Assembly: GCF_024199905.1 (NCBI RefSeq)
Contig: NZ_JANAFB010000002.1
Coordinates: 62,001-126,000, forward strand
Length of the DNA: 64,000 nucleotides
Source of the DNA: Rothia santali
Lineage (GTDB): Bacteria; Actinomycetota; Actinomycetes; Actinomycetales; Micrococcaceae
Reading direction: 5' to 3'
How positions within the stretch are numbered: position 1 is the stretch's first letter; every line of letters begins with the position of its first letter. Shown here one piece after another: positions 1-64,000 of this stretch. Below the pieces are notes generated by a model. It made no database searches, had not been told where the DNA came from, and was given only the letters and a program-made list of their open reading frames with translations. The translations under genes and the position numbers were made by a program.

Positions 1-40
1 GGACGACGTCGTCGGCATCCGTTGCCTCACCCTTGCTGTG

Positions 41-73
41 TTTACTGAGTGAACGCTTTGTTTACTTAGTGAA
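41..73. promoter_or_regulatory. Twin operator A (putative IclR regulon)
   Basis: Two near-identical sites, TTTACTgAGTGAA (41-53) and TTTACTtAGTGAA (61-73), lie with centres exactly 20 bp apart (47 and 67), about two helical turns. Each is a degenerate palindrome of the form TTYAYY-N-AGTGA. The same twin arrangement recurs at 223/243, 9288/9308 and 9525/9545. This pair may serve a gene to the left of the window or act together with twin operator B before the SDR gene. Regulator assignment to the IclR protein at 5233-6036 is inference. Confidence 0.55.
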
Positions 74-216
74 TACTACGCTAGGGTGTCCCAGATCACT
101 AGTCAACCCTTCTGGCATCAGTTCTTGAAGTGGCCTCCCCTTCATACGGCCACTCGTTTTCAACCTCCACCGTGACGATGTCACCATTGACGCCCTGAAT
201 ACGCGAAAGTAGCGTC

Positions 217-249
217 ATCTTCTAGTGACTATCTGTTTCATCCAGTGAT
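217..249. promoter_or_regulatory. Twin operator B upstream of the SDR gene
   Basis: Sites ATCTTCtAGTGAC (217-229) and TTCATCcAGTGAT (237-249) have centres 20 bp apart (223 and 243). They lie about 75 bp before the ATG at 321, a suitable place to control the rightward SDR gene. The rest of 1-320 has no convincing gene. It is AT-richer than the surroundings and looks like a regulatory interval. Confidence 0.55.
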
Positions 250-320
250 CACGCGTGTAAATCGCATCTATGGATATCGCCCATCGTCACTCACCTCCCC
301 CACCGTCAAGGAGAGCCCTC

Positions 321-1109
321 ATGGACTACGACATCGCCGGCCGCTGGGCCGTCGTCTGCGCCGCAAGCCGCGGCCTGGGCTACGGCTGCGCCGAGGCCCT
401 CGCCGCCCAGGGCGTGAACCTGGTCATCAACGCACGGACCCCGGAGGCCCTCGAGACAGCGGCCGAGGCCCTGCGCCGGTCCGCCCCCGGCGTCGAGGTC
501 CGCACCGTGCCGGGCGACATCGGCACCGGCGAGGTCCAGGGGGAGCTCCTCGAGGCGTGCCCGCAGGTCGACATCCTGGTCAACAACGCCGGCGGGCCGC
601 CCGCGGGGGACTTCCGCGACTGGGGGTCCGAGGCGTGGTCCTCGGCGCTGCGGCAGAACATGCTCACCCCGGTCGAGCTCATCAAGGCGACCGTGGACAG
701 CATGGCCGAGCGCGGCTTCGGCCGGATCGTGAACATTACCTCATCCTCCGTCAAGGCGCCGATCGCCGCCCTGGGGCTCTCCAACGGCGCCCGGAGCGGC
801 CTCACCGGCTTCGTCGCCGGCATCGCGCGGCAGCCGCGGCTGGCCTCGCGGAACGTCACGATCAACAACCTGCTCCCGGGATCCTTCGCCACCCGGCGTC
901 TCACCGACAGCCTGGAGGCCGGATCCCGGGACTCGGGGCGCGACGTCGAGGAGCTCGCCCGGGAGGCGAGGCAAGAGATCCCGGCCGGCCGGTTCGGCAC
1001 CCCGGAGGAGTTCGGCGCGGCCTGCGCGTTCCTCTGCTCGGCCCAGGCCGGGTACGTCACGGGCCAGAACCTGCTGATCGACGGCGGGGCCTACCCCGGC
1101 ACCTTCTGA
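321..1109 (+). CDS. SDR-family oxidoreductase lacking the YxxxK catalytic pair
   Basis: This is a classical-size (262 aa) short-chain dehydrogenase/reductase. The N-terminal cofactor motif reads CAASRGLG in place of TGxxxGxG, and NNAGG follows the fourth strand. The C-terminal end GQNLLIDGG is typical of FabG-like proteins. Where the family has YxxxK, this protein has LSNGAR after a serine run (ITSSSVK), so the catalytic Tyr and Lys appear absent; it may bind a cofactor or use another acid. ATG 321 was preferred over ATG 270 because AAGGAG (308-313) precedes it. The gene sits behind two twin operators shared with the monooxygenase operon, so a role in the same catabolic pathway is inferred. 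Confidence 0.85.
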   Translation: MDYDIAGRWAVVCAASRGLGYGCAEALAAQGVNLVINARTPEALETAAEALRRSAPGVEVRTVPGDIGTGEVQGELLEACPQVDILVNNAGGPPAGDFRDWGSEAWSSALRQNMLTPVELIKATVDSMAERGFGRIVNITSSSVKAPIAALGLSNGARSGLTGFVAGIARQPRLASRNVTINNLLPGSFATRRLTDSLEAGSRDSGRDVEELAREARQEIPAGRFGTPEEFGAACAFLCSAQAGYVTGQNLLIDGGAYPGTF

Positions 1110-1183
1110 GGCACCCGGTATGCCGGAAGACCAGTACGACCACCGGTGCCGACACCGGCCCCCGAGCGGCCCGTGCCAGGGCC

Positions 1184-1405
1184 TCAGACACTCCCCGGGA
1201 CGCGGAGGGGGCCGGCCTGGCGGGTGCGGTCGAGCTGCCGCAGGCACCGCCGCGCGAGGCTCTTGCTGATGCCCGCACGGCGCGCGACGTCGGGGACCGG
1301 CATGCCCGCCGCTCCCCGCTCGTCCGAGCGCACGACGGAGACGACCCTCTGGACGGCCCAGCGCGGTGCGCCCTGCGGCTGACGCTCGAGGGCCGGCGCG
1401 CTCAT
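1184..1405 (-). CDS. Small winged-HTH-like protein
   Basis: This 73-residue open frame begins with an ATG that overlaps the stop of the upstream flavokinase gene (ATGA at 1402-1405), implying translational coupling. Residues about 36-66 (DVARRAGISKSLARRCLRQL) resemble a helix-turn-helix, as in MarR or IclR winged helices. No effector domain is present, so it could be a small DNA-binding regulator or a degenerate remnant. Archaeal RbkR proteins combine an HTH with a riboflavin kinase, and here the two functions would be adjacent genes. That comparison is an analogy, not a homology claim. The gene is probably the last of the leftward operon. Confidence 0.5.
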   Translation of the reverse strand: MSAPALERQPQGAPRWAVQRVVSVVRSDERGAAGMPVPDVARRAGISKSLARRCLRQLDRTRQAGPLRVPGSV

Positions 1406-1881
1406 CGTGCCGCTCCGGCGGTGCGCCGGCGCGCAGAGGGGCCTTCGACGCCGGCGCGCCTCGCGTCCCCGCCTCCGCCCGCGGCCGCCTCCCCGCCTGG
1501 CGTGCTGCCGCCGGGCGCCTGGGCGCGGAGCACCCGGGAGACGTCGCGGTGCATCTGGTCCGTGAGCTCCCGGACGCTGGCGAACTCGACCTGCCCGCGC
1601 AGGCGCTCCCGCAGCGTCACCCGCAGGGTCTGGCCGTAGAGATCCCCCGAGAAGCCGATGAGGTGCGCCTCGAGCAGGAGCTCGCTGTCCTCGGCGTAGA
1701 ACGTGCGGCGGCGCCCGATGGAGACCGCCGCGAGCTGCGCGGAACCGTCCTCGAGCTCGACCAGTCCGGCCCAGACGCCGTCGAGGTCCTCCCGGTCCTC
1801 GAGCGCGATGTTGGCCGTGGGGAAGCCCAGGACGCGCCCGCGCTGGTCGCCGGAGGCGACCGTTCCGGTGATGGTGATCAT
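1402..1881 (-). CDS. Stand-alone riboflavin kinase (flavokinase) domain protein
   Basis: This 159 aa protein matches the C-terminal riboflavin kinase half of bifunctional RibF. It has the GFPTAN motif near residue 19, AVSIGRRRTF where RibF has VNIG-PTF, the LIGFSGDLYG segment, and a C-terminal RELTDQMHRD helix. The FAD-synthetase half is missing, so it would make FMN only. The start ATG at 1881 has AAGGAG upstream; the longer open frame to 2079 has no matching homology. It lies in an operon with an FMN-dependent monooxygenase, a flavin reductase and a flavin amine oxidase, so a dedicated FMN supply is the natural reading. The last 30 residues are low-complexity. Confidence 0.85.
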   Translation of the reverse strand: MITITGTVASGDQRGRVLGFPTANIALEDREDLDGVWAGLVELEDGSAQLAAVSIGRRRTFYAEDSELLLEAHLIGFSGDLYGQTLRVTLRERLRGQVEFASVRELTDQMHRDVSRVLRAQAPGGSTPGGEAAAGGGGDARRAGVEGPSARRRTAGAAR

Positions 1882-2023
1882 TGCTCTCGTCTCCTTCTCT
1901 CGTGCGGAGGACCTAACGCCCACGGCTCGGGGCGAGCCGTGGGCTGTCCTCGGAAGCCCACGGGGCGCCGCCGGCTGCTCACCGGCGGCGCCCCGTGGGG
2001 TCCCAGGGATCGTGCTCCAACGG

Positions 2024-3313
2024 TCAGCGGACCGGGCCCGCGATCTCGCGCGCCGCGCGCATCCCGCTCTCGATGGCACCGTCGATGAACCCGGCCCAGA
2101 TGTTCGCGTGGTCCCCGCTGGCGAAGTGCAGGCGCCCCTCGGGCCGCTGCTGCGCCGCGTGGTACCGGGTGAACTGCCCGGGGCGCTGGATCAGCCAGGT
2201 CTCCTGGGCCAGCTCGTCGCTCATCCAGTCGTGCCCGGTGGTCTCGAGCACCTCGAGGTCGTCCCGCCAGGTCCGCAGGGCCTCGGTGACCTGCTCGACG
2301 TCGTTGACGTCGATCCGCCCGGCGTCGGCGCCGAAGGCCACGAGGACGGCGTCGTCCTCCCCCAGGTACTCGGTGCGCACCACGGACAGCGGGTGGTGCT
2401 GGCTCGAGTAGGCGAAGAACGGTTTGATCGGTCCCTTGACCCGGATCCACGCCTTGACGCCCTGCGAGCCGGTCTTCTCCTCGCTGGGCAGGGTCTTCCG
2501 CTCGTCCAGCGGCGGCTCCACGGGGAGCTGGCCGATCACGTTCTGCGGCAGCGTGACGATCACGTGCCCCGCCCGGATCTGCCGACCTTCACCGTAGGTG
2601 AGCACCGCGCCGTCGTCGTCGTGCTCGATGCGGCTCACGCGGGCCGACGTGCGGATGTCCGCGCCGGAGTCCTCGGCGATCGAGGCCACCAGCCCGCCCG
2701 TCCCGTGCTTGAGGCGGTAGATCGCCGAGGCCTCGTGCATCAGGTGCCAGGATCCGGCCGCGGCGGCGGTCCAGCGCAGGGCGCTGACGAAGCCGCACTG
2801 GTCGAGGGGGCCGTTGAAGTGCCCCACCCAGGCCGCCTCGTTGGCATTGCGCTCGTCCTCCGAGAGGTCCAGCGCGTCGAGGGCCTGCTGGATGTTCAGC
2901 TCGTCCACGCGCTCCAGGCCCTCGACGGCGAGCGGGTCGTCCGGGCGCGGGATCCAGGTGCGGGTCTCCTCCAGCAGCCGGGTCATCCCGGGGTCGATGA
3001 GGCCCATGAAGTCCTCCAGGTTGCCCCGGCGGACCTCGTCGCCGGCGAGCCAGTAGGTCTCCTCGGCGCGGGGACCGCGCGTGACCTCCAGGCCGTAGCG
3101 GGTGACCTCGGCCCAGGAGTGCGGCTGGGTCCAGTGCATCCAGGTGCCGCCCATCTCCAGGTCGCGGCCCAGGCGGCGGTCGGTCCAGGTGCGGCCGCCG
3201 AGCCGCTCCCCGGCCTCGAGGACCACGATCGAACGGCCCTCCTCGGCCAGCTCGCGCGCGGCGACGAGTCCGGCGATCCCTCCCCCGACGATGACGACGT
3301 CTGCGGTTTCCAT
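2024..3313 (-). CDS. FAD-dependent amine oxidase (monoamine oxidase family)
   Basis: This 429 aa flavoprotein oxidises an amine to an imine or aldehyde with release of peroxide. It opens with the dinucleotide-binding motif VVIVGGGIAGL (residues 6-16), then ERLGGRTWT, where the FAD pyrophosphate sits. The C-terminal FAD segment SGDHANIWAGFIDGAIESG is typical of the MAO/putrescine oxidase/6-hydroxynicotine oxidase group. GGTWMHWTQPH near residue 55 resembles the nicotine-oxidase-like branch. No signal peptide is seen. A GGGGAG ribosome site precedes ATG 3313. Downstream comes the flavokinase and upstream the aldehyde dehydrogenase, which could take the aldehyde product onwards. Substrate unknown. 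Confidence 0.88.
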   Translation of the reverse strand: METADVVIVGGGIAGLVAARELAEEGRSIVVLEAGERLGGRTWTDRRLGRDLEMGGTWMHWTQPHSWAEVTRYGLEVTRGPRAEETYWLAGDEVRRGNLEDFMGLIDPGMTRLLEETRTWIPRPDDPLAVEGLERVDELNIQQALDALDLSEDERNANEAAWVGHFNGPLDQCGFVSALRWTAAAAGSWHLMHEASAIYRLKHGTGGLVASIAEDSGADIRTSARVSRIEHDDDGAVLTYGEGRQIRAGHVIVTLPQNVIGQLPVEPPLDERKTLPSEEKTGSQGVKAWIRVKGPIKPFFAYSSQHHPLSVVRTEYLGEDDAVLVAFGADAGRIDVNDVEQVTEALRTWRDDLEVLETTGHDWMSDELAQETWLIQRPGQFTRYHAAQQRPEGRLHFASGDHANIWAGFIDGAIESGMRAAREIAGPVR

Positions 3314-3502
3314 GTGTCTGCTCCCCTCTCTGGGTGGGTGGGAGGGCGGTGCCCTTCCCTATGGTGAGTCGCGGCGACGCCCCGGTCGGGGCGCCGCCGC
3401 AGGAGTCCAGGACCTGCGGGCAGCTCCGGCGGCCCACCGCCGGGCGCGGCCCGAGGCCTCGCGGCCACGTTCCGGGGTCCGGTCAGCGGCCATGGGGTCC
3501 GG

Positions 3503-5113
3503 TCAGCGGCCCTCGGGCACCTCGTAGTGACCGTCGACCCGGCGGACCAGGCCCCACGGGTTGCCGTCCCGAAGCGCGGCGGGCTGCAGCGCCTCGGGCA
3601 CGTTCTGGTACGCTACCGGGCGCAGGAAGCGCTCGATCGCCAGGGTGCCCACCGAGGTGGAGCGCCCGTCCGAGGTCGCCGGGAACGGCCCGCCGTGGAC
3701 GATCGCGTCCCCGACGTCGACCCCGGTCGGCCACCCGTTGAACAGGACACGGCCCACGGTCAGCTCGAGCTTCTCGAGCATCCGGCCGGCCGTCTCCCGG
3801 TCGGCGCCGTCCTCGGCGTCCAGGTGCAGGGTTGCCGTGAGCTGACCCTCCAGCCCATCGATGAGGTCGAGCAGGCGCGCCTCCGAGTCGTACCGGATGA
3901 CCAGGCAGACGGCCCCGAAGATCTCGTCGGAGAGCTCGGGCGTGCTCAGGAAGGTCTCGACGTCGGTGGTGTAGACGGCCGGCGCGGGCGCGTTCTCCGT
4001 CGAGCCCGCCTTCCCCTGGGCCGCGGCCTCGACGCCGGAGACGCCCCGCAGCCGCTCCTCGCCCTCGACGCGGGCCGAGCAGATGCCGCGGGTGAGCATG
4101 GTCAGGCCACTCGTCGAGGACAGCTCCTCGACGACCTGCCGCACGAGATCGTCGCCGTCCTCGCCCGCGGGGACCAGGAGCAGGCCGGGCGCGGTGCACA
4201 GCTGGCCAGCGGATCCGTTGAGCGAGGCGACGAAGTCGGCGGCGAGCTTACGCCGGTCCTGCCGCAGTGCGGAAGGAAGGAGGAAGATCGGGTTGATCGA
4301 GCTCATCTCGGCGTAGACCGGGATCGGCACCTCGCGGGCCGCGGCCGTGGCCATGAGCGCGGTGCCACCGGAGCGGGAGCCCGTGAAGCCGACGGCCTTG
4401 ATCCGGGGGTCCGCCACGAGCGCCTGCCCCACACCGGAACCGCGCCCGTAGAGCAGCGAGAACGTGCCCGGGTGCAGGTCGTGCTCGCGCACCGCCTGGG
4501 TGATCGCCTGGCCGACGAGCTGGCCGGTGCCCGGATGGGCGTTGTGGGCCTTGAAGACCACGGGGCAGCCGGCCGCCAGCGCCGAGGCGGTGTCCCCGCC
4601 GCCCACCGAGAAGGCCAGCGGGAAGTTCGAGGCGCCGAAGACGGCGACCGGGCCCAGCGGGAGCTTGCGCTGCCGCAGGTCCGGACGGGGCAGCGGCTTC
4701 CGCTCCGGCAGGGCCGGCTCGATGCGCACCCCCAGGTAGTCCCCCGCCTCCGCGACGCGGGCGAAGAGCCGCAGCTGGCCGACGGTGCGCGCGAGCTCGC
4801 CTCGCGCCCGCGCCTCGGGGAGACCGGTCTCCGTCTGCACCGTCTCGACGATGGCCTCGCCGGCCTCCTCGAGGCGGTCGGCGGCGGTCCGCAGGAAGGC
4901 GGCGCGAGTCTCGGGGTCCGTCCGCCGGTAGCTCTCGAAGGCCTCCGCGGCGGCTCGGGTGGCCTGTTCGACCTGCTGCTCCGCGAGCAGCGTGTATTCG
5001 GGGCCGGTCTCCGCGTTGCGCGCCGGGTCCACGCCCCGGACGGTGCCGCCCTCGCCTGCGAGTGCGCCGCCGTTGACCAGCGGGTCCAGAGTGTTGACCG
5101 AGGTCTCCACCAT
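3503..5113 (-). CDS. NADP-type aldehyde dehydrogenase, ketoglutarate-semialdehyde dehydrogenase-like
   Basis: This 536 aa protein belongs to the aldehyde dehydrogenase superfamily, in the branch annotated as 2,5-dioxovalerate (alpha-ketoglutarate semialdehyde) dehydrogenase. Visible motifs are GASNFPLAFSVGGGD for the Rossmann turn, GFTGSRSGG for the cofactor loop, the general-base segment YAEMSSINP (Glu) and the nucleophile in GQLCTAPG (Cys). The length is slightly above the family average. GGGAGCTGAAT precedes the ATG at 5113. In hydroxyproline and pentose catabolism this enzyme makes 2-oxoglutarate. Next to an amine oxidase and within reach of a proline-racemase-family gene, it points to a pathway ending in 2-oxoglutarate or a related diacid. 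Confidence 0.87.
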   Translation of the reverse strand: MVETSVNTLDPLVNGGALAGEGGTVRGVDPARNAETGPEYTLLAEQQVEQATRAAAEAFESYRRTDPETRAAFLRTAADRLEEAGEAIVETVQTETGLPEARARGELARTVGQLRLFARVAEAGDYLGVRIEPALPERKPLPRPDLRQRKLPLGPVAVFGASNFPLAFSVGGGDTASALAAGCPVVFKAHNAHPGTGQLVGQAITQAVREHDLHPGTFSLLYGRGSGVGQALVADPRIKAVGFTGSRSGGTALMATAAAREVPIPVYAEMSSINPIFLLPSALRQDRRKLAADFVASLNGSAGQLCTAPGLLLVPAGEDGDDLVRQVVEELSSTSGLTMLTRGICSARVEGEERLRGVSGVEAAAQGKAGSTENAPAPAVYTTDVETFLSTPELSDEIFGAVCLVIRYDSEARLLDLIDGLEGQLTATLHLDAEDGADRETAGRMLEKLELTVGRVLFNGWPTGVDVGDAIVHGGPFPATSDGRSTSVGTLAIERFLRPVAYQNVPEALQPAALRDGNPWGLVRRVDGHYEVPEGR

Positions 5114-5232
5114 ATTCAGCTCCCTTCGATGTGCCGCCGTCCCGAGACGGGTGTCTCGTGATCGGTGAGGACCGGAAGGGGCGACGCCGAGGGGTGGGAC
5201 CCGGCGCCCAGGCTAGCGGGCGTGGACGGGGA

Positions 5233-6036
5233 TCACCGTTCCTCGGGCGTCGCTGAGAAGAACCGATCTCTCAGAACAGCGGCGCCGTTCAGTAGTACGT
5301 TGAGTTTCTGTTCCTGGGTGCGGGCGTCGGTGATCCGGTGCTTCGGAACCACCAGAGCCAGCGCGGCCACCATGTGCCCCAGGCTGTTCGTGATCGGGAC
5401 GGCCACCGAGTAGATGTCGTCCTCGAGCTCCTCGTCGGTCTCGGCCCAGCCTTGACGCTTGATCTTCTCGATCTCGCGGGCGAGGGTCTCGTGATCGGTG
5501 ATGGTGCGGGGCGTCATCTCCTCCAGCGAGTCGCCGGTGATCTGCCTGACCTGGTGCGGTTCGAGCTGGGCGAGCAGCAGCTTCCCCGTGGCGGACGCGT
5601 GATGGGGCCACTTCAGACCGGTCAGGTCCGAAACGGTCACCGCGAAGGTCCGGGGGGACTCCTGGAGGATGATCTCCAGGTCGTGCTGCCCCTGCCGCAG
5701 GCTCATCGTGACGGTCTCCCCGAGCTGGTCGGCGAGCGAGGCCACGAACGGCCTGGCCCGATTGGCCAATCCGATCGTGGGATCCACGTCCCGCGCGATG
5801 CGGGCGAGGTCCCAGCCCAGGGAGTAGGTGTTGCCCTGCCGATCCACGAACCCCTCTTCCTCAAGCGTGAGGAGGAGCCTGAAGGTAGTGGCCCGCGGGA
5901 GGCCGATCTCCCGCGACACCTCACTCACGTTCAGCGGGACGGGGCTGCCGGCGACGGCTCTCAGCACCTGCACGGCCCGAGAGACGGACCGGTTGCCGCT
6001 GGTTGCCGCTGTCGACTGATGACCTGTTTCTGTCAC
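5233..6036 (-). CDS. IclR-family transcriptional regulator (island regulator)
   Basis: This 267 aa protein has an N-terminal winged helix (SVSRAVQVLRAVAGS, then EVSREIGLPRATTFRLLLTL at about 40-59). A C-terminal IclR effector domain follows, with HHASATGKLLLAQL and the conserved TITDHETLAREIEKIKRQG segment. The most upstream start is a GTG at 6036, with a weak, rather distant AAGG. It is embedded in the leftward operon between the hydratase and the aldehyde dehydrogenase. It is the best candidate to bind the five twin operators at 47/67, 223/243, 9288/9308, 9525/9545 and 13115/13135. Whether it activates or represses cannot be told from the sequence. Confidence 0.9.
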   Translation of the reverse strand: MTETGHQSTAATSGNRSVSRAVQVLRAVAGSPVPLNVSEVSREIGLPRATTFRLLLTLEEEGFVDRQGNTYSLGWDLARIARDVDPTIGLANRARPFVASLADQLGETVTMSLRQGQHDLEIILQESPRTFAVTVSDLTGLKWPHHASATGKLLLAQLEPHQVRQITGDSLEEMTPRTITDHETLAREIEKIKRQGWAETDEELEDDIYSVAVPITNSLGHMVAALALVVPKHRITDARTQEQKLNVLLNGAAVLRDRFFSATPEER

Positions 6037-6082
6037 GATGCTCAGGGACCTTTCTTTCGGATCGGTCCCTTCAGCCTAGCCG

Positions 6083-6865
6083 CTACGGGGTGTAGTCGAA
6101 GCTCACCTCCCCCCAGCCCTCGAACGTCCCCGTGACCGAGGTGCCCGGGGTGAGGCTCACGGCCTCGAGGCAGCTGCCGGGGATGACGACGTCGCCCTCC
6201 CGGAAGGAGATGCCGTACTCGGCGACCCGGCGGCACAGCCACACGATGGCCGAGAGCGGGCTTCCATAGATCGCGGAGGTGTTGCCGGAGGCCGCCACCT
6301 CGCCGTCGACGACGACGTGCCCGGGCATGTCCGCGAGGTTCACCTCGGTGAGCCGCCGCGGCTGCGATCCGAGGATCACCGCGCCGCTGGACCCGGAGTC
6401 GGCGAGGGTGTCGAAGATGCCGATCTTCCAGTCCCTCACCCGCGAGTCGATGATCTCGAGCGAGGGGACCACGTAGTCGGTGGCCCGGATGACGTCCGCG
6501 ACGGTGGTGTGCTCGCCGCCCAGGTCGCCCTTCAGGATGAAGGCCGGCTCCAACTCCACGAAGGGTTGGATGTAGCTCTGGGCGGAGACGGCCAAGTTCT
6601 CCGGCACGAACTGGCTGGCTAGGAGGTAGCCGTAGTCGGGCTGGTCCACCCCGAACTTGCTCTGCATGGCCTTGGCGATGTTGCCGAGCTTGAACCCGGC
6701 CACCTGGTCGCCCGCGGCCACGCGGCGGCGGACGACCTCCTGCTGCACGCGGAAGGAGTCCGCGACGCTCATGGACGGCTCCGTGCCGAAGATCTCCTCG
6801 AGAGGAGCCCTCTGGTCGGTGGCCTCGATCAGCCGCTGCGCGACCGACTCGACGTTGATGCTCAT
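6083..6865 (-). CDS. 2-keto-4-pentenoate hydratase / oxaloacrotonate decarboxylase family protein
   Basis: This 260 aa protein resembles MhpD-like hydratases and 2-oxo-3-hexenedioate decarboxylases, which act on 2-oxo-enoic acids after ring cleavage. Recognisable segments are AGFKLGNIAKAMQSKFGVDQP, the metal-binding region with VELEPAFIL (Glu-x-Glu), LEIIDSRVRDWKIG, and the C-terminal GDVVIPGSCLEAVSLTPG. The start ATG at 6865 has AGGAGAG upstream. It lies 17 bp after the SnoaL-like gene in the same operon. Which of hydration, decarboxylation or fumarylacetoacetase-like hydrolysis occurs is not decided by the sequence, but it implies a linear 2-keto acid intermediate in the pathway. Confidence 0.85.
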   Translation of the reverse strand: MSINVESVAQRLIEATDQRAPLEEIFGTEPSMSVADSFRVQQEVVRRRVAAGDQVAGFKLGNIAKAMQSKFGVDQPDYGYLLASQFVPENLAVSAQSYIQPFVELEPAFILKGDLGGEHTTVADVIRATDYVVPSLEIIDSRVRDWKIGIFDTLADSGSSGAVILGSQPRRLTEVNLADMPGHVVVDGEVAASGNTSAIYGSPLSAIVWLCRRVAEYGISFREGDVVIPGSCLEAVSLTPGTSVTGTFEGWGEVSFDYTP

Positions 6866-6884
6866 GAAATGGACTCTCCTTGGT

Positions 6885-7313
6885 TCAGGCGTTCTCCCGG
6901 AGGAAGTCCCCCAGGTGCCAGATCTGCATGGCCGAGAGCATCTCGCGGGGGTCCCAGACCACCGACTCCTCGATGATCTTCCCGTCGCGATGCTGCAGGA
7001 ACGAGGCCCCCGTGACGGTGACGGTCTGCTCGGTCGGGGGAACCCCCATGAACTCGCCCGTGTGCTTGCCGGTGCTGCGCCAGTGGATGGCGATCAGATC
7101 GTCGTCCTCGATGGCGTGGATGACCTCGACGTTGAAGTTGGTGAAGGCCCCGAAGGACTCGTTGATCTGGCGGACCACCTCCTCCAGAGCCTCGTCCCCG
7201 GTCTTGGAGTGACGGCGGTAGCTCTCCGCGGTCAGCTCCTCGAACGCGGTGGTCTCGCCGTGTCCCCACGCGCGGATCCACGCGTCGGTGATGCGGTCCA
7301 GCATCTGGCTCAT
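6885..7313 (-). CDS. SnoaL/NTF2-fold ester-cyclase-like protein
   Basis: This 142 aa protein has the alpha+beta cone fold pattern of the NTF2-like superfamily, resembling SnoaL-like polyketide cyclases. It begins with helix MSQMLDRITDAWIRAW and continues with a strand-rich second half containing DLIAIHWRSTGKHTGEFMGVPPT and FLQHRDGKIIEESVVWD, the usual family landmarks. The ATG at 7313 overlaps the stop of the flavin reductase gene (ATGA), indicating coupling. The fold serves hydrolases, isomerases, dehydratases and binding proteins. Here it may handle the product of the monooxygenase step. No specific reaction can be assigned. Confidence 0.8.
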   Translation of the reverse strand: MSQMLDRITDAWIRAWGHGETTAFEELTAESYRRHSKTGDEALEEVVRQINESFGAFTNFNVEVIHAIEDDDLIAIHWRSTGKHTGEFMGVPPTEQTVTVTGASFLQHRDGKIIEESVVWDPREMLSAMQIWHLGDFLRENA

Positions 7314-7864
7314 TTCGCTCCTCCTTGGTTCTGCTTCTCCGGGGCGGGGGTCGGGGGCGGCCACTCGTCGTACTCGCCGAAGGTTCCGCCGCGGAACATC
7401 AGGGCCTTGCCCGGCGCGGCCTCCATGGTCTGCACGGAGCCGACGATGACGTAGTGATCCCCCGCGACAACCTCCGAGAGGACCTCACAGTCGATGTAGG
7501 CCACCGAGCCGTCGATCCTCGGCGTGCCGAGCGCGCTCTCGGAGTAGTCGACGCCCTGGAACTTGTCGACGCCCTTGCGGGACAGCGCCCGGCACACGGG
7601 CACCTGCTCGGTAGACAGGATGTTGGCGGTGAACCGCTTCAGGGACCGCAGGGTCGGCCACGTGCTGGAGGACTTGTCCACGCAGAACGTCACCAGCGGC
7701 GGCGCGAGTGACAGGGACGCGAAGGTCCCGACGACGAATCCCATGGGCTTCCCGTCCTCCGTGCGGCCGGTGATGGCCGTGACGCCGGTGGGCAGGGTCC
7801 CGAAGACCTTGCGGTAGTCCTCTTTGGTGATCTCCTGGGGCGGAGTCTTGATGGAGGTGTTCAT
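7310..7864 (-). CDS. Flavin reductase (NtaB/HpaC-like), partner of the monooxygenase
   Basis: This 184 aa protein is a flavin reductase-like FMN-binding split-barrel. The N-terminal segment FGTLPTGVTAITGRTEDGKP, then GFVVGTFASLSLAPPLVTFCVD, is characteristic of the HpaC/NtaB group. It supplies FMNH2 using NAD(P)H. GGAGAAGG precedes ATG 7864. The gene starts 12 bp after the monooxygenase stop and overlaps the SnoaL-like gene, so the three form a tight translational block. The C-terminal tail is proline-rich and likely disordered. Confidence 0.9.
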   Translation of the reverse strand: MNTSIKTPPQEITKEDYRKVFGTLPTGVTAITGRTEDGKPMGFVVGTFASLSLAPPLVTFCVDKSSSTWPTLRSLKRFTANILSTEQVPVCRALSRKGVDKFQGVDYSESALGTPRIDGSVAYIDCEVLSEVVAGDHYVIVGSVQTMEAAPGKALMFRGGTFGEYDEWPPPTPAPEKQNQGGAK

Positions 7865-7875
7865 GTCCTTCTCCC

Positions 7876-9264
7876 TCACTGGTCTCCGGCGGCCACGAGG
7901 TGGCGGCCGTGGGCGGTGCCCGGGTGGTCCGGGTGGAGGCGCTTGCTGCCCGCGCCGAACAGGTTCTCGCGGAGCGTCTCGCCCTCGTAGGCGGTCCGCA
8001 TCAGGCCGCGACGCTGCAGCTCCGGGACCACGTAGTCGGCGAAGTCCTTGACGTCCTGGTACTTGACCGCGTGGGCCACGTTGAAGCCGTCGATCCCGGT
8101 CTCGTCCATCCACGACTGCAGTTCGTCCGCCACGGTCTCGGGACCGCCCACGATCACCGGTGCGGTCCCCCCGAGGCCGATGTACTCGGCGATGTCCCGC
8201 GGGGTCCATTCCTTGGTGGGGTCCATCTTCGAGAAGATGTCCACCATCGTCTGGCCGGCGTTGGTGTTGACGTGCTTGAGCGGCACGTCGGGGTCGAAGG
8301 TGTCCATGTCCAGCCCGGCCCAGCCGCTGTAGCGCGCCATCGCGCCATCGTAGGAGACGAGCTCGAGGTACTCCTCGTACTTCTTCTGCGCCTCGGCGTC
8401 GGTGGGGGCGCTGATGACGGTGATCATCTGCAGCACGGCGACGTGCTCCGGATCCCGCCCGGCCTCGACGGTCTTCTGACGCAGGTTGTCCACCTGCTTC
8501 TTCAGGCCGGCCTTGGAGGTGGCGTTCATGAACACGGCCTCCGCGGTCTCTGCGGCCAAGGCCACGCCGCGGCTGGACCCGCCGGCTTGGAAGACCACGG
8601 GGGTTCGCTGCGTCGAGGGCTCGCAGAGGAAGATGCCGGGCACGGAGAAGTGCTCTCCCGAATGGTTGATCTCGTGGACCTTCTCAGGGTCCACGTAGGT
8701 CGAGGAAGCGGCGTCGCGGCGGACGGCGTCGTCCTCCCAGGAACCCTCCCAGAGCTTGAGCGCGACGTCGATGAACTCGGCGGCGCGGCCGTAGCGGTCA
8801 TCGTGGGCGAGCTGGGATCCGGTGCCGAGGTTCTTGGCGGCGCTCTCGGCGTAGGAGGTGACGACGTTCCAGCCGATGCGGCCGCCGGTCAGGTGGTCCA
8901 GCGTCGCGAACTTGCGCGCGGTGGCGTAGGGGTGGTCGTACGCCGTGGACGAGGTGACGCCGAAGCCGAGGTGGCTGGTCGCGGCGGCCATCGCGGGGAT
9001 CGCGTAGGCCGGGTCGTTGGCCGGGATCTGGGCGGCATCCTTGAGTGCGTCGGCCACGCTGCCGCGGTAGACGTCGTGGTAACCGACGTTGTCGGCGAAG
9101 AAGATCCCGTCGAAGCACGCCCGCTCGAGCAGCTGCGCGTACTCGACCCAGTACCGGATCGAGGTGTACTCCGCCGAGCGGTCGTCCGGGTGCCTCCACA
9201 GGCCGGCGGAGAGGTGCGCGGGCCCGTTGAAGTCGAAGGCGAAGACCCGCATCTGCTGTGTCAT
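7876..9264 (-). CDS. FMNH2-dependent monooxygenase, NtaA/SnaA/DszA family (bacterial luciferase-like)
   Basis: This 462 aa TIM-barrel monooxygenase belongs to the LLM class, nitrilotriacetate/pristinamycin/dibenzothiophene-sulfone branch. Diagnostic stretches are GLWRHPDDRSAEY near the start, FDGIFFADNVG, GFGVTSSTAYDHPYATARKFATLDHLTGGRIGWNVVTS broken across the flavin site, and the late VIVGGPETVADEL. It is the first gene of the leftward operon, with twin operator C just upstream (9282-9314) and its reductase directly downstream. Enzymes of this branch cleave C-N or C-S bonds or N-oxygenate. With an amine oxidase downstream, a nitrogen-containing substrate is plausible. Cytoplasmic; no signal peptide. 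Confidence 0.92.
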   Translation of the reverse strand: MTQQMRVFAFDFNGPAHLSAGLWRHPDDRSAEYTSIRYWVEYAQLLERACFDGIFFADNVGYHDVYRGSVADALKDAAQIPANDPAYAIPAMAAATSHLGFGVTSSTAYDHPYATARKFATLDHLTGGRIGWNVVTSYAESAAKNLGTGSQLAHDDRYGRAAEFIDVALKLWEGSWEDDAVRRDAASSTYVDPEKVHEINHSGEHFSVPGIFLCEPSTQRTPVVFQAGGSSRGVALAAETAEAVFMNATSKAGLKKQVDNLRQKTVEAGRDPEHVAVLQMITVISAPTDAEAQKKYEEYLELVSYDGAMARYSGWAGLDMDTFDPDVPLKHVNTNAGQTMVDIFSKMDPTKEWTPRDIAEYIGLGGTAPVIVGGPETVADELQSWMDETGIDGFNVAHAVKYQDVKDFADYVVPELQRRGLMRTAYEGETLRENLFGAGSKRLHPDHPGTAHGRHLVAAGDQ

Positions 9265-9281
9265 GATGTCACTCCTGTCTG

Positions 9282-9314
9282 TTCATCTAGCGATCAAGGT
9301 AGTTATCTAGTGAG
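9282..9314. promoter_or_regulatory. Twin operator C upstream of the monooxygenase operon
   Basis: TTCATCtAGCGAT (9282-9294) and GTTATCtAGTGAG (9302-9314) have centres at 9288 and 9308, again 20 bp apart. They begin 18 bp upstream of the monooxygenase start codon (9264), so a bound regulator would cover the promoter or leader of the leftward operon. Confidence 0.6.
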
Positions 9315-9518
9315 TAGACCGTAATCCAGATCATAGTGGCCGTCAAGGACGCTCGTCATCAAACCGCTCACTGATGGACACGGGCCCACGGGCCCCTGTT
9401 TCAACGGGTCATCGAGCCCTCTGGACCGCCACCCCACTCTCTCGGCCACCGAACGGGCGAACTGCGGGAAGAGGTGTTCCGCGTCGTTGACGCGTGATGC
9501 AGGACACTCTACTCTGTA

Positions 9519-9551
9519 GTCACTCAACAAACGCTTCGTTCATTCAGTGGT
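9519..9551. promoter_or_regulatory. Twin operator D upstream of MHS transporter 1
   Basis: Here the left site is inverted (TTTGTTgAGTGAC on the minus strand, 9519-9531) and the right site is TTCATTcAGTGGT (9539-9551). Centres are 9525 and 9545, 20 bp apart. It lies about 95 bp before the ATG at 9645. The 380-bp gap 9265-9644 holds twin operators C and D, one for each divergent transcription unit. No gene is convincing in it. Confidence 0.58.
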
Positions 9552-9644
9552 CACACGGGTAGATTCATGTGCCGATGCCATCGATGTCATCGGCCCCGGT
9601 GGTCACACCCTGTCCCAGGGATGATCCAGAAGGACTGATCGACC

Positions 9645-11138
9645 ATGCACAAAGACACGCGTACGGGTCTCGCCTCCGACCCTCAAGGGCGGCCCCTAGA
9701 GGCTGACGATTGCGTGATCGTCAACAAGAAGCAGATGCGGCGCGCACAAATCGGCGCCGGCGTCGGCAACTTCATGGAGTGGTACGACTTCGGCATCTAC
9801 GGCTACCTCGCCGTCACGATCACCGCCGTGTTCACCCACGGCATGGACGAGAGCGTCGGACTCCTGGTCACCTTGGCCGGTTTCGCCGTTTCGTTCGTCG
9901 TCAGACCGCTGGGCGGCATGATCCTCGGTCCCCTGGGCGACAAGGTGGGCCGTCAGAAGATCCTCTTCCTGACCATCTCGATGATGGCGATCGCCACGGC
10001 CCTCATCGGCCTGCTGCCCACCTCGCACACGATCGGGCTGTGGGCGCTGATCCCGCTGTACCTTCTGAAGATGGTGCAGGGCTTCTCGACCGGCGGTGAG
10101 TTCTCCGGCGTCGCGACCTACGTCTCCGAGTTCTCCTCCGACAAGAAGAGGGGGCTCTCCACATCGTTCCTCAACAGCCAGTCGATGATCGGCTTCGCCG
10201 CCGGCGCCGGCACCGTGGCCATCACCACCGCGGTCACCACCAGCATCTGGGGCGAGAACGCCATGCTCGACGGCGGCTGGCGCATCCCGTTCCTGATCGC
10301 GATCCCGCTGGGCGCGGTGGTGATCTGGTTCCGCACCCGGACCCCCGAGACGCCCGCCTTCGAAGAGGAACTCGAGGATCACATCAGGCACCCCGAGGGC
10401 TCGCTGTTCCGCCGCTACGGGGTCCTGGGGATCCTCAGGAACTACTGGCCGGCCGTGCTGATCGGGGGTTCCCTGACCGCCGCGGACAGCTCGATCTCCT
10501 ACATCCTCACCAGTTACATGCCCGCCTACCTCGAGACCGAGGTAGGGGTCTCCACCATGGGAGCAGCGGTGGCCACCGTCCCGATCCTGATCTTGGTAGC
10601 GGTCGGAATCCCGTTCATGGCGCGACTCTCGGACAAGATCGGGCGCCGGCCGGTCTACGGCATCGGAATCACGTCCTCGCTGTTGCTCATGATCCCCGCC
10701 TTCGCGGTGGTCCACATCGGCACCGAGTGGTCGGTCTACCTGGCCATGTTCATGATCGCCATCCCCGCCACGTGCTTCCTCGCCTTGACAGCCAGTGCGC
10801 TGCCGGCCCTGTTCCCGACCGCGTCGCGCTACGGCGGCATGGGCATCACACACAATGTGGCCCTGTCCGCGTTCGGCGGCACCGCACCGTTCTTCAGCCA
10901 GTTCCTGCTCAACCTGACAGGCAACGCATACGCCCCGGCGTTCTACGTGATGTTCTTCTCCCTGGTGGCGATCGTGGCGCTGTTCTTCATGAAGGAGAGC
11001 GCTGGGCGGCCGCTGCTCGGCTCGGTGCCGGTGGTGGAGACCCGGGAAGAGGCGGAGCGCCTGGCCCGGGAACAGCACCACGACGAGAAGGTCGACACGA
11101 GCACCATGCCGATCTTCGTGGTCGACGGCAAGCGGTGA
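9645..11138 (+). CDS. MHS-family MFS transporter 1
   Basis: This 497 aa, 12-helix secondary transporter belongs to the metabolite:H+ symporter (MHS) family, which includes ProP, KgtP and ShiA. After a polar 35-residue start, helix 1 begins at GVGNFMEWYDFGIYGY, a hallmark of MHS proteins. GDKVGRQKIL gives the loop 2-3 DR/KxGR motif, and DKIGRRPVYG the equivalent between helices 8 and 9. AGAAGG precedes ATG 9645. It is the first of three tandem paralogues, and twin operator D is upstream. A hairpin at 11214-11246 suggests it can be transcribed alone. Likely role: proton-coupled uptake of the island's substrate, an organic acid or a betaine-like compound. Confidence 0.9.
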   Translation: MHKDTRTGLASDPQGRPLEADDCVIVNKKQMRRAQIGAGVGNFMEWYDFGIYGYLAVTITAVFTHGMDESVGLLVTLAGFAVSFVVRPLGGMILGPLGDKVGRQKILFLTISMMAIATALIGLLPTSHTIGLWALIPLYLLKMVQGFSTGGEFSGVATYVSEFSSDKKRGLSTSFLNSQSMIGFAAGAGTVAITTAVTTSIWGENAMLDGGWRIPFLIAIPLGAVVIWFRTRTPETPAFEEELEDHIRHPEGSLFRRYGVLGILRNYWPAVLIGGSLTAADSSISYILTSYMPAYLETEVGVSTMGAAVATVPILILVAVGIPFMARLSDKIGRRPVYGIGITSSLLLMIPAFAVVHIGTEWSVYLAMFMIAIPATCFLALTASALPALFPTASRYGGMGITHNVALSAFGGTAPFFSQFLLNLTGNAYAPAFYVMFFSLVAIVALFFMKESAGRPLLGSVPVVETREEAERLAREQHHDEKVDTSTMPIFVVDGKR

Positions 11139-11213
11139 CGTGACGCGAGCCCCTCGCGCCCGATCGCCCTGGATCCGCACCATGAGGCGGATCTAAGAAC
11201 ACCTCAGGCCGCC

Positions 11214-11246
11214 GAGAGCTGAGCTCGTTCACCGAGCTCAGCTCTC
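11214..11246 (+). terminator. Hairpin after MHS transporter 1
   Basis: GAGAGCTGAGCTCG (11214-11227) and CGAGCTCAGCTCTC (11233-11246) form a perfect 14-bp stem with a 5-nt loop, 75 bp after the transporter 1 stop. No T-run follows, so it is either a weak terminator or a transcript-stabilising hairpin. Confidence 0.55.
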
Positions 11247-11403
11247 GTGCGTCCACGCCGGATCCCGGCGTCACCGAACCACCGTGCCCGCGGCCCACGA
11301 TGCCCGCCAAGAAATGCACCGCCACGGAACGGCACGAGGCATGCCCTCACCACCGTGAACCATGCACATGATGTCAAGACCCAAGCAGAAGGATTAAACC
11401 ACC

Positions 11404-12894
11404 GTGACAGAGATGAAAAAGTCGACCCTCGACGACGAACCCGTCGGACGAAGGCTGGAGGTCGAGGACTGCGTCGTCGTCGACAAGAAGAAGATGCGGC
11501 GCGCCCAGATCGGCGCCGGCGTCGGCAACTTCATGGAGTGGTACGACTTCGGCATCTACGGCTACCTTGCCGTCACGATCACCGCGGTGTTCACTCACGG
11601 GATGGACGAAAGCGTTGGGCTCCTGGTCACGCTGGCCGGCTTCGCCGTCTCCTTCATCGTCCGACCCCTCGGTGGTGTCATTCTCGGACCTCTGGGCGAC
11701 AAGATCGGACGTCAGAAGATCCTCTTCCTGACCATCTCGATGATGGCCGTGGCCACCGCCCTTATCGGGCTGCTGCCGACCTCGCACACCATCGGGCTGT
11801 GGGCGCTGATCCCGCTGTACCTTCTGAAGATGGTGCAGGGCTTCTCGACCGGGGGCGAGTTCTCCGGCGTCGCGACCTACGTCTCCGAGTTCTCACCCGA
11901 TAAGAAGCGTGGATGGTCGACGTCGTTCCTCAACAGCCAATCCATGCTCGGCTTCGCCGCCGGTGCTGGAACCGTCGCCGTCACCAACGCGGTGGCCACC
12001 AGCATCTGGGGTGAGAACGCCATGCTCGACGGCGCATGGCGCATCCCCTTCCTGATCGCGATCCCGCTCGGCGCCGTCGTGATCTGGTTCCGCCTGCGCA
12101 CCCCCGAGACCCCCGCCTTCAGCGGTGACCAGTCACTCGCCCGCCGGCTGCCGAAGGGTTCGCTCTTCCAGCGCTACGGGATTCTCGGAATTCTCAAGAA
12201 CTACTGGCCCGCCGTGCTCATCGGATGCTCGCTCACCGCTGCGGACAGCTCGATTGCCTACATCCTCACCAGCTACATGCCCACCTACCTCGAAACCGAG
12301 GTAGGGATCTCCAATCTGGGAGCGGCGGTGGCCACGGTGCCGGTGTTGGTGGCCGTCGCGATCGCCATTCCCTTCGTCGGCCGGTTGTCCGACAGGATCG
12401 GACGACGGGCCGTGTACGGGATCGCCGTCGCCTCGGCCCTGCTGCTGATGGTCCCGGCCTTCACGGTGGTCCAGATAGGCACCGAATGGTCGGTCTATCT
12501 GGCCATGTTCATGATCGCCATTCCCGCCACGTGCTTCCTGGCCCTCACGGCCAGCGTCCTGCCGGCCCTGTTCCCGACGGCGTCGCGCTACGGCGGCATG
12601 GGGCTGACGCACAACGTCGCCCTCTCCGCCTTCGGCGGGACCGCGCCGTTCTTCAGCCAGTTCATCATGCAGCTGACCGGCAGCCCGTACTCGCCGGCTT
12701 TCTACGCGATGTTTTTCTCCCTCCTGGCGATCGTGGCCATATTCTGCATGAAGGAGAGCGCGGGGCGGCCGCTGCTCGGCTCGGTGCCGGTGGTGGAGAC
12801 CCGCGATGAGGCCCAGGAGCTCGTAGATCGGCAGGACGCCGACGACCGCGTGGACACCACGACCATGCCGATCTTTACCGTGCGCCGACGCTGA
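11404..12894 (+). CDS. MHS-family MFS transporter 2
   Basis: This is a 496 aa paralogue of the preceding gene, with the same GVGNFMEWYDFGIYGY start of helix 1, GDKIGRQKIL and DRIGRRAVYG loops, and C-terminal SAGRPLLGSVPVVETR. The GTG at 11404 follows AGAAGGATTAAACCACC. Differences from the neighbours cluster in the cytoplasmic loop near residue 240 (GDQSLARRLPKGS) and at the C-terminus (MPIFTVRRR). No twin operator is apparent upstream, unlike the flanking copies, so it may depend on read-through or respond to a different signal. Function as for transporter 1; the three copies may differ in affinity. Confidence 0.88.
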   Translation: MTEMKKSTLDDEPVGRRLEVEDCVVVDKKKMRRAQIGAGVGNFMEWYDFGIYGYLAVTITAVFTHGMDESVGLLVTLAGFAVSFIVRPLGGVILGPLGDKIGRQKILFLTISMMAVATALIGLLPTSHTIGLWALIPLYLLKMVQGFSTGGEFSGVATYVSEFSPDKKRGWSTSFLNSQSMLGFAAGAGTVAVTNAVATSIWGENAMLDGAWRIPFLIAIPLGAVVIWFRLRTPETPAFSGDQSLARRLPKGSLFQRYGILGILKNYWPAVLIGCSLTAADSSIAYILTSYMPTYLETEVGISNLGAAVATVPVLVAVAIAIPFVGRLSDRIGRRAVYGIAVASALLLMVPAFTVVQIGTEWSVYLAMFMIAIPATCFLALTASVLPALFPTASRYGGMGLTHNVALSAFGGTAPFFSQFIMQLTGSPYSPAFYAMFFSLLAIVAIFCMKESAGRPLLGSVPVVETRDEAQELVDRQDADDRVDTTTMPIFTVRRR

Positions 12895-13108
12895 ATCTCC
12901 ACCCGGAATTCAGCCTCTCCACGACATGCAATCTTCGTGTGTTCGCTCACATGCCGATGGCGCGACTCCGCCCGGGGTGATGCGGGGGAGGTGGGCCGTT
13001 CTCCGCTGAACGGCGGACGGGTGGCCCAATGGAACGGGTGACGACTGGAGTGGTCCGCACCCAGCCCGAACTCGGAATATCTCATCAGCTCCCTTACGAT
13101 TGCATGCG

Positions 13109-13141
13109 ATCCCTATTGACCACCTATGTTCGCTAGATGAA
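13109..13141. promoter_or_regulatory. Operator E upstream of MHS transporter 3 (one strong, one weak site)
   Basis: On the minus strand, 13129-13141 reads TTCATCtAGCGAA, matching site C1 at 12 of 13 positions. Twenty base pairs to the left (centre 13115) only a half-match (tAGGGAT) is visible. The site is about 105 bp before the ATG at 13246. The 351-bp gap 12895-13245 has no other convincing feature. Confidence 0.5.
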
Positions 13142-13245
13142 CAGGGCTGGGACGGGGTGGGTGTGACGCGGCCGCCGCGTCGCATCGCACCCCGGCCCCG
13201 CCCGCCCATTTTCGCGGCGGGCGACCGACCGGAGGACTGAGAAGC

Positions 13246-14775
13246 ATGACCAAGAGTGTGCAAGACACGACCGAGCCCTCATTGGAGGGGCGGCCGCTGG
13301 AGGCCGAGGACTGCGTCGTCGTCGACAAGAAGCAGATGCGGCGCGCACAAATCGGCGCCGGCGTCGGCAACTTCATGGAGTGGTACGACTTCGGCATCTA
13401 CGGCTACCTCGCGGTGACCATCACCGCGGTGTTCACCCACGGGATGGACGAGAGCATCGGCCTGCTGGTGACCCTCGCCGGCTTCGCGGTCTCGTTCATC
13501 ATGCGGCCCCTGGGCGGCATGATCCTCGGGCCCCTGGGCGACAAGCTCGGACGCCAGAAGATCCTCTTCCTGACCATCTCGATGATGGCGATCTCGACCG
13601 CGCTGATCGGGCTGCTGCCGACCTCGCACACTATCGGGCTCTGGGCGCTGATCCCGCTGTATCTTCTCAAGATGATCCAGGGCTTCTCGACCGGCGGCGA
13701 GTTCTCCGGCGTCGCGACCTACGTCTCCGAGTTCTCGCCGGACAAGAAGCGCGGGTGGGCGACGTCGTTCCTCAACAGCCAGTCGATGCTCGGCTTCGCG
13801 GCCGGCGCCGGCACCGTGGCCATCACCACCGCGGTCACCACCAGCGTCTGGGGCGAGGACGCGATGCTCGACGGCGGGTGGCGCATCCCGTTCCTGATCG
13901 CGATCCCGCTGGGCGCGGTGGTGATCTGGTTCCGCACCCGGACCCCCGAGACGCCCGCCTTCGAGGGCGAGCAGGACGTCATCCTGCGGATCCCCGACGG
14001 CTCGCTGTTCAAGCGGTACGGGCTGGCCGGCATCATCCGCAACTACTGGCCCGCCGTGCTGATCGGCTGCGCGCTGACCGCCGCGGACAGCTCGATCTCC
14101 TACATCCTCACCAGCTACATGCCCACCTACCTCGAGACGGAGGTAGGGGTGTCCTCGACCGGGGCCGCGGTGGCCACGGTGCCGGTGCTGGTGGTCGTCG
14201 CGATCGCCATCCCGTTCATGGCGCGACTCTCGGACAACATCGGGCGCCGGCCGGTCTACGGCATCGGCATCGCCTCCTCGCTGCTGCTGATGATCCCCGC
14301 CTTCGCGGTGGTCCACATCGGCACCGAGTGGTCGGTCTACCTGGCCATGTTCATGATCGCCATCCCGGCGACCTGCTTCCTCGCCCTAACCGCGAGCGCG
14401 CTGCCGGCCCTGTTCCCAACGGCGTCGCGCTACGGCGACATGGGGCTGACCCACAACGTGGCGCTCTCGGCCTTCGGCGGGACGGCGCCGTTCTTCAGCC
14501 AGCTCATCATGCAGCTGACCGGGAGCCCCTACTCACCGGCCTTCTACGCGATGTTCTTCTCGCTGCTCGCCCTGCTGGCCCTGTTCTTCATGAAGGAGAG
14601 CGCGGGGCGGCCGCTGATCGGCTCCGTGCCGGTGGTGGAGACCCGCGAGGAGGCACGGAAGCTGGCCCGCGTCCAGGACTCCGACGAGCGGATCGACACC
14701 AGCACCATGCCGATCTTCGCCGTGGATCAGGCGGGCAGGGCCGCCGAGCCGGGGCAGGCGGGTCCGTCCGCCTGA
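13246..14775 (+). CDS. MHS-family MFS transporter 3
   Basis: This third tandem MHS transporter is 509 aa. It shares long identical DNA blocks with copy 1, for example around helix 1 and around 13,930-13,960. That suggests recent duplication or gene conversion. GGAGGACTGAGAAGC precedes ATG 13246. It carries the same loop motifs (GDKLGRQKIL, DNIGRRPVYG) and adds about 14 residues at the C-terminus. Operator E lies upstream, and the racemase-family gene follows 75 bp downstream, probably in the same transcript. The role is inferred to be uptake of the pathway substrate or a pathway isomer. Confidence 0.88.
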   Translation: MTKSVQDTTEPSLEGRPLEAEDCVVVDKKQMRRAQIGAGVGNFMEWYDFGIYGYLAVTITAVFTHGMDESIGLLVTLAGFAVSFIMRPLGGMILGPLGDKLGRQKILFLTISMMAISTALIGLLPTSHTIGLWALIPLYLLKMIQGFSTGGEFSGVATYVSEFSPDKKRGWATSFLNSQSMLGFAAGAGTVAITTAVTTSVWGEDAMLDGGWRIPFLIAIPLGAVVIWFRTRTPETPAFEGEQDVILRIPDGSLFKRYGLAGIIRNYWPAVLIGCALTAADSSISYILTSYMPTYLETEVGVSSTGAAVATVPVLVVVAIAIPFMARLSDNIGRRPVYGIGIASSLLLMIPAFAVVHIGTEWSVYLAMFMIAIPATCFLALTASALPALFPTASRYGDMGLTHNVALSAFGGTAPFFSQLIMQLTGSPYSPAFYAMFFSLLALLALFFMKESAGRPLIGSVPVVETREEARKLARVQDSDERIDTSTMPIFAVDQAGRAAEPGQAGPSA

Positions 14776-14850
14776 GCCTGCCGGCGCGGGTGAATCTCCG
14801 TGCCCGGGACACCCCTCCCCTAGTGACGACTCGTCAAGGAGCGTGAACGC

Positions 14851-15852
14851 ATGAGGACCGATCGACTCATCCAGACCGTCGAGACGCACATCGAGGGGCT
14901 TCCCGTGCGAGTCGTCACCGGCGGCGTCGGCGTCTTCCCCGGGAAGACGATGGCCGAGCGACGGCGGTGGTTCATCGACCACTCGGACCATCTGCGCACG
15001 CTGCTGATGTGCGAGCCGCGCGGCCACGGCTCGCTCTCCGGGGCGATCCTGCAGCCGCCGACCCGCGGCGACGCCGACTGGGGCGTGCTGTTCATCGAGG
15101 TCACCGGCGTCCTGCCGATGTGCGGGGCCGGGACCATGGCGGTGGCGACCGCGCTGGTCGAGACGGGGATGGTCGCGGTGGCCGAGCCCGTCACCCGGGT
15201 GCGGCTGGACACCCCCGCCGGGCTGATCGTCGCGGAGGTCCGCGTGGACGGCGGGCGAGCGGAGTCGGTGACGATCCGCAACGTCCCCTCGTTCCCGGTC
15301 GAGCTCGATCGGCGAGTCGACGTCCCCGGCCTGGGCACGGTGCGGTGCGACATCGCCTACGGCGGCAACTTCTACGCCGTCGTCGACCTGGAGGACCTGG
15401 GGATCCCGGACGACCACTCGTCACAGCAGCGACTGCTCGACGCCGGATCCGCCATCATGGCCGCCGTCGACGATCAGGCGCTCCCCGTCCACCCGGAGGA
15501 CCCGGCCAACGCGGGGTGCGAGCACGTCTACTTCCGGGCGCCCGGGGCCACCGCGCGCGGCGGGCGGCACGTGCTGGTCAACCACCCGGGGTGGATCGAC
15601 CGCTCCCCCGGCGGGACGGGGACCAGCGCGCTCATGGCGGCCCTGCACGCGCGCGGGGAGCTGGGCCTGGAGGAGGACTTCGTCAACGAGTCCTACATCG
15701 GCACCACCTTCACCGGGCGGCTCGTCGAGCGGGCCGCGGTGGCCGGGCGCGACGCCGTCGTCCCCGTCATCACCGGCAGCGCCTGGATCACCGGCACGGC
15801 CCAGTACACGCTCGACCCGACCGATCCGTTCCCGGCCGGGTTCGCCGTGTAG
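14851..15852 (+). CDS. Proline racemase/hydroxyproline epimerase-family protein with atypical active site
   Basis: This 333 aa protein has the two-domain diaminopimelate-epimerase-like fold of proline racemases and 4-hydroxyproline epimerases. Family members use two cysteines (MCGHG and SPCGTGTSA) or Cys/Thr in the dehydratases. Here the first reads MCGAG near residue 90, so the Cys is kept but the His is lost. The second reads SPGGTGTSA near residue 250, so Cys or Thr is replaced by Gly. A normal two-base racemase is therefore unlikely; a dehydratase, a one-base epimerase or an altered specificity is possible. GGAGCGTGAACGC precedes the ATG. It follows the third transporter and probably belongs to the island. 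Confidence 0.85.
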   Translation: MRTDRLIQTVETHIEGLPVRVVTGGVGVFPGKTMAERRRWFIDHSDHLRTLLMCEPRGHGSLSGAILQPPTRGDADWGVLFIEVTGVLPMCGAGTMAVATALVETGMVAVAEPVTRVRLDTPAGLIVAEVRVDGGRAESVTIRNVPSFPVELDRRVDVPGLGTVRCDIAYGGNFYAVVDLEDLGIPDDHSSQQRLLDAGSAIMAAVDDQALPVHPEDPANAGCEHVYFRAPGATARGGRHVLVNHPGWIDRSPGGTGTSALMAALHARGELGLEEDFVNESYIGTTFTGRLVERAAVAGRDAVVPVITGSAWITGTAQYTLDPTDPFPAGFAV

Positions 15853-15860
15853 GGACGCCG

Positions 15861-16097
15861 TCAGCCGGCGACGCCGTCCTCCCGCTCGCGCCGGGCGCGC
15901 GCCGCGGCGCGCCGCGCCTGAACGCCGAAGTAGACCGCGCCGGCGACCATGACGCCCAGGATGCCCAGGCGCCACCAGGCGGGGCTCGTGCTCAGGATGA
16001 CCGCCCACAGCGCGCTCAACGCCGAGTACAGGGCGCACATGTTCCTGAATCGCCGGGCCAGCGCCTCCGGCGTCGTGCCCTCCGGGGTTCCCTCCAT
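15861..16097 (-). CDS. Small two-helix membrane protein
   Basis: This 78 aa protein has two predicted membrane segments, about residues 20-38 (MCALYSALSALWAVILS) and 43-61 (LGILGVMVAGAVYFGVQA). A strongly basic C-terminus (ARRAAARARRERE) would face the cytoplasm. An alternative start at 16166 would give 101 residues. The gene converges on the racemase-family gene, whose stop is 9 bp away. Function unknown; it is not obviously linked to either neighbour. Confidence 0.6.
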   Translation of the reverse strand: MEGTPEGTTPEALARRFRNMCALYSALSALWAVILSTSPAWWRLGILGVMVAGAVYFGVQARRAAARARREREDGVAG

Positions 16098-16424
16098 GGC
16101 CGCCCCTTCATCCGTCTCCGGCCTGCGCGTCGTCTCCAGCCGGCCGGCGTCGTCCGTGGCCACCATCGTGCCACACGGACCGCTGCCGCCGTCGATGGAA
16201 CGAGCCGCCCGCGGACGCCTCCCGGGCGGGGAGGACATCTCCCGGGTTGGGCCACGCTCCTTCCATCCCCAGATGCACGCTTCCAGGCGAGTGCGGCTTA
16301 CACTGTAAATGCCCCTCACGCCCGGAGGACGGTCGCACCGTCCTCGGGACGCTGCCCTCGCCGCCGAGGGCAGGCGATGGGCTCCTGCCCCACCGTCAGC
16401 GACATTCCCGGAGGAGGAGCGACC

Positions 16425-16973
16425 ATGTCTTCCACCGCCACGCCTGCCGCCGTGCGCCTGCACTTTCAGCGCGTGCACAACTCCCAGACACTCAAGGGCA
16501 TCGCCTGGCGGGTCATCCAGCGCCACGACGTCCCCGCCGTCGAACACCTGGTGCGCCGGCAGGTCCGGGGCGCCGACTCCTGGTCCCTGCAGCCCGGCAC
16601 CCACGGCATGGCCGCGTACTCACGCAGCGGGTCGCTGGTGGCCGCCGTGCTTGCCACGCGCGGCCGCTCCTTCGCGGAGCATCCCAACCTGTTCCTGACC
16701 GTCGCGGCGCACCCGAGCTGGGGAGGCACCGGCCTGGAGCTGGCCGGGCTGATCCTGCTGGAGCGCTTCCTCGCCCAGCGCGGGTTCACCGGAGGAATGC
16801 TCTTCGGCGCCTGCTCCTCCCTGGACGCCCAGCACTACCAGCAGGCCGGATACGAGATCAGCCGGCCCCACGAGCCGCTGCGCCTTCCCGGCGGCAAGAT
16901 CATGGTCTCGCCGAACCCTCAGGCCCCCTGCTGGTTCTACCGCCGCCCGCTGGCCGAGGAGACCACCGCCTGA
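16425..16973 (+). CDS. GNAT-like acetyltransferase
   Basis: This 182 aa protein has the strand-helix pattern of a GNAT N-acetyltransferase. LFLTVAAHPSWGGTGLELAGLILLER holds the central strand and a loose version of the acetyl-CoA motif (QxxGxG/A). Then AQRGFTGGMLFGACSSLDAQHYQQAGYEI gives the terminal strand with the typical FY-like turn. A strong GGAGGAGG ribosome site precedes the ATG at 16425. Neighbours give no substrate clue. The acetyl-CoA loop is not canonical, so catalytic activity is likely but unproven. Confidence 0.72.
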   Translation: MSSTATPAAVRLHFQRVHNSQTLKGIAWRVIQRHDVPAVEHLVRRQVRGADSWSLQPGTHGMAAYSRSGSLVAAVLATRGRSFAEHPNLFLTVAAHPSWGGTGLELAGLILLERFLAQRGFTGGMLFGACSSLDAQHYQQAGYEISRPHEPLRLPGGKIMVSPNPQAPCWFYRRPLAEETTA

Positions 16974-17440
16974 CGGCGATGCGCGTCCTGCCCGGCCAGC
17001 GCCACCGCCCGCAGCAGAGGCCCGAGGGATCCCACGCGGGGACACGTGACACCACCGCGGATCGGCCCGCGGTCCCCGCTAGGCACCGCGTCGACCGCTG
17101 AGCAGCTTCCAGGTGGAGGCCTTACCCTTCGCGGCGGTGGGCGGCCGAGGCGAACCCAGGTGCCGGAGTTGGTCAGGGGCACCACCCTTCGGGCTCGCGC
17201 CCCTCTGGGGCAGAGGAAGAGGTAGCCCGAATCGCCCCGCTGCAGCGCTGACCCTCCTCCGTAGGATAAGCCCATGACAGGCCAAGGAGGACTGTCACCA
17301 AGAGGCTGGGATGACGACCAACTCCGCTCATGCGGGACGACTTCAGAAACGCAGTTCTGGAAGGTCTCCGGCTGAAAGCGCCAGGCGCTCGAGACGGGGT
17401 CGACGCCATCACGAGTTCATCGGCTGCTATCCGTGCGGTC
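16974..17440. other. Gene-poor 467-bp interval
   Basis: No open frame here has family-like sequence. A 39-codon frame (ATG 17330, stop at 17449) reads like a fragment of a helical protein and overlaps the end of the IclR gene, but nothing supports it. The base composition drops in GC from about 17,250 rightwards, marking the edge of the aspartase-like cassette. Confidence 0.4.
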
Positions 17441-18214
17441 CTATTGAAATGACATCCTTCTCGTGATGACGCCTGACGTCGAGACCAGCAGTTTGCCGAT
17501 CTTGTCGCACTTGCTGATGATCCGGGAGGTCGGTGCGGAGACGTTGATGACCCCCACCAGATCACCAGCCGGGCTGCGTACCGGAGCTGCAACAGAGGTG
17601 AGGCCGACCTCGACCTCCTCGGAGGCGATGGAGTAGCCTCGCGCCCGTTCCACACGCAGCGTCTCGAGAAGACTGTCGAGGTTCTCCGGTCCCCTCGGGT
17701 TCATTCGGCTGGAGTCGAGATCTTCAGCGGTCATGAGCTCTACATGGTCATCGCTGCTGGCATACAGCAGCGCCCGCCCGGATGCAGTGCAGTGCAGGGG
17801 AGAGCGACGCCCCACCCATCCTCCTGCCCGCAGAGAGTGCGCGGATTCCTCGCGCAGAACCGTCAGACAGTGTCGGCCCTCCTGCACCGACAGAAGTGCC
17901 ACCTCTCCCGTGCTGGCCACCAGCTGCTGCAGCATCGGCTTCGCTGCCTGCACGAGCAACGTGTCCCCGGAGCCAGCTGCCAGAACCCTCAGGTTCCACC
18001 CGAGCCGATACCTGCGCGTCTGAGGTGACTGCTCGACCAGTCCGGCCTTGGCAAGCTCCTTGAGCATCCGAGAAACCTGACTCTTCTCCCGCCCCACGTG
18101 ACGCGCCAATTCGCTGACCGATCTCTCAGGGTCCCCCCGCGTCGGATCCTCGAAGGCCAGAAGAAGGGCTGCTACACGAGCGGCGCTGGATGATCGGGCT
18201 GTCGGAGTGCTCAT
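17441..18214 (-). CDS. IclR-family regulator of the divergent lyase/transporter cassette
   Basis: This 257 aa protein has a winged helix at about 8-70 (ARVAALLLAFEDP, then SVSELARHVGREKSQVSRMLKELAKAGLV). An IclR effector domain follows (HCTASGRALLYASS, RARGYSIASEEVEVGLTSVAAPVRSPAGDLVGVINVS). It is transcribed divergently from the aspartase-family gene, with a 183-bp interval containing two copies of a 15-bp palindrome. One overlaps the region just upstream of its own start codon, suggesting autoregulation. Codon use is less GC-biased than in most of the window, consistent with a transferred cassette. Confidence 0.9.
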   Translation of the reverse strand: MSTPTARSSSAARVAALLLAFEDPTRGDPERSVSELARHVGREKSQVSRMLKELAKAGLVEQSPQTRRYRLGWNLRVLAAGSGDTLLVQAAKPMLQQLVASTGEVALLSVQEGRHCLTVLREESAHSLRAGGWVGRRSPLHCTASGRALLYASSDDHVELMTAEDLDSSRMNPRGPENLDSLLETLRVERARGYSIASEEVEVGLTSVAAPVRSPAGDLVGVINVSAPTSRIISKCDKIGKLLVSTSGVITRRMSFQ

Positions 18215-18215
18215 G

Positions 18216-18230
18216 TTGCTACTAGAGCAA
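18216..18230. promoter_or_regulatory. IclR operator copy 1
   Basis: TTGCTACTAGAGCAA contains the inverted repeat TTGCT-N5-AGCAA. Its reverse complement agrees with operator copy 2 (18305-18319) at 13 of 15 positions. It lies 2 bp upstream of the ATG (18214) of the IclR gene, a position suited to autorepression. Confidence 0.6.
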
Positions 18231-18304
18231 TACTGAGTCGATAAATCAAGAACGAAAATTCTCAAGTGATCATGATCAGGCAGCTTCAAGGGCCCTCCAA
18301 GTTG

Positions 18305-18319
18305 TTGCTCTACTGGCAA
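18305..18319. promoter_or_regulatory. IclR operator copy 2
   Basis: TTGCTCTACTGGCAA is the second copy of the palindrome, about 80 bp before the start of the aspartase-family gene. Two copies, one near each divergent start, fit an IclR regulator controlling itself and its target operon. Confidence 0.6.
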
Positions 18320-18397
18320 CAATGAAATTTATCCTTCGATGAGCGGCGTAGAGTCACACCCGCATCTGTGCCATGCATCACAAGAAAGGCCTACGCC

Positions 18398-19669
18398 ATG
18401 ACCGACATCGACGTCGAGACCACCCAGGACGAGACCCTGTATGGCCTTCAGACCGAACTTGCCGTCCGCAACTTCGCCGGCGAGGAGAGAAAGCTTCGAG
18501 ACGTACCGCAGCTGGTGCGTTCCTATGCCTATGTGAAATCAGCCGCGGCATGGGCCAACGGAGAGCTGGAGGTCCTCACCGCCCCCCAGGTCCGCGCCAT
18601 TCAGGCTGCATGCGCCGAGATGGCGGAGGGCCTGCTCGACGATGCCTTCCCCTCCGCGCTCGTACTAGGCGGCGGGGGCACCTCGACGAACATGAACGTC
18701 AACGAGGTCATCGCCCGACGCGCCACTCAGATCGGCGGAATCCCACTTCATCCCAATGACCACATCAATGCCTCGCAGTCGACCAACGACACCTACCCCA
18801 CGGCCATGGCTTTGGCCGTTCACGAGCTGATCAACACACCCGTTCGGGAGCTGCATCTCCTCGCCGAAGCCTTCGAGACCAAAGCCAAGGAATTCAATGA
18901 CACCGTGCGACTAGGACGGACCTGTTTGCAGGACGCGGTCACCCTCACGGTGGGCCAGACACATCGAGCACATGCCCTGTCGATACGGAAGGCCGCCCGC
19001 GTCCTGAACGCTGCGGCAGAAGGCCTCTTGAACGTCCCCTTGGGCGCCACCGTGCTGGGCACGGGAGTGGGCGCCCCCGACGGTTACCAGGCACTCGCCC
19101 TGCAGGAACTCGCCCGTTTGACCGGCCACCCCGTGAAGGCCTCGGAGGATCTATTCGAGTCTCTCTCCAACCTAGACCCCTATGCGGAGGTGGCCGGGTC
19201 GGGAGCCCGTGTGGCGATCGCGATGGCCAAGATCTCAGCCGATCTGCGCTTCCTGTCTTCTGGACCAGTCGGTGGGATTGCCGAAGTCACCTTGCCGACA
19301 GTGCAAGCAGGGTCCTCGATCATGCCCGGGAAGGTCAACCCCGCCATCCCCGAGTACGTCATGCAGTTGAGCTACCGGGTTCGTGGCAACGCCCACACTG
19401 TGGAGGCTGCCGTGGCTGCCGGGGAACTCGAGCTGAACATCATGGAGCCGGTCATCGTCGACGCGCTGACCCGCATCCTCCAGGACCTGTCCAACAGCGC
19501 CCATGCCTTCACGGAACTCTGCGTTCGGGGTCTCGTTTGGGACGGTGATCGACTGAACAGCAATGCTCAGGGCGACTTCGGCCGCTGGGTGGCTCTCGCC
19601 GCCGAGGAAGGCTATGACGTAGCCACCCGCGCTGTACGCGCCTCACGAGGAGGGGCCAACCATGACTGA
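18398..19669 (+). CDS. Aspartase/fumarase superfamily lyase
   Basis: This 423 aa lyase belongs to the aspartate ammonia-lyase/fumarase/argininosuccinate lyase superfamily. The three conserved blocks are visible: GGGGTSTNMNVNEVIA with NHDHINASQSTND-like sequence (HPNDHINASQSTNDTYPTA), GRTCLQDAVTLTVGQ, and the flexible signature loop GSSIMPGKVNP with the catalytic serine. These favour an aspartase or fumarase type over adenylosuccinate lyase. It is shorter than E. coli AspA (about 480 aa). AAGAAAGG precedes ATG 18398. The downstream MFS gene overlaps by 8 bp, so enzyme and transporter are co-expressed, probably for uptake and cleavage of an amino-dicarboxylate. Confidence 0.85.
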   Translation: MTDIDVETTQDETLYGLQTELAVRNFAGEERKLRDVPQLVRSYAYVKSAAAWANGELEVLTAPQVRAIQAACAEMAEGLLDDAFPSALVLGGGGTSTNMNVNEVIARRATQIGGIPLHPNDHINASQSTNDTYPTAMALAVHELINTPVRELHLLAEAFETKAKEFNDTVRLGRTCLQDAVTLTVGQTHRAHALSIRKAARVLNAAAEGLLNVPLGATVLGTGVGAPDGYQALALQELARLTGHPVKASEDLFESLSNLDPYAEVAGSGARVAIAMAKISADLRFLSSGPVGGIAEVTLPTVQAGSSIMPGKVNPAIPEYVMQLSYRVRGNAHTVEAAVAAGELELNIMEPVIVDALTRILQDLSNSAHAFTELCVRGLVWDGDRLNSNAQGDFGRWVALAAEEGYDVATRAVRASRGGANHD

Positions 19670-20981
19670 TCACACCACCCAGGCCATCGCCTACGAGGAC
19701 GCACCGACCAGCAAGTTCCACCTCCGCGTCGCCATCGCGGGCACCGGTGGCCAGTTCAGCGATGGCGTGGTCCTGGGCATCACCGGGATCGTGCTCGCCT
19801 CGGCCACCACCGCCCTCCAGCTGACGCCCTTGGAGATCGGACTCCTCGGAGCCGCTTCTCTGATCGGCCTGTTCATCGGTGCAATATTCACCGGCCCCAT
19901 CGCCGATCGCTTCGGGCGACAGGCCATCTTCCGCTGGGACATGCTGATCTTCGCCGTTCTCTCGGCCGCACAGTTCATGGTCCAGGAGGCTTGGCAATTG
20001 CTCGCTCTCCGGCTTCTGATCGGCTTGACCTTGGGCGCCGACTACGTGGTCAGCAAGTCCATGGTCACCGAGCATTCACCGCGTCGCATCAGAGGCCGGC
20101 TTCTGAGTTTCATGGCCGTTGCCTGGGCCACCGGGTACGCCATGGCCTACCTGATCGGATTCCTGATCTCGGGCACCGGTCCGGACGCTTGGCGGACCAT
20201 GCTGCTGATCAGCGCTCTTCCCGCACTGGTGGTCCTGCTCTTCCGTGTCACCATCCCCGAGTCCCCGCTCTGGCTGGTCGAGCACGGGCACACCGAGCGG
20301 GCGGCGCAGGTCGTCCGCGAACACGCCGGTCCGGGAGTCGTGCCGCCTGCGCCTATCGGCCTCGGATCATCGAAACAGAGCAAGATGAGCCTGCTCTTCT
20401 CCCCGAAGTACCGGCGCAGAACCGCCATCGGTGCGATCTTCTACGTCTGTCAGGTCATTCCGTACTTCGCCCTGGGAACCTTCGCCCCGCAGGTCATGCA
20501 AGCCCTCGGTGTGGAGTCGAAATTGGCGGCCGGAGCGGTCTACAACGTGTTCCTTCTGGTAGGCGCGGTGGTCGGAATGCTCATCGTGGATCGGATCTCG
20601 CGTCGAACGTTCCTGATCGGCAGTTTCTTCGCCGGGGCCCTGGCCCTGACCTGTCTCATCGTCTTCTCATCGATGAGCCCCATCATCTCGGTGATCCTCT
20701 TCGCCTGCTTCGCACTGATCCTCTCCGCAGCCGCCAACCTCGAGTTCGTCTATCCGCCGGAGCTTTTCAACACCGAGGTGCGGGCGTCCGGCGTGGGCGT
20801 GGCAACTGCGGCCAGCCGCCTGGGATCAGCCGGCAGCACCTTCCTCCTTCCGCTGGTGGTCGCCGGGTACGGAATCAACACCGCCCTAGCCGCCTGCGTG
20901 GTGGTACTGATCATCGGGGGCCTCGCCTGCTGGGCAATCGCACCGGAAACCCGGAATCGGACCCTATCGGCAACATCCTAG
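19662..20981 (+). CDS. MFS transporter coupled to the lyase
   Basis: This 439 aa protein has twelve predicted helices of the sugar-porter/aromatic-acid-like MFS group. Typical motifs are GPIADRFGRQAIF between helices 2 and 3, the helix 4-5 segment RLLIGLTLGADYVVSKSMVTE followed by RRIRGR, and DRISRRTFLIG in the second half. It ends EVRASGVGVATAASRLGSA before helix 11. The start overlaps the lyase stop by 8 bp. Likely substrate uptake for the lyase, such as aspartate or a related dicarboxylate. A hairpin 80 bp downstream probably ends the transcript. Confidence 0.85.
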   Translation: MTDHTTQAIAYEDAPTSKFHLRVAIAGTGGQFSDGVVLGITGIVLASATTALQLTPLEIGLLGAASLIGLFIGAIFTGPIADRFGRQAIFRWDMLIFAVLSAAQFMVQEAWQLLALRLLIGLTLGADYVVSKSMVTEHSPRRIRGRLLSFMAVAWATGYAMAYLIGFLISGTGPDAWRTMLLISALPALVVLLFRVTIPESPLWLVEHGHTERAAQVVREHAGPGVVPPAPIGLGSSKQSKMSLLFSPKYRRRTAIGAIFYVCQVIPYFALGTFAPQVMQALGVESKLAAGAVYNVFLLVGAVVGMLIVDRISRRTFLIGSFFAGALALTCLIVFSSMSPIISVILFACFALILSAAANLEFVYPPELFNTEVRASGVGVATAASRLGSAGSTFLLPLVVAGYGINTALAACVVVLIIGGLACWAIAPETRNRTLSATS

Positions 20982-21059
20982 GAGGGGTTGAAAGGTGCCC
21001 TGAGTCCGTCAGACGGTTCCGCACCACCATGACCATACGGGCCGTGGTCACGTCACTGG

Positions 21060-21096
21060 AAGGCCACCCCGCTGCGTCAGCCTGCGGGGTGGCCTT
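21060..21096. terminator. Bidirectional terminator hairpin
   Basis: AAGGCCACCCCGC (21060-21072) pairs perfectly with GCGGGGTGGCCTT (21084-21096) across an 11-nt loop. It lies between the convergent MFS gene (stop 20981) and the ThDP enzyme gene (stop 21174). Confidence 0.75.
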
Positions 21097-21173
21097 CTCC
21101 GTGGATGCTGCGGTCGGCCATGTGGCGAGCCGCGGGGCTGCACGATGGCAACGTCACGGGCGCGACAGCCCCG

Positions 21174-22796
21174 TCAGTACGCCTTCTGCCGCTGCGACAC
21201 CACCACGTGGATCACCGCGAAGCTGCCGCCCCGCACCGCCTCCAGGGCCTCGTCCAGGGCCGGACCCAGCTCGCCGTTCTCCTCCACGCACGCCCCGTGC
21301 CCGCCGTAGGCCCGGGCCAGCCCCGCGAAGTCGGGGTTCTTCAGCTGCGTGCCGCTGATCCGCCCCGGGTAGTCCCGCTCCTGGTGGGTGCGGATCGTCC
21401 CGTACTCCCGGTTGTCCGCGACGATGATCAGCGGGTTCGCCCCGTACTGCGCCGCGGTGGCCAGCTCCTGGCCGTTCATGAGGAACTCCCCGTCCCCGGC
21501 GATCGAGACCACCAGCCGCTCCGGGTGGCGCAGCGAGGCCGCGACCGCCGAGGGCACCGAGTAGCCCATCGAGCCGTTGCGGGCCGAGATCATCCGGGCG
21601 TAGCCGTGGGTGGGGAAGTACCGGTGGGCCCAGTTGGTGTGCTCGCCGGCGCCGAAGGTGACCATGCAGTCCTCGGGCAGGCGCGGGATCAGGTGCCCCA
21701 TGACCGCGTCCATGCCGGCCTTCCCGCTCGCGGCGGGCTCGGGCGGCGTCGAGAACTCCACCTGCTTGGCCCGCAGCCGCTCCCGCCAGGAGCTCCACGA
21801 GTCCTTGACCGGCAGGTCGATCCGCAGCAGGTCCCGGACGAAGACGTCCGGCTTGGCCACGATCTGGTGCGTCACCGGGCCGGAGCGTCCGCGCAGGCCC
21901 GGGTCGATGGTGACCAGGAAGTTCCGCTTGTCCCAGTCCTGGCGGGCGGTGAACCCGCCGGTGATGACGTCGCCCGGGACGGTCCCGACGAAGACCATCA
22001 GGTCCGCCTCGTCCAGGATCCGGCCCGAGTGCTTCGGCCGCCCGTACCCCAGCGGGCCGATGTAGCTGGGCGAGGAGAACGGTACCGTGCCCTCGCAGCG
22101 CCACTCGGCGGCCGCGGGCAGCTCGTGCGCCTCGAGCCAGCCGGTGAAGTCCTCGGCCGCCTGCCGGGACCAGTCGTTGCCGCCGAAGACGAACAGCGGC
22201 TTCTCCGCCTCCAGCAGCGCGCCCTTGAGCTCCTTCCAGTCGCTGACGGTCATGCCGCCGGTGGCGATCGGGATCTGCGGGTGCAGCTCGGGGGAGACCT
22301 GCTGCTGGATGATGTCCTCCGGCAGCCCCACGACCACCGGGCCCGGGCGCCCCGAGCGGGCGGAGAACAGCGCCTCGGCCACGACCTCGCTGGCGCGCTC
22401 CGCGTGGTCCAGGACCATGACGCGCTTGGCGCCGGTCTGGAACCAGGCCTTGGGGTCGAACTCCTGGAAGGCCTCCTTCTCGCGGTGCTCGAAGGGGATC
22501 AGGCCCACGAACAGGACCATCGCGGTGGAGTCCTGCCACGCGGTGTGCAGCCCCACGTGGGCGTTGGCGGCGCCGGGCCCGCGGGTGACCATGGCGACGC
22601 CGGGCAGGTCGGTGAGCTTGCCCTCGGCCTCGGCCATGTAGGCGGCCCCGCCCTCGTGGCGGCAGACCACGGTCTGGATCGAGGAGTCGTGGAGGCCGTC
22701 CAGGACATCGAGGAAGCTCTCCCCGGGGACGGTGTAGACGCGGTCGATGCCGTGCTGCTCGAGGGAGCGGACGATGGCGTGGCCGGCTGAGATCAT
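21174..22796 (-). CDS. Thiamine diphosphate-dependent enzyme, acetolactate synthase-like
   Basis: This 540 aa protein has the three-domain ThDP layout. The N-terminal Pyr domain has the catalytic Glu in YTVPGESFLDVLDGL (about 22-36). A central FAD/nucleotide-like domain follows. The C-terminal PP domain carries the ThDP motif, GDGEFLMNGQELATAAQYG ending in the conserved Asn of NREYGT. The start ATG 22796 has AGGAG 8 bp upstream; the open frame continues to 23042 without homology. It stands alone, without an IlvN-type small subunit, so a catabolic carboligase or decarboxylase role is more likely than branched-chain synthesis. Substrate unknown. Confidence 0.85.
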   Translation of the reverse strand: MISAGHAIVRSLEQHGIDRVYTVPGESFLDVLDGLHDSSIQTVVCRHEGGAAYMAEAEGKLTDLPGVAMVTRGPGAANAHVGLHTAWQDSTAMVLFVGLIPFEHREKEAFQEFDPKAWFQTGAKRVMVLDHAERASEVVAEALFSARSGRPGPVVVGLPEDIIQQQVSPELHPQIPIATGGMTVSDWKELKGALLEAEKPLFVFGGNDWSRQAAEDFTGWLEAHELPAAAEWRCEGTVPFSSPSYIGPLGYGRPKHSGRILDEADLMVFVGTVPGDVITGGFTARQDWDKRNFLVTIDPGLRGRSGPVTHQIVAKPDVFVRDLLRIDLPVKDSWSSWRERLRAKQVEFSTPPEPAASGKAGMDAVMGHLIPRLPEDCMVTFGAGEHTNWAHRYFPTHGYARMISARNGSMGYSVPSAVAASLRHPERLVVSIAGDGEFLMNGQELATAAQYGANPLIIVADNREYGTIRTHQERDYPGRISGTQLKNPDFAGLARAYGGHGACVEENGELGPALDEALEAVRGGSFAVIHVVVSQRQKAY

Positions 22797-23092
22797 GCGG
22801 GGCTCCTGAGGGGTCGAGGTGCCACGACGTCGTCGTCGTGGGTCGATGCGGCGGAACGAGGGGAACGCTCGCGGGGCTGTGAAGGAACGGGTGTCGACGC
22901 TCACTCTAACGCCCGAGGAGGCGCTGTCGAGAGGCGACGCGATCAGGGCGAGGCACCTTGTCGTCGACTTCAGAGGTTCCGGAGCCTCGCCTCCGAGAGC
23001 CCGAGGGCCGCCTGCGCGCCGGGATGCCTGGCGACTCGTCAACCCCCGGAGCCCCTGACCTGCCCCTCAGACGGCTGGACGACTCGCCGTGC

Positions 23093-23863
23093 TCACGACC
23101 CGGTGATGGAGCGCGCGATCTCCCGGGACGCCGCCTCCAGCTTCTCCACGTAGACCCTGACGCCCGTCGACTTCATCCGCTGGTCCAGACCCGAGGCCGC
23201 AAGGCCCCCGAGGGCCGTCCCCGCGCCGTCGCGCACGGGCACCGCGACGACGAAGAGCCCCTCCTCGAGCTCGTTGTCGAGGGTCACGAACCCCCGGGCG
23301 CGCACGCCGTCGAGCTCGGACAGCAGCTCGGCGCGATCCACGATCGTCTGGGGCGTGAACGCCTCGAGGCGGTCGGGGACGAGGGCGCGGACGTCCTCGT
23401 CCCCGAGTTCTGCGAGCAGGAGCTTCCCGGTGGCGCTCGCGTGCAGCGGGAAGCTCCGGCCGACGTACTGCTGCGAGGGCGCGAGCAGGCGGGCGCTGGC
23501 GGACTGAGCAATGGTCTCCTGCGACCCCAGGCCGTCGAAGACCGTGTATTCGACCGATTCGTTGACATCGGCCGCCAGCCTGTCGAGGATCGCCTGAATT
23601 CGTGGGAGCAGACCGCGATAGGGGTCGGCGGCCCGTCCGAGCTGGGCGATGCGCCAGCCGAGCGCGAAGCTTCCCCCTTCGCGGACGAGGAGCCCGGTGT
23701 GGACGAGGCTGAGCAGCAACCGGAACGCGGTGGGACGGGGTATCCCGGTCTCCGCCGCCAGTTCGGCGGCCGTGGCGCCGCCGGGGTGGTCCCCCGCGGC
23801 GATGAGCAGCATCGAGGCACGCAATGCCGAGCGGTTCATCTGCTCCGGGGCCGCCTCCGCCAC
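23093..23863 (-). CDS. IclR-family regulator divergent to the alcohol dehydrogenase
   Basis: As drawn this is 256 aa from a GTG at 23863. The winged helix (ASMLLIAAGDHPGGATAAELAAETGIPRPTAFRLLLSL, broken here by family convention into two helices) is followed by an IclR effector domain with LHASATGKLLLAEL and ARGFVTLDNELEEGLFVVAVPV. The frame is open to a stop at 23939-23941. An excellent AGGAGGGG lies 5 bp before an in-frame ATC codon at 23909-23911, whereas the GTG has only a weak site. A rare ATC start giving 272 aa is therefore possible. A perfect palindrome at 23991-24007 lies between this gene and its divergent neighbour. Confidence 0.88.
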   Translation of the reverse strand: MAEAAPEQMNRSALRASMLLIAAGDHPGGATAAELAAETGIPRPTAFRLLLSLVHTGLLVREGGSFALGWRIAQLGRAADPYRGLLPRIQAILDRLAADVNESVEYTVFDGLGSQETIAQSASARLLAPSQQYVGRSFPLHASATGKLLLAELGDEDVRALVPDRLEAFTPQTIVDRAELLSELDGVRARGFVTLDNELEEGLFVVAVPVRDGAGTALGGLAASGLDQRMKSTGVRVYVEKLEAASREIARSITGS

Positions 23864-23990
23864 CGTCTCGTCGTGGCCCGTGCTGCCCTCGGTCGCTGCG
23901 TTCTCGTCGATGGGATCCCCTCCTAGGTCTGCTTCATCCTAGCGAAACGGGCTCAGGCTCTTGCCGTGATCGACCGCCACTGGTAGCTTT

Positions 23991-24017
23991 TCGGACAAGA
24001 TGTCCGACTAGTGGACA
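23991..24017. promoter_or_regulatory. Palindromic operator between IclR and alcohol dehydrogenase genes
   Basis: TCGGACA-AGA-TGTCCGA (23991-24007) is a perfect 7-bp inverted repeat. The right arm also pairs with a further GGACA at 24013-24017 (TGTCC-N7-GGACA), giving three half-sites in series. It sits in the divergent intergenic region, about 60 bp before ATG 24078, and is the natural target of the IclR protein at 23093-23863. Confidence 0.7.
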
Positions 24018-24077
24018 ATAGCGCAGATGTCCTGGCCGGCCGGCCGGACCGCGAACGAGCAGAAGGGTGGCGGAACG

Positions 24078-25178
24078 ATGAACGCTGTACCGAAGACGAT
24101 GGCGGCGGTGCTGCTGACCGGACACGGCGGGCCCGAGAAGCTGGAGTACCGCACCGACGTGCCGGTGCCCCAGCCGCGCGCCGACGAGGTGCTGATCCGG
24201 GTCGAGGCCGCGGGCATGAACAACACCGACGTCAACACGCGCATCGGCTGGTACTCCAAGGCCGTCCACGGGGACACCAACTCCACGGCGGCCGGCCCCG
24301 GTCAGGCCGACGACGACGACGCCTCGTGGTCGGGGGTCCCCCTGAGCTTTCCCCGCATTCAGGGAGGGGACGTCTACGGCAGGATCGTCGCGGTCGGCGA
24401 CGACGTCGACGGCGATCGCCTCGGCGAGGCGGTGGTGGTCCGCAACCTCATGCGCCACTACGTCGACCGCCGGTCCTACGAGTGCTGGACCTACGGCAGC
24501 GACTGCGACGGCGGGTTCGCCCAGTACGCGGTCGCCCCCTCCAGCGAGAGCTTCGCGGTCCGCTCCGACCTCTCGCCGGCCGAGCTCGGCACCATCTCGA
24601 TCGCCTTCACCACCGCCGAGGGAATGCTCTACCGGGCCGGGGTCGGCGCCGAGCGGGTCCTCATCACCGGCGCCTCGGGCGGGGTCGGCCTGGCGGCCGT
24701 GGAGCTCGCCAAGCTGCGCGGCGCCGAGGTCATCGCGGTCTGCTCGGCCGGCAAGACCGATGCGGTGCGCGCGGCGGGGGCGGATCGCGTGATCGACCGC
24801 GATGCGGACGTCGTCGCCGAGCTCGGCGCCCGCTCGGTCGACGTCGTCGTGGACGTCATCGGCGGCGAGGGCGTGAACGACCTCCTCAGCGTGCTGCGCC
24901 GGGGCGGCCGCTACGCCATCGCGGGCGCCATCGGCGGCCCGCTGGCCGAGATCGACCTGCGCATCGTCTACCTCAACGACCTCTCGCTGTTCGGCTGCAC
25001 CTTCCAGGAGGACGCGGTCATCGAGAACGTCGTGCGCTACATCAACGAGGGCAGGCTGCACCCACTGGTCTCGAAGACCTACCCGCTGAGCGAGATCCAC
25101 CAGGCCCAGGAGGACTTCATCGCCAAGAAGTACCCCGGCAAGCTCGTGCTGATCCCGCCGCACGACGTCGAAGGCTAG
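24078..25178 (+). CDS. Zinc-type alcohol dehydrogenase / quinone oxidoreductase-like protein
   Basis: This 366 aa medium-chain dehydrogenase/reductase begins with the GroES-like domain (KTMAAVLLTGHGGPEKLEYR). An extended acidic insert follows (GQADDDDASW). The Rossmann motif is ITGASGGVGLAAVELAKLRGAEV and then VIDRDADVV. Zinc ligands are not in the usual pattern, so a zinc-free NADPH:quinone oxidoreductase type is likely. ATG 24078 was chosen over 24027 because AGAAGGGTGG precedes it. It is divergent from an IclR regulator and followed by an enolase-superfamily gene, suggesting a small carbohydrate-acid or hydroxy-acid pathway. Confidence 0.85.
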   Translation: MNAVPKTMAAVLLTGHGGPEKLEYRTDVPVPQPRADEVLIRVEAAGMNNTDVNTRIGWYSKAVHGDTNSTAAGPGQADDDDASWSGVPLSFPRIQGGDVYGRIVAVGDDVDGDRLGEAVVVRNLMRHYVDRRSYECWTYGSDCDGGFAQYAVAPSSESFAVRSDLSPAELGTISIAFTTAEGMLYRAGVGAERVLITGASGGVGLAAVELAKLRGAEVIAVCSAGKTDAVRAAGADRVIDRDADVVAELGARSVDVVVDVIGGEGVNDLLSVLRRGGRYAIAGAIGGPLAEIDLRIVYLNDLSLFGCTFQEDAVIENVVRYINEGRLHPLVSKTYPLSEIHQAQEDFIAKKYPGKLVLIPPHDVEG

Positions 25179-25262
25179 GCTCCGCCTCGCCGCGCCCTCA
25201 TCCGCGCCCGCGCCCGCATCGACCATCCCCCCATCGTGAGTGAACGAGAGGTTCCGCCCGTC

Positions 25263-26384
25263 ATGAAAATCGCCAGCATCGACCTCTTCCAGGTCGCCCT
25301 GCCCTATTCGGGCGGCACCTACCGCCTCTCGCGCGGCCGCACCTACGAGACGTTCACCGCCTCGATCGTGCGCATCACCGCCGACGACGGGACCACGGGA
25401 TGGGGTGAGAGCACTCCCTTCGGCTCCACCTACGTCGCGGCCCATCCCGCCGGCACGCGGGCCGCCATCGAGATGCTCGCCCCGGCACTGCTGGGGATGG
25501 ACCCGCGTCAGGTCGACCGGATCAGCAGCCTGATGGACGAGACGCTCCTGGGTCACAACGACGCCAAGGCGGCGCTGGACATCGCCTGCTGGGACCTCTT
25601 CGGCAAGTCGACGGGCCTGCCCGTGAGCGAGCTGCTGGGTGGCAGGACCAACGTCCCGATGCCACTGATCTCCTCGATCCACACCGGTGATCCCGAGGAG
25701 ATGCGCGCCCGCGTCGCGGACCACCGGGCGCGCGGCTACCTGGGCCACTCGATCAAGATCGGCACCCACGACCGCGACGGCGGGCCGGCGGTCGACGCCG
25801 AGCGCATCGTCGCCTGCCTCGCGGACAGGCGCCCCGGAGAGTGGTTCCTCGTCGACGCCAACGCCGGGCTCACCAGCGAGACCGCGCGCAGACTCTTCAG
25901 CCTGCTCCCCGACGGCCTCGACTTTGTCCTCGAATCGCCCTGTCCGACGTGGCGCGAGACGCTGGCGGTCCGCAAGGCGTCGCCGTACCCCCTCATCCTC
26001 GACGAGCTGGCGACGAACGACGACGATCTCATCCACGCGATCGAGCTCGACGCCGCCGACGGCTTCGGTCTGAAGGTCACCCCTGCGGGCGGACTCACCC
26101 CAAGCCGACGCCAGCGCGACATCGCCCGGGCCGCGGGCCTGATCATGACCGTGCAGGACACTGTCGGCTCGGACATCTCGTACGCTGCGATCGTGCATCT
26201 CGGCGCGACCGTCCCGCCCGAGCTGCTGCGCTGCGTGCTCAAGACCTCGGACATGGTCACCCTGACCACGGCCGCCTTCGAACCCATCGAGTCCGAAGGC
26301 GGCGTCCTGCCGCCGGAGTCACCAGGCTTGGGGCTCGAGATCGACGAGGAGGTGCTCGGCGCGCCGGTGGCCAGCTGGTCCTGA
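25263..26384 (+). CDS. Mandelate racemase/muconate lactonizing enzyme family protein
   Basis: This 373 aa enolase-superfamily enzyme has the N-terminal capping domain (MKIASIDLFQVALPYSG) and a TIM barrel. Catalytic elements visible are the lysine of HSIKIG (position of the second Lys of KxK), metal ligands in VDANAGL (Asp), LESPC (Glu) and LDELATNDD (Glu), and the second-side lysine in GLKVTPAGGLT. This is the muconate lactonizing-enzyme subgroup, which includes amino acid and hydroxyproline-betaine epimerases and cycloisomerases. A GTG at 25236 is an alternative start. It is 84 bp behind the dehydrogenase gene. Epimerisation or lactonisation; substrate unknown. Confidence 0.85.
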   Translation: MKIASIDLFQVALPYSGGTYRLSRGRTYETFTASIVRITADDGTTGWGESTPFGSTYVAAHPAGTRAAIEMLAPALLGMDPRQVDRISSLMDETLLGHNDAKAALDIACWDLFGKSTGLPVSELLGGRTNVPMPLISSIHTGDPEEMRARVADHRARGYLGHSIKIGTHDRDGGPAVDAERIVACLADRRPGEWFLVDANAGLTSETARRLFSLLPDGLDFVLESPCPTWRETLAVRKASPYPLILDELATNDDDLIHAIELDAADGFGLKVTPAGGLTPSRRQRDIARAAGLIMTVQDTVGSDISYAAIVHLGATVPPELLRCVLKTSDMVTLTTAAFEPIESEGGVLPPESPGLGLEIDEEVLGAPVASWS

Positions 26385-26515
26385 CCGGGGGAGCGCACCG
26401 GGCGGCCCTGCGGACTCGGCGCGGTGGGCACTGGACGCCCCGGGGCTCCCGCGTGGCCATGGCGACCGGCCTTCCAGGTCAGGCGCCAGATCGCGGGGCC
26501 CGTGACGTTCCGGCG

Positions 26516-26695
26516 TCACCCCAGCGGCGAGCCCCCGACACCCCAGGAAGAAGCCGGCACGTCGTTCATCACGACCCACACGGATGAGGCACTCTTGCCC
26601 GTGGAGTCCGCGTAGGCGCGCGTGACGGCCTCGATGGCCTCGGCCTTCTGGGCGTCGCTCAGCCCGGCGACCTGGCTGATCTGAATGAGGGGCAT
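26516..26695 (-). CDS. 4-oxalocrotonate tautomerase family protein
   Basis: This is a 59-codon gene. Translation begins MPLIQISQVAGLSDAQKAEA, placing the catalytic proline at position 2, which becomes N-terminal after Met removal. Then come EAIEAVTRAYADSTGKSASS, VWVVMNDVPASSWGVGG and a short end. Length, proline and the VWVVMNDVP strand match the 4-OT family of about 60-residue hexameric enol-keto tautomerases. GGAGG lies 7 bp before the ATG at 26695. The gene is convergent with the enolase-superfamily gene and may act on the same keto/enol acid, although it is on the other strand. Confidence 0.85.
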   Translation of the reverse strand: MPLIQISQVAGLSDAQKAEAIEAVTRAYADSTGKSASSVWVVMNDVPASSWGVGGSPLG

Positions 26696-26862
26696 GGGAG
26701 GGCCTCCGCTGCGTAGGGGTGGATGCGCCGGAAGACGACGGCGCTCAGGCTCAGCTTAGGACACGGGGTGTCGAGTCTTGGTGAAACCCGCCACCCTCCG
26801 CCGAGGTCCAGGGCGATGTCCGCGATGTGCGGCGGCCGAGGTGGTGGCGGGGAGCACCATCC

Positions 26863-27516
26863 TCACCGGGGACCCTCCGAGCCCGCCGCACCTGGGCGGC
26901 GCCTTCGGGGATCCGGCACCCGGTGACCCCTCAGCCTCAGCACCTTCCGGAGCCACAGACCGGAGGTCAGGAGACAGGCCACCGCGGTGCCCAGATCCGT
27001 CCAGTTGTCCTGCCGGATGAAGAGCGCAAGGTAAGGGATGCTCGCCATCGCCAGTGCCACCGTGCCGACGACGTCGAACGTCCACGCCCGCGCCGAGATC
27101 AGCTCCTGGCGGCGGGTCATCCCCTGCCGGGCGCGGGAGGCCCGGTCCATCCAGCGGAGCAGGCCGCCGATCACGGCCACCATGGCCACGGCACCGAGCA
27201 CCGCGATGAAGGGCGCCGCCTCGGGCCAGCGCCGTATCCAGACGTCCAGCGCGTAGGAACCGCCGAAGAGGGAGACCAGCAGCGCGAGGCCGCCGAGGAA
27301 GTCCCAGCCGTCGGTCGCTCGCTGCTCCCCGCGGGGCTCCTCGCGGAACTCGTCACGGTCCCGGTGCACGGGCATGCGGTCTGTCGCCACGCATTGCCCG
27401 CCGAGCTGCCATCCGTCGACGGCGTGCTCCGGCCCGTAGAGGTCCTTCCGCCAATCCCGACGGTCAAGATCCGGCCCCTCGTCCATGCCCCGGTGCCGTG
27501 GAGTCCCATCAGTCAT
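26863..27516 (-). CDS. Membrane protein, paralogue of the next gene
   Basis: This 217 aa protein has a polar N-terminal third rich in D/R/E, then about four membrane helices (GGLALLVSLFGGSYALDVWI, FIAVLGAVAMVAVIGGLL, WTFDVVGTVALAMASIPYLALFI in parts, and LGTAVACLLTSGLWL) and a basic tail. It shares RWPEAAPFIAV, DRASRARQGMTRRQELIS and a closing WLRKVLRLRGHR with the protein encoded at 27635-28129. GGAGGAG precedes ATG 27516. Unknown function; the pair looks like a tandem duplication. The 167-bp gap to the tautomerase gene shows nothing definite. Confidence 0.7.
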   Translation of the reverse strand: MTDGTPRHRGMDEGPDLDRRDWRKDLYGPEHAVDGWQLGGQCVATDRMPVHRDRDEFREEPRGEQRATDGWDFLGGLALLVSLFGGSYALDVWIRRWPEAAPFIAVLGAVAMVAVIGGLLRWMDRASRARQGMTRRQELISARAWTFDVVGTVALAMASIPYLALFIRQDNWTDLGTAVACLLTSGLWLRKVLRLRGHRVPDPRRRRPGAAGSEGPR

Positions 27517-27634
27517 GCACATCTCCTCCAGTTCGCGCTGCTCACAGCACCCGCGCATCGTATCGGGAGCCATCCTCCCATCCCCTCGCCATGACGTCCT
27601 CGCCGGGAACCTGATGCGCTGAGCATCGCGCGAT

Positions 27635-28129
27635 TCACGGAACCACCCAGCGACGTCGAAGACGCAACGCCCCGATGAGCGTCAGCGCCGCGAAGACCAC
27701 CGCGCCCGAGACCGTGATCCACTCGCCGTCGCGCCGGAAGGCGAGCAGGAACGCGACGACTACACCCGCACCGAGGACCACGGAGATGATCGAGACGACC
27801 CACCACGGCCGGGAGATCACCCGCTGTTGCGGCGCGTACCCCTGCCGGACCCGTGCCGCGCGATCGATCCGACACAAGAACCACCCGCCGGCCACGAGCA
27901 GCAGCAGCGGCACACCGACGGCCAGGAACGGTGCCGCGCCCGGCCAGCGGTCGAACCACCGGGGCATGAACTGCATGATCACGAATGCGCAGAAGAACAC
28001 CGGAAACCGGCCCAGCGCCTGCAGACCGTCCACCGATCTCTGCGCTCCGTATGGATTGCGGGGCGGCCGGGTGCGATCGTCGACCGCCGACTCCTCCAGA
28101 TCTCGATGACGCGGAAGTTCGTCCGCCAC
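27635..28129 (-). CDS. Membrane protein, paralogue of 26863-27516
   Basis: This 164 aa protein has about four hydrophobic segments (FPVFFCAFVIMQFMP, FLAVGVPLLLLVAGGWFL, VVSIISVVLGAGVVVAFLLA, SGAVVFAALTLIGAL). It shares the core pattern RWPGAAPFLAV, DRAARVRQGYAPQQRVIS and LRLRRRW with its neighbour downstream. Two GTG codons in tandem (28132 and 28129) follow AAGGAGG; the second has the better spacing. The ORF opens much further upstream, but that part is not protein-like. Unknown function, probably co-transcribed with its paralogue. Confidence 0.68.
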   Translation of the reverse strand: MADELPRHRDLEESAVDDRTRPPRNPYGAQRSVDGLQALGRFPVFFCAFVIMQFMPRWFDRWPGAAPFLAVGVPLLLLVAGGWFLCRIDRAARVRQGYAPQQRVISRPWWVVSIISVVLGAGVVVAFLLAFRRDGEWITVSGAVVFAALTLIGALRLRRRWVVP

Positions 28130-28419
28130 CACTGCACCTCCTTGCTCCTTGGGGGGACCCGTCGCGGGATCGATGCGTCGCCTGCCCTCCTCCCACCCGA
28201 TCACACCGGCCCCACGAGGCACGACTCCGTGACGTCGTCCCCGAGAACGGCCGGGGCGGCGCCCGAACCGCCGGGTGACCCTCCCCCCGTCCCGGCGACC
28301 GGCCTCGCTAGGCTGGGGCGCAGCGGCCGGTGGGCGCCGGGAGGTGCGACCCGGCCCCGAACGGACCGGGCACGGACCGGCCCGGCCGCCGCCACGCCGA
28401 CCCCTCGAGGAGGACACCG

Positions 28420-29205
28420 ATGACGCTGCAGGACGAGAGCTGGCTGATCACGGGAGCGAACGGCAAGATCGGGCGGGGGCTGCGCCGGCACCTGCAGCCC
28501 CGCGTCGGCCACCTCGTGGTCGCGGACCTGGAGGCCCCGGAGGCGGGCGAGGTCAACGAGACCTGCCGCGCCTTCGACCTGCGCGACCCCGCCACGATCC
28601 CGCCCCTCCTGGACGGCGTGGACGGCGTCGTGCACCTGGCCGGGATCCCCGACGAGGCGCCCTACGCCGACCTCCTCCAGGTCAACGCCCTGGGCCTGTA
28701 CCACCTGCTGGAGTCGATGCGCGCGGCCGGCGTGCGGCACCTCGTGTACGCCTCCAGCAACCGCGCCACGGGCCTGCACCCGGCGAGCGCCACGCTGGAC
28801 GAGACGAGCACGATCAGGCCGGACGGGCTCTACGGCGCCAGCAAGGCCGCGTGCGAGGCGCTGGCCCGTATGTACGCGGACAAGTTCGGGCTGCGCGTGG
28901 CGAGCCTGTGCATCGGCACCTTCAAGGAGGCCCCCGAGAACCCCCGGGAGGCCGCCACCTGGCTCAGCCACGCCGACGCCTGGCGGGCCTTCGAGGCCGC
29001 GATGACCACCCGGGAGGACTACTGCGTCTTCTACGCGGTCTCGGCCAACGAGCACCGCTTCTGGTCCTTGGAGCCCGGCCGGGCCATCGGCTACGAGCCG
29101 CAGGACGACGCCGCGCGCATCCTGGGGCACGACGTCGCGCCGCCCCGGGACGAGCCGCAGGCCGGGGCGCTGGGCTCGGCGGAGTTCACGCTGAGGCACA
29201 TGTGA
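28420..29205 (+). CDS. NAD-dependent epimerase/dehydratase-like SDR, uronate dehydrogenase type
   Basis: This 261 aa extended SDR has LITGANGKIGRGL (GxxGxxG, residues 8-20), VVHLAGIPDEAP, then YASSNRATGLHP and the catalytic YGASKAACE (Tyr, Lys). This combination is typical of bacterial uronate dehydrogenases, which oxidise uronic acids to aldarolactones. GAGGAGG precedes ATG 28420. The long upstream interval (28130-28419) is GC-rich without a clear gene. No uronate transporter or aldarate pathway is adjacent, so the assignment rests on sequence pattern alone. Confidence 0.82.
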   Translation: MTLQDESWLITGANGKIGRGLRRHLQPRVGHLVVADLEAPEAGEVNETCRAFDLRDPATIPPLLDGVDGVVHLAGIPDEAPYADLLQVNALGLYHLLESMRAAGVRHLVYASSNRATGLHPASATLDETSTIRPDGLYGASKAACEALARMYADKFGLRVASLCIGTFKEAPENPREAATWLSHADAWRAFEAAMTTREDYCVFYAVSANEHRFWSLEPGRAIGYEPQDDAARILGHDVAPPRDEPQAGALGSAEFTLRHM

Positions 29206-29282
29206 TGCACGTGAGACGGATGGTGCGGACGTCCACGCACCCGGCGTGGAGTACGGCCCCGCCACCTATATTGCGCGCCTGA

Positions 29283-29303
29283 CTAGATCGCGTTACTGTC
29301 TAG
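29283..29303. promoter_or_regulatory. Inverted repeat upstream of the padR gene
   Basis: CTAGA (29283-29287) and TCTAG (29299-29303) form an inverted repeat ending 2 bp before the ATG at 29306. A -10-like TATATT lies at 29267-29272. No Shine-Dalgarno is visible, so the transcript may be leaderless with an autoregulatory operator over the start. Confidence 0.4.
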
Positions 29304-29305
29304 CC

Positions 29306-29773
29306 ATGAAGCAGACCTCGGAGTGGCCCGGCGAGTGGCTGCGCGGCGTCCTCGGGTTCGCCGTGCTGCGGATGCTCGTGGACGGCCCCACCTACGGCTA
29401 CGCGATCGCCGCGCGCCTGGAGGAGGCCGGCTTCGGCGCGATCAAGGGCGGCACGCTGTACCCGCTGCTGGGCCGGCTGGAGGCGGCCGGGGCCGTCGCG
29501 GTGGAGTGGCGCGCCGGTCAGGGCGGGCCCGGGCGGAAGTACTACTCCCTCACCGAGGAGGGACGCCGGAGCCTCGAGGAGCAGACCGGGCGGTGGCGGC
29601 GATTCGCCGGCGTCGTCGACGGCGTCCTGGGCGGTCCGGATGCCGCCGGGCGCCCCGACGCCGGGCATTCCGCCGCCGCACTACCTACCGCCGCACCACC
29701 TGCGGCCGGACACCCCGCCCCCGGCCGCCCCGCCCAGCCCCACCCCGTCACCGCCGAACGAGAGGACTCGTGA
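29306..29773 (+). CDS. PadR-family transcriptional regulator
   Basis: This 155 aa protein has the PadR winged helix: LRGVLGFAVLRMLVDGPTYGYAIAARLEE, then IKGGTLYPLLGRLEAAGAV and GPGRKYYSLTEEGRRSLEE. The C-terminal 45 residues are an Ala/Pro/His-rich disordered tail rather than the usual dimerisation helix. The stop TGA overlaps the ATG of the membrane-protein gene (TGATG at 29771-29775). PadR genes coupled to a membrane protein are a common stress or drug-response pair. ATG 29306 was chosen over ATG 29246 because PadR homology begins there. Confidence 0.88.
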   Translation: MKQTSEWPGEWLRGVLGFAVLRMLVDGPTYGYAIAARLEEAGFGAIKGGTLYPLLGRLEAAGAVAVEWRAGQGGPGRKYYSLTEEGRRSLEEQTGRWRRFAGVVDGVLGGPDAAGRPDAGHSAAALPTAAPPAAGHPAPGRPAQPHPVTAEREDS

Positions 29774-30564
29774 TGCCCCGGATGACCGAAGAACGGCGGC
29801 TCGCACCGCACGTCGACCCCGCCTGGTCCCACCGCTTCATCCTGGAGGCGCGGCTGCGCGAGGTGAGCGGGCGGCGCATCGGCGACGCGCTGCGGGAGGT
29901 CGACGGCCACTGCGTGGACAGCGGCGAGGACGCCGAGGAGGCCTTCGGCGACGCGGCCGGGTACGCGGCGTCGTGGGCGGCGCCCGGCCCGCGGGACCCG
30001 GGGGCGATGGCGCGCACGGTGGCGCCCATGGCGCTGCAGTCGCTCGGCCTGATGATCGCGACCCTCGCGGCCATGCCGCTCGGCCGGGGCGAGCCCGCGG
30101 AGCTCACGGCCCTCTGGCTGTCCGCGCTCGCGCTGGTCGCGGTCGTCGACCTGCTGCTGGTCTTCGCGGCCACGCCCCTCCTGCGGTTCGCGATGCGCCG
30201 GCCGGTGGTCAGCTGGGTGGTGATCGTGCTCGGCGTCGTTGCGGCCTCCCTGGCGATGGGTATTATCGGCTGGCTCCTCGACGCCCCGGTGCTGGCCCTG
30301 CCCGCGGGGCCGGTGCTGCTCGCGGGGTTCGCGGTGGTCGGCGCCGGAGCGGCCTGGGGCCGGGCCGTGGCGCTGCGCGAGGGGCCCGACCCCCTCGTCG
30401 ACCCGGAGGAGGACGCCCCGGGCCGGGTGGAGCGTGGCGAGGTGGCGGGTGACGCGCGGGGTGAGGCGAGCGCGCAGACAGCGGTCCGGATCTACTCCCT
30501 GCTGATCCCGCTCGCGACCGTGGCGATGTGCGCGGGCCTCTGGGCCATCGGATGGGCCTCCTGA
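29773..30564 (+). CDS. Membrane protein coupled to PadR
   Basis: This 263 aa protein has a cytoplasmic N-terminal helical region (SHRFILEARLREVSGRRIGDALREVDGHC, resembling the HAAS-type signalling domains often found behind padR). About six membrane segments follow, including APMALQSLGLMIATLAAM, WLSALALVAVVDLLLVFA, VVSWVVIVLGVVAASLAMGI and the final LLIPLATVAMCAGLWAIGW. The start overlaps the PadR stop. No transport motif is present. Likely a PadR-controlled membrane effector of unknown activity. Confidence 0.75.
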   Translation: MPRMTEERRLAPHVDPAWSHRFILEARLREVSGRRIGDALREVDGHCVDSGEDAEEAFGDAAGYAASWAAPGPRDPGAMARTVAPMALQSLGLMIATLAAMPLGRGEPAELTALWLSALALVAVVDLLLVFAATPLLRFAMRRPVVSWVVIVLGVVAASLAMGIIGWLLDAPVLALPAGPVLLAGFAVVGAGAAWGRAVALREGPDPLVDPEEDAPGRVERGEVAGDARGEASAQTAVRIYSLLIPLATVAMCAGLWAIGWAS

Positions 30565-30768
30565 GCCGACCCCGCCGCGGGGCGCCCGCCTAAGGGGCAC
30601 CGGCGGTACCCCCATCGCCCCGGCCTCCCTCTGAACCACCCGGGGTGGTTGCATGAACGCTGGCGATCCCGTGCCGCGTCGTCACGGCCCGCACCGCAAG
30701 GCGGTCCGGCCCCGCGGCACGGCCGCCTCCTTCCCAGCACCCCCGCAGAGAGCGTTCCTTCCGCAGAC

Positions 30769-31974
30769 ATGCCCACCGACACCCAGCACACCACCCCCGC
30801 CACCGGCCGGCTCCCCCTCGTCACCTGGATCCTCGCCGCGGGCGTCTTCCTCATGGGAACCACGGAGTTCGTCGTCGCCGGCATCCTGCCGGAGATCGCC
30901 GGCGACCTCGCGCTCCCCGTCTCCCAGGCGGGCCTGATGATCACGGTCTTCGCGATCGGGATGATCGTCGGGACGCCGCTCATGGCGATCCTCACGCTCC
31001 GGCTCCCGCGGCGGCTCACGCTGACCCTCGCCCTGCTCGTCTTCGCGCTCGGGCACGTCGTGGTGGCCCTGACCTCGAACGTCGGGCTGGTCCTCGGGGC
31101 GCGCTTCCTCACCGCCCTGGCCACGGGCGCGTTCTGGGCGGTGGCCGCCGTCGTGGCGGCCAAGGCCGCCGGGCCCGCGCTCGCCTCCAAGGCGCTGGGC
31201 GTGATCCTGGGCGGGGGAATGCTCGCCAACGCGCTCGGCGTGCCCCTCGGCTCCTTCGCGGGCCAGGTCGTCGGCTGGCGCGGGCCGTTCTGGGGGCTGG
31301 CGGTCCTCGCGATCCTCGCCGCGGGGCTGGTCCACCGGATGGTCGCCGCGGACCCCGGCACCGGACCGATCCCCTCCGTCCGCGCCGAGGTCGCGGCACT
31401 CCGGGACGGGCGGGTGTGGCTGGTCCTGGCCGGGGCTGCCGTCGTGTGCGGGTCCTCGCTCGCCGCGTACAGCTTCATCTCCCCGCTGCTGACGCAGAAC
31501 ACCGGGCTGCCGGCATCGGCGATCCCGCTGGTCCTGCTGACCTACGGGGTGGGGGCGCTCATCGGCTCCAACGCGGGCGGGGCCCTCGGCGGGCGGCGGC
31601 CCTACGCCGTGCTGTTCACCTCGGCCGCGATGACCTTCCTCGTCCTGGCCGGCCTGGTCGCCTTCTCGCATCGGCCCGCGATCACGGTGGTCCTCGTCGG
31701 GCTGCTCGGCCTGTTCGGGATGTCGACCAACCCGATCCTCATCGGCAAGGCAGTGGGCTTCGCCAGCCACGCCCCGACGCTGGCCTCGGCCCTGGCCACC
31801 TCGGCCTTCAACGTCGGCACGGCGGTGGGCTCGTGGCTCGCCGGCTTCGCCATCGCCTCCTCGCTCGGGGCGACCGGGCCCGTCGCCGTCGGCGCCTGCA
31901 TCGCGGCGCTGTACTTCCTGCCGCTGGGCCTGCTGCTGCGGCGGGAGCGCCGGGACGGGACGACGGCCGCGTGA
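30769..31974 (+). CDS. MFS drug-efflux transporter, Cmx/CmrA-like
   Basis: This 401 aa MFS protein begins with TWILAAGVFLMGTTEFVVAGILPEIAGDL, the typical start of the DHA1 arabinose-efflux/chloramphenicol-exporter group. Motif A is degenerate (TLRLPRRLTLT). Motif C appears as GGGMLANALGVPLGSFAG in helix 5. ATG 30769 begins the homologous part; the frame is open to 30649. Exporters of this group lie near chloramphenicol or other amphenicol resistance, but the substrate cannot be read from sequence. It is monocistronic, with 204 bp of GC-rich non-coding DNA upstream. Confidence 0.83.
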   Translation: MPTDTQHTTPATGRLPLVTWILAAGVFLMGTTEFVVAGILPEIAGDLALPVSQAGLMITVFAIGMIVGTPLMAILTLRLPRRLTLTLALLVFALGHVVVALTSNVGLVLGARFLTALATGAFWAVAAVVAAKAAGPALASKALGVILGGGMLANALGVPLGSFAGQVVGWRGPFWGLAVLAILAAGLVHRMVAADPGTGPIPSVRAEVAALRDGRVWLVLAGAAVVCGSSLAAYSFISPLLTQNTGLPASAIPLVLLTYGVGALIGSNAGGALGGRRPYAVLFTSAAMTFLVLAGLVAFSHRPAITVVLVGLLGLFGMSTNPILIGKAVGFASHAPTLASALATSAFNVGTAVGSWLAGFAIASSLGATGPVAVGACIAALYFLPLGLLLRRERRDGTTAA

Positions 31975-32089
31975 GGCGAGAGGGCGCCGTCGGCCGCGCC
32001 CGGCGCGACCCGTTGACCTCGCCCGCCCGGTGCGGTCCCGCCGACGTCGCCCGTCCGGCGCGATCCCGCCGGTGCCGCCCGGGCTAGGC

Positions 32090-33025
32090 TCAGGGCACCC
32101 GGTGCCCCGCCGCCTGGAGGAGCCCGTACCACTCGCCGCGGGTCAGCGGGAGGTCCGAGCCCTCGGCCGCCTCCTGGACGCGCCGCGGCGTCGTCGTCCC
32201 CAGCACCACCTGCATGCCCGCGGGGTGCCGGGTGATCCACGCCGTCGCGATGGCCGTGGGGGTCACGCCGTACTTGGAGGCCAGCCGGTCCAGCTCGGCG
32301 TTGAGCTCGGGGTACTCCTCGGCGCCGAAGAAGACGCCGTCCTGGAAGCCCTTCTGGAACGGCGACCAGGCCTGGATCGTGATGTCGTGGAGGCGGCAGT
32401 AGTCGACGACGCCGCCGCCGTCGCGCGTCACCGCGTCCTCCTCGCCGGCCATGTTGGCGGCGAGGCCCTGCGCCACGATCGCGGAGTGCGTGATCGACAG
32501 CTGCAGCTGGTTGACCACGAGGGGCTGGGTCACCGCGGACCGGAGCAGCTCGATCTGCCGCGGCGTGTGGTTGGAGACCCCGAAGGCCCGTACCTTCCCG
32601 GCGGCCTCGAGCGCCTCGAAGGCCTGCGCGACCTCTTCCGGCTCCACCAGCGCGTCCGGGCGGTGGATGAGCAGGACGTCGACGTAGTCGGTCCCCAGCG
32701 CCCGCAGCGAGGCGTCGACCGAGGAGACGATGTGCTCGTAGGAGGAGTCGTAGTGCCACTCCCCCGGCACGATCCCGGTCTTGGTCTGGATCCTGATCCG
32801 CTCCCGCTCCGCGGCGTCGAGCCGGAGCGCCGAGCCGAAGCGCTCCTCGCAGCGGTGGGGGCTGCCGCCGTAGATGTCCGCGTGGTCGAAGAAGTCGATG
32901 CCCTCCTCCCGGGCCGCCTCGTACAGGGCGCGGATCTCGGCGTCGGGCTTCTCGGCGATGCGCATCATGCCCGCGACGACGTTCGAGACGCGGGCCTCGG
33001 TGGCTCCCAGGGGAACGGTTCGCAT
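32090..33025 (-). CDS. Aldo/keto reductase
   Basis: This 311 aa (beta/alpha)8 oxidoreductase is of the YdhF/oxidoreductase branch. The catalytic tetrad is indicated by FFDHADIYGG (Asp, Tyr), TKTGIV (Lys) and DVLLIHRPD (His). NADPH contacts appear as GVSNHTP, AWSPFQKG and VVLGTTTPRRV. GAAGGAGG precedes ATG 33025. It reduces aldehydes or ketones with NADPH in the cytoplasm; the natural substrate is unknown. It is head to head with neither neighbour in an obvious operon. Confidence 0.88.
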   Translation of the reverse strand: MRTVPLGATEARVSNVVAGMMRIAEKPDAEIRALYEAAREEGIDFFDHADIYGGSPHRCEERFGSALRLDAAERERIRIQTKTGIVPGEWHYDSSYEHIVSSVDASLRALGTDYVDVLLIHRPDALVEPEEVAQAFEALEAAGKVRAFGVSNHTPRQIELLRSAVTQPLVVNQLQLSITHSAIVAQGLAANMAGEEDAVTRDGGGVVDYCRLHDITIQAWSPFQKGFQDGVFFGAEEYPELNAELDRLASKYGVTPTAIATAWITRHPAGMQVVLGTTTPRRVQEAAEGSDLPLTRGEWYGLLQAAGHRVP

Positions 33026-33083
33026 GGATCCTCCTTCGACGGCGTGGGGATGAGCGCGGTCACACCTCCCCGTGGCCACCACG

Positions 33084-33977
33084 CTACACGGGGCGCCGGG
33101 GGCGCTCGGGCGCCGTGCCGTCCGCGCGGAACTCGCTCGCCGCCCAGGAGGCGAGCAGCCGCATTCGCTCCTCGGACTCGGAGCCGGGCTCCGCCGCGTA
33201 GATCGTGAGGGTCAGGCCGGGCTCGGCCTCCATCTCCATGCCCTCGTAGGCGAGGGTCAGCGGCCCCGCGACCCGGTGGTGGAAGCTCTTGGACCCGCTG
33301 CCGTGGTGCCGCACGTCGTGGGCGCCCCACCGACGTCGGAACTCCTCGCTGCGCGTCGACAGCTCCCCAACGAGGTCGTGCAGCTCCCTGTTGCGGGGGT
33401 CCCGGGCGGCCTCCGTCCGGAGGATGGCGACCGTGATGTCGGCGAGCCCGTCCCAGTCCGGGTAGAAGTCGCGGGCGCGCTCGTCGAGGAAGGCGTGCCG
33501 GGCGATGTTCGGCGGCTGCCCGGGCATCTCGTAGAGCTCGTGGTAGAAGGCCCTGGCCAGCGGGTTCACTGCCAGGAGGTCCATGCGGCCGTTGCGGACG
33601 AAGGCGGGGCCGGCCGTCACGGCGTCGAGCACCCATTGCAGGCTCCGGTGCGGGGCCCACGTGGCCGGATTCCGACGCCGGGGCGGCCGGCCGACGGGAC
33701 CCGCGGCGTGGGCCAGGTCGAACAGGTGCGCGCGCTCGGCGTCGTCCAGGCGCAGGGCACGGGCGATGCTGTCCAGGACCTCGGGGGAGGCGCCGCCGAT
33801 CGCACCGCGCTCGATGCGGATGTAGTACTCGACGCTCACCCCCGCCAGCGTCGCGACCTCGCTGCGGCGCAGCCCCTTGACCCGGCGGTTCATGCCCGGA
33901 GGCAGCCCGACCTCCCCCGGGGTCACCTTCTCGCGGCGGGTGGTGAGGAACGCGCGGACCTCGGCTCGGTTGTCCAT
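33084..33977 (-). CDS. XRE-family regulator with MmyB-like ligand-binding domain
   Basis: This 297 aa protein has an N-terminal helix-turn-helix (LRRSEVATLAGVSVEYYIRIERG, residues about 38-60). A C-terminal PAS-like domain of the MmyB type follows, with RMDLLAVNPLARAFY and the closing region ending FRADGTAPERPRRPV. Such regulators sense small lipophilic ligands and often control nearby oxidoreductase genes. The start may be ATG 33977 or GTG 33983. No clear ribosome site is present, so translation may be leaderless. The aldo/keto reductase 58 bp downstream on the same strand may be its target or operon partner. Confidence 0.85.
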   Translation of the reverse strand: MDNRAEVRAFLTTRREKVTPGEVGLPPGMNRRVKGLRRSEVATLAGVSVEYYIRIERGAIGGASPEVLDSIARALRLDDAERAHLFDLAHAAGPVGRPPRRRNPATWAPHRSLQWVLDAVTAGPAFVRNGRMDLLAVNPLARAFYHELYEMPGQPPNIARHAFLDERARDFYPDWDGLADITVAILRTEAARDPRNRELHDLVGELSTRSEEFRRRWGAHDVRHHGSGSKSFHHRVAGPLTLAYEGMEMEAEPGLTLTIYAAEPGSESEERMRLLASWAASEFRADGTAPERPRRPV

Positions 33978-34138
33978 ATCCACAGGGTAGACGGCCGGCC
34001 GGCGCCGGGGCAGTCACCGGGAGTACCCCCTCCAGGGCCCCGGGTCGAGGAAGAGGACGGCCCTCGGGGAACCGTCCCCTCCGACCTGCGGATCTCGTGC
34101 GCAGAGTGTCGCGGAGCCTCGGGAGGCCGCCTTACGCA

Positions 34139-35029
34139 CTACTCGAGGATCTCGACCTCGGAGACGAAGAAGGCGGGCACCGTGGTGCTTCCGCCGATCT
34201 GGGTGCTGTAGGTTTCGCTGCCCAGGACGGTAGCCAGCATCCGCACCTCGTCGTCCGCCACGAGCGGGTCGAACGCCGGGCAGTCGGACTTGCCGTCACC
34301 GCTGTAGGCTCTCGAGTTCTCTCCATAGTCGTAGGAGTTCAGCTGAGGCGCGAACGAGATGTCGAACCGCATCGCGCACGGACCGGTGGCAGAGTCCAGC
34401 TGAGTGATCCGACCGTAGATGACGACGTGCTCTCCCATGTGGTCCTTGGGGGACTTCACGAGCAGCGCGAGCGCGCGCTCGTCGACGTCGGAGAACTCGT
34501 CCGGGCTGACGCTCGCCGCGATCATCGGCGTCGGTGATGGAGAGGCGGAGGGCGTCGGGGAAGCAGAAGGCGTCGGGTGACTCGAGGTCGTGGTGGTCGG
34601 AGCGGGCCTCGTCGCCGAGGCGCTCGGGCTGGGGTTCGTGTCCGTCGCACCGGCCCCCGAACTCGTGGGGCTCCCCCTCCCGGCCACCGCGGAGGCGCCC
34701 ACGAAGGCATTCACGATGAATCCGAACGTCACCACCAGCGACACCAGGGTGAAGATGCCGGCGACCGTGACTCCGGCGATGTTGAAGGGCTTGAACTGGC
34801 CCTTCACGAGGGCGAGCGACGCCAGGATGACGCCCGCGATCCCCGCCCCGACCCCTAGGAAGGGAATCCAGAAGAAGAGCAGCGACGCCCCGCACATGCT
34901 GAGCGCCACGATCCCCAAGGTCTTGGACGTCGTCGGCTTCGACCGGTAGTAGTCCCGGGCGCTGTAGGGGTTCTGTCCAGGGGGAAAGGAGCCGTGCGGA
35001 CCGTCGCCGCCGTGAGGGTTGTACGTCAT
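34139..35029 (-). CDS. DUF4190-like membrane protein with Ser/Thr/Pro linker
   Basis: This 296 aa protein has a Gly/Pro-rich cytoplasmic start, two or three helices (KTLGIVALSMCGASLLFFWIPFLG, GVILASLALVKG, GIFTLVSLVVTFGFIVNAFVG), then an S/T/P-rich stalk of about 60 residues. An extracytoplasmic domain with two cysteines (GPCAMRF, SDCPAFDP) follows, perhaps disulphide-linked. The small four-helix start resembles DUF4190 proteins. It looks surface-exposed. Function unknown. Its GC content is slightly lower than its surroundings. Confidence 0.72.
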   Translation of the reverse strand: MTYNPHGGDGPHGSFPPGQNPYSARDYYRSKPTTSKTLGIVALSMCGASLLFFWIPFLGVGAGIAGVILASLALVKGQFKPFNIAGVTVAGIFTLVSLVVTFGFIVNAFVGASAVAGRGSPTSSGAGATDTNPSPSASATRPAPTTTTSSHPTPSASPTPSASPSPTPMIAASVSPDEFSDVDERALALLVKSPKDHMGEHVVIYGRITQLDSATGPCAMRFDISFAPQLNSYDYGENSRAYSGDGKSDCPAFDPLVADDEVRMLATVLGSETYSTQIGGSTTVPAFFVSEVEILE

Positions 35030-35287
35030 GTTCCCGTCTCATAGGAGATGCGCACGGCGAACTCGCCGAGGATGCGCGTGTGAAAGATGGCCTCCGCGGC
35101 ACCGATCAGGAATGCTTCCGGCGCGCGGGCCACGCATCATCTTAAGTTGCCGGAAGACCACCGGATCGGCCGCGCCACGAGTGCGCTTCGTCCCATCTCG
35201 GAACGGGGCCGGGAGATCCGTACACCGTCGGATGCCTTGACATCACCGGAACACTGGACAAAGGAACCGAGAACGAGGAAGCACCGC

Positions 35288-36025
35288 ATGGCACGCATCA
35301 TGATCACCGGATCCGCCGACGGCCTGGGCCGCGCCGCCGCGGAGTCGCTGCTAGAGGAGGGGCACGACGTCGTCCTCCACGCCCGCAGCGAGGAGCGGCT
35401 CGCGGAGGTGGCCGGCCTGAGGGATCGCGCGGCGGGGGACCTGGCCGGCGACCTCGCGCGCCTCGACGAGGTGTGGGAGCTGGCCGAGCGCGCCTCGGCG
35501 GCGGGGCCCTTCGACACCGTGATCCACAACGCCGGCGTCATCGGCGGCTCGGCGGTGCTGCCGGTCAACGTCGTCGCCCCCTACGTGCTGACGGCCGCGA
35601 TGGAGCACCCCGGCCGGCTGGTGTACCTCAGCAGCAGCATGCACCGGGGCGGGCAGCCGGACCTTGACGGCGTCGACTGGTCGGGCCACTCCGAGACCCG
35701 CTCCTACTCGGACAGCAAGCTCTACGTCACGGCCCTGATGGCCGCGGTGGCCCGGCTCTGGCCGGACGTGCCGACCCACGCCGTCGACCCTGGGTGGGTG
35801 CCGACGAGGATGGGCGGGCCCGGGGCCAGCGACGACCTGGCGCTCGGGCACGTCACGCAGGCGTGGCTCGCGACCACCGAAGACCCGGCGGCCCTGGAGT
35901 CCGGCGGCTACTGGCACCACCTCCGCACCGAGACTCCGCATCCCGCCGTGCGCGACGAGGAGTTCCAGCACGACCTGCTGGACGCCCTGGCCGAGCACAC
36001 CGGCCTGCTGTTCCCCGCGGGCTGA
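35288..36025 (+). CDS. Short-chain dehydrogenase/reductase
   Basis: This 245 aa classical SDR has ITGSADGLGRAAA (TGxxxGxG), HNAGVIGG (NNAG variant), the catalytic serine in LSSSMHRGG, and YSDSKLY (YxxxK). Conserved PGWVPTRMGG follows the active site. It resembles retinol-dehydrogenase/WW-oxidoreductase-like bacterial SDRs. The ATG 35288 has GAGGAA upstream; the frame extends to 35087 without homology. The next gene, a quinone-oxidoreductase-like protein, starts 82 bp on and may be co-transcribed. Confidence 0.85.
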   Translation: MARIMITGSADGLGRAAAESLLEEGHDVVLHARSEERLAEVAGLRDRAAGDLAGDLARLDEVWELAERASAAGPFDTVIHNAGVIGGSAVLPVNVVAPYVLTAAMEHPGRLVYLSSSMHRGGQPDLDGVDWSGHSETRSYSDSKLYVTALMAAVARLWPDVPTHAVDPGWVPTRMGGPGASDDLALGHVTQAWLATTEDPAALESGGYWHHLRTETPHPAVRDEEFQHDLLDALAEHTGLLFPAG

Positions 36026-36107
36026 GGAGACGAAACCCGGCCACCCCGCCGATTCAGCCCCCGGCTGATCCCGGAATGCCGCCCCTCTCGGCGCGGTTGT
36101 GCCGGTC

Positions 36108-37055
36108 ATGAAGCTCATCGGACTGACAGCATTCGGAGGACCCGAGGTCCTCGCCGCCCACGACGTCGCCGAGCCGCACGCCGGCCCCGGCCAGGTGCGC
36201 ATCCGCGTGCGCGCCGCCGCCGTGAGCCCCACCGACACCGGCGTCCGCACCGGCGGCTACGGCGGCCCGGAGCCCACCGAGCCGCTGGCCCCGGGCATGG
36301 ACGCCGCCGGGGTGGTCGACGAGGTCGGGGACCCCGCGGACGGCCTGGACACCTCCGCCTGGAGCGTCGGGGACGAGGTCATGGCCATGGCCCTGCCCTC
36401 GGGCGAGCACGGCGGCGCCTACGTCGAGTACCTGGTCGCCGACGCCGACTCGCTCTCCCGCGTCCCGGAGGGCGTCTCGCTCGAGGAGGCGAGCACGCTG
36501 CCGATGAACGCGCTGACCGCCCTCCAGGCCCTGGACCGGCTGGACCTGCCCGAGGGCGGCGTCTTCGCCGTGACCGGCGCGGCGGGCACCCTGGGGGTCT
36601 ACGCCGTGGCCCTGGCCAAGCTGCGCGGCCTGACCGTGATCGCCGAGGCCGCCGGGAAGGACCGGGAGCGCGTGCTCGCCGCCGGTGCGGACCACGTGGT
36701 GCCGCGCGGGGACGACGTCGCCGAGCGCATCCGCGAGATCGCCCCGGACGGCGTCGACGGCCTGCTGGACGCGGCGGTGCAGAACGACGCCGCCCTCCCG
36801 GCCGTGCGCGCGGGCGGCGGCTTCGCGACCGTGCGCGGCTGGGACGCCCCGGAGGACGCGGACGTGGCGCTGCACAAGATCTTCGTGTTCGACGACTACC
36901 ACCACGGCGGGAAGCTCGACGACGTCGTCGCGGCGGTCGAGTCCGGCCGGCTGGTCCCCGACTACGGCCGGAGCATGCCCGCCGAGCAGGCCCCCGAGGC
37001 CCACCGGCTCCTGGAGGCCGGCGGGCAGCGCGGGCGCATCGTCCTCACCTTCTAG
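36108..37055 (+). CDS. NADP-dependent quinone-oxidoreductase-like protein
   Basis: This 315 aa zinc-free MDR protein has the GroES-like start MKLIGLTAFGGPEVL, then APGMDAAGVVDEVGDP. The Rossmann motif is VTGAAGTLGVYAVALAKLRG (about residues 150-169), followed by ERVLAAGADHVVPRGDDV. The zinc-site cysteines and histidines of alcohol dehydrogenases are absent. A GTG at 36099 is an alternative start. It probably reduces quinones or enones in the cytoplasm. A strong hairpin lies just downstream. Confidence 0.85.
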   Translation: MKLIGLTAFGGPEVLAAHDVAEPHAGPGQVRIRVRAAAVSPTDTGVRTGGYGGPEPTEPLAPGMDAAGVVDEVGDPADGLDTSAWSVGDEVMAMALPSGEHGGAYVEYLVADADSLSRVPEGVSLEEASTLPMNALTALQALDRLDLPEGGVFAVTGAAGTLGVYAVALAKLRGLTVIAEAAGKDRERVLAAGADHVVPRGDDVAERIREIAPDGVDGLLDAAVQNDAALPAVRAGGGFATVRGWDAPEDADVALHKIFVFDDYHHGGKLDDVVAAVESGRLVPDYGRSMPAEQAPEAHRLLEAGGQRGRIVLTF

Positions 37056-37070
37056 CGCGAGCTTGGAGCA

Positions 37071-37117
37071 CGGCGAGGGCAGCGGCCGGCGCACGAGGCC
37101 GGCCGCCGCCCTCGCCG
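37071..37117. terminator. Terminator hairpin between convergent genes
   Basis: CGGCGAGGGC-a-GCGGCCGGC (37071-37090) pairs with GCCGGCCGC-c-GCCCTCGCCG (37098-37117). That is a 19-bp stem with one mismatch and a 7-nt loop, between the oxidoreductase stop (37055) and the permease stop (37147). Confidence 0.75.
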
Positions 37118-37146
37118 CACGCCGCGTCCGAGGCAGCCCGCCGCCC

Positions 37147-38097
37147 TCAGCCCCGCGAGCGCCGCAGCAGCCACACGAAGTACGGCGCCCCGACCAGGGC
37201 GATCATGAGCCCGGCCGGCAGCTGGGACGGCGCGATGAGCGAGCGGCCCAGCAGGTCCGCGACGCACACGAGCAGCCCGCCCAGCAGCATCGCGACCGGG
37301 ATGATCCGCCCGTGCCGCGCGCCGACCAGCGCGCGGGCCAGGTGCGGCGCGATCAGCCCCACGAAGCCCACGACCCCCACCGCGACGACGCTCACGGCCG
37401 CCAGCGCCGCGGCGAGGGCCAGCAGCCCCAGCCGGGTCCGCTCGAGCCGCATGCCGAGGATCCGCGGGGTGTCCTCGTCCACCGCGACCAGGTCGAGGTG
37501 CCGGCTCAGCGCCCACAGCAGCGGCGCCGCCAGGACGAGGGCCGCGGCGACCCACGCGACGTCGGGGAACGTGCGCCCGTAGGTCGTGCCGGAGAGCCAG
37601 GTGAAGATGCGCGGGGTCTGCCACGGGTCGGCGCGCAGCAGCAGGAACGTGCTGAGCGCGCTCAGGGCGTACCCGCAGCCGATGCCGACCAGCACGAACC
37701 GGTCCGGCAGCAGCCCGCCGCGCCAGGCCAGCAGCGCGACGACGCCGAAGGTCGCCAGCCCCGCCGTGAGGGCCGCCGCGATGAGCAGCCCGCGGCCGCC
37801 CCCGGCCACCGAGGTCACCACGGCCACCGCGCCCAGCCCTGCGCCGGCGGTGATGCCCAGCAGGCCGGGCTCGGCGAGCGGGTTGCGCACCGTGCCCTGC
37901 ACGACCGTGCCCGCCAGCCCGAGGGCCGCGCCCGCGAGGATCGCGGCGGCCACGCGCGGGGCGCGCTCGTCCAGCGCCCGGGCCACGAGGTCCGGTGCGC
38001 CGCCCTGGAGCCACGCCGGGAGGTCGCCGGTCCGCAGCCACAGGCTTCCCGCGAGCAGGCCGAGCACGGCCGCCGCGGCCAGCAGGACCCCGCGGCG
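37147..38097 (-). pseudogene. FecCD-type permease, second half of a frameshifted FhuB-like gene
   Basis: This frame encodes a complete second FecCD permease unit of about 310 residues. It runs from GVLLAAAAVLGLLAGSLWLRTGD to the end, with GTVRNPLAEPGLLGITAGAGLG, TFLLLRADPW, VDEDTPRILGMRLE and GFVGLIAPHLARALVGARH, all standard for siderophore permeases. No ATG, GTG or TTG with a ribosome site exists at a sensible place; the only GTG (38067) cuts into helix 1. The preceding permease is in the frame one base away and reads into this region. Restoring one G in the G4 run at 38088-38091 (minus strand) would fuse both halves into a FhuB-like protein of about 690 aa. Either an assembly error or a real mutation. 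Confidence 0.8.
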
Positions 38098-39224
38098 AGG
38101 AGCACCCCGGTGAACCGCCGGCGGGAGCGCGGGCGTCCGGGCCCGGGCGGGCGCCGGACGGGGCCGGCGTCGCGCAGCCGCAGGGCGAGCACCACGATGA
38201 GCACGCCGCCGAGCAGCGCCGTCGGCACGCCCGTGGGGATCGACGCCGCGCCCTCGGCGCCCAGCAGGCCGCGCAGGGCGGCGTCGGCCAGGAGCACCAG
38301 CAGCGCGCCGAGCAGGCCCGAGACGCCCACCAGGAGCAGGTGCCGGCGCAGCGCCCCGACCCGGCCGGCCAGCAGCCGGGCCAGGACCGGGGCGCCCAGG
38401 CCGACGAAGCCGATGGGGCCGGCCAGCGTCACCGCCGTCCCGGTCAGCAGGACCGCGCACAGCACGGCGACGACCCGGGTCGAGCGGATGGGCACGCCCA
38501 GGGAGGAGGCGGCGTCGTCACCCAGGCCCAGCACGTCCAGCCGCCGGGAGAGCAGGAGCGCGACCAGCAGGATCAGGACGACGACGGGCGCGGCCCGCAG
38601 CGAGGCGTCGATGTTCAGCTGCGCGAGCGAGCCGCTGCCCCACGCGTACAGCCCGGTGGTGTTCTCCTTGAAGAGGATGAGCAGCATGCCGGTGCCGGCG
38701 TCCAGCGCCATGGCCATCGCGGAGCCGGCCAGGATGAGGCGGGTGGTGCCGGTCCCGGTCGCCCGGCCCGCGAGCGCCAGGACCACGGCCGCGGCGAGCA
38801 GCCCGCCGACGACCGCGACCAGCCCGGAGGCCCACAGCGGCACCGCGATCCCGAACGCCGCGGCCAGGGTCAGGGCGAAGTAGGCGCCCGCGGTGACCGC
38901 GAGCGTGTCCGGGGAGGCCAGCGCGTTGCGGGTGACGGACTGCAGCAGCGCCCCGGCCGCGCCGAGCGCGAACCCGACGGCGACGCCGGCGAGCAGGCGC
39001 GGCAGGCGCGAGCCCGCGAGCACCTCCCCGACGGGCACGCCGCCGACGTCCTCGCGCGCCCCGCCGAGGTAGCGCAGCAGGTCCCCGACCCCGGCGCCCG
39101 AGGTGCCCTGGGTCAGGTGCCACGCGCCGACCAGCAGGATCGCGGCGAGGATCAGGAGGAGGACGGCCGCGCCGGACAGGCCCGCGCGGACGGCCCCCTG
39201 CCGCTCGCTCACCCGCTGGCTCAC
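37815..39224 (-). CDS. FecCD-type permease, first half of a frameshifted FhuB-like gene
   Basis: This is the membrane subunit of an iron-siderophore ABC importer. As read it is 469 aa, but only the first 370 or so look like protein: AAVLLLILAAILLVGAWH for helix 1, SRLPRLLAGVAVGFALGAAGALLQ, TRNALASPDTLAVTAGAYFA and GFVGLGAPVLARLLAGRVGALRRH. After PGRPRSRRRFTGVLLAAG the frame leaves homology, because the second permease continues in another frame. The GTG start at 39224 overlaps the TAG of the binding-protein gene (TAGTG), so the two are translationally coupled. Fused two-unit permeases are known from E. coli FhuB. Confidence 0.82.
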   Translation of the reverse strand: MSQRVSERQGAVRAGLSGAAVLLLILAAILLVGAWHLTQGTSGAGVGDLLRYLGGAREDVGGVPVGEVLAGSRLPRLLAGVAVGFALGAAGALLQSVTRNALASPDTLAVTAGAYFALTLAAAFGIAVPLWASGLVAVVGGLLAAAVVLALAGRATGTGTTRLILAGSAMAMALDAGTGMLLILFKENTTGLYAWGSGSLAQLNIDASLRAAPVVVLILLVALLLSRRLDVLGLGDDAASSLGVPIRSTRVVAVLCAVLLTGTAVTLAGPIGFVGLGAPVLARLLAGRVGALRRHLLLVGVSGLLGALLVLLADAALRGLLGAEGAASIPTGVPTALLGGVLIVVLALRLRDAGPVRRPPGPGRPRSRRRFTGVLLAAGSCWPRRPCSACSREACGCGPATSRRGSRAAHRTSWPGRWTSAPRAWPPRSSRARPSGWRARSCRARCATRSPSPACWASPPAQGWARWPW

Positions 39225-40276
39225 TACTGGTCGAGCACGTCGACGTAGGCGTCGATCGCCTGCTCGGTGGAGCGCGGCCCGCCGGCGCCCCACACGCGCG
39301 GCGGGAAGGAGTGCGCGCGGCCCTCCTTCACGGCGGGCAGCGAGGTCCAGATCGGGCTCTGCTCGAGGGCCTCGACGTAGCCGCCCGCGCCCTCGTCGTT
39401 GGCGTAGAACAGGTTCGCCTCGCCCACGGCGGTCAGGCCCTCGACGTCGGTCTGGGCCAGCCCGTAGGAGGGGTCCACCCCGCCGTCGCCGTAGGCCTCG
39501 TTGACCTCGTCGGTCCACGCGGAGGTCATGCCGAGCTCCTCGCCGAGGGCGTTGAACAGCGAGCCCTGGCCGTAGGGGCGGACGGTGAGGTTGCCGCCCT
39601 CGAGCCAGCCGTCGAAGAACAGGAACTCCTTGGTCGGCAGGTCGGCGTCCTCGACCTTGCCCTTGGCCTCGGCCAGGTGGTCGTCGAACTCCTTCACGAC
39701 CTCGTCGGCCCGCTCGGAGCGGCCGGTGGCCTCGCCGATCATCTCGAAGACGTCCTTCATGTTGCCGATCGGGTCGGCCGGGTCGGCGCCCTTGGTGACC
39801 AGGACGGGGACGTCGCGCTCCTCGAGCCGCTTCACCATCTCGTCGTCGGCGCTGTAGGCCTCCACGACGATGAGGTCCGGGTCCGCGGCGTAGAGCGTGT
39901 CGAGGTCCGGCTCCTCGCGGTTGCCGATGTCGGTCACGCCCTCGGGCAGCTCCTCGGCGCTGACCCAGGTGCTGTACCCCTCCGCGTCGGAGACGGCCGC
40001 CGGGGTCACGCACAGGGTCAGCGCGTCCTCGACCTGCTGCCACTCCATCACGGCGATGCGCTCGGCGGGCCGGTCCAGCTCGACCTGGCGGCCGACGCCG
40101 TCGGTCAGGGAGACCGGATCGGTCGAGGTCGTGACGTCCTCGGAGCAGCCCTGCGAGGTCGAGGCGGCGGTGTCCTCGCCGGAGTCCTCGACGCTGGTGG
40201 TGCCGCAGCCCGCGACGGTCAGCGCGACCGCGAGGGTGGTCGCGGCGGCGGCCGCGAGGCGGGGGAATCGGGTCAT
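39224..40276 (-). CDS. Iron-siderophore ABC transporter substrate-binding lipoprotein
   Basis: This 350 aa class III periplasmic-type binding protein has a lipoprotein signal (AAAATTLAVALTVAGCG, lipobox VAGC with Cys at about 23) and a Ser/Thr/Glu-rich linker. Two lobes joined by a long helix follow: RIAVMEWQQVEDALTLCV, DPDLIVVEAYSADDEM, GEATGRSERADEVVKEFDDHLAEAK. It would sit on the outer face of the membrane, capture a ferric siderophore and deliver it to the FecCD permeases. AGAAGG precedes ATG 40276. It lies 62 bp after the ATPase gene in the same leftward operon. Confidence 0.9.
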   Translation of the reverse strand: MTRFPRLAAAAATTLAVALTVAGCGTTSVEDSGEDTAASTSQGCSEDVTTSTDPVSLTDGVGRQVELDRPAERIAVMEWQQVEDALTLCVTPAAVSDAEGYSTWVSAEELPEGVTDIGNREEPDLDTLYAADPDLIVVEAYSADDEMVKRLEERDVPVLVTKGADPADPIGNMKDVFEMIGEATGRSERADEVVKEFDDHLAEAKGKVEDADLPTKEFLFFDGWLEGGNLTVRPYGQGSLFNALGEELGMTSAWTDEVNEAYGDGGVDPSYGLAQTDVEGLTAVGEANLFYANDEGAGGYVEALEQSPIWTSLPAVKEGRAHSFPPRVWGAGGPRSTEQAIDAYVDVLDQ

Positions 40277-40338
40277 GGGGGGTTCCTTCTGGTGGGGTGT
40301 TGATTGATGGGGGGAAAAATCAGGGGGTGAAGACGCGG

Positions 40339-41457
40339 TCAGGCACGGGCGGGTGCGGTGCGGCGATCCCGGGCGGAGTGCCGCCCGACGGGGTCGATCC
40401 GCAGGCGCCCCGAGCGCGGGTCCGCCTCGACCTCGACCCGGATGCCGTACACGTGCCCGATGTTCCCGGCGGTGAGGACCTCGGCCGGCGCGCCCGCGGC
40501 GTGGATGCGGCCTGCGTGCAGGAGCAGCAGCTCGTCGGCGACGCGGGCGGCGTGGTCGAGGTCGTGCAGCACCACCCCGACCGCGACGCCGTGGTCCTCC
40601 GCGAGGTCCCGGACCAGGTCCAGCGTCTCGACCTGGTAGCGCAGGTCCAGGTGGTTGGTCGGCTCGTCCAGGAGCACGACGCCGGTCTCCTGCGCCAGGC
40701 ACGCGGCCAGCCAGACCCGCTGCACCTCGCCGCCGGAGAGCTCGCCCGCCGCCCGGTCGGCCATCTCGAGGACGCCGGTCAGCCGCATGGACCGCTCGAC
40801 GACGTCGCGGTCCCGCGCGGAGAGCCCCGCGAACCGCCGGCGGTACGGGTGGCGCCCGAACGAGACGACCTCCCGGACGGTGAGCCCGTCCGGGGCGTTC
40901 CGCGACTGGGCGAAGAGCGTGACCTCGCGGGCGAACTCGCTCGAGGTGAGGGCGGTGGCATCGCGGCGGGGTCCGGTCGTGTCGCGCTGACCGGCCGTGA
41001 CCCGGTGCGAGCCGGGTGCGCCGTGGCGGGGTCTGGGCAGGTCCCGGTGCGAGCCGGGTGCGTCGTGGCGGGGGCTGGGCAGGTCCCGGTGCGAACCGGG
41101 CGTATCGCGCTGGCCGCGCGCGGCGCCGAGCAACACCCGCCCCTCGTCGACGCGGTGCAACCGGGCCAGCGAGCGCAGCAGCGTGGACTTCCCGCTGCCG
41201 TTGGGGCCCACCAGGGCCGTGACCCGCCCGGGACGCAGCTCCAGGCGGACGCCGTCGACGACGGTCGAGCGGCCGTAGCGCAGCACCAGGCCCTCGCCAC
41301 TGAGGGCGGCGTCGGCGGCTCCGGCGGAGGGCTCGACGTCGCGCGCATCGACATGGCGGGGCTCTTCGGCATCGCGGGGCTCCCCATCGCGGGGCACGGA
41401 GTCGCGGGATGCGACATCGCGGGGCGCGGTCTTTTCGGGCACAGACGAGTGGCGCAA
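40339..41457 (-). CDS. Iron-siderophore ABC transporter ATP-binding protein with repeat insertions
   Basis: This is the ATPase of the importer. Walker A is GPNGSGKST, the signature LSGGEVQRVWLA, Walker B GVVLLDEPTNHLDL and the switch His in VVLHDLDHA. Two unusual additions are seen. One is a 50-residue N-terminal segment of RDxxx repeats. The other is an insertion of about 45 residues between the first strands and the Q-loop, built of a 14-aa repeat (DLPRPRHGAPGSHR) encoded by a 42-bp tandem repeat. Family members have a short DGRDV-type turn there. Start uncertain: TTG 41457 or GTG 41442. A DtxR-type box lies 125-160 bp upstream. Confidence 0.88.
   Translation of the reverse strand: MRHSSVPEKTAPRDVASRDSVPRDGEPRDAEEPRHVDARDVEPSAGAADAALSGEGLVLRYGRSTVVDGVRLELRPGRVTALVGPNGSGKSTLLRSLARLHRVDEGRVLLGAARGQRDTPGSHRDLPSPRHDAPGSHRDLPRPRHGAPGSHRVTAGQRDTTGPRRDATALTSSEFAREVTLFAQSRNAPDGLTVREVVSFGRHPYRRRFAGLSARDRDVVERSMRLTGVLEMADRAAGELSGGEVQRVWLAACLAQETGVVLLDEPTNHLDLRYQVETLDLVRDLAEDHGVAVGVVLHDLDHAARVADELLLLHAGRIHAAGAPAEVLTAGNIGHVYGIRVEVEADPRSGRLRIDPVGRHSARDRRTAPARA
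41004..41108. repeat. 42-bp tandem repeat inside the ABC ATPase gene
   Basis: Two full copies (41004-41045, 41046-41087) and half of a third (to about 41108), beginning GGTGCGAGCCGGGTGCG, are nearly identical. Each encodes 14 residues on the minus strand (DLPxPRHxAPGSHR), so copy number can change without frameshift. Confidence 0.85.
41353..41430. repeat. 15-bp minisatellite encoding RDxxx pentapeptides
   Basis: Degenerate units of the form ATCGCGGGGCxCxxx repeat about five times, giving an Arg-Asp-containing pentapeptide repeat (RDVAS, RDSVP, RDGEP, RDAEE) at the N-terminus of the ABC ATPase. Confidence 0.65.
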
Positions 41458-41582
41458 TGCGTCAGGCCCCGATCCGCGGCGAGGTCGGAAGCGCCAGTCT
41501 GGCGGGGTGCGCGGGCCGCGTCGCCGGGTATCGGAACGCGGGCCTGCGCCGAGGGCTCGACGCCGACCCGAGCGCGGCAGGA

Positions 41583-41602
41583 TAGGTTAGGTTTACCTTC
41601 AC
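41583..41602. promoter_or_regulatory. DtxR/IdeR-type iron box
   Basis: TAGGTTAGGTTTACCTTCAC resembles the DtxR/IdeR consensus (TTAGGTTAGSCTAACCTAA), most clearly in TTAGGT-TTA-CCT. It lies upstream of the leftward ABC importer operon, so repression by an iron-bound DtxR-family protein encoded elsewhere is likely. Confidence 0.65.
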
Positions 41603-41671
41603 TCCGTCAGAATAGAGGCGGCTTCCCCTGGCCGCAATCAGGATTTGCCGCCAGGGAATACGCCTTTCCGG

Positions 41672-42499
41672 TCAGGCGGGCGCGCCGAGCCCCTCCAGGT
41701 AGGCCCCGGGGGTGGTCCCCATGACGCGCCGGAAGGCGTCGATGAACGTGCTGGGCTGCGCGTAGCCGAGCAGGTCGGAGGCCTCCCGCACCTCGCACCC
41801 CTCGGCGAGCAGCACCAGGGCGTGGTGGATGCGCAGCGACTGGCGCCACTGGGCGAAGGACAGGCCCGTCGCGGAGCGGAACGCCCGCGCGACCGTGCGG
41901 ACGCTCAGGCCGCGGGACTGCGCCCACTCCTCCAGGGAGCGGCGGTCGGCGGGGTCCGCCAGGAGGGCCTCGGCGACGGCGTCGATCCGAGGGTCGCCCG
42001 GCAGGCGCAGGGCGAGCTGCCGGCCGGAGGGCTGGAGGACGTCGAAGACGACCGCCTCCGAGCGGGCGCGCGCGCCGGCGTCGAGATCCCTCCGGGCCAG
42101 GCGGACCAGCAGCGACTCGAGGACCGGGGTCATCTCGATCGCCATCGGCTCGCCGAAGCCCTCCGGCGTGTGCTCGGGGGCGAAGAAGGCGTCGTAGAGC
42201 CCGGCGCCGGCCGTCAGCCGGCCCGCGTGCACCTGCCCGGCGGGCAGCCACAGCCCGCTCCCCTGCGCCACCGTGTAGACGCGGTCGCCCACCCGGGCCG
42301 TCATGGTCCCGTCGCGGACCCACACCAGCTCGTGCATGGGGTGCGAGTGCGGCTCCCACTCGGTGGGGACGCCCGCCACGTGGGCCTCCGCGTAGATGAC
42401 GAAGGGCGCGGCGGCGGCGTCGGGCAGGGGGAGGGCCCGCACCACCCGCGTCTCCGGCTCCCGGCGCCAGGCGCCCATGCTCGCGGAGTCGGGCGTCAT
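41672..42499 (-). CDS. AraC-family transcriptional regulator
   Basis: This 275 aa protein has a cupin-like sensor (EPHSHPMHELVWVRDGTMTARVGD, residues about 40-63, then GSGLWLPAGQVHAG). The C-terminal double HTH reads SLEEWAQSRGLSVRTVARAFRSATGLSFAQW and REASDLLGYAQPSTFIDAFRRVMGTTPGAY. Its ATG at 42499 overlaps the stop of the C39-like gene (ATGA). It lies directly upstream of the iron importer on the same strand, and AraC proteins often sense siderophores. That link is inference. Confidence 0.87.
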   Translation of the reverse strand: MTPDSASMGAWRREPETRVVRALPLPDAAAAPFVIYAEAHVAGVPTEWEPHSHPMHELVWVRDGTMTARVGDRVYTVAQGSGLWLPAGQVHAGRLTAGAGLYDAFFAPEHTPEGFGEPMAIEMTPVLESLLVRLARRDLDAGARARSEAVVFDVLQPSGRQLALRLPGDPRIDAVAEALLADPADRRSLEEWAQSRGLSVRTVARAFRSATGLSFAQWRQSLRIHHALVLLAEGCEVREASDLLGYAQPSTFIDAFRRVMGTTPGAYLEGLGAPA

Positions 42500-43875
42500 C
42501 GTCCGGCGGCGATCCGCACCGCGCCGCGGAACCCGTCCTCCTCCAGCGCGGACATCGCATCCAGGGAGTCGTCCGGGATGGGCAGCAGGTGCGCGTCCAC
42601 CCAGGTCTCCCCCGCGGCGTCGTGGGTCCAGGTGTCCTCGACGACGACGGCGCCCGGCACCGCGCCGTGGCACAGGATCCAGTGGGGCACGTCGAACCCC
42701 TGCATCCGGGCCGCGGAGACCAGCAGCAGGAGGTGCTCGCCGCGCCCGACGGCGGCGCGCACGTCCCCGATGCCGAGACGGCGCCCCTCGAGGGGAAGCC
42801 CGATCCGCCCGGCCTCGGCCCGCGAGCTGCGCTGCAGCACGGCCCGCCACTCCTGCTCGGGCCGCTCGTAGTAGCCGAGCAGGACGGGCCGCTCCGTGTC
42901 GAGGAAGACCTCGACGTCGGAGCCCGGCCAGGCCTGCCGCACCGCCACCCCGAGGCCCACGGGCTCGCAGGCGGGGAAGTTGGTGGCCCGGCGCCACAGC
43001 CCGAGCTCGGCCTCCCGGGTGATGCCCCCGGGCCCGAGCGCCCCGGTCTGCGCCCGGGCGATCAGGGAGGCGGCGGCCCCGCAGCTGAAGTCGGTGCTCT
43101 GCCGGTAGTAACCGGGCTCCCGCACGACGCCGTCCACCAGCCACCGCACGTACCCCGCGGGCGGCGACGGGACCCCCGCATCCTCCCGGCGCGACGACGA
43201 CTCGTCGCCCCGGGTGCCGGGCCCGGCGACCGACGAGTCGTCAGTCTCGGCCGGATCCGGCCCCAGTGACGAGTCGCCAGCCCCACCCGGGTCCGACGCG
43301 AGTAACGAGTCCTCGCCGGCGGGGGCGGGGACAACCGGGGGAACGACGTCGGCCGCCCGGACGGGCGCCCGCAGCCGGGAGAAGCCCAGCGCGGCGGCGC
43401 CGGCGTCGTCGACGGTCCAGCCCTCCCACTTGACCTGCGCTAGACCCGCGGCGCGGGCGTCCTCGACCACGGCTCCGACGACCGCCGGCACGTCACCGAC
43501 AGCGTCGACGATCTTGGCGTAGGACGTGCCGGGGCGGGCCGTCACGAGGGTCGCGCCGACCCACCGCTCCCCCAGCCCCTCCGATTCCCCGGCACCGTCG
43601 GGACTATCTGCGCCGTCGGGACTGCCGGTGCCGTCGGGATTGCCGGAGCTGTCGGCGTTGTCGGCGTTGTCGGCGCCATCGAAACCGCCGACGCTCTCAA
43701 CGCCGCCGTCCTCGACGAGCGCGAGGACCCGCGGGGCGTGCGGCGCGCGGTCGGCCGCGCCCCACCGGGAGAGCACCTCCGGGGGCGCGATCCGGATCAG
43801 TGGCGCCGGGGGCGCGGCGGCGTCGAACGGGACGGCCACGAGCCGCCCGGGCGGCGTGCGGTCACGAGGGGGCAT
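42496..43875 (-). CDS. C39-like peptidase family protein with disordered insertions
   Basis: This 459 aa protein's C-terminal 210 residues resemble a papain-like C39 peptidase: YYRQSTDFSCGAAASL supplies the Cys, HWILCHGAV the His, and VVVEDTWTHDA a likely Asp. The N-terminal half may be a degenerate acyltransferase-like domain. It is interrupted by two low-complexity runs, an Asp/Gly/Ser/Pro tract with NPDGTGSPDGADSPDGAG (about residues 67-95) and an Asp/Ser/Glu tract with GDESSSRRED before the peptidase. The AraC gene is translationally coupled downstream. No bacteriocin gene or exporter is nearby, so a maturation role is not supported. Confidence 0.72.
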   Translation of the reverse strand: MPPRDRTPPGRLVAVPFDAAAPPAPLIRIAPPEVLSRWGAADRAPHAPRVLALVEDGGVESVGGFDGADNADNADSSGNPDGTGSPDGADSPDGAGESEGLGERWVGATLVTARPGTSYAKIVDAVGDVPAVVGAVVEDARAAGLAQVKWEGWTVDDAGAAALGFSRLRAPVRAADVVPPVVPAPAGEDSLLASDPGGAGDSSLGPDPAETDDSSVAGPGTRGDESSSRREDAGVPSPPAGYVRWLVDGVVREPGYYRQSTDFSCGAAASLIARAQTGALGPGGITREAELGLWRRATNFPACEPVGLGVAVRQAWPGSDVEVFLDTERPVLLGYYERPEQEWRAVLQRSSRAEAGRIGLPLEGRRLGIGDVRAAVGRGEHLLLLVSAARMQGFDVPHWILCHGAVPGAVVVEDTWTHDAAGETWVDAHLLPIPDDSLDAMSALEEDGFRGAVRIAAGR

Positions 43876-43945
43876 GGGAACTCCTGCGGACGGGCCGCGC
43901 GTAGGGCCGGAGGGGCGACGCGGCGGCGGGGCGTGTGTCCGGTGA

Positions 43946-45148
43946 TCATATCCGGCGGCGCCGGAAGGCCGCCGTCACGGCCGCCAGCGACCCCGCGCAC
44001 ACCACCGCCACGACGACCAGCCCCGGCGGGTACGCCAGCACCGGGTGCAGGGCAGCGAGCACGGCGGGCAGCAGGAACCCCAGGTACGCGAGCGAGTAGT
44101 AGATCCCCGTCATCCCGGCCAGGTCGCCGGGGGCGGCCATGCCCTGGACGAGCAGCAGCCCCGCTACCACGCACACGCCGTAGGACGCGCCCAGCACCAC
44201 CGCGACCGCGAAGGCGAGCACCGGGTCCGCGACCCGCGCGGCCACCGCCGCGAGCACCATGCCCGCGGTCATCCCCGCCAGCCCCACGATCAGGGCGTGC
44301 CCGCCCGTCACCCGGTTGAGGAACCCGACGGCGGTCTGCGCGACCGCCCCGACCCCCAGCGTGACCACGGCGAGCGCGGTCGCGTACAGCGTCGCCCACT
44401 CCCCCAGCGAGGACTCCACGACCGCGGGCATGACCGCGTACGCGACCCCGGCCGCCGCGAAGACCCACGGCGCGGCGGGCAGGATCAGCCACCGGAAGTC
44501 GCGCTGCCCGGCCGAGGGCACCCGCAGGGCCCGCCACCACGCCTGCCGGACGCGCCGCTCCGAGGCGAGGCTCTCGGGCGCCCGCGCCAGCAGCGCCAGC
44601 GCCACGACGCACAGCACCAGGTGCACGACGTAGGGCGACTGCCCCGGCCACGGCGCCCACTGCGCGACGACGCCGGTCACCCCCGCCCCCAGCGCGAACC
44701 CGAGGGTCAGCGTCAGCGAGGACCGCTTGGCACCCGCCGCGACGCCGGCGCCGGGATCCCAGGGCGGGAAGGAGAGCTCCTTGATCCAGCTGGAGCCGAC
44801 CGACATCCCCACCCCGACGCCGACCCCGGCCAGCAGCCGCCCCAGGCACAGCAGGAGGAAGGAGTGCAGGCTGCAGGCCAGGACGACGCTGCCGAGGATC
44901 GACGCGGCCATCCCCGCCGCGGTGACCGGCTTGCGGCCGTGCCGGTCCGAGAGCGCGGCCGCGACGAGCAGACCGGGGACGAGGCCGAAGACGTACATGC
45001 CGAGCAGCAGGTTCGCCTGCCACGGCGCGTAGCCGCCCACGGTCTCGTAGAGGTGCAGCAGCGGGGTGAAGTGGTTGCCGCCCCAGGCGAGGAGGAAGAC
45101 GCTGGGCACCACCAGGAGCCAGGCGCGGGGCGCCGGCGCGAGCCTCAC
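43946..45148 (-). CDS. MFS transporter coupled to GntR regulator
   Basis: This 400 aa, 12-helix MFS protein begins with WLLVVPSVFLLAWGGNHFTPLLHLYE. Motif A is AALSDRHGRKPVTAAG, with GRLLAGVGVGVGMSVGSSW in helix 4. The tail is strongly basic (FRRRRI). The GTG start at 45148 overlaps the stop of the GntR gene (GTGA), giving a two-gene operon. No clear substrate motif. Because the regulator is of the FCD type, which binds organic acids, the substrate may be a small acid or a drug-like compound. Confidence 0.82.
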   Translation of the reverse strand: MRLAPAPRAWLLVVPSVFLLAWGGNHFTPLLHLYETVGGYAPWQANLLLGMYVFGLVPGLLVAAALSDRHGRKPVTAAGMAASILGSVVLACSLHSFLLLCLGRLLAGVGVGVGMSVGSSWIKELSFPPWDPGAGVAAGAKRSSLTLTLGFALGAGVTGVVAQWAPWPGQSPYVVHLVLCVVALALLARAPESLASERRVRQAWWRALRVPSAGQRDFRWLILPAAPWVFAAAGVAYAVMPAVVESSLGEWATLYATALAVVTLGVGAVAQTAVGFLNRVTGGHALIVGLAGMTAGMVLAAVAARVADPVLAFAVAVVLGASYGVCVVAGLLLVQGMAAPGDLAGMTGIYYSLAYLGFLLPAVLAALHPVLAYPPGLVVVAVVCAGSLAAVTAAFRRRRI

Positions 45149-45834
45149 GGGGCGACCTCGTAGTCGCCGTGGCCCGCGGACAGGTGGGGGCCGATGAGCG
45201 CCTCGAAGCTCGCGGCGTCGCCGGCCTCCACGGCGTCGGCGAGCGCGGCGTGCTCCTCCACGAACGTGCCGAGCCGCCCGGCCCGGGAGGCCACGGCCAG
45301 GTGCGTCAGGCGGACCAGGCGCGGGCCGAAGACGACCGCGATCTCCTCGACCGCCCGGCTCCCGCCGTGGAGCATGATCGCGGCATGGAAGGCGTAGTCC
45401 TGCAGCGCGAAGGCGGCGGGGTCCCCCAGCGCGGCCTCCTGGCGGGAGAGGATCCCCCGGAGGCGGGCGCCCAGGGCTGAGCGGGCGACGTCGTCCCCGG
45501 CCAGCCCGCGGACGATGTGGGTCTCCAGCATGGAGCGGACGTCGAGCAGCTCGCGGCGCTCGCGGGCCGTGGGGACGGTGACCGCGGCGCCCTTCTTCGG
45601 CGCGATGGCGACCAGGCCCCAGCGCTCCAGCTGGAGCATCGCCTCGCGGGCTGGGGTGCGGCTCACGCCGTGCGCGGCGGCGATCTCGGCCTCGGTCAGG
45701 AGGGACCCCGCCTCGAGCTCGCCGCGCACGATCCGCTGGGCGGTCTCCCGGGCGATGCGCTCGGCGTGGGAGCGCGGGCGGTCCTCCCCCGTCCAGGGGA
45801 GGCCGACGACGGGACTCGGATCCTGTTGATGCAT
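45145..45834 (-). CDS. GntR-family (FCD domain) transcriptional regulator
   Basis: This 229 aa protein has an N-terminal winged helix (LEAGSLLTEAEIAAAHGVSRTPAREAMLQLERWGLV, about 40-74) and a C-terminal all-helical FCD ligand domain. The latter has metal-ligand positions in DVRSMLETHIVRGLA, DYAFHAAIMLHGGS and FVEEHAALADAVEAGD. FadR-subfamily proteins respond to small organic acids. No ribosome site precedes ATG 45834. A GTATAC palindrome lies just upstream and a GCATGC palindrome covers the start itself, suggesting autoregulation. Confidence 0.88.
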   Translation of the reverse strand: MHQQDPSPVVGLPWTGEDRPRSHAERIARETAQRIVRGELEAGSLLTEAEIAAAHGVSRTPAREAMLQLERWGLVAIAPKKGAAVTVPTARERRELLDVRSMLETHIVRGLAGDDVARSALGARLRGILSRQEAALGDPAAFALQDYAFHAAIMLHGGSRAVEEIAVVFGPRLVRLTHLAVASRAGRLGTFVEEHAALADAVEAGDAASFEALIGPHLSAGHGDYEVAP

Positions 45835-45850
45835 GCATCTACGTATACAT
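45828..45850. promoter_or_regulatory. Palindromes over the gntR start codon
   Basis: GATGCATGCATC (45828-45839) is a perfect palindrome covering the start codon. GTATAC (45843-45848) follows within TACGTATACATC. Such TNGTNNNACNA-like elements are typical FadR-type GntR operators. A protein bound here would block initiation. Confidence 0.5.
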
Positions 45851-45890
45851 CATGAGGCTATGCGAGTCGACTCGCGCGCCGCCCGGCGTG

Positions 45891-45979
45891 CGGGCGCCGG
45901 GGCACCCGCGATGCCGGGGCGTGCGGGGTGCTGGAGCGTACGGGGTGCCGGGGCATGCGGGCCATCGGGGCACGCGGGC
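45891..45979. repeat. 17-bp degenerate minisatellite
   Basis: About five units of the form CGGGGTGCCGGGGCATG follow each other between the gntR operator and the end of the carnitine acyltransferase gene (stop 45982). They are non-coding in the drawn annotation but share the GCGGGGC core with other repeats in this region. Confidence 0.65.
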
Positions 45980-45981
45980 CC

Positions 45982-47980
45982 TCAGTACGGCGCGACCGCC
46001 GCGATGAAGCGCGCCAGCAGTCCCGCGGCCTCGGCCAGGTTGCTCCGGAAGAGCCGCGGGCGCTCGGCTTCCTCGGCGTCGTAGGCGAGGCAGTACTCGA
46101 AGCTCTCCGGGTACCGGGTGTAGGAGACGCCGAAGCCGTGCGGGAGGCTCGGCGCGAAGGCGTACCGCACGATCCGGTCCGCCGTGCCCAGTGACGTCGT
46201 GGAGAGGAAGTCGGCGCGCAGGCGGGCGAGCGACTCGTCGGCGAAGAAGGCGTCCTCGATGTCCAGGCGGCGGGCGGCCTCCTCGAGCCCGGTGAGGTGG
46301 CGGTCGACGCCGCGGCCCGTCTTGCACGCCTTGACCCAGTCGCGGTGGGCCGCCAGGGCCTCGGCGAGCCCGTCCCGCTCGGCCCGGCCGGCCAGGAGCG
46401 AGCGGGCGAAGGCGATCGCCTCGGGCGTGACCGGGCGCAGGCACTCGGTGCGCCCGGCTTGGAACGCGCGCGTGTCCACCGACTCGTAGACGCTGCGGAC
46501 CCTGCCGTAGGTCAGCAGCTGGGCCACGGTCATGATCAGCTGCTGTAGGCCGTCGGCGCTCATCGGGAACGGCAGGCGCTCCTCGGGGACCCGCGGGACC
46601 CGGACCAGCGCCACGCGGAGCCGGGCGGCCCGCCGGCGGTAGTCCTCCAGGGGGCCGCGCAGGGCCGTGAGCACCTCGGGGGCCAGGCGCCAGGTCAGCT
46701 CGGCGGGGGCGGGAGACTCCTCCGAGCGGACCGGGTCGGATCCGTCCTCTTGCCGCGCGCCGTCGGAGGCGTCTGGGGCAGGGGGCCCGGCGTCGACGTC
46801 GGCGGCTGTGACTGCGGCCGCGGAGGGGCCCGCGGGGGGCTGCGCGGCGGGCTCCGCGGGTCGCTCCGACGGCGCCTCCGGGTCCGCCTCCTGCATCCGG
46901 CGGACCGCCTCGAGGAGGGTCGCCCCGTCGATGATCGAGTGCTCGACGTGGACGCAGGCCCACTCGTCCGCCAGGCCGATCTCGTAGCTGAGCGGCTTCC
47001 GGGCCCACGCGCGGCCGGCGTCGAAGGCGAAGGCGCGGAGGTGCTCGGCGTCGTCGGCCGTCTCCTCCGCGAGGCCCGCCACGAACAGCAGGTCGGCGAG
47101 CCGCCGGTAGGTCGCGGCGTTGTGCGGGTCGGCCAGGAGCCGCTCCATCGGGGCGGCGAGGTCCTCGCTGCCGAGGGAGGAGAGGTCGGCGAAGCCCAGC
47201 TCGGCGGGCCCCCGCCGCCGACGGTCAGCGGGGCCGTGAGGTCCCGGAGCGTCTCCTCGGCCCGACCCCGCGGGGTGCGCCGCCCGCCGTGCCGACGACG
47301 TCGCCCAGCAGCTCCGCGAGCCGGCGCGCGGGGAGCTGCCGGCCGGCATCATCGCTGACGGGCACGGCGAAGAGGCGGCCGCGGTGCAGGATGCCGACCT
47401 CGCGGCTGGCGGCGTCGAGCTCGCACGGCAGGAAGGCGTCCGCGTCCTCCCGCGGGTGGCGGAGCCCGCCGTTGAGGGCGGCCCACTGGTCCATCGAGAG
47501 GGCGTTGTCCCGGGCGTCGACCTCGGGAGCGGTCCGGCCGCCGGCCTGCGCGAGGTGGACCGCGGCGATGCGGTGGAGGATCCGGGCGGCGCGGTCGACG
47601 CCGGGCGGCGGGGTGGCGGACAGCGCGGCGGCGTCCGACGCGGTCCCGGGCGGCGGGGCGTCGGACGGCGGGGCGTCGTCGCCCGGTCCCGCCGGGAAGG
47701 CGAGCTGGAACGAGACGTTGCTGCCCAGCGCGAGCGGCCCGCGCCCGCGGAAGTACCCGGAGAACCACGCCTCGGAGAGCCAACTGCGGCCGGCGTCGTG
47801 CTCCTGGCGGGCGAAATCCTCGAGCGCGGCCTGCAGCCACGGACCGTTGCCCTCCCGGAAGCGGGCGGCGGCCCGCTCGGTCGCGGCGAGGGTCCCGGCG
47901 TCGACGATCGCCGAGGCCGCGCGCAGCAGGCGCCGCAGGGTCTCGTCGAGGGTCGGGACGGGCAGGGGCGTGGCGGTCAT
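45982..47980 (-). pseudogene. Choline/carnitine O-acyltransferase, frameshifted
   Basis: The first fragment (47980 to 47225) starts MTATPLPVPTLDETLRRLL and contains YFRGRGPLALGSNVSF and LSMDQWAALNGGLRHP. The second (to 45982) contains the catalytic VEHSIIDGATL (His in HxxxDG), TYGRVRSVYESVDTRAF and FLSTTSLG, the classical carnitine acyltransferase landmarks. The joining sequence ETLRDLTAPLTVGGG lies in the third frame, so two minus-one shifts are needed, near 47258-47270 and at the C5 run 47209-47213. The enzyme would transfer acyl groups to carnitine or choline. Two disordered insertions (around residues 105-130 and after the catalytic His) are extra to the family. Confidence 0.75.
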
Positions 47981-48039
47981 GGCGGGCTCCTCTGGCGGCG
48001 GGGGCGTGCCCCGGGAGGTCTCGCTCCCATTCTGCCGCG

Positions 48040-49605
48040 TCAGCGCCCGGGCTCCCGGGTGGGGATGGACATGGCGTGGCGGAAGACGTCATGCGGGTCG
48101 TAGGCCGCCTTCGCCGCGACGAGCCGGGCGGGCAGGGCCGGGCCGAAGTAGAGCTCCAGCCAGGAGGCGGGGGTGGCAGGGTCGGCGGGAGCACCGGCGC
48201 CGCCGTCGCTGGCCTCACCACCGGCACCGCCAGCACCGCCGGAGGCGGCCTCCAGCATGTCCACGTCGGGGTAGTTGATGTAGCAGCCCTGGTAGTGCGC
48301 GCCCTCGGGGTCCCAGGGCAGCCCGGGGCCGGCACTCCCGCCGAAGCCCGCAGCGTAGACCTTCCGCAGCCAGGCGAGGTACAGCGGATCCTGTTCCGGG
48401 TCGTGCCAGTAGACCTGGTACTGGACCTTGACCTGCGAGTCCCGCTGCCAGACCGCGTCGGCGTCGTTCGCCCACCGGTTGATCGTCCCGCCGTAGGAGT
48501 CCATCTGCACGATCAGGGAGGTGGTGTCGAACCCCTCCGGCAGCCCCTCCTCCGGGAGCTCGTCCCCCAGCAGCTCCTCCGGCGGGGAGGTCAGCGCGTC
48601 GTACAGGCCCTCGGCGTAGGCGGCCGGCACGTCCTTCAGGTACGCGCTCTTGTACTTGCCGCGCTGGTTGGCGCCGCTGCCGTCGAGGTACTGCACGGCG
48701 TCGAGCCAGTTCATGACGACGGCGCCCGGCACCTTCAGGTCGCGGTCGTACGCGCGGGAGGACACCGTCGCCGGCTCGGAGACGATCGCGTGCCCGACCC
48801 CGAACGACGTCGAGGCGAGCTCGTACTCGACGGCCCCCTCCGCGCCCGGGGCGAGGAAGACGGCGTCGAGGAGGTGGCGCAGCACCCGGTCGGCCTCCGT
48901 CGCGACGTTCCGGCCCGGCGGCAGGTCGTCCTCCCGGGCGCAGAACTGCACGGTGAGCGCCATGTCCGCGCTGCGGTGGGTCACGTGGAGGAGGGTGAAC
49001 AGGCCGTCGCTGCGGGGATCGTCCTGGATCCGCCGGGAGTGCTCGCCGTAGCGGCCGAGCCAGGCCGCGAACCGCTCGCGGCCCCCGGCGCCCAGGAACT
49101 GCGCCCAGGGGACGGTGAGGAAGAGCAGGACGGCGTCGCGCGGCGGGGCGGGCAGCCGGTCGAAGTAGTAGGCGGTGATGATCCCGACCGTCCCGCCGCC
49201 GGCGCCGCGGCACAGCCGGAACAGCTCGGGGTTGAGCTGGGGCGAGGCGTGGGCCAGGACGGGGTTCCGGCCGTCGGGGACCAGCACGACGTCGACGCCG
49301 GCCAGGTGGTCCGTGGTCAGCCCGTGCATGCGGGACAGCAGCCCGTACCCGCCGCCGCAGATGTGCCCGCCCGCGCCCACGGAGTAGCACGAGCCGCCGG
49401 GCAGGGTGACCCCGGCGGTCTTGTACATCGCGAGGCAGCCGTCCCAGTTGCCCGTGCCGGGGCGGAGGCGGTAGCGGTAGCGGCGGCCGTGGGGCGCGTG
49501 GGCCTGCCGGTCCGCGTCGGGGCCAGCCGGCGGGGACGCGGGAACGGGCGGGGACGCGGGCAGGGGGACGCACCTGCAGACGGTGCGGGCCCCCGACGGC
49601 GCCAC
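48040..49605 (-). CDS. FAD-linked (BBE-type) oxidase, 5'-truncated
   Basis: The homologous part starts about residue 40 (GRRYRYRLRPGTGNWD) and continues with TLPGGSCYSVGAGGHICGGG and YGLLSRMHGLTTDHL, the FAD-binding middle of the PCMH family. The C-terminal BBE region (YQGCYINYPDVDML, then AYDPHDVFRHAMSIP) is complete. The usual first 100 residues, with the N-terminal FAD half-site, are missing. Upstream there is only a low-complexity run and then the opposite-strand SseB-like gene. A Gly/Ala tract (ASGGAGGAGGEASDGGAGAP) is inserted near the C-terminus. Probably inactive as read, unless the missing part is an assembly loss. Confidence 0.75.
   Translation of the reverse strand: MAPSGARTVCRCVPLPASPPVPASPPAGPDADRQAHAPHGRRYRYRLRPGTGNWDGCLAMYKTAGVTLPGGSCYSVGAGGHICGGGYGLLSRMHGLTTDHLAGVDVVLVPDGRNPVLAHASPQLNPELFRLCRGAGGGTVGIITAYYFDRLPAPPRDAVLLFLTVPWAQFLGAGGRERFAAWLGRYGEHSRRIQDDPRSDGLFTLLHVTHRSADMALTVQFCAREDDLPPGRNVATEADRVLRHLLDAVFLAPGAEGAVEYELASTSFGVGHAIVSEPATVSSRAYDRDLKVPGAVVMNWLDAVQYLDGSGANQRGKYKSAYLKDVPAAYAEGLYDALTSPPEELLGDELPEEGLPEGFDTTSLIVQMDSYGGTINRWANDADAVWQRDSQVKVQYQVYWHDPEQDPLYLAWLRKVYAAGFGGSAGPGLPWDPEGAHYQGCYINYPDVDMLEAASGGAGGAGGEASDGGAGAPADPATPASWLELYFGPALPARLVAAKAAYDPHDVFRHAMSIPTREPGR
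49528..49562. repeat. Short tandem repeat at the head-to-head junction
   Basis: GCGGGGACGCGGG occurs twice, about 17 bp apart, between the truncated ends of the FAD oxidase (minus strand) and the SseB-like gene (plus strand). It marks a probable rearrangement or assembly breakpoint. Confidence 0.6.
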
Positions 49606-50203
49606 CCTGCTGGCGGTCTACGCCCGGGCCGCCACGGCCCGGACGGTCTTCGAGGCGGCGGGCCACCCCGGGCCGATGCGCCTGGAGCGGCGCAGCGGGA
49701 TTCGGATCCTTGAGGGGTTCCTCGCCAACGACTCGTGCCAGGACGTCGTCGTCGAGCCCAACGGCGAGGTCAGCTGCCGCATCGAGCGCCGGCTGGTCGA
49801 GTGGGCCCTGGGGACCCCGCGCAACGACGCCGCCAAGCGCGCCCTGCTGGCCGGCAGCATGCAGCAGCTGCTGGGCAGCTTCATGGCGCCCACCGCGACG
49901 CTGCTGATGGGCGTCCGGCCCGACGACCCCCAGCAGCGCCCGGTCTTCCTCCGCGCGGAGGAGGGGCGGGACCCGGACACCATCGTGCTGTTCACCTCCG
50001 CGCCCGAGGTCGCGGCCATGGACCCGGAGCTGCAGATCCGCTCGGCCCCGGCCGTGGCCGCGCTGCGGTACGCGCTCGGGATCGGGGCCGGGGGCGTCTC
50101 GATCAACGCGCTCGGGCCCACGGCCCGCCTGGAGCCGGGGCAGGTCCGGGAGCTGGTCGAGATCGCCGAGGCCAGGGAGGCGGGCCAGCCCGCCCCGGAG
50201 TGA
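49583..50203 (+). CDS. SseB-like protein, probably 5'-truncated
   Basis: The drawn 206 aa start at a GTG inside what looks like the first SseB domain (VRAPDGATLLAVYARAATARTVFEAA). A second domain follows (RPVFLRAEEGRDPDTIVLFTSAPEVAA) and the end is GAGGVSINALGPTARLEPGQV. SseB-domain proteins start with a segment of 50 or more residues before TLLAVY, which is absent; the open frame upstream is glycine-rich repeat. No ribosome site is visible. Function of actinobacterial SseB-like proteins is poorly known. A strong bidirectional terminator follows. Confidence 0.7.
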   Translation: MRAPDGATLLAVYARAATARTVFEAAGHPGPMRLERRSGIRILEGFLANDSCQDVVVEPNGEVSCRIERRLVEWALGTPRNDAAKRALLAGSMQQLLGSFMAPTATLLMGVRPDDPQQRPVFLRAEEGRDPDTIVLFTSAPEVAAMDPELQIRSAPAVAALRYALGIGAGGVSINALGPTARLEPGQVRELVEIAEAREAGQPAPE

Positions 50204-50232
50204 CCCTCGCGGCGCCGCCGCCCGCACGACGA

Positions 50233-50276
50233 AAGGGGCCCCTCCCGATCCCTGCTGGGATCGGGAGGGGCCCCTT
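50233..50276. terminator. Bidirectional terminator, 20-bp perfect stem
   Basis: AAGGGGCCCCTCCCGATCCC (50233-50252) pairs without mismatch with 50257-50276 across the loop TGCT. It separates the convergent SseB-like and catalase genes. The AA/TT ends give a short T-run in each direction. Confidence 0.88.
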
Positions 50277-50316
50277 CGCGGCCTCTCGGCGGTCGGGCTC
50301 GCTGGCCCGGGACGGA

Positions 50317-51795
50317 TCAGGCGCCGGGGACGTCGTCGCCCCGGTTCTCCTTCGCCGCCTTCTCGATGCACTCGCCGACCTCCTGGTCGATGTTCTTCCA
50401 GTACTGGAAGACGCGCGAGAGGACGGGCTCCTCGACGTCGCCCATCATGCCGGCCACGGTCGCGACGAGGCGCTCGCGGGCGGCGTCGTCGAAGACGTCG
50501 CGGACCAGGGTGTGGGCCTGGCCGAAGTCGTCATCCTCGGCGTGCAGGGTGTACGCCGAGCGGACGAGCTCGCCGTCGGCCTCCCAGCCGTTGTCCACCG
50601 GGCCCTGGGTGTCCTGGTAGGCGCGGCCGTAGGAGTTGGGGGCGTAGACCGGAGCGTCACCGCTGTGGTTGAACTCCATCTGCCCCTCCTTGTCGTAGGA
50701 GTTCATGGGCACGACGGGCGCGTTGACCGGCAGCTGGTTGTAGTTGGTGCCGATGCGGTTGCGCTGCGCGTCCGGGTAGGAGAAGACGCGGCTCAGCAGC
50801 ATCTTGTCCGGGGATACGCCCGTGCCGGGCACGGTGTTCGAGGGGCTGAAGGCCGCCTGCTCGATCTGCGCGAAGTGGTTGACCGGGTTCTGGTTCAGGG
50901 TGAACCGGCCGACCTTGATCCGCGGGTAGTCCTTCTTGGACCAGACCTTGGTGAGGTCGAAGGGGTTGAAGCGGTAGTCCTTCGCGTCCTCGTAGGGCAT
51001 GATCTGGACCTCGACGCTCCAGGAGGGGAAGTCGCCCTTCTTGATCGAGTCGAAGAGGTCGCGGCGGTGGTAGTCCCCGTCGGAGCCGGCCAGCTGCTCG
51101 GCCTCGTCGTTGGTCAGGTACTCCATGCCCTGCTCGGTGATGAAGTGGTACTTCACCCAGAAGCGCTCGCCGTCCTCGTTGTCCCACTGGTAGGTGTGCG
51201 AGGAGTAGCCGTTCATGTTCCGCCAGGTCTTCGGCAAGCCGCGGTCGCCCATGAGGTAGGAGACCTGGTGCGAGGACTCGGGGGAGAGGGTCCAGAAGTC
51301 CCACTGCATGTTGGCGTCGCGCAGGCCGGAGTCCGGGGTGCGCTTCTGCGAGTGGATGAAGTCGGCGAACTTCATGGGGTCGCGGACGAAGAACACCGGG
51401 GTGTTGTTGCCGACGACGTCGAAGTTGCCGTCCTGGGTGTAGAACTTCAGCGAGAAGCCGCGGACGTCGCGCCAGGTGTCGGGGGAGCCGAGCTCGCCGG
51501 CGACGGTGGAGAAGCGGGCCAGCATCGGGGTCTTGGTGCCCGGCTGGAACAGCTTGGCCTTGGTGTACTTGCTGACGTCCTCGGTGACCTCGAACTCGCC
51601 GAAGGCGCCGGAGCCCTTGGCGTGCGGGGAGCGCTCGGGGATGCGCTCGCGGTCGAAGCGCGCGAGCTTCTGGACGAGGGCGACGTCGTGCAGCATGAGC
51701 GGGCCGTTGGGGCCCAGCGACAGCGAGTGGGCGTCGGACTCGCGGGGTGCGCCGACCTCGGTGGTCGACGGCCGCTTCGGGTCGAACTCGGTCAT
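50317..51795 (-). CDS. katA: Monofunctional haem catalase
   Basis: This 492 aa small-subunit catalase decomposes hydrogen peroxide. The active-site His is in [16 protein letters not shown] (about residue 57), where VV is usual before the His. The distal Asn is in [12 protein letters not shown], and the proximal haem Tyr in [15 protein letters not shown] (RxFxYxD). NADPH-binding-region residues are compatible with clade 3. A leader gap of 81 bp separates it from the fur-type gene, so furA-katA form a leftward operon under the palindromic box at 52414-52438. Cytoplasmic peroxide defence. Confidence 0.95.
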
Positions 51796-51876
51796 GGGTG
51801 TCTCCTTAGTCGTGTGATGTGTGACTACTGGGGATGGCCCGGCCCGCGAGGGGGCCGGGAATCTGGGGGCGGCCCG

Positions 51877-52398
51877 CTAGGGGGCGCCGACGGCCGATCC
51901 GGGGGCGTCCTGCGCCGCACCGCCCTCCCGGGCCGCGCACTCGGCACAGATGGCCCGGTAGACGATGTCCGCGCTCAGCACCGTCATGCCGTGGGACTCG
52001 CTGGGGGTGAGGCAGGGGGCCTCTCCCACCGAGCAGTCGACGTCCTCCACGCGGCCGCAGCGGATGCAGAAGGCGTGGTGGTGGTTGTCGTCCGTGCGCG
52101 TCTCGTACAGGCCCGGGGTGCCCGGGGGCTGGAACTTGCGCAGCATCTCAATGGCGGTGAGGTCGGCGAGGACCACGTAGATCGACTGCACCGTGATGGT
52201 CGGCAGGTCCTCGCGGACGTGCCGCACGATCTCCTCGGCGGTCGAGTGCTGGTGCCCGTGCACGGCGGCCAGCACCGCGAGGCGCTGCTTGGTCACCCGC
52301 CGGCCGTGCGAGCGGAGCTCTCCGGACCAGACGGCAGACATCGCCTCGAGGGAGGGGCCCCCGTGCGGATTCGTCGTCTCTGGAGTCAGGGAAGTCAT
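51877..52398 (-). CDS. Fur-family regulator, CatR/PerR/FurA-like
   Basis: This 173 aa Fur-family protein has the winged helix RRVTKQRLAVLAAVHGHQHSTAEEIVRHV and the recognition segment TVQSIYVVLADL. The metal-binding HHHAFCIRCGRVEDVD and the second zinc pair CAEC are both kept, so the structural zinc site is intact. Position directly upstream of katA matches FurA/CatR of actinobacteria, peroxide sensors that repress catalase and themselves. The start is ATG 52398 or 52407. The C-terminal tail is Ala/Gly-rich. Confidence 0.9.
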   Translation of the reverse strand: MTSLTPETTNPHGGPSLEAMSAVWSGELRSHGRRVTKQRLAVLAAVHGHQHSTAEEIVRHVREDLPTITVQSIYVVLADLTAIEMLRKFQPPGTPGLYETRTDDNHHHAFCIRCGRVEDVDCSVGEAPCLTPSESHGMTVLSADIVYRAICAECAAREGGAAQDAPGSAVGAP

Positions 52399-52413
52399 GC
52401 CTAACATCGTACA

Positions 52414-52438
52414 GTTATTCTGAGGTATTCACAATAAC
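52414..52438. promoter_or_regulatory. Fur/PerR-type operator upstream of furA-katA
   Basis: GTTATT-N13-AATAAC with the inner arms TGA and TCA also paired gives an inverted repeat of nine matched pairs centred at 52426. It starts 7 bp upstream of the ATG at 52407, in an otherwise GC-rich area. It fits autoregulation of the furA-katA operon. Confidence 0.75.
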
Positions 52439-52799
52439 GTTCGGGAGGCGGGGCCCCGCGCCTCACCCCGGTGTCCCCGTCCGGCGCGACGTTCCGGATC
52501 CGCGGGAGGGGTAAATGGTAAGATTCAGGTCTCCATATCCGCAGGCCCCGATTCCGTCGGCGCGGCGTCCCGCCGCTCGTCGGACCGGCTCCGCGGACGG
52601 CGGTCGCGAGTGGGCCCGGCTCGGCGAGATCCCGTCGCCCGGTATGTTCCGAGGCTCCTCTCAGTCTGCTGAAAGGGCATCGAGATCGTCCCGTGATCCT
52701 GTTACTTTACAGTGGAGGCAACGGCGCTTCCGGTGTCCCGCCGGTCCGCCCGCGAGAATGCTGCGCCCTGCTCAGGGCACGAGGAGAGATGCACCGACT
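52439..52799. other. Divergent leader region before htpX
   Basis: This 360-bp interval contains no convincing gene; the frame open from 52515 lacks homology before the htpX start. AT-richer patches near 52512-52530 (AAATGGTAAGATTCAGG) and 52698-52715 (TGTTACTTTACAGTGG) may be promoter elements of htpX. Confidence 0.4.
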
Positions 52800-53693
52800 A
52801 TGCACAACCACTACAACGGGCTCAAGACCGTGCTGCTGTTCGGTGGGATGTGGGCCGTCCTGCTCGCGATCGGCGGCGTCCTGGCCGCCGGCAGCCGGAG
52901 CAGCGCGTTCCTGTGGATCTTCGCGATCATCGGCATCGTCTCCACGGCCTACGGGTACTGGAACAGCGACAAGATCGCGATCCGCGCGATGAACGCCCAG
53001 CCGGTCTCCCGCGAGCAGGCCCCCGGCATGTACCGCATCGTCGAGGAGCTCTCCGCGAAGGCCGGCAAGCCCATGCCCCGCCTCTACATCGCCCCCACGA
53101 TGTCGCCCAACGCCTTCGCGACCGGGCGCAACCCCCAGAACGCCGCGGTGTGCTGCACCGAGGGCATCCTCCAGCTGCTCAACGAGCGCGAGCTGCGGGG
53201 GGTCCTCGGCCACGAGCTGATGCACGTCTACAACCGCGACATCCTGACCTCCTCGGTCTCCGCCGCGATCGCGGGCGTCATCACCTCGGTCGCCCAGTTC
53301 GCGTTCTTCTTCGGCGGCTCCCGCGACCGCGGCGGCAACCCCTTCGCGGCCATCCTGGTGGCCCTGCTGGCCCCGTTCGCCGCCATGATCATCCAGTTCG
53401 CGATCAGCCGCACCCGCGAGTACGACGCCGACCAGGACGGCGCCCAGCTCACCGACGACCCGCTGGCCCTCGCCTCCGCCCTGCGCAAGCTGCAGATGGG
53501 CACCCAGCAGGCGCCCATGAACCCCGAGAACCAGAAGGTCGTCAACGCCTCGCACATGATGATCGCCAGCCCGTTCCGGGCGGGGCAGCTCAAGAGCCTG
53601 TTCTCCACCCACCCGCCGATGGAGAAGCGGATCGCGCGGCTGGAGAGCATGGCCGGCTACGGCGGCAACGCCCCGGAGCCCGGCGCCTACTGA
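52800..53693 (+). CDS. htpX: HtpX-like M48 membrane metalloprotease
   Basis: This 297 aa protein has two N-terminal membrane helices (TVLLFGGMWAVLLAIGGVLAAG and FLWIFAIIGIVSTAYGYW). The zinc motif is HELMH (residues about 139-143) and the third ligand Glu lies in REYDADQDGA. Two further hydrophobic segments (AAIAGVITSVAQFAFFF and AAILVALLAPFAAMIIQFAI) follow. HtpX cleaves misfolded membrane proteins on the cytoplasmic side. GAGGAGAG lies 11 bp upstream of ATG 52800. A 22-bp stem terminator follows. Confidence 0.93.
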   Translation: MHNHYNGLKTVLLFGGMWAVLLAIGGVLAAGSRSSAFLWIFAIIGIVSTAYGYWNSDKIAIRAMNAQPVSREQAPGMYRIVEELSAKAGKPMPRLYIAPTMSPNAFATGRNPQNAAVCCTEGILQLLNERELRGVLGHELMHVYNRDILTSSVSAAIAGVITSVAQFAFFFGGSRDRGGNPFAAILVALLAPFAAMIIQFAISRTREYDADQDGAQLTDDPLALASALRKLQMGTQQAPMNPENQKVVNASHMMIASPFRAGQLKSLFSTHPPMEKRIARLESMAGYGGNAPEPGAY

Positions 53694-53772
53694 CCGGACC
53701 GCCGCCCGTCCGCGGGACGCGCTCGCCGGAGGGCCCCGACCGCCGGCGGAACGTCCGCGGGACGCCCCCACC

Positions 53773-53819
53773 ACGCGGCAGGGCCCGCACCCGGCCCCCG
53801 GGTGCGGGCCCTGCCGCGT
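53773..53819. terminator. Terminator after htpX
   Basis: ACGCGGCAGGGCCCGCACCC (53773-53792) plus GG pairs with the mirrored arm 53798-53819, a perfect stem of 22 bp with a C-only loop. It sits between the convergent htpX and yajQ genes. Confidence 0.85.
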
Positions 53820-53924
53820 GCCTCGCCTCTCGCGTCCCTCGGCGGACGACGCCGGGGACTGCCCGGAGCGCCACCGGGACCGCCGGCCCGCGCGAGCGGA
53901 CCGCCGTGCCCCCGGGGGCCCCTC

Positions 53925-54416
53925 CTAGCGGTAGTTGACGAACTGCAGGTCGACCTCGAGGTCGGCGCCCTTGAGCAGGGCGATGACGTCCTGCAGGTCG
54001 TCGCGGGACTTCGAGGAGACCCGCAGCTCGTCGCCCTGGATGGTGGCCTTGACGCCCTTGCCCGCCTCGTCGCGGATCAGCTTGGAGATCTTCTTCGCCT
54101 GGTCCTGCTCGATGCCCTCCTTGATGGAGGACTCGATCCGGTACTCCTTGCCGGAGGCGTAGGGGTCCCCGGCGTCGAGGGACTTCAGCGAGATGCCGCG
54201 CTTGACGAGCTTGGACTCGAAGACGTCCAGGACGGCCCGGGCCCTCTCCTCCGAGTTGGCCTTGATGAGGATCTTCTCCCCGGAGTAGTCGATCGAGGCC
54301 CCGACGCCGCGGAAGTCGTAGCGCTGCTCGACCTCCTTGGACGCCTGGTTCAGGGCGTTGGAGACCTCCTGCTTGTCCACCTTGCTCACGATGTCGAATG
54401 ACGATTCGCTGGCCAT
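53925..54416 (-). CDS. yajQ: YajQ-family nucleotide-binding protein
   Basis: This 163 aa protein matches YajQ/UPF0234 over its full length: [23 protein letters not shown] at the start, [54 protein letters not shown], and the terminal [12 protein letters not shown]. Family members bind c-di-GMP in some proteobacteria; the role in actinobacteria is open. GGGAGAG precedes ATG 54416. It sits beside tRNA-Tyr, separated by a short gene on the other strand. Confidence 0.94.
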
Positions 54417-54581
54417 TGTGCTCTCCCTTCGGGTCGTTCGTGGTGCTGGATCGCTCCTCAGCTTAGGGCACGCGCGGCCGCTCGGCCGGGCGGGCGGCGT
54501 CGACGTCTCGCCGCGAAATCTTAATGGAAATGTGACCTCATTCTCTCCCGCTTCCCAGGTGGGCCGACCAAGATGGGAACC

Positions 54582-54845
54582 ATGAAGACCAACACCACTC
54601 TTCCCGCTGGTGACTTCCGTGCCGACGCCGATCTGATGATGCTGCAGTCCTCCACGCTCCCGACGCCGCCCGCCGCGGCGCCCGCGGAGGCGGACGAGCT
54701 GGTGCGGCCGGACCTCGTCGCGCGCCGGGACGGCGTCCGCGGCGACCTCCAGGGGGCGCTGGACCGCGGCGAGATCAGCGAGGAGCAGCTGCAGCGCTTC
54801 CTCGAGCGGATCGAGGCGCGGCTGCTCGCGGAGCAGGCGGGGTGA
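54582..54845 (+). CDS. Small hypothetical protein
   Basis: This 87 aa protein starts [12 protein letters not shown], has an Ala/Pro-rich middle and ends with an amphipathic helix ([20 protein letters not shown]) rich in Glu and Arg, perhaps a coiled coil. Start uncertain between ATG 54573 and 54582; GGTGGG is the only upstream purine run. No family recognised. The AT-richer stretch at 54,515-54,545 could be its promoter. Confidence 0.5.
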
Positions 54846-55011
54846 TCGCCGGACCGCAGTCCCTTCCGAGGTGGGCTTGGCCACATCCGGCCCCCGTGCG
54901 CGGGCATGGTTTGTACTTTGCGGCGGGTCTTGGGTACTGTTGAACCCGCTCCCGTTCGCGGGGGCGAAGTTCTGTCGGGACCGTCTCTCACGAGGGTCCG
55001 GCGGGACGCTC

Positions 55012-55093
55012 GGCAGATTACCCGAGCGGCCAAAGGGGGCTGACTGTAAATCAGCTGGCACTGCCTACGGGGGTTCGAATCCCTCATCTGCCA
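55012..55093 (+). tRNA. tRNA-Tyr (GTA)
   Basis: The acceptor GGCAGAT (55012-55018) pairs with ATCTGCC (55086-55092), with discriminator A. The anticodon GTA is at 55046-55048 in loop CTGTAAA. A long variable arm makes it class II, 82 nt. TTCGAAT marks the T loop. CCA is not encoded. Confidence 0.96.
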
Positions 55094-55101
55094 CCGAGCA
55101 C

Positions 55102-55136
55102 ATGCCGCGGGACCGATCAGGTCCCGCGGCATTTTT
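55102..55136 (+). terminator. Rho-independent terminator of tRNA-Tyr
   Basis: ATGCCGCGGGACC (55102-55114) pairs perfectly with GGTCCCGCGGCAT (55120-55132) over the loop GATCA, followed by a T-run. It begins 9 nt after the tRNA. Confidence 0.92.
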
Positions 55137-55228
55137 CTATTCGCACCGGGATGACCCCGCACGTGCCCGCGGAGGAACGCCCCGCCACGCCGGCCTCGCC
55201 GGCCCCGACCCCAGGAGGTACCCGCCCC

Positions 55229-56675
55229 GTGACCCCGACCCCCCCCGCCCGCCGCGGCCCGGCCCGCGGCCCCCGCCGCACCGACCCGCGGGCGGCTCAC
55301 CGCGATCATCGGCTCGCTGGCCTTCGCCGGGCTGATCATGATCCTCAACGAGACCGTGCTCTCCGTCGCGCTGCCCTCCATCCTGGCGGACTTCGAGATC
55401 GACGAGACCACCGGCGGCTGGCTGACCACCGGCTTCCTCCTCACCATGGCGGTGGTCATCCCGACCACCGGGTACCTGCTCCGACGCTTCAGCGCCCGCA
55501 CCCTGTTCGTCACGGCCCTGCTGCTGTTCATCGTCGGGACCGGCCTGGCCGCCGTCGCGCCCGGGTTCGTGGTGCTGCTGCTCGCCCGGGTGATCCAGGC
55601 CAGCGGGACGGCGATCGTGCTGCCGCTGCTCATGACCACCACGCTCAACCTGGTGCCCGTCTCCCACCGCGGGTCGGTCATGGGCCTGATCGGCGTCGTC
55701 ATATCGGTCGCGCCCGCGATCGGGCCCACCGTCTCCGGCGTCGTCATGCACTCCTTCAGCTGGCGGATGGTCTTCGGCGTGATCCTGCCGCTGGCCGTGC
55801 TGACGCTGGTGATCGGCTACGTCGGCCTGGGCCGCTCCGAGGCCGCGGGGAGCGGGAGGCTCGACGTCGTGAGCATCCCGCTGTCCGTCGTCGGCTTCGG
55901 CAGCCTCGTCTACGGGCTCTCGAGCGCCTCCCAGCTGGCCGAGGGGAACCTCGTGCCGGCCGTGGGGCTCGTGGCGGGCGTCGTCTTCCTCGTGCTGTTC
56001 ATCCGCCGCCAGAACCGGCTGGACCGCGAGGGTCGCGGGCCGCTGCTGAGCCTCGAGCCGCTGGGCATCCCGGTCTTCCGCCGCGGCGTGCTCGTCCTGG
56101 CGATCGGGATGGCCACCGCGCTCGGCTCGATCGTGGTCCTGCCCCTCTACCTGCAGAACGGGCGGGGCTTCGAGGTCCTGGCGGTGGGCCTGGCCCTGCT
56201 GCCGGGCGGTCTCCTGCAGGCGACGCTCTCCTCGATCTTCGGCCGGGTCTACGACCGCTTCGGGCCGCGCCCGCTGGTGATCCCGGGGGCGATCCTCCTG
56301 CCCACGGCGCTGTTCGGCTTCGCCTCGATGACGGGGGAGACCCCCCTCGCGGGCATGATCGGCTGGCACATGACCTTCTGCACCGGCATGGCCATGCTCA
56401 TGACGGCCCTCATGACCCACTCGCTCGGCGCCCTGCCGCAGCGCCTCTACTCGCACGGCTCGGCGATCGTCAACACCGTGATGCAGCTGGCGGGCGCGAC
56501 CGGGACGGCGCTGTTGCTGACCGCGTTCTCGATCGGCATCGCCGTGACCGGGACCGCGGGAACGGGTGCGCGCTACGCCTTCCTCTTCGCCGGGGCGCTG
56601 GCGCTGCTGCCGATCTTCATCGTGCCGAGGCTGCGGAAGCATCCCACGGAGGAGCCGGCAGCGTCCGCCCTCTGA
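55229..56675 (+). CDS. DHA2-type MFS efflux transporter, frameshifted near its start
   Basis: From ATG 55338 the protein runs 445 aa: NETVLSVALPSILADF after helix 1, TTTLNLVPVSHRGSVMGLIG, ISVAPAIGPTVSGVV (motif C) and a 14-helix-like layout of the DHA2 multidrug group. Helix 1 (ITAIIGSLAFAGLIMIL-like) lies upstream in the same frame but has no start codon there. The good ribosome site AGGAGGT (55213-55219) precedes GTG 55229 in another frame. Removing one C from the C8 run at 55239-55246 joins them into an MTPTPPPAA-type start of about 481 aa. Probably an intact gene with an assembly or real one-base insertion. Confidence 0.8.
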
Positions 56676-56729
56676 GCTGAGCGTGAAAAACCTTGGGACG
56701 CCGCGGGCGCGCTCGGTAAGGTGTGGTGC

Positions 56730-57143
56730 ATGTCAACTCTGGAACTGACCCAAGAGAACCTGAACCAAACGATCGAGAGCAACGACGTCGTCCTCGTCGA
56801 CTTCTGGGCCGAGTGGTGCGGACCGTGCAAGCAGTTCGGGCCGGTCTTCGAGGAGGCCTCCGAGAAGCACGAGAACGTCGTCTTCGGCAAGGTCGACACC
56901 GAGGACCAGCAGCAGCTCGCGGCCGCCGCAGGGATCTCCTCGATCCCCACGCTCATGGCCTTCCGCGAGCAGACCCTGGTCTTCGCCCAGCCGGGCGCCC
57001 TCAACGGCGAGCAGCTGGACCAGGTCATCGACGCCGTCAAGGCGCTGGACATGGACGAGGTGCGCGAGCAGATCGCCCAGGCCGAGGCGGAGGCCAAGGC
57101 CAAGGCAGAGGACGGCGAGGCTCCCGCCCCCGGCCAGGCCTAG
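56730..57143 (+). CDS. Thioredoxin
   Basis: This 137 aa protein has the thioredoxin fold with VLVDFWAEWCGPCKQF (WCGPC at about residues 31-35) and cis-proline loop ISSIPTLMAF. An unusual acidic/alanine C-terminal extension (EAEAKAKAEDGEAPAP) of about 25 residues is likely helical. A cytoplasmic disulphide reductase. AAGGTG lies 9 bp before ATG 56730. A GC-rich hairpin follows at 57157-57178. Confidence 0.93.
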   Translation: MSTLELTQENLNQTIESNDVVLVDFWAEWCGPCKQFGPVFEEASEKHENVVFGKVDTEDQQQLAAAAGISSIPTLMAFREQTLVFAQPGALNGEQLDQVIDAVKALDMDEVREQIAQAEAEAKAKAEDGEAPAPGQA

Positions 57144-57156
57144 CCCGGCACCCCGG

Positions 57157-57178
57157 GCGGGGCCGACCCCGGCCCCGC
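57157..57178. terminator. Hairpin after thioredoxin
   Basis: GCGGGGCCG (57157-57165) pairs with CGGCCCCGC (57170-57178) over a 4-nt loop between convergent genes. No T-run, so termination strength is uncertain. Confidence 0.5.
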
Positions 57179-57243
57179 GCACCAGCGGCGCCTCGCCGCA
57201 CGCGGACCCCAGGGCCGCGGCCGACCCCCGAGGGACGCACCGC

Positions 57244-58266
57244 TCAGATGAGCCGGTGCGCCCTGGGGGCCAGCCGCGGTCCTTTGCGTTGGTCCCGGGC
57301 CCCCGCGAGCAGCAGGATCCGGACCACGCGCTGGCGGTTGCCGCGCCAGGGGGCCAGGAGCTCCAGCATCCGGTCGTCGTCGCCCCGCCGGCCCTCCAGG
57401 GCCACGCAGATGCGGTGGGCCAGGTGGTAGTCGCCCACGCTCACCGCGTCCGGCAGCCCGTGGGAGCGCTGCATCGCCTCGGCGATGGTCCAGGGCCCGA
57501 CGCCGGGCACCCCCGCGAGCGCCCGCGCCAGCTCGGCGGGGGAGGCCCCCTCCCCGTAGCGGCTCAGCGAGGGGGCGAGCTCCGTCAGCCGCCGCACCGA
57601 GGTCGTCCGGTGGATGTCGACGCCGTGCCGGTGCCACTCCCACGAGGGGATGGACAGCCACGCCTCGGGGCGGGGAAACACCCGCATGTCCTCCGGCAGG
57701 CCGGGCATCCCGGCGGGCGGCTCGGGGACCGGGTCGCCGTGGCGGCGGGACAGGCGCTGCCAGGCGCCGATGGCCTCGCCGACCGTGACGCGCTGCTCGA
57801 AGATCGCGCTGATGGTCTGCTTGATGATCTGTCCGGTGGAGGGCAGCCGCAGGCCCGGGCGGCGTCGGAACCCGGCCCGGGCGCCGGCGGGGATCAGCTG
57901 GTAGGCCTCCGAGCCGGTGAAGGGCGCCCAGTCGTCGTGCAGCCCCACCAGGGCGGGGACGGCGCGGAGGAAGGCCTCGACGTCGGCCGCCTCCGGGCCC
58001 CAGGCGCGCACCCGGATGGGGGCCCGGAAGCGGGAGCCCGCCGGACCAGAGATGCCCGAGGCGCCGCGCTGCTCCAGCACGGCCGCGACGCCGCCGCCCG
58101 AGACCTCGCCGACGCGCGCCGCGACGTGCACGCGCGTCGCCGCGCCGACCGATTCGATGCGTAGGGTGGGGTCGGACGCACCCCGCTGGACCACGGAGAG
58201 GGTCAGCGCGAGGTCGAGGGGCTCCTGCGGCTCCAGGACGCGTTCCGCCAGGTACGACGAGGGCAT
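57244..58266 (-). CDS. DNA-3-methyladenine glycosylase, AlkA-like HhH-GPD protein
   Basis: This 340 aa protein's HhH-GPD motif is LAGVPGVGPWTIAEAMQRSHG, written here as the helix-hairpin-helix followed by the catalytic Asp of VSVGDYHLAHR (about residue 275). QIIKQTISAIFEQRV matches the QQIS-like helix of AlkA. The N-terminal 120 residues form the AlkA-type beta domain. It would excise alkylated purines. There is no adjacent ada gene, so it is probably constitutive or controlled elsewhere. Confidence 0.83.
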   Translation of the reverse strand: MPSSYLAERVLEPQEPLDLALTLSVVQRGASDPTLRIESVGAATRVHVAARVGEVSGGGVAAVLEQRGASGISGPAGSRFRAPIRVRAWGPEAADVEAFLRAVPALVGLHDDWAPFTGSEAYQLIPAGARAGFRRRPGLRLPSTGQIIKQTISAIFEQRVTVGEAIGAWQRLSRRHGDPVPEPPAGMPGLPEDMRVFPRPEAWLSIPSWEWHRHGVDIHRTTSVRRLTELAPSLSRYGEGASPAELARALAGVPGVGPWTIAEAMQRSHGLPDAVSVGDYHLAHRICVALEGRRGDDDRMLELLAPWRGNRQRVVRILLLAGARDQRKGPRLAPRAHRLI

Positions 58267-58372
58267 GGCCCCATCGTCTCACGCCCGCGCGCGGGCCGGC
58301 CGTGCCCGCCGCGAGGCCCAGGGCCCGCCCGCGGACCCCGGCGCCCGCCCCAGAGACCGACGAGAGGCCCCC

Positions 58373-59920
58373 ATGCCAGTCACCGCCCCCGCGGACAGCG
58401 GACGGAGCGCCGCCGCCGAGGACGCCTCGCCCCGCCCGGTGCTCGGCCGCCGCCCGGCCGCCCTCATCGCGCTCGCGGTGGGCGCCGCGGCCGCGGCCGT
58501 CTACCTCTGGTTCTCCGCCGTGCAGCTGAACCGCATGGAGACCCCCTCCTGGGACCTGGCGATCTTCACCCAGCTGGCCAAGGCGTACGCGAGCCTCTCG
58601 GCGCCCGTCGTGGACGTCAAGGGCTACGGGTTCAACCTGCTGGGGGACCACTTCCACCCGATCCTGGTCCTGCTGGGCCCGGTGTACGCCGTCTGGCCCT
58701 CGCCGCTGGCGGTCATGGCCGTGCAAGACCTCCTGCTGGGCGCGGGGGCGGGCATTCTGGCCTGGTTCGGCTCCCGCTGGGTCGGCCCGGTGCGCGGGGC
58801 CGCGCTGGGGCTGGCCTGCGCGCTGAGCTTCGGCGTGCTCGAGGCGGTGCGGGTCCAGTTCCACGAGGTGGCCTTCGCGGTGCCGCTGCTGGCCGCCTCC
58901 CTGTGCCTGCTCGCGCTGCGGCGCTTCCGGGCGGCCGCGCTGTGGGCCGCGCCGCTCGTGTTCGTCAAGGAGGACCTCGGGGTGACCGCCGCCCTCATCG
59001 GGCTCCTGATCGCGTGCACCGCCGCCCGGGGCGGGCCCGGCCGGCGCTGGGAGGCGGGGCGGCCCGGCGTCGTGCCCGGGCTGCTGCTGGGCCTGTGGGG
59101 CGTGGGGTGGACGCTGGTGGCCATCCTGCTCGTGCTCCCCGCGCTGAATCCGGGCGGGACCTTCGACTACGGCGACCGCGTGGACCTCGGCGCGGCGCTC
59201 GCGGACCCGCTGCGCTCGCTGGCGCTGATGCTCTACCCGTGGCAGAAGGCCCAGACCCTCGGCCTGATCGTCGCGACGGGGGCCGGGGTGCTGCTGCGCT
59301 CGCCGCTGGTCCTCGCGGCGCTGCCCACCGTCGCCTGGCGGTTCCTCTCGGGGGAGCCGGGGTACTGGGAGCCCACCTGGCACTACAATCTCGTGGTCAT
59401 GCCGGTCGTCTTCGCGGCCGTGTTCGACGCCGTGCTGCGCGCGCGGCGCTCCGAGGCCCGCGGGGCAGCCCGCCGGGTGCGGGGGACGCGGGGGAGCGGC
59501 GCGGCCGCGAGGGCGGCCCGGGCCTGGAACTCCCTGACCGCGGCGGGGCCCCTGCTCGCCCTCGCCGTGGCCCTCGTCCTCTTGCCGAGCTCCCCGCTGC
59601 CCGGGACGCTGGCCCAGACCGGCCGGCCCCTGCCCGCCGGCGTCGAGGCGCAGCGACGCGCCCTGGCCCAGGTGCCGGCCGGGACGCTGGTGGCCAGCGA
59701 CCTCTCCCTCATCACCGACCTGGTGCCGGAGCACCGCGTGCTGTGGATCGGCAACGACGGCGACCCCGCGCCCGACTACGTCGTCCTCGACGTCGACGGG
59801 TCCACCTGGGGCGGCAGCGGGCCGGCCGACCCGGCCGCGTACGCCCAGCGCAAGTACGGCGCGGACTACGCACTGCGCTTCCGCGAGGGCGGCATGACGG
59901 TGCTGGCGCGCGAGGGGTGA
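58373..59920 (+). CDS. DUF2079-family membrane protein
   Basis: This 515 aa protein has about eleven hydrophobic helices. Family landmarks are SWDLAIFTQLAKAYA, FNLLGDHFHPILVLLGPVYAVWP (acidic DHFHP), VQFHEVAFAVPLLA, FVKEDLGVTAALIG and EPTWHYNLVVMPV. The C-terminal soluble part (ASDLSLITDLVPEHRVLWIGND) resembles that of GT-C type glycosyltransferase relatives. The acidic and His residues in the first outer loop suggest lipid-linked sugar transfer, but no activity has been read from sequence. CGAGAGG precedes ATG 58373. Confidence 0.83.
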   Translation: MPVTAPADSGRSAAAEDASPRPVLGRRPAALIALAVGAAAAAVYLWFSAVQLNRMETPSWDLAIFTQLAKAYASLSAPVVDVKGYGFNLLGDHFHPILVLLGPVYAVWPSPLAVMAVQDLLLGAGAGILAWFGSRWVGPVRGAALGLACALSFGVLEAVRVQFHEVAFAVPLLAASLCLLALRRFRAAALWAAPLVFVKEDLGVTAALIGLLIACTAARGGPGRRWEAGRPGVVPGLLLGLWGVGWTLVAILLVLPALNPGGTFDYGDRVDLGAALADPLRSLALMLYPWQKAQTLGLIVATGAGVLLRSPLVLAALPTVAWRFLSGEPGYWEPTWHYNLVVMPVVFAAVFDAVLRARRSEARGAARRVRGTRGSGAAARAARAWNSLTAAGPLLALAVALVLLPSSPLPGTLAQTGRPLPAGVEAQRRALAQVPAGTLVASDLSLITDLVPEHRVLWIGNDGDPAPDYVVLDVDGSTWGGSGPADPAAYAQRKYGADYALRFREGGMTVLAREG

Positions 59921-60278
59921 GCGGCCGTCCCGGGCCCCGTGCCGCGGGCCGCGCGGCGTCGGGCGGCTGAGGAGTGCATCACGTCGGCCCGGAATCCCGG
60001 GTCGCGTGCGGTAGGATGGCTGTCACCGGGATTCCCCGTTTTGTGCCGAGTCAGTCCCGCCTCAGGGACCCGGCCGTTACATCAGAAGTGTCGAGCTCGC
60101 CGCAGCGCGCACCACCGCCTTTCAACCTCCCACCGGATCGATCCGCGGGAGGGGTGCGCCCACAGAGGAGATGAAGGCCCGTCCCGACGGGCCGCATAGC
60201 GGGCAGTTCACAGGGGATACACCGGCGTCCGCCGCCGAGAACACTCGGCGCGTGATCACCCCGATGTGCAAAGGACCC
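59921..60278 (+). other. Long leader of the DEAD-box helicase gene
   Basis: No gene is convincing in these 358 bp. GGCCCGTC-ccGACGGGCC (about 60177-60194) forms a hairpin. In-frame ATG codons at 60171 and 60264 precede the homologous start, so N-terminal extensions are possible. Long leaders are usual for cold-inducible csdA-type genes, but no specific element is recognised. Confidence 0.4.
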
Positions 60279-62254
60279 ATGGTGACCGAAACCAACTCCG
60301 CCCTGCCCGAAAACGCCCCCTCGGAGACCGAGGAGGGCCCCAAGTTCACCGATCTCGGCATCGACGGCCGCGTGCTGTCCGCCCTGCAGGAGATCGGCTA
60401 CGAGAAGCCGTCCCCCATCCAGGCCGAGACCATCCCGCTGCTGCTGGAGGGGCGCGACGTCGTCGGCCTCGCCCAGACCGGCACCGGCAAGACCGCGGCC
60501 TTCGCGGTGCCCGCCCTGTCCCAGCTCGCCGAGCTCGCGGACGTCCACGGCGTCTCCCAGACCACCCAGGTCCTCGTGCTGGCCCCGACCCGCGAGCTGG
60601 CCCTGCAGGTCGGCGAGGCGTTCTCCTCGTACGCCAAGCACATGGACGACTTCACCGTGCTGCCCGTCTACGGCGGCTCGCCCTACGGCCCGCAGCTGGC
60701 CGGCCTGCGCCGCGGCGCCCAGGTCGTCGTCGGCACCCCCGGGCGCGTCATCGACCACCTCAAGCGCGGCTCGCTGGACCTGTCCCAGCTGAAGCACCTG
60801 GTGCTGGACGAGGCCGACGAGATGCTGCGCATGGGCTTCGCCGAGGACGTCGAGCAGATCCTCGCCCAGACCCCCGGCGACAAGCAGGTCGCGCTGTTCT
60901 CGGCGACCATGCCCAAGTCCATCCGCCACCTGGCCGAGCAGTACCTCAACGACCCGGTCGAGGTGCGCGTGAAGTCCAAGACGACCACGGCGTCGAACAT
61001 CCGGCAGCGCTACATGCAGGTCATGCACTCGCACAAGCTGGAGGCCATGACCCGCGTCCTCGAGGTCGAGCAGTACGACGGCGTCATCGCCTTCGTGCGG
61101 ACCAAGAAGGAGACCGAGGAGATCGCCGAGAAGCTGCGCGCCCGCGGCTTCACCGCGGCGGCCATCAACGGCGACATCCCGCAGAACCTGCGCGAGCGCA
61201 CCGTCGAGTCGCTCCGCGAGGGCCGCATCGACATCCTCGTCGCGACCGACGTCGCCGCCCGCGGCCTCGACGTCGAGCGCATCTCCCTGGTCGTGAACTT
61301 CGACATCCCGCACGACACCGAGTCCTACGTCCACCGCATCGGCCGCACCGGCCGCGCGGGCCGCGACGGCGAGGCCATCCTGTTCATGACCCCGCGCGAG
61401 AAGTACATGCTGCGCCAGATCGAGAAGGCCACGCGCCAGCAGGTCGAGCAGATGCACATGCCCACCGCCGACGACGTGAACACCACGCGCCTGCAGAAGT
61501 TCGCGGAGCAGATCACCGAGACCATCGAGAGCCACGACCTCTCGCTGTTCAAGGGCCTGGTCGAGGAGTACCAGACCGAGCACAACGTGCCGGCCGAGGA
61601 CATCGCCGCGGCCATCGCCGTGATCGCCCAGGACGGCCGCTCGTTCCTCGCGGAGGAGCTGCCGGAGAAGCCCAAGCGCACCCGCGACCGCGACGACCGC
61701 GGGCGGGACGACCGGGGCCGTGACGACCGCGGCCGCGGCGGCCGCAAGCGCCAGGACGAGGGCCTGTCGACCTACAAGATCCAGGTGGGCCACGACCAGC
61801 GGGTCTCCCCGGGCTCGATCGTCGGCGCGCTGACCAACGAGGGCGGCCTGAACGGCTCCGAGGTCGGCAACATCGACATCCGCGGCGGGTTCTCGCTCGT
61901 GGACCTCCCGGAGGGCCTCGACCTGGGCGCGCTGCGCGACATCCAGATCAACGGCTCGCCGATCCGCATCGAGGCCGACCGCGGCGGGCGCAGCGGCGGC
62001 CAGGGCGCGGGGGCTACCAGGGCGGCCGCGGCGGCGGCTACCGGGGCGGCGACCGCGACCGCGGCGGCCGTGACGACCGCGGGGGCTTCCGCGGCGGCCA
62101 GGGCGGCCGTGGAGGCTTCCGGGGCAACCGCGACGACCGCGGTGACCGTGGGGGCTTCCGCGACGACCGCGGGGGAGACCGCGGCGGCTACCGCGGCAAC
62201 CGCGACGACCGGGGTCCCCGGGGTGGTCGCGGCGGCGGGTTCCGGAAGTTCTAG
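60279..62254 (+). CDS. DEAD-box RNA helicase, DeaD/CsdA-type, frameshifted in the RGG tail
   Basis: Helicase motifs are all present: Q motif FTDLGIDGRVLSALQEIGYEKP, motif I AQTGTGKT, PTRELALQ, GTPGRVID, DEAD in LDEADEML, SAT, ATDVAARGLDVERI and HRIGRTGRAGR. A DbpA-type RNA-binding domain follows (KIQVGHDQRVSPGSIVGALTNE). After RSGGQGAG the frame becomes an alanine/threonine run to 62285. One base over, it reads GYQGGRGGGYRGGDRDRGG to GGGFRKF with a stop at 62254, the expected RGG-rich tail. The shift is at the G5 run 62009-62013. It unwinds structured RNA during ribosome assembly and mRNA decay. Confidence 0.93.
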
Positions 62255-62346
62255 GACCCCGCTCCGCCCCCGATCACGCGAGTGATCAGCGACACGCTGT
62301 GCGGATTTGTCGGTTCCGGCAAGGGTCTGTATAGTTTTATGTCGTT

Positions 62347-62418
62347 GCCCCGATAGCTCAGTGGTAGAGCGCCATCTTGGTAAGATGGAGGTCCCGGGAT
62401 CGATTCCCGGTCGGGGCT
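62347..62418 (+). tRNA. tRNA-Thr (GGT)
   Basis: The acceptor GCCCCGA (62347-62353) pairs with TCGGGGC (62411-62417), with discriminator T. The anticodon stem CCATC/GATGG encloses TTGGTAA with GGT at 62379-62381. CCA is not encoded. Length 72 nt. Confidence 0.96.
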
Positions 62419-62472
62419 CTCATGCTGAGGGTCCGTGTCAGGTTCACTCCTGATGCGGGCCCTCCATGTCAC

Positions 62473-62546
62473 GGCGGTGTAGCTCAGCTGGTTAGAGCGC
62501 ACGACTCATAATCGTGAGGTCGACGGATCGAGCCCGTCCACCGCTA
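62473..62546 (+). tRNA. tRNA-Met (CAT, elongator type)
   Basis: The acceptor GGCGGTG (62473-62479) pairs with CACCGCT (62539-62545) with a G-U first pair, and the discriminator is A. The anticodon stem CACGA/TCGTG encloses CTCATAA, with CAT at 62507-62509. Initiator-type GGG/CCC anticodon-stem pairs are absent. Length 74 nt. Confidence 0.95.
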
Positions 62547-62552
62547 CCGAAC

Positions 62553-62595
62553 ATCCCGTCTGATGGGCCCGGCCCGTCAGGCGGGATTTCTCGTT
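62553..62595 (+). terminator. Terminator after tRNA-Met
   Basis: ATCCCGTCTGATGGGCC (62553-62569) pairs with the complementary arm 62571-62587 with two G-U pairs, followed by TTTCTCGTTT. Confidence 0.75.
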
Positions 62596-62636
62596 TAAGA
62601 CCGGGTCTCGGCCCGGGGGCCCGGGCCGTGGGATTT

Positions 62637-62754
62637 GGTTCCCGGGGCCCGATTCCCGGGGGTGTGGCCTCCGGTTCCCGGGGCCCGATTCCCGGGGGAG
62701 TGACCTCCGATCCCCGGGGCCCGACTCCCGGGGGAGTGACCTCCGATCCCCAGG
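62637..62754. repeat. 36-bp tandem repeat, three copies plus a partial
   Basis: Units 62637-62672, 62673-62708 and 62709-62744, starting GGTTCCCGGGGCCCGATTC or close variants, are followed by a truncated fourth. Copies 1-2 differ at two positions near the end and copy 3 at a few more. As 36 is a multiple of three, several frames stay open through it with 12-residue repeats, but no start or homology supports a gene. It fills part of the 388-bp gap 62547-62934, which otherwise holds only a terminator. Confidence 0.88.
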
Positions 62755-62934
62755 CCGCGGCCTCGTCCACGGTCCGCGCTGCGGCCCGGCAGAGGCCGCT
62801 GGAGGACCTCCGGGACGTCGCGCAGCTCCCCGCCGCGCCCAGCCCCCGGCGAGGCGCTCAGCCGCCCGCTCACGGCCTCCCCGGAGCCGCCGGGACCCGC
62901 AGGCCGCCCCGCCCCTCGTTGATAGGATGCGCAG

Positions 62935-63761
62935 ATGGAAACCTACGAAACGATCACCGACCGCGGGGACCCCGGCGTGCAGCGCATCGTCGACGTCGCG
63001 AAGCCCTCGCGGACGGCCCCGCGCACCATCCTGGTGGAGGACGAGGAGCCGGTCCTGCAGAGCCTGCGCGCCGGCGTCGAGCTCCTCGAGGTCTACGCCC
63101 TGGAGACAGCCCCGGTCCCGGACGAGGTCGCGCGGCTGTGCCGCGAGAAGGGCGTCCCGGTGCGCCTGCTCGGCACCTCGCTGGCCTCGGAGGTCTTCAA
63201 GAGCGAGAAGCGCCCCCGGCTCTTCGGGATCGCGCGGGCGCCCCGGCCGCTGCGGCCCGGCGGGGTGTACGGGCGGGAGGGCGACGTCGTCGTGCTCGAC
63301 GGCGTCACGATCGTCGGCAACATCGGCGCGATCGTCCGCAGCGCCTACGCCTTCGGCGCGGCCGGCCTGATCCTCGTGGACAGCGGCCTGACCAGCATCG
63401 CCGACCGCAGGCTCGTCCGCGCCAGCCGCGGGTACGTCTTCTCCCTGCCGATCGCGCTCGCGACCCGCGAGCAGGCCAAGAACCTCCTGGCCGGCGGGGG
63501 GCGCGGCGTCGTGGCGCTCGACGGCGAGGGGAGCGCGAGGTCCGGGACGTCTCGGCGGAACCCGCCGACCTGGCCCTGGTGTTCGGCGCCGAGAAGACCG
63601 GCCTGTCCGAGGAGATCGCCTCGACCGTCGGGCGCACCGCCGCGATCCCGATGATCCCGGGCGCGGAGTCGCTCAACGTCTCGGTCGCGGCCGGGATCGC
63701 CCTGTACAGCCGGTCCGCCCGCGCGATCGAGCGCGCCGGCGAGCCGCCCGTCCGCCGGTAG
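62935..63761 (+). CDS. TsnR-like 23S rRNA 2'-O-methyltransferase, frameshifted
   Basis: The N-terminal domain (DPGVQRIVDVAKPSR, ILVEDEEPVLQSLRAGVEL) matches the thiostrepton-resistance methylase N-terminus. The SpoU/TrmH domain follows with GDVVVLDGVTIVGNIGAIV, SAYAFGAAGLILVDSGLTS, IADRRLVRASRGYVFSLP and, after the shift, GAEKTGLSEEI and AESLNVSVAAGIALYSRSAR. The frame breaks after VVALDGEG at the G4 run 63528-63531; adding one G restores about 275 aa. TsnR and relatives methylate A1067 of 23S rRNA and block thiopeptide binding. ATG 62935 begins the homology. Confidence 0.85.
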
Positions 63762-63837
63762 GCTGGGGACGGCGTCGGGCCCCGCCGCGCGCGGAGCCCG
63801 ACCCGCCGCAGCCACCTTCCACCTGCCAAGGAGAGCC

Positions 63838-64000
63838 ATGACAGCATCCCAGAGCGTCGCGGAGGACCTGGCCGGGCGCCTGTACGAGGGCGCCCCGGTC
63901 TACGTCGTCTCCCGCGAGAAGATCCGCGAGTTCGCCCGCGCCGTCAAGGCCCAGGCGCCCGCGCACCACGACGTCGACGCCGCCCGCGCGCTCGGCCACG
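63838..64000 (+). CDS. MaoC-like dehydratase N-terminal domain protein, cut by window end
   Basis: The first 54 codons are seen: MTASQSVAEDLAGRLYEG, then APVYVVSREKIREFARAVK and HHDVDAARALG. YVVSREKIREFARAV is the start of the FAS1-like/HadA-type MaoC dehydratase N-terminal domain common in actinobacteria, where it is often followed by a second MaoC gene and murB. AAGGAGAG lies just before ATG 63838. It continues beyond position 64000. Confidence 0.8.
   Translation, partial: MTASQSVAEDLAGRLYEGAPVYVVSREKIREFARAVKAQAPAHHDVDAARALGH

Follow-up and report, generated by a model that had tools for sequence, protein, structure and literature searches.

A proline-racemase-superfamily protein of Rothia santali with a Cys/Ala/Gly active-site triple, a residue variant reached twice and a putative one-base imino-acid dehydratase

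The window (the whole stretch of DNA analysed, 64,000 nucleotides of Rothia santali contig NZ_JANAFB010000002.1) harbors at 14851–15852, on the forward strand, an intact ORF running from ATG to TAG, with a GC3 of 0.96 and preceded by the ribosome-binding-like sequence AAGGAG. The encoded protein matches PF05544 over residues 10–331 (397.8 bits against a gathering score of 27, E 4.6e-119). Three tandem MFS transporter genes, 82–85% identical among themselves, occupy 9645–14775 upstream of it. The features are as follows:

9645..11138, + strand, first tandem transporter copy, 85% identical to the third
11404..12894, + strand, second tandem transporter copy, 85% identical to the third
13246..14775, + strand, third MFS transporter, nearest to ProP and metabolite:H+ symporters; ends 75 bp upstream of the enzyme gene, possibly co-transcribed with it, and a candidate substrate importer
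14851..15852, + strand, proline-racemase-superfamily enzyme with a Cys/Ala/Gly active-site triple, 333 aa
15121..15123, + strand, codon of Cys91, by alignment the sole remaining catalytic thiol of the Cys/Cys pair
15127..15129, + strand, codon of Ala93, by alignment replacing the His of the MCGH motif
15598..15600, + strand, codon of Asp250, by alignment the Asp of the DRSP motif, kept
15610..15612, + strand, codon of Gly254, by alignment replacing the second catalytic Cys

The two catalytic loops read MCGAG (residues 90–94) and SPGGTG (residues 252–257), such that the protein carries Cys91/Ala93/Gly254 (codons TGC, GCC, and GGC) where Cys/Cys members carry Cys/His/Cys; the two-Cys motifs MCGH and DRSPCG are absent, the corresponding strings being MCGA and DRSPGG. 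The earlier note on this DNA, which had read the loops as Cys/Gly in place of Cys/Cys or Cys/Thr with loss of the His following the first Cys, was correct on both counts, and the His was found to be lost together with the second Cys in two independent lineages. Its premise that the family uses either two Cys or Cys/Thr was incomplete, as a Ser/Cys 4-hydroxyproline epimerase and a Ser/Thr dehydratase have also been described (PMC4113996). The His of the MCGH motif is a ligand-contacting residue (PMC4113996, PMC4364671), and the Asp of the DRSP motif touches the ring nitrogen (PMC4113996). A sequencing error at either loop, which the earlier note had named as fatal to its reading, or a frameshift was excluded in practice because the same triple is present in 24 further sequences. 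Cys91, Asp250, and the loop glycines were invariant in an alignment of 23 sequences.

An AlphaFold2 model built on 23 sequences (mean pLDDT 93.6) showed the superfamily fold, superposing on 6hje with Z 48.8 and an rmsd of 1.7 over 331 residues. The nearest solved structures were proline racemases, a hydroxyproline epimerase, and 3-hydroxyproline dehydratases, the top eight being tied (Z 48.0–48.8). The closest PDB sequence match was the Cys/Thr dehydratase 6r76 (262 bits, as against 258 for a Cys/Cys racemase), and human L3HYPDH (7qpo) is a further relative. The protein did not reach the NCBIfam equivalog cut-offs, scoring 322.3 bits against 556 for proline racemase and 376 for 4-hydroxyproline epimerase (NF010578), and lower still with two more 4-hydroxyproline epimerase models; the dehydratase cut-offs were missed by far (294 against 540 and 281.7 against 550). 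Ligand site 1 (Ser63) and site 4 (His225) resemble those of hydroxyproline epimerases, unlike those of 6r76.

The end of contig C73 of the same genome (L012, 1506–1632) is an exact repeat of 127 bp at the 3′ end of the gene (window 15735–15861), in the manner of an assembly-graph overlap. The assembly just past the gene may be uncertain; the catalytic codons lie upstream of the repeat. On contig C37 of this genome (L013, 1451–1588), a 139-bp stretch 80% identical to window 14955–15093 is apparently the remnant of a second copy.

Alignment with relatives and a tree confirmed the existence of the Cys/Gly clade for which the earlier note had suggested a search. Among 44 relatives from a scan of named bacterial genomes, residues 91/93/254 were Cys/His/Cys in 36, Cys/Ala/Gly in seven, and Cys/Ala/Cys in one, proportions that are no census because the six peptides used as queries included one with the MCGAG loop. 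Of 396 genomes representing the order of the window genome, 17 contained a DNA pattern for DRSPGGTGT, the window genome among them (4 of 109 genera); of 396 genomes sampled phylum-wide, the window genome alone contained it. In two of the 17 (G690 and G806), the gene is reduced to its C-terminal part. In an alignment of 102 rows minus one degenerate row, 27 sequences carried Ala93 or Gly254 and 25 carried both; the exceptions were from Cuneatibacter (Cys/Ala/Cys) and Azospirillum (Cys/His/Gly). The latter, from Azospirillum sp. TSH58 (L150, 4995–6008), represents another loss of the second Cys and has an ABC transporter gene upstream and leuCD-like genes downstream. No account of Cys/Gly members was found in searches of an open-access library; the portions available of Goytia 2007 (PMC1964878) and Zhao 2014 (PMC4113996) mention in general terms members missing one or both Cys, and "Cys-Gly" in the available text of PMC4364671 occurs in motif strings.

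A maximum-likelihood tree was computed from 80 rows with the three trait columns removed and the actinobacterial Cys/His/Cys rows thinned from 39 to 18; matches spanning less than about 850 bases were not treated as proteins, which drops the partial genes of G690, G806, and G575, and a family member lacking recognisable catalytic residues (L148_6026f) was left out. Twenty Cys/Ala/Gly rows formed one actinobacterial clade (99/93) beside the 18 actinobacterial Cys/His/Cys rows, and the other five (Ensifer, Paracoccus, Allorhizobium, Rhizobium, and Mesorhizobium) formed a clade (100/100) nested among proteobacterial Cys/His/Cys sequences. A single origin, with all 25 rows held together, was rejected (p-AU 2.65e-61). 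The triple thus arose twice, once in actinobacteria and once in rhizobia/Paracoccus, and the Cys/Gly protein is a new residue variant of a known superfamily. When the Cys/Gly groups were compared with their Cys/Cys sister groups at fixed thresholds, positions 93 and 254 alone switched in both lineages, and to the same letters; hence, no new acid-base residue is common to both, and a shared replacement base for the lost Cys was rejected. Each lineage has a candidate of its own for such a base: Glu224, present in 18 of 19 members of the main actinobacterial clade, and Cys229, present in all five rhizobial members where most of their sisters have Thr. The Pseudonocardia member (L142), basal in the actinobacterial clade, still has Ile244 and His224, and the other actinobacterial members, including that of the window, have Asn244 (19 of 19) and Glu224 (18 of 19). 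Position 244 is ligand site 5, where a mutation in a Thermococcus enzyme altered hydroxyproline use (PMC4364671).

In actinobacteria, the Cys/Gly gene was found to be associated with a gene of the malate/L-lactate-dehydrogenase-2 family (MLD2, PF02615), which includes the proline-ketimine reductase of the trans-3-hydroxyproline route (PMC4113996). In the scan of 44 relatives, MLD2 was located directly upstream in all five actinobacterial Cys/Gly loci, its end coinciding with or lying close to the Cys/Gly start, and was not found at the 36 Cys/Cys loci, the two alphaproteobacterial Cys/Gly loci, or the single Cys/Ala/Cys locus. Among 16 other genomes found by the pattern, MLD2 was directly upstream in six (L086 being apparently the same genome as L018) and not directly upstream in the remaining 10, all of a Brevibacterium-like genus. 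Genome-wide, an orthologue (47–68% identity) was present in 15 of 17 Cys/Gly genomes, missing in G690 and in G648, which has an intact Cys/Gly gene. It occurred in three of 71 genomes of the same four genera lacking the Gly motif, and a stop-containing remnant was seen in G589. The co-occurrence gave a Fisher p of 3e-12 over genomes that are not independent. One of the three motif-less genomes, G575, holds the N-terminal part of a Cys/Gly gene (84% identical over 148 residues), and in the other two, G534 and G746, no Cys/Gly gene was found. The window genome holds MLD2 (47%), and none of 18 tested members of its genus does.

The best PDB match of the MLD2 partner was the delta1-piperideine-2-carboxylate reductase 1wtj (130.5 bits); a sulfolactate dehydrogenase scored 120.5 bits, and the match does not pin down a substrate for the partner. 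The likeness to 1wtj, a member of the same family, is distant, and the substrate of the partner is putative; by the title of a cited paper, 1wtj is also a delta1-pyrroline-2-carboxylate reductase. The MLD2 proteins compared were just 29–39% identical to the Ldh-family gene product encoded beside the Paracoccus Ser/Thr member. For MLD2 members encoded near superfamily genes, proline-ketimine reductase activity has been assayed, and their presence was used as a predictor of the trans-3-hydroxyproline route (PMC4113996). In the Brevibacterium-like genus (L105, L109, and L110), a second MLD2, about 32% identical, adjoins a Ser/Cys family member.

In the window genome, MLD2 lies on another contig (C21), near genes for a flavin amine oxidase, a DHDPS-family protein (DHDPS-B), an aldehyde dehydrogenase, a sodium:alanine-type symporter, and a GntR regulator. 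L121 has counterparts of the amine oxidase (66–72%) and DHDPS-B (61–68%) next to MLD2, and Pseudonocardia has them near its Cys/Gly gene; this gene is adjoined by a DHDPS-family gene, with no MLD2 in the stretch read. This two-gene module, counted as present at an identity to the L121 query of at least 64% for DHDPS-B and at least 57% for the amine oxidase, occurred in nine of 21 Cys/Gly genomes and not in 12 (one of these with an amine-oxidase fragment). Eleven of the 12 have MLD2, including G806, with just the C-terminal part of its Cys/Gly gene. Among 19 genomes without the full Gly motif, the module was found in one (G534, one of the MLD2-positive genomes). Distant DHDPS-family genes (at most 41%) were present in all 40 genomes searched, among the matches listed. 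As the module is optional and MLD2 persists without it, the smallest unit seen is the Cys/Gly enzyme with MLD2. The genomes G618 and G812 contain no PF05544 member other than the Cys/Gly gene.

The third transporter has no assigned substrate because its best NCBIfam matches fall below the cut-offs. The transporters of the window are 28–34% identical to the MFS genes in four matching loci, and a conserved transporter partner was rejected. The neighborhood in the Brevibacterium-like genus (lysine-decarboxylase-like, class III aminotransferase, cyclophilin, and efflux genes) resembles ordinary synteny of the chromosome and was set aside. What may be a separate catabolic cluster lies at window 17441–20981, where an IclR regulator gene diverges from those of an aspartase/fumarase-like lyase and of an MFS transporter.

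Taken with the chemistry of the family, the lone Cys and the linked reductase point to dehydration of a 3-hydroxyproline followed by reduction to L-proline. We therefore propose, with a probability of about one half, that the gene encodes a one-base imino-acid dehydratase, most likely acting on trans-3-hydroxy-L-proline and descended from a Cys/Cys epimerase-type enzyme. Cys91 would abstract the alpha proton of the 3-hydroxyproline and, as the conjugate acid, would aid departure of the 3-hydroxyl to give delta2-pyrroline-2-carboxylate, which would tautomerise to delta1-pyrroline-2-carboxylate (proline ketimine); the MLD2-family reductase would then convert the ketimine into L-proline, the elimination, tautomerisation, and reduction being deduced from the family, and the upstream transporter may import the substrate. 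Epimerisation would be disfavoured because Gly254 offers no acid to reprotonate the far face. It is known that epimerases use two general acid/base residues and that a dehydratase needs one base (PMC4113996), that a few racemases operate with one base, and that eliminations are among the reactions of several racemases (PMC8142540). A hydroxyproline epimerase loses activity on replacement of a Cys by Ser (C88S or C236S), and two natural homologues with SC or CT pairs showed no racemase/epimerase activity in that report (PMC1964878). The changed reaction expected in the earlier note gains weight from these inactive proteins and from the switch of partner to MLD2, and stays a prediction. The genomes with MLD2 but no module and those in which the Cys/Gly gene is the sole family member count in favor of the dehydratase, since the two-step route to L-proline needs no oxidase, as an epimerase route would. 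Counted against it are the placement of MLD2 on another contig in the window genome, with transporters as the upstream neighbors instead, the epimerase-like sites 1 and 4, the mismatched genomes (G648 lacking MLD2, and G534 and G746 having MLD2 but no Cys/Gly gene found), the loose fit of the MLD2 matches to any one substrate, and the DHDPS neighbor in Pseudonocardia. The linked reductase is itself no proof of a dehydratase, because Cys/Cys relatives have their own ketimine-reductase-type (OCD) neighbor.

A change from epimerase to dehydratase is probable for the clade of the window protein. The protein is 59–69% identical to the actinobacterial Cys/Cys relatives, presumed 4-hydroxyproline 2-epimerases encoded in DHDPS-PRS-OCD-GntR-FAD-ALDH operons; two such plasmid-borne operons, from Citricoccus and Arthrobacter, were read with annotation and contain genes for DHDPS, OCD, GntR, FAD subunits, and aldehyde dehydrogenase. 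Cys91 and Asp250 are common to both, as are the Ser of site 1 and the His of site 4, whereas the window protein shows His93→Ala, Cys254→Gly, Ile244→Asn, and His224→Glu, and the partner gene is MLD2 instead of the OCD operon. The retained sites suggest an ancestor acting on 4-hydroxyproline; a substrate bearing a 4-hydroxyl may still be accepted. Two dehydratase types without the second Cys have been published, Cys/Thr and Ser/Thr (PMC4113996). The Cys/Thr enzyme 6r76 likewise has one catalytic Cys but differs in having Thr where the window protein has Gly, His where it has Ala, and other residues at ligand sites 1, 4, and 5. The Ser/Thr 3-hydroxyproline dehydratase of Agrobacterium vitis (4k7g; Ser/Ser/Thr) has also lost the second Cys and the His, but its first base is Ser instead of Cys and it lies on a separate branch of the tree; the Ser/Thr dehydratase cluster is published with OCD or MLD2 partners (PMC4113996).

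The rhizobial lineage has a different setting. The Cys/Gly genes of Allorhizobium ampelinum S4 and Rhizobium johnstonii 3841 come after genes for GntR, DHDPS, aldehyde dehydrogenase, FAD oxidoreductase, and an annotated glycine betaine/L-proline ABC transporter, an arrangement like the trans-4-hydroxyproline set; no MLD2 was present in the stretch read at either locus, and one of the two has an annotated ring-hydroxylating dioxygenase and FAD oxidoreductase nearby. The family is represented in Ensifer sp. LC163 by a Cys/His/Cys, a Ser/Ser/Thr, and a Cys/Ala/Gly member, and in Paracoccus laeviglucosivorans the Cys/Gly member was the sole intact one seen. The 4-hydroxyproline-type operon and the coexistence in Ensifer leave room for a reaction not yet assigned. 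Tentatively, the Cys/Ala/Gly type could be a separate functional type, reached twice by the same double substitution, with a reaction other than those published, which would account for its retention in Ensifer sp. LC163 alongside the other two. One candidate would be the conversion of 3,4-dihydroxyproline into delta1-pyrroline-4-hydroxy-2-carboxylate by one-base dehydration, a product that the DHDPS and aldehyde dehydrogenase of the rhizobial loci and the DHDPS of Pseudonocardia would take up; chemistry on N-methylated hydroxyprolines would be another. An unrelated enzyme, aconitase X, dehydrates 3,4-dihydroxyproline at a low rate (PMC5144071).

That the enzyme acts on a modified or more substituted imino acid (3,4-dihydroxyproline or an N-methylated or betaine hydroxyproline), with Ala93 and Gly254 making room and removing a ligand contact, appears rather unlikely. 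The joint loss of His93 and Cys254 on two occasions, the betaine/proline transporters at the two rhizobial loci together with the dioxygenase and FAD oxidoreductase at one of them, the ordinary members retained by Ensifer, and the nearness of the window transporters to ProP are consistent with it. However, the ProP match is below the cut-off, no N-demethylase was recognised in the scanned part of the actinobacterial neighbor genes, and ProP-type and OpuA-type transporters also carry plain proline.

Retention of hydroxyproline 2-epimerase activity, with Cys91 serving one face and a water molecule in the Gly254 space or a mobile acid serving the other, is unlikely. Both Cys/Gly clades are sister to or nested among Cys/His/Cys enzymes annotated as, or found in operons typical of, 4-hydroxyproline epimerases, and sites 1 and 4 are epimerase-like. 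The two rhizobial members lie in the classical trans-4-hydroxyproline set and are annotated as 4-hydroxyproline epimerases, and in Paracoccus laeviglucosivorans no other intact family member was seen. Nor can the reaction be read from the pair of residues alone, since the Ser/Cys member is a proven epimerase (PMC4113996). Against this stand the inactive Cys-to-Ser mutants and natural SC and CT proteins (PMC1964878), the incomplete pathway that an epimerase and a ketimine reductase would form by themselves, and the Cys/Cys member already held by Ensifer sp. LC163 and by the window genome. The latter contains both types, its Cys/Cys member lying on contig C66 beside a DHDPS/OCD/GntR/FAD/aldehyde dehydrogenase-type set. 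A binding or regulatory relic without a catalytic role is very improbable, as the catalytic and loop residues are invariant, the MLD2 pairing is conserved, and the predicted fold is confident, even though just part of the gene is left in G690, G806, and G575.

For this family of cofactor-independent enzymes, the question raised is which residue pairs permit epimerisation and which force elimination. Fixation of one pair of substitutions on two occasions, accompanied in one lineage by a new metabolic partner, amounts to a natural experiment that two point mutations in a Cys/Cys relative could test. Three motif-checked rhizobial plasmid records are labelled 4-hydroxyproline epimerase, though they lack the second catalytic residue; hence, hydroxyproline pathways of soil and plant-associated bacteria may be wrongly reconstructed.

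The partial Cys/Gly-type genes in three Brevibacterium-like genomes (L078, L083, and L123), two C-terminal and one N-terminal, suggest gene loss. On a Priestia megaterium plasmid (L148, 6026–6982), a second racemase-family gene directly follows a Cys/Cys one and has no recognisable catalytic residues, possibly encoding a non-catalytic subunit.
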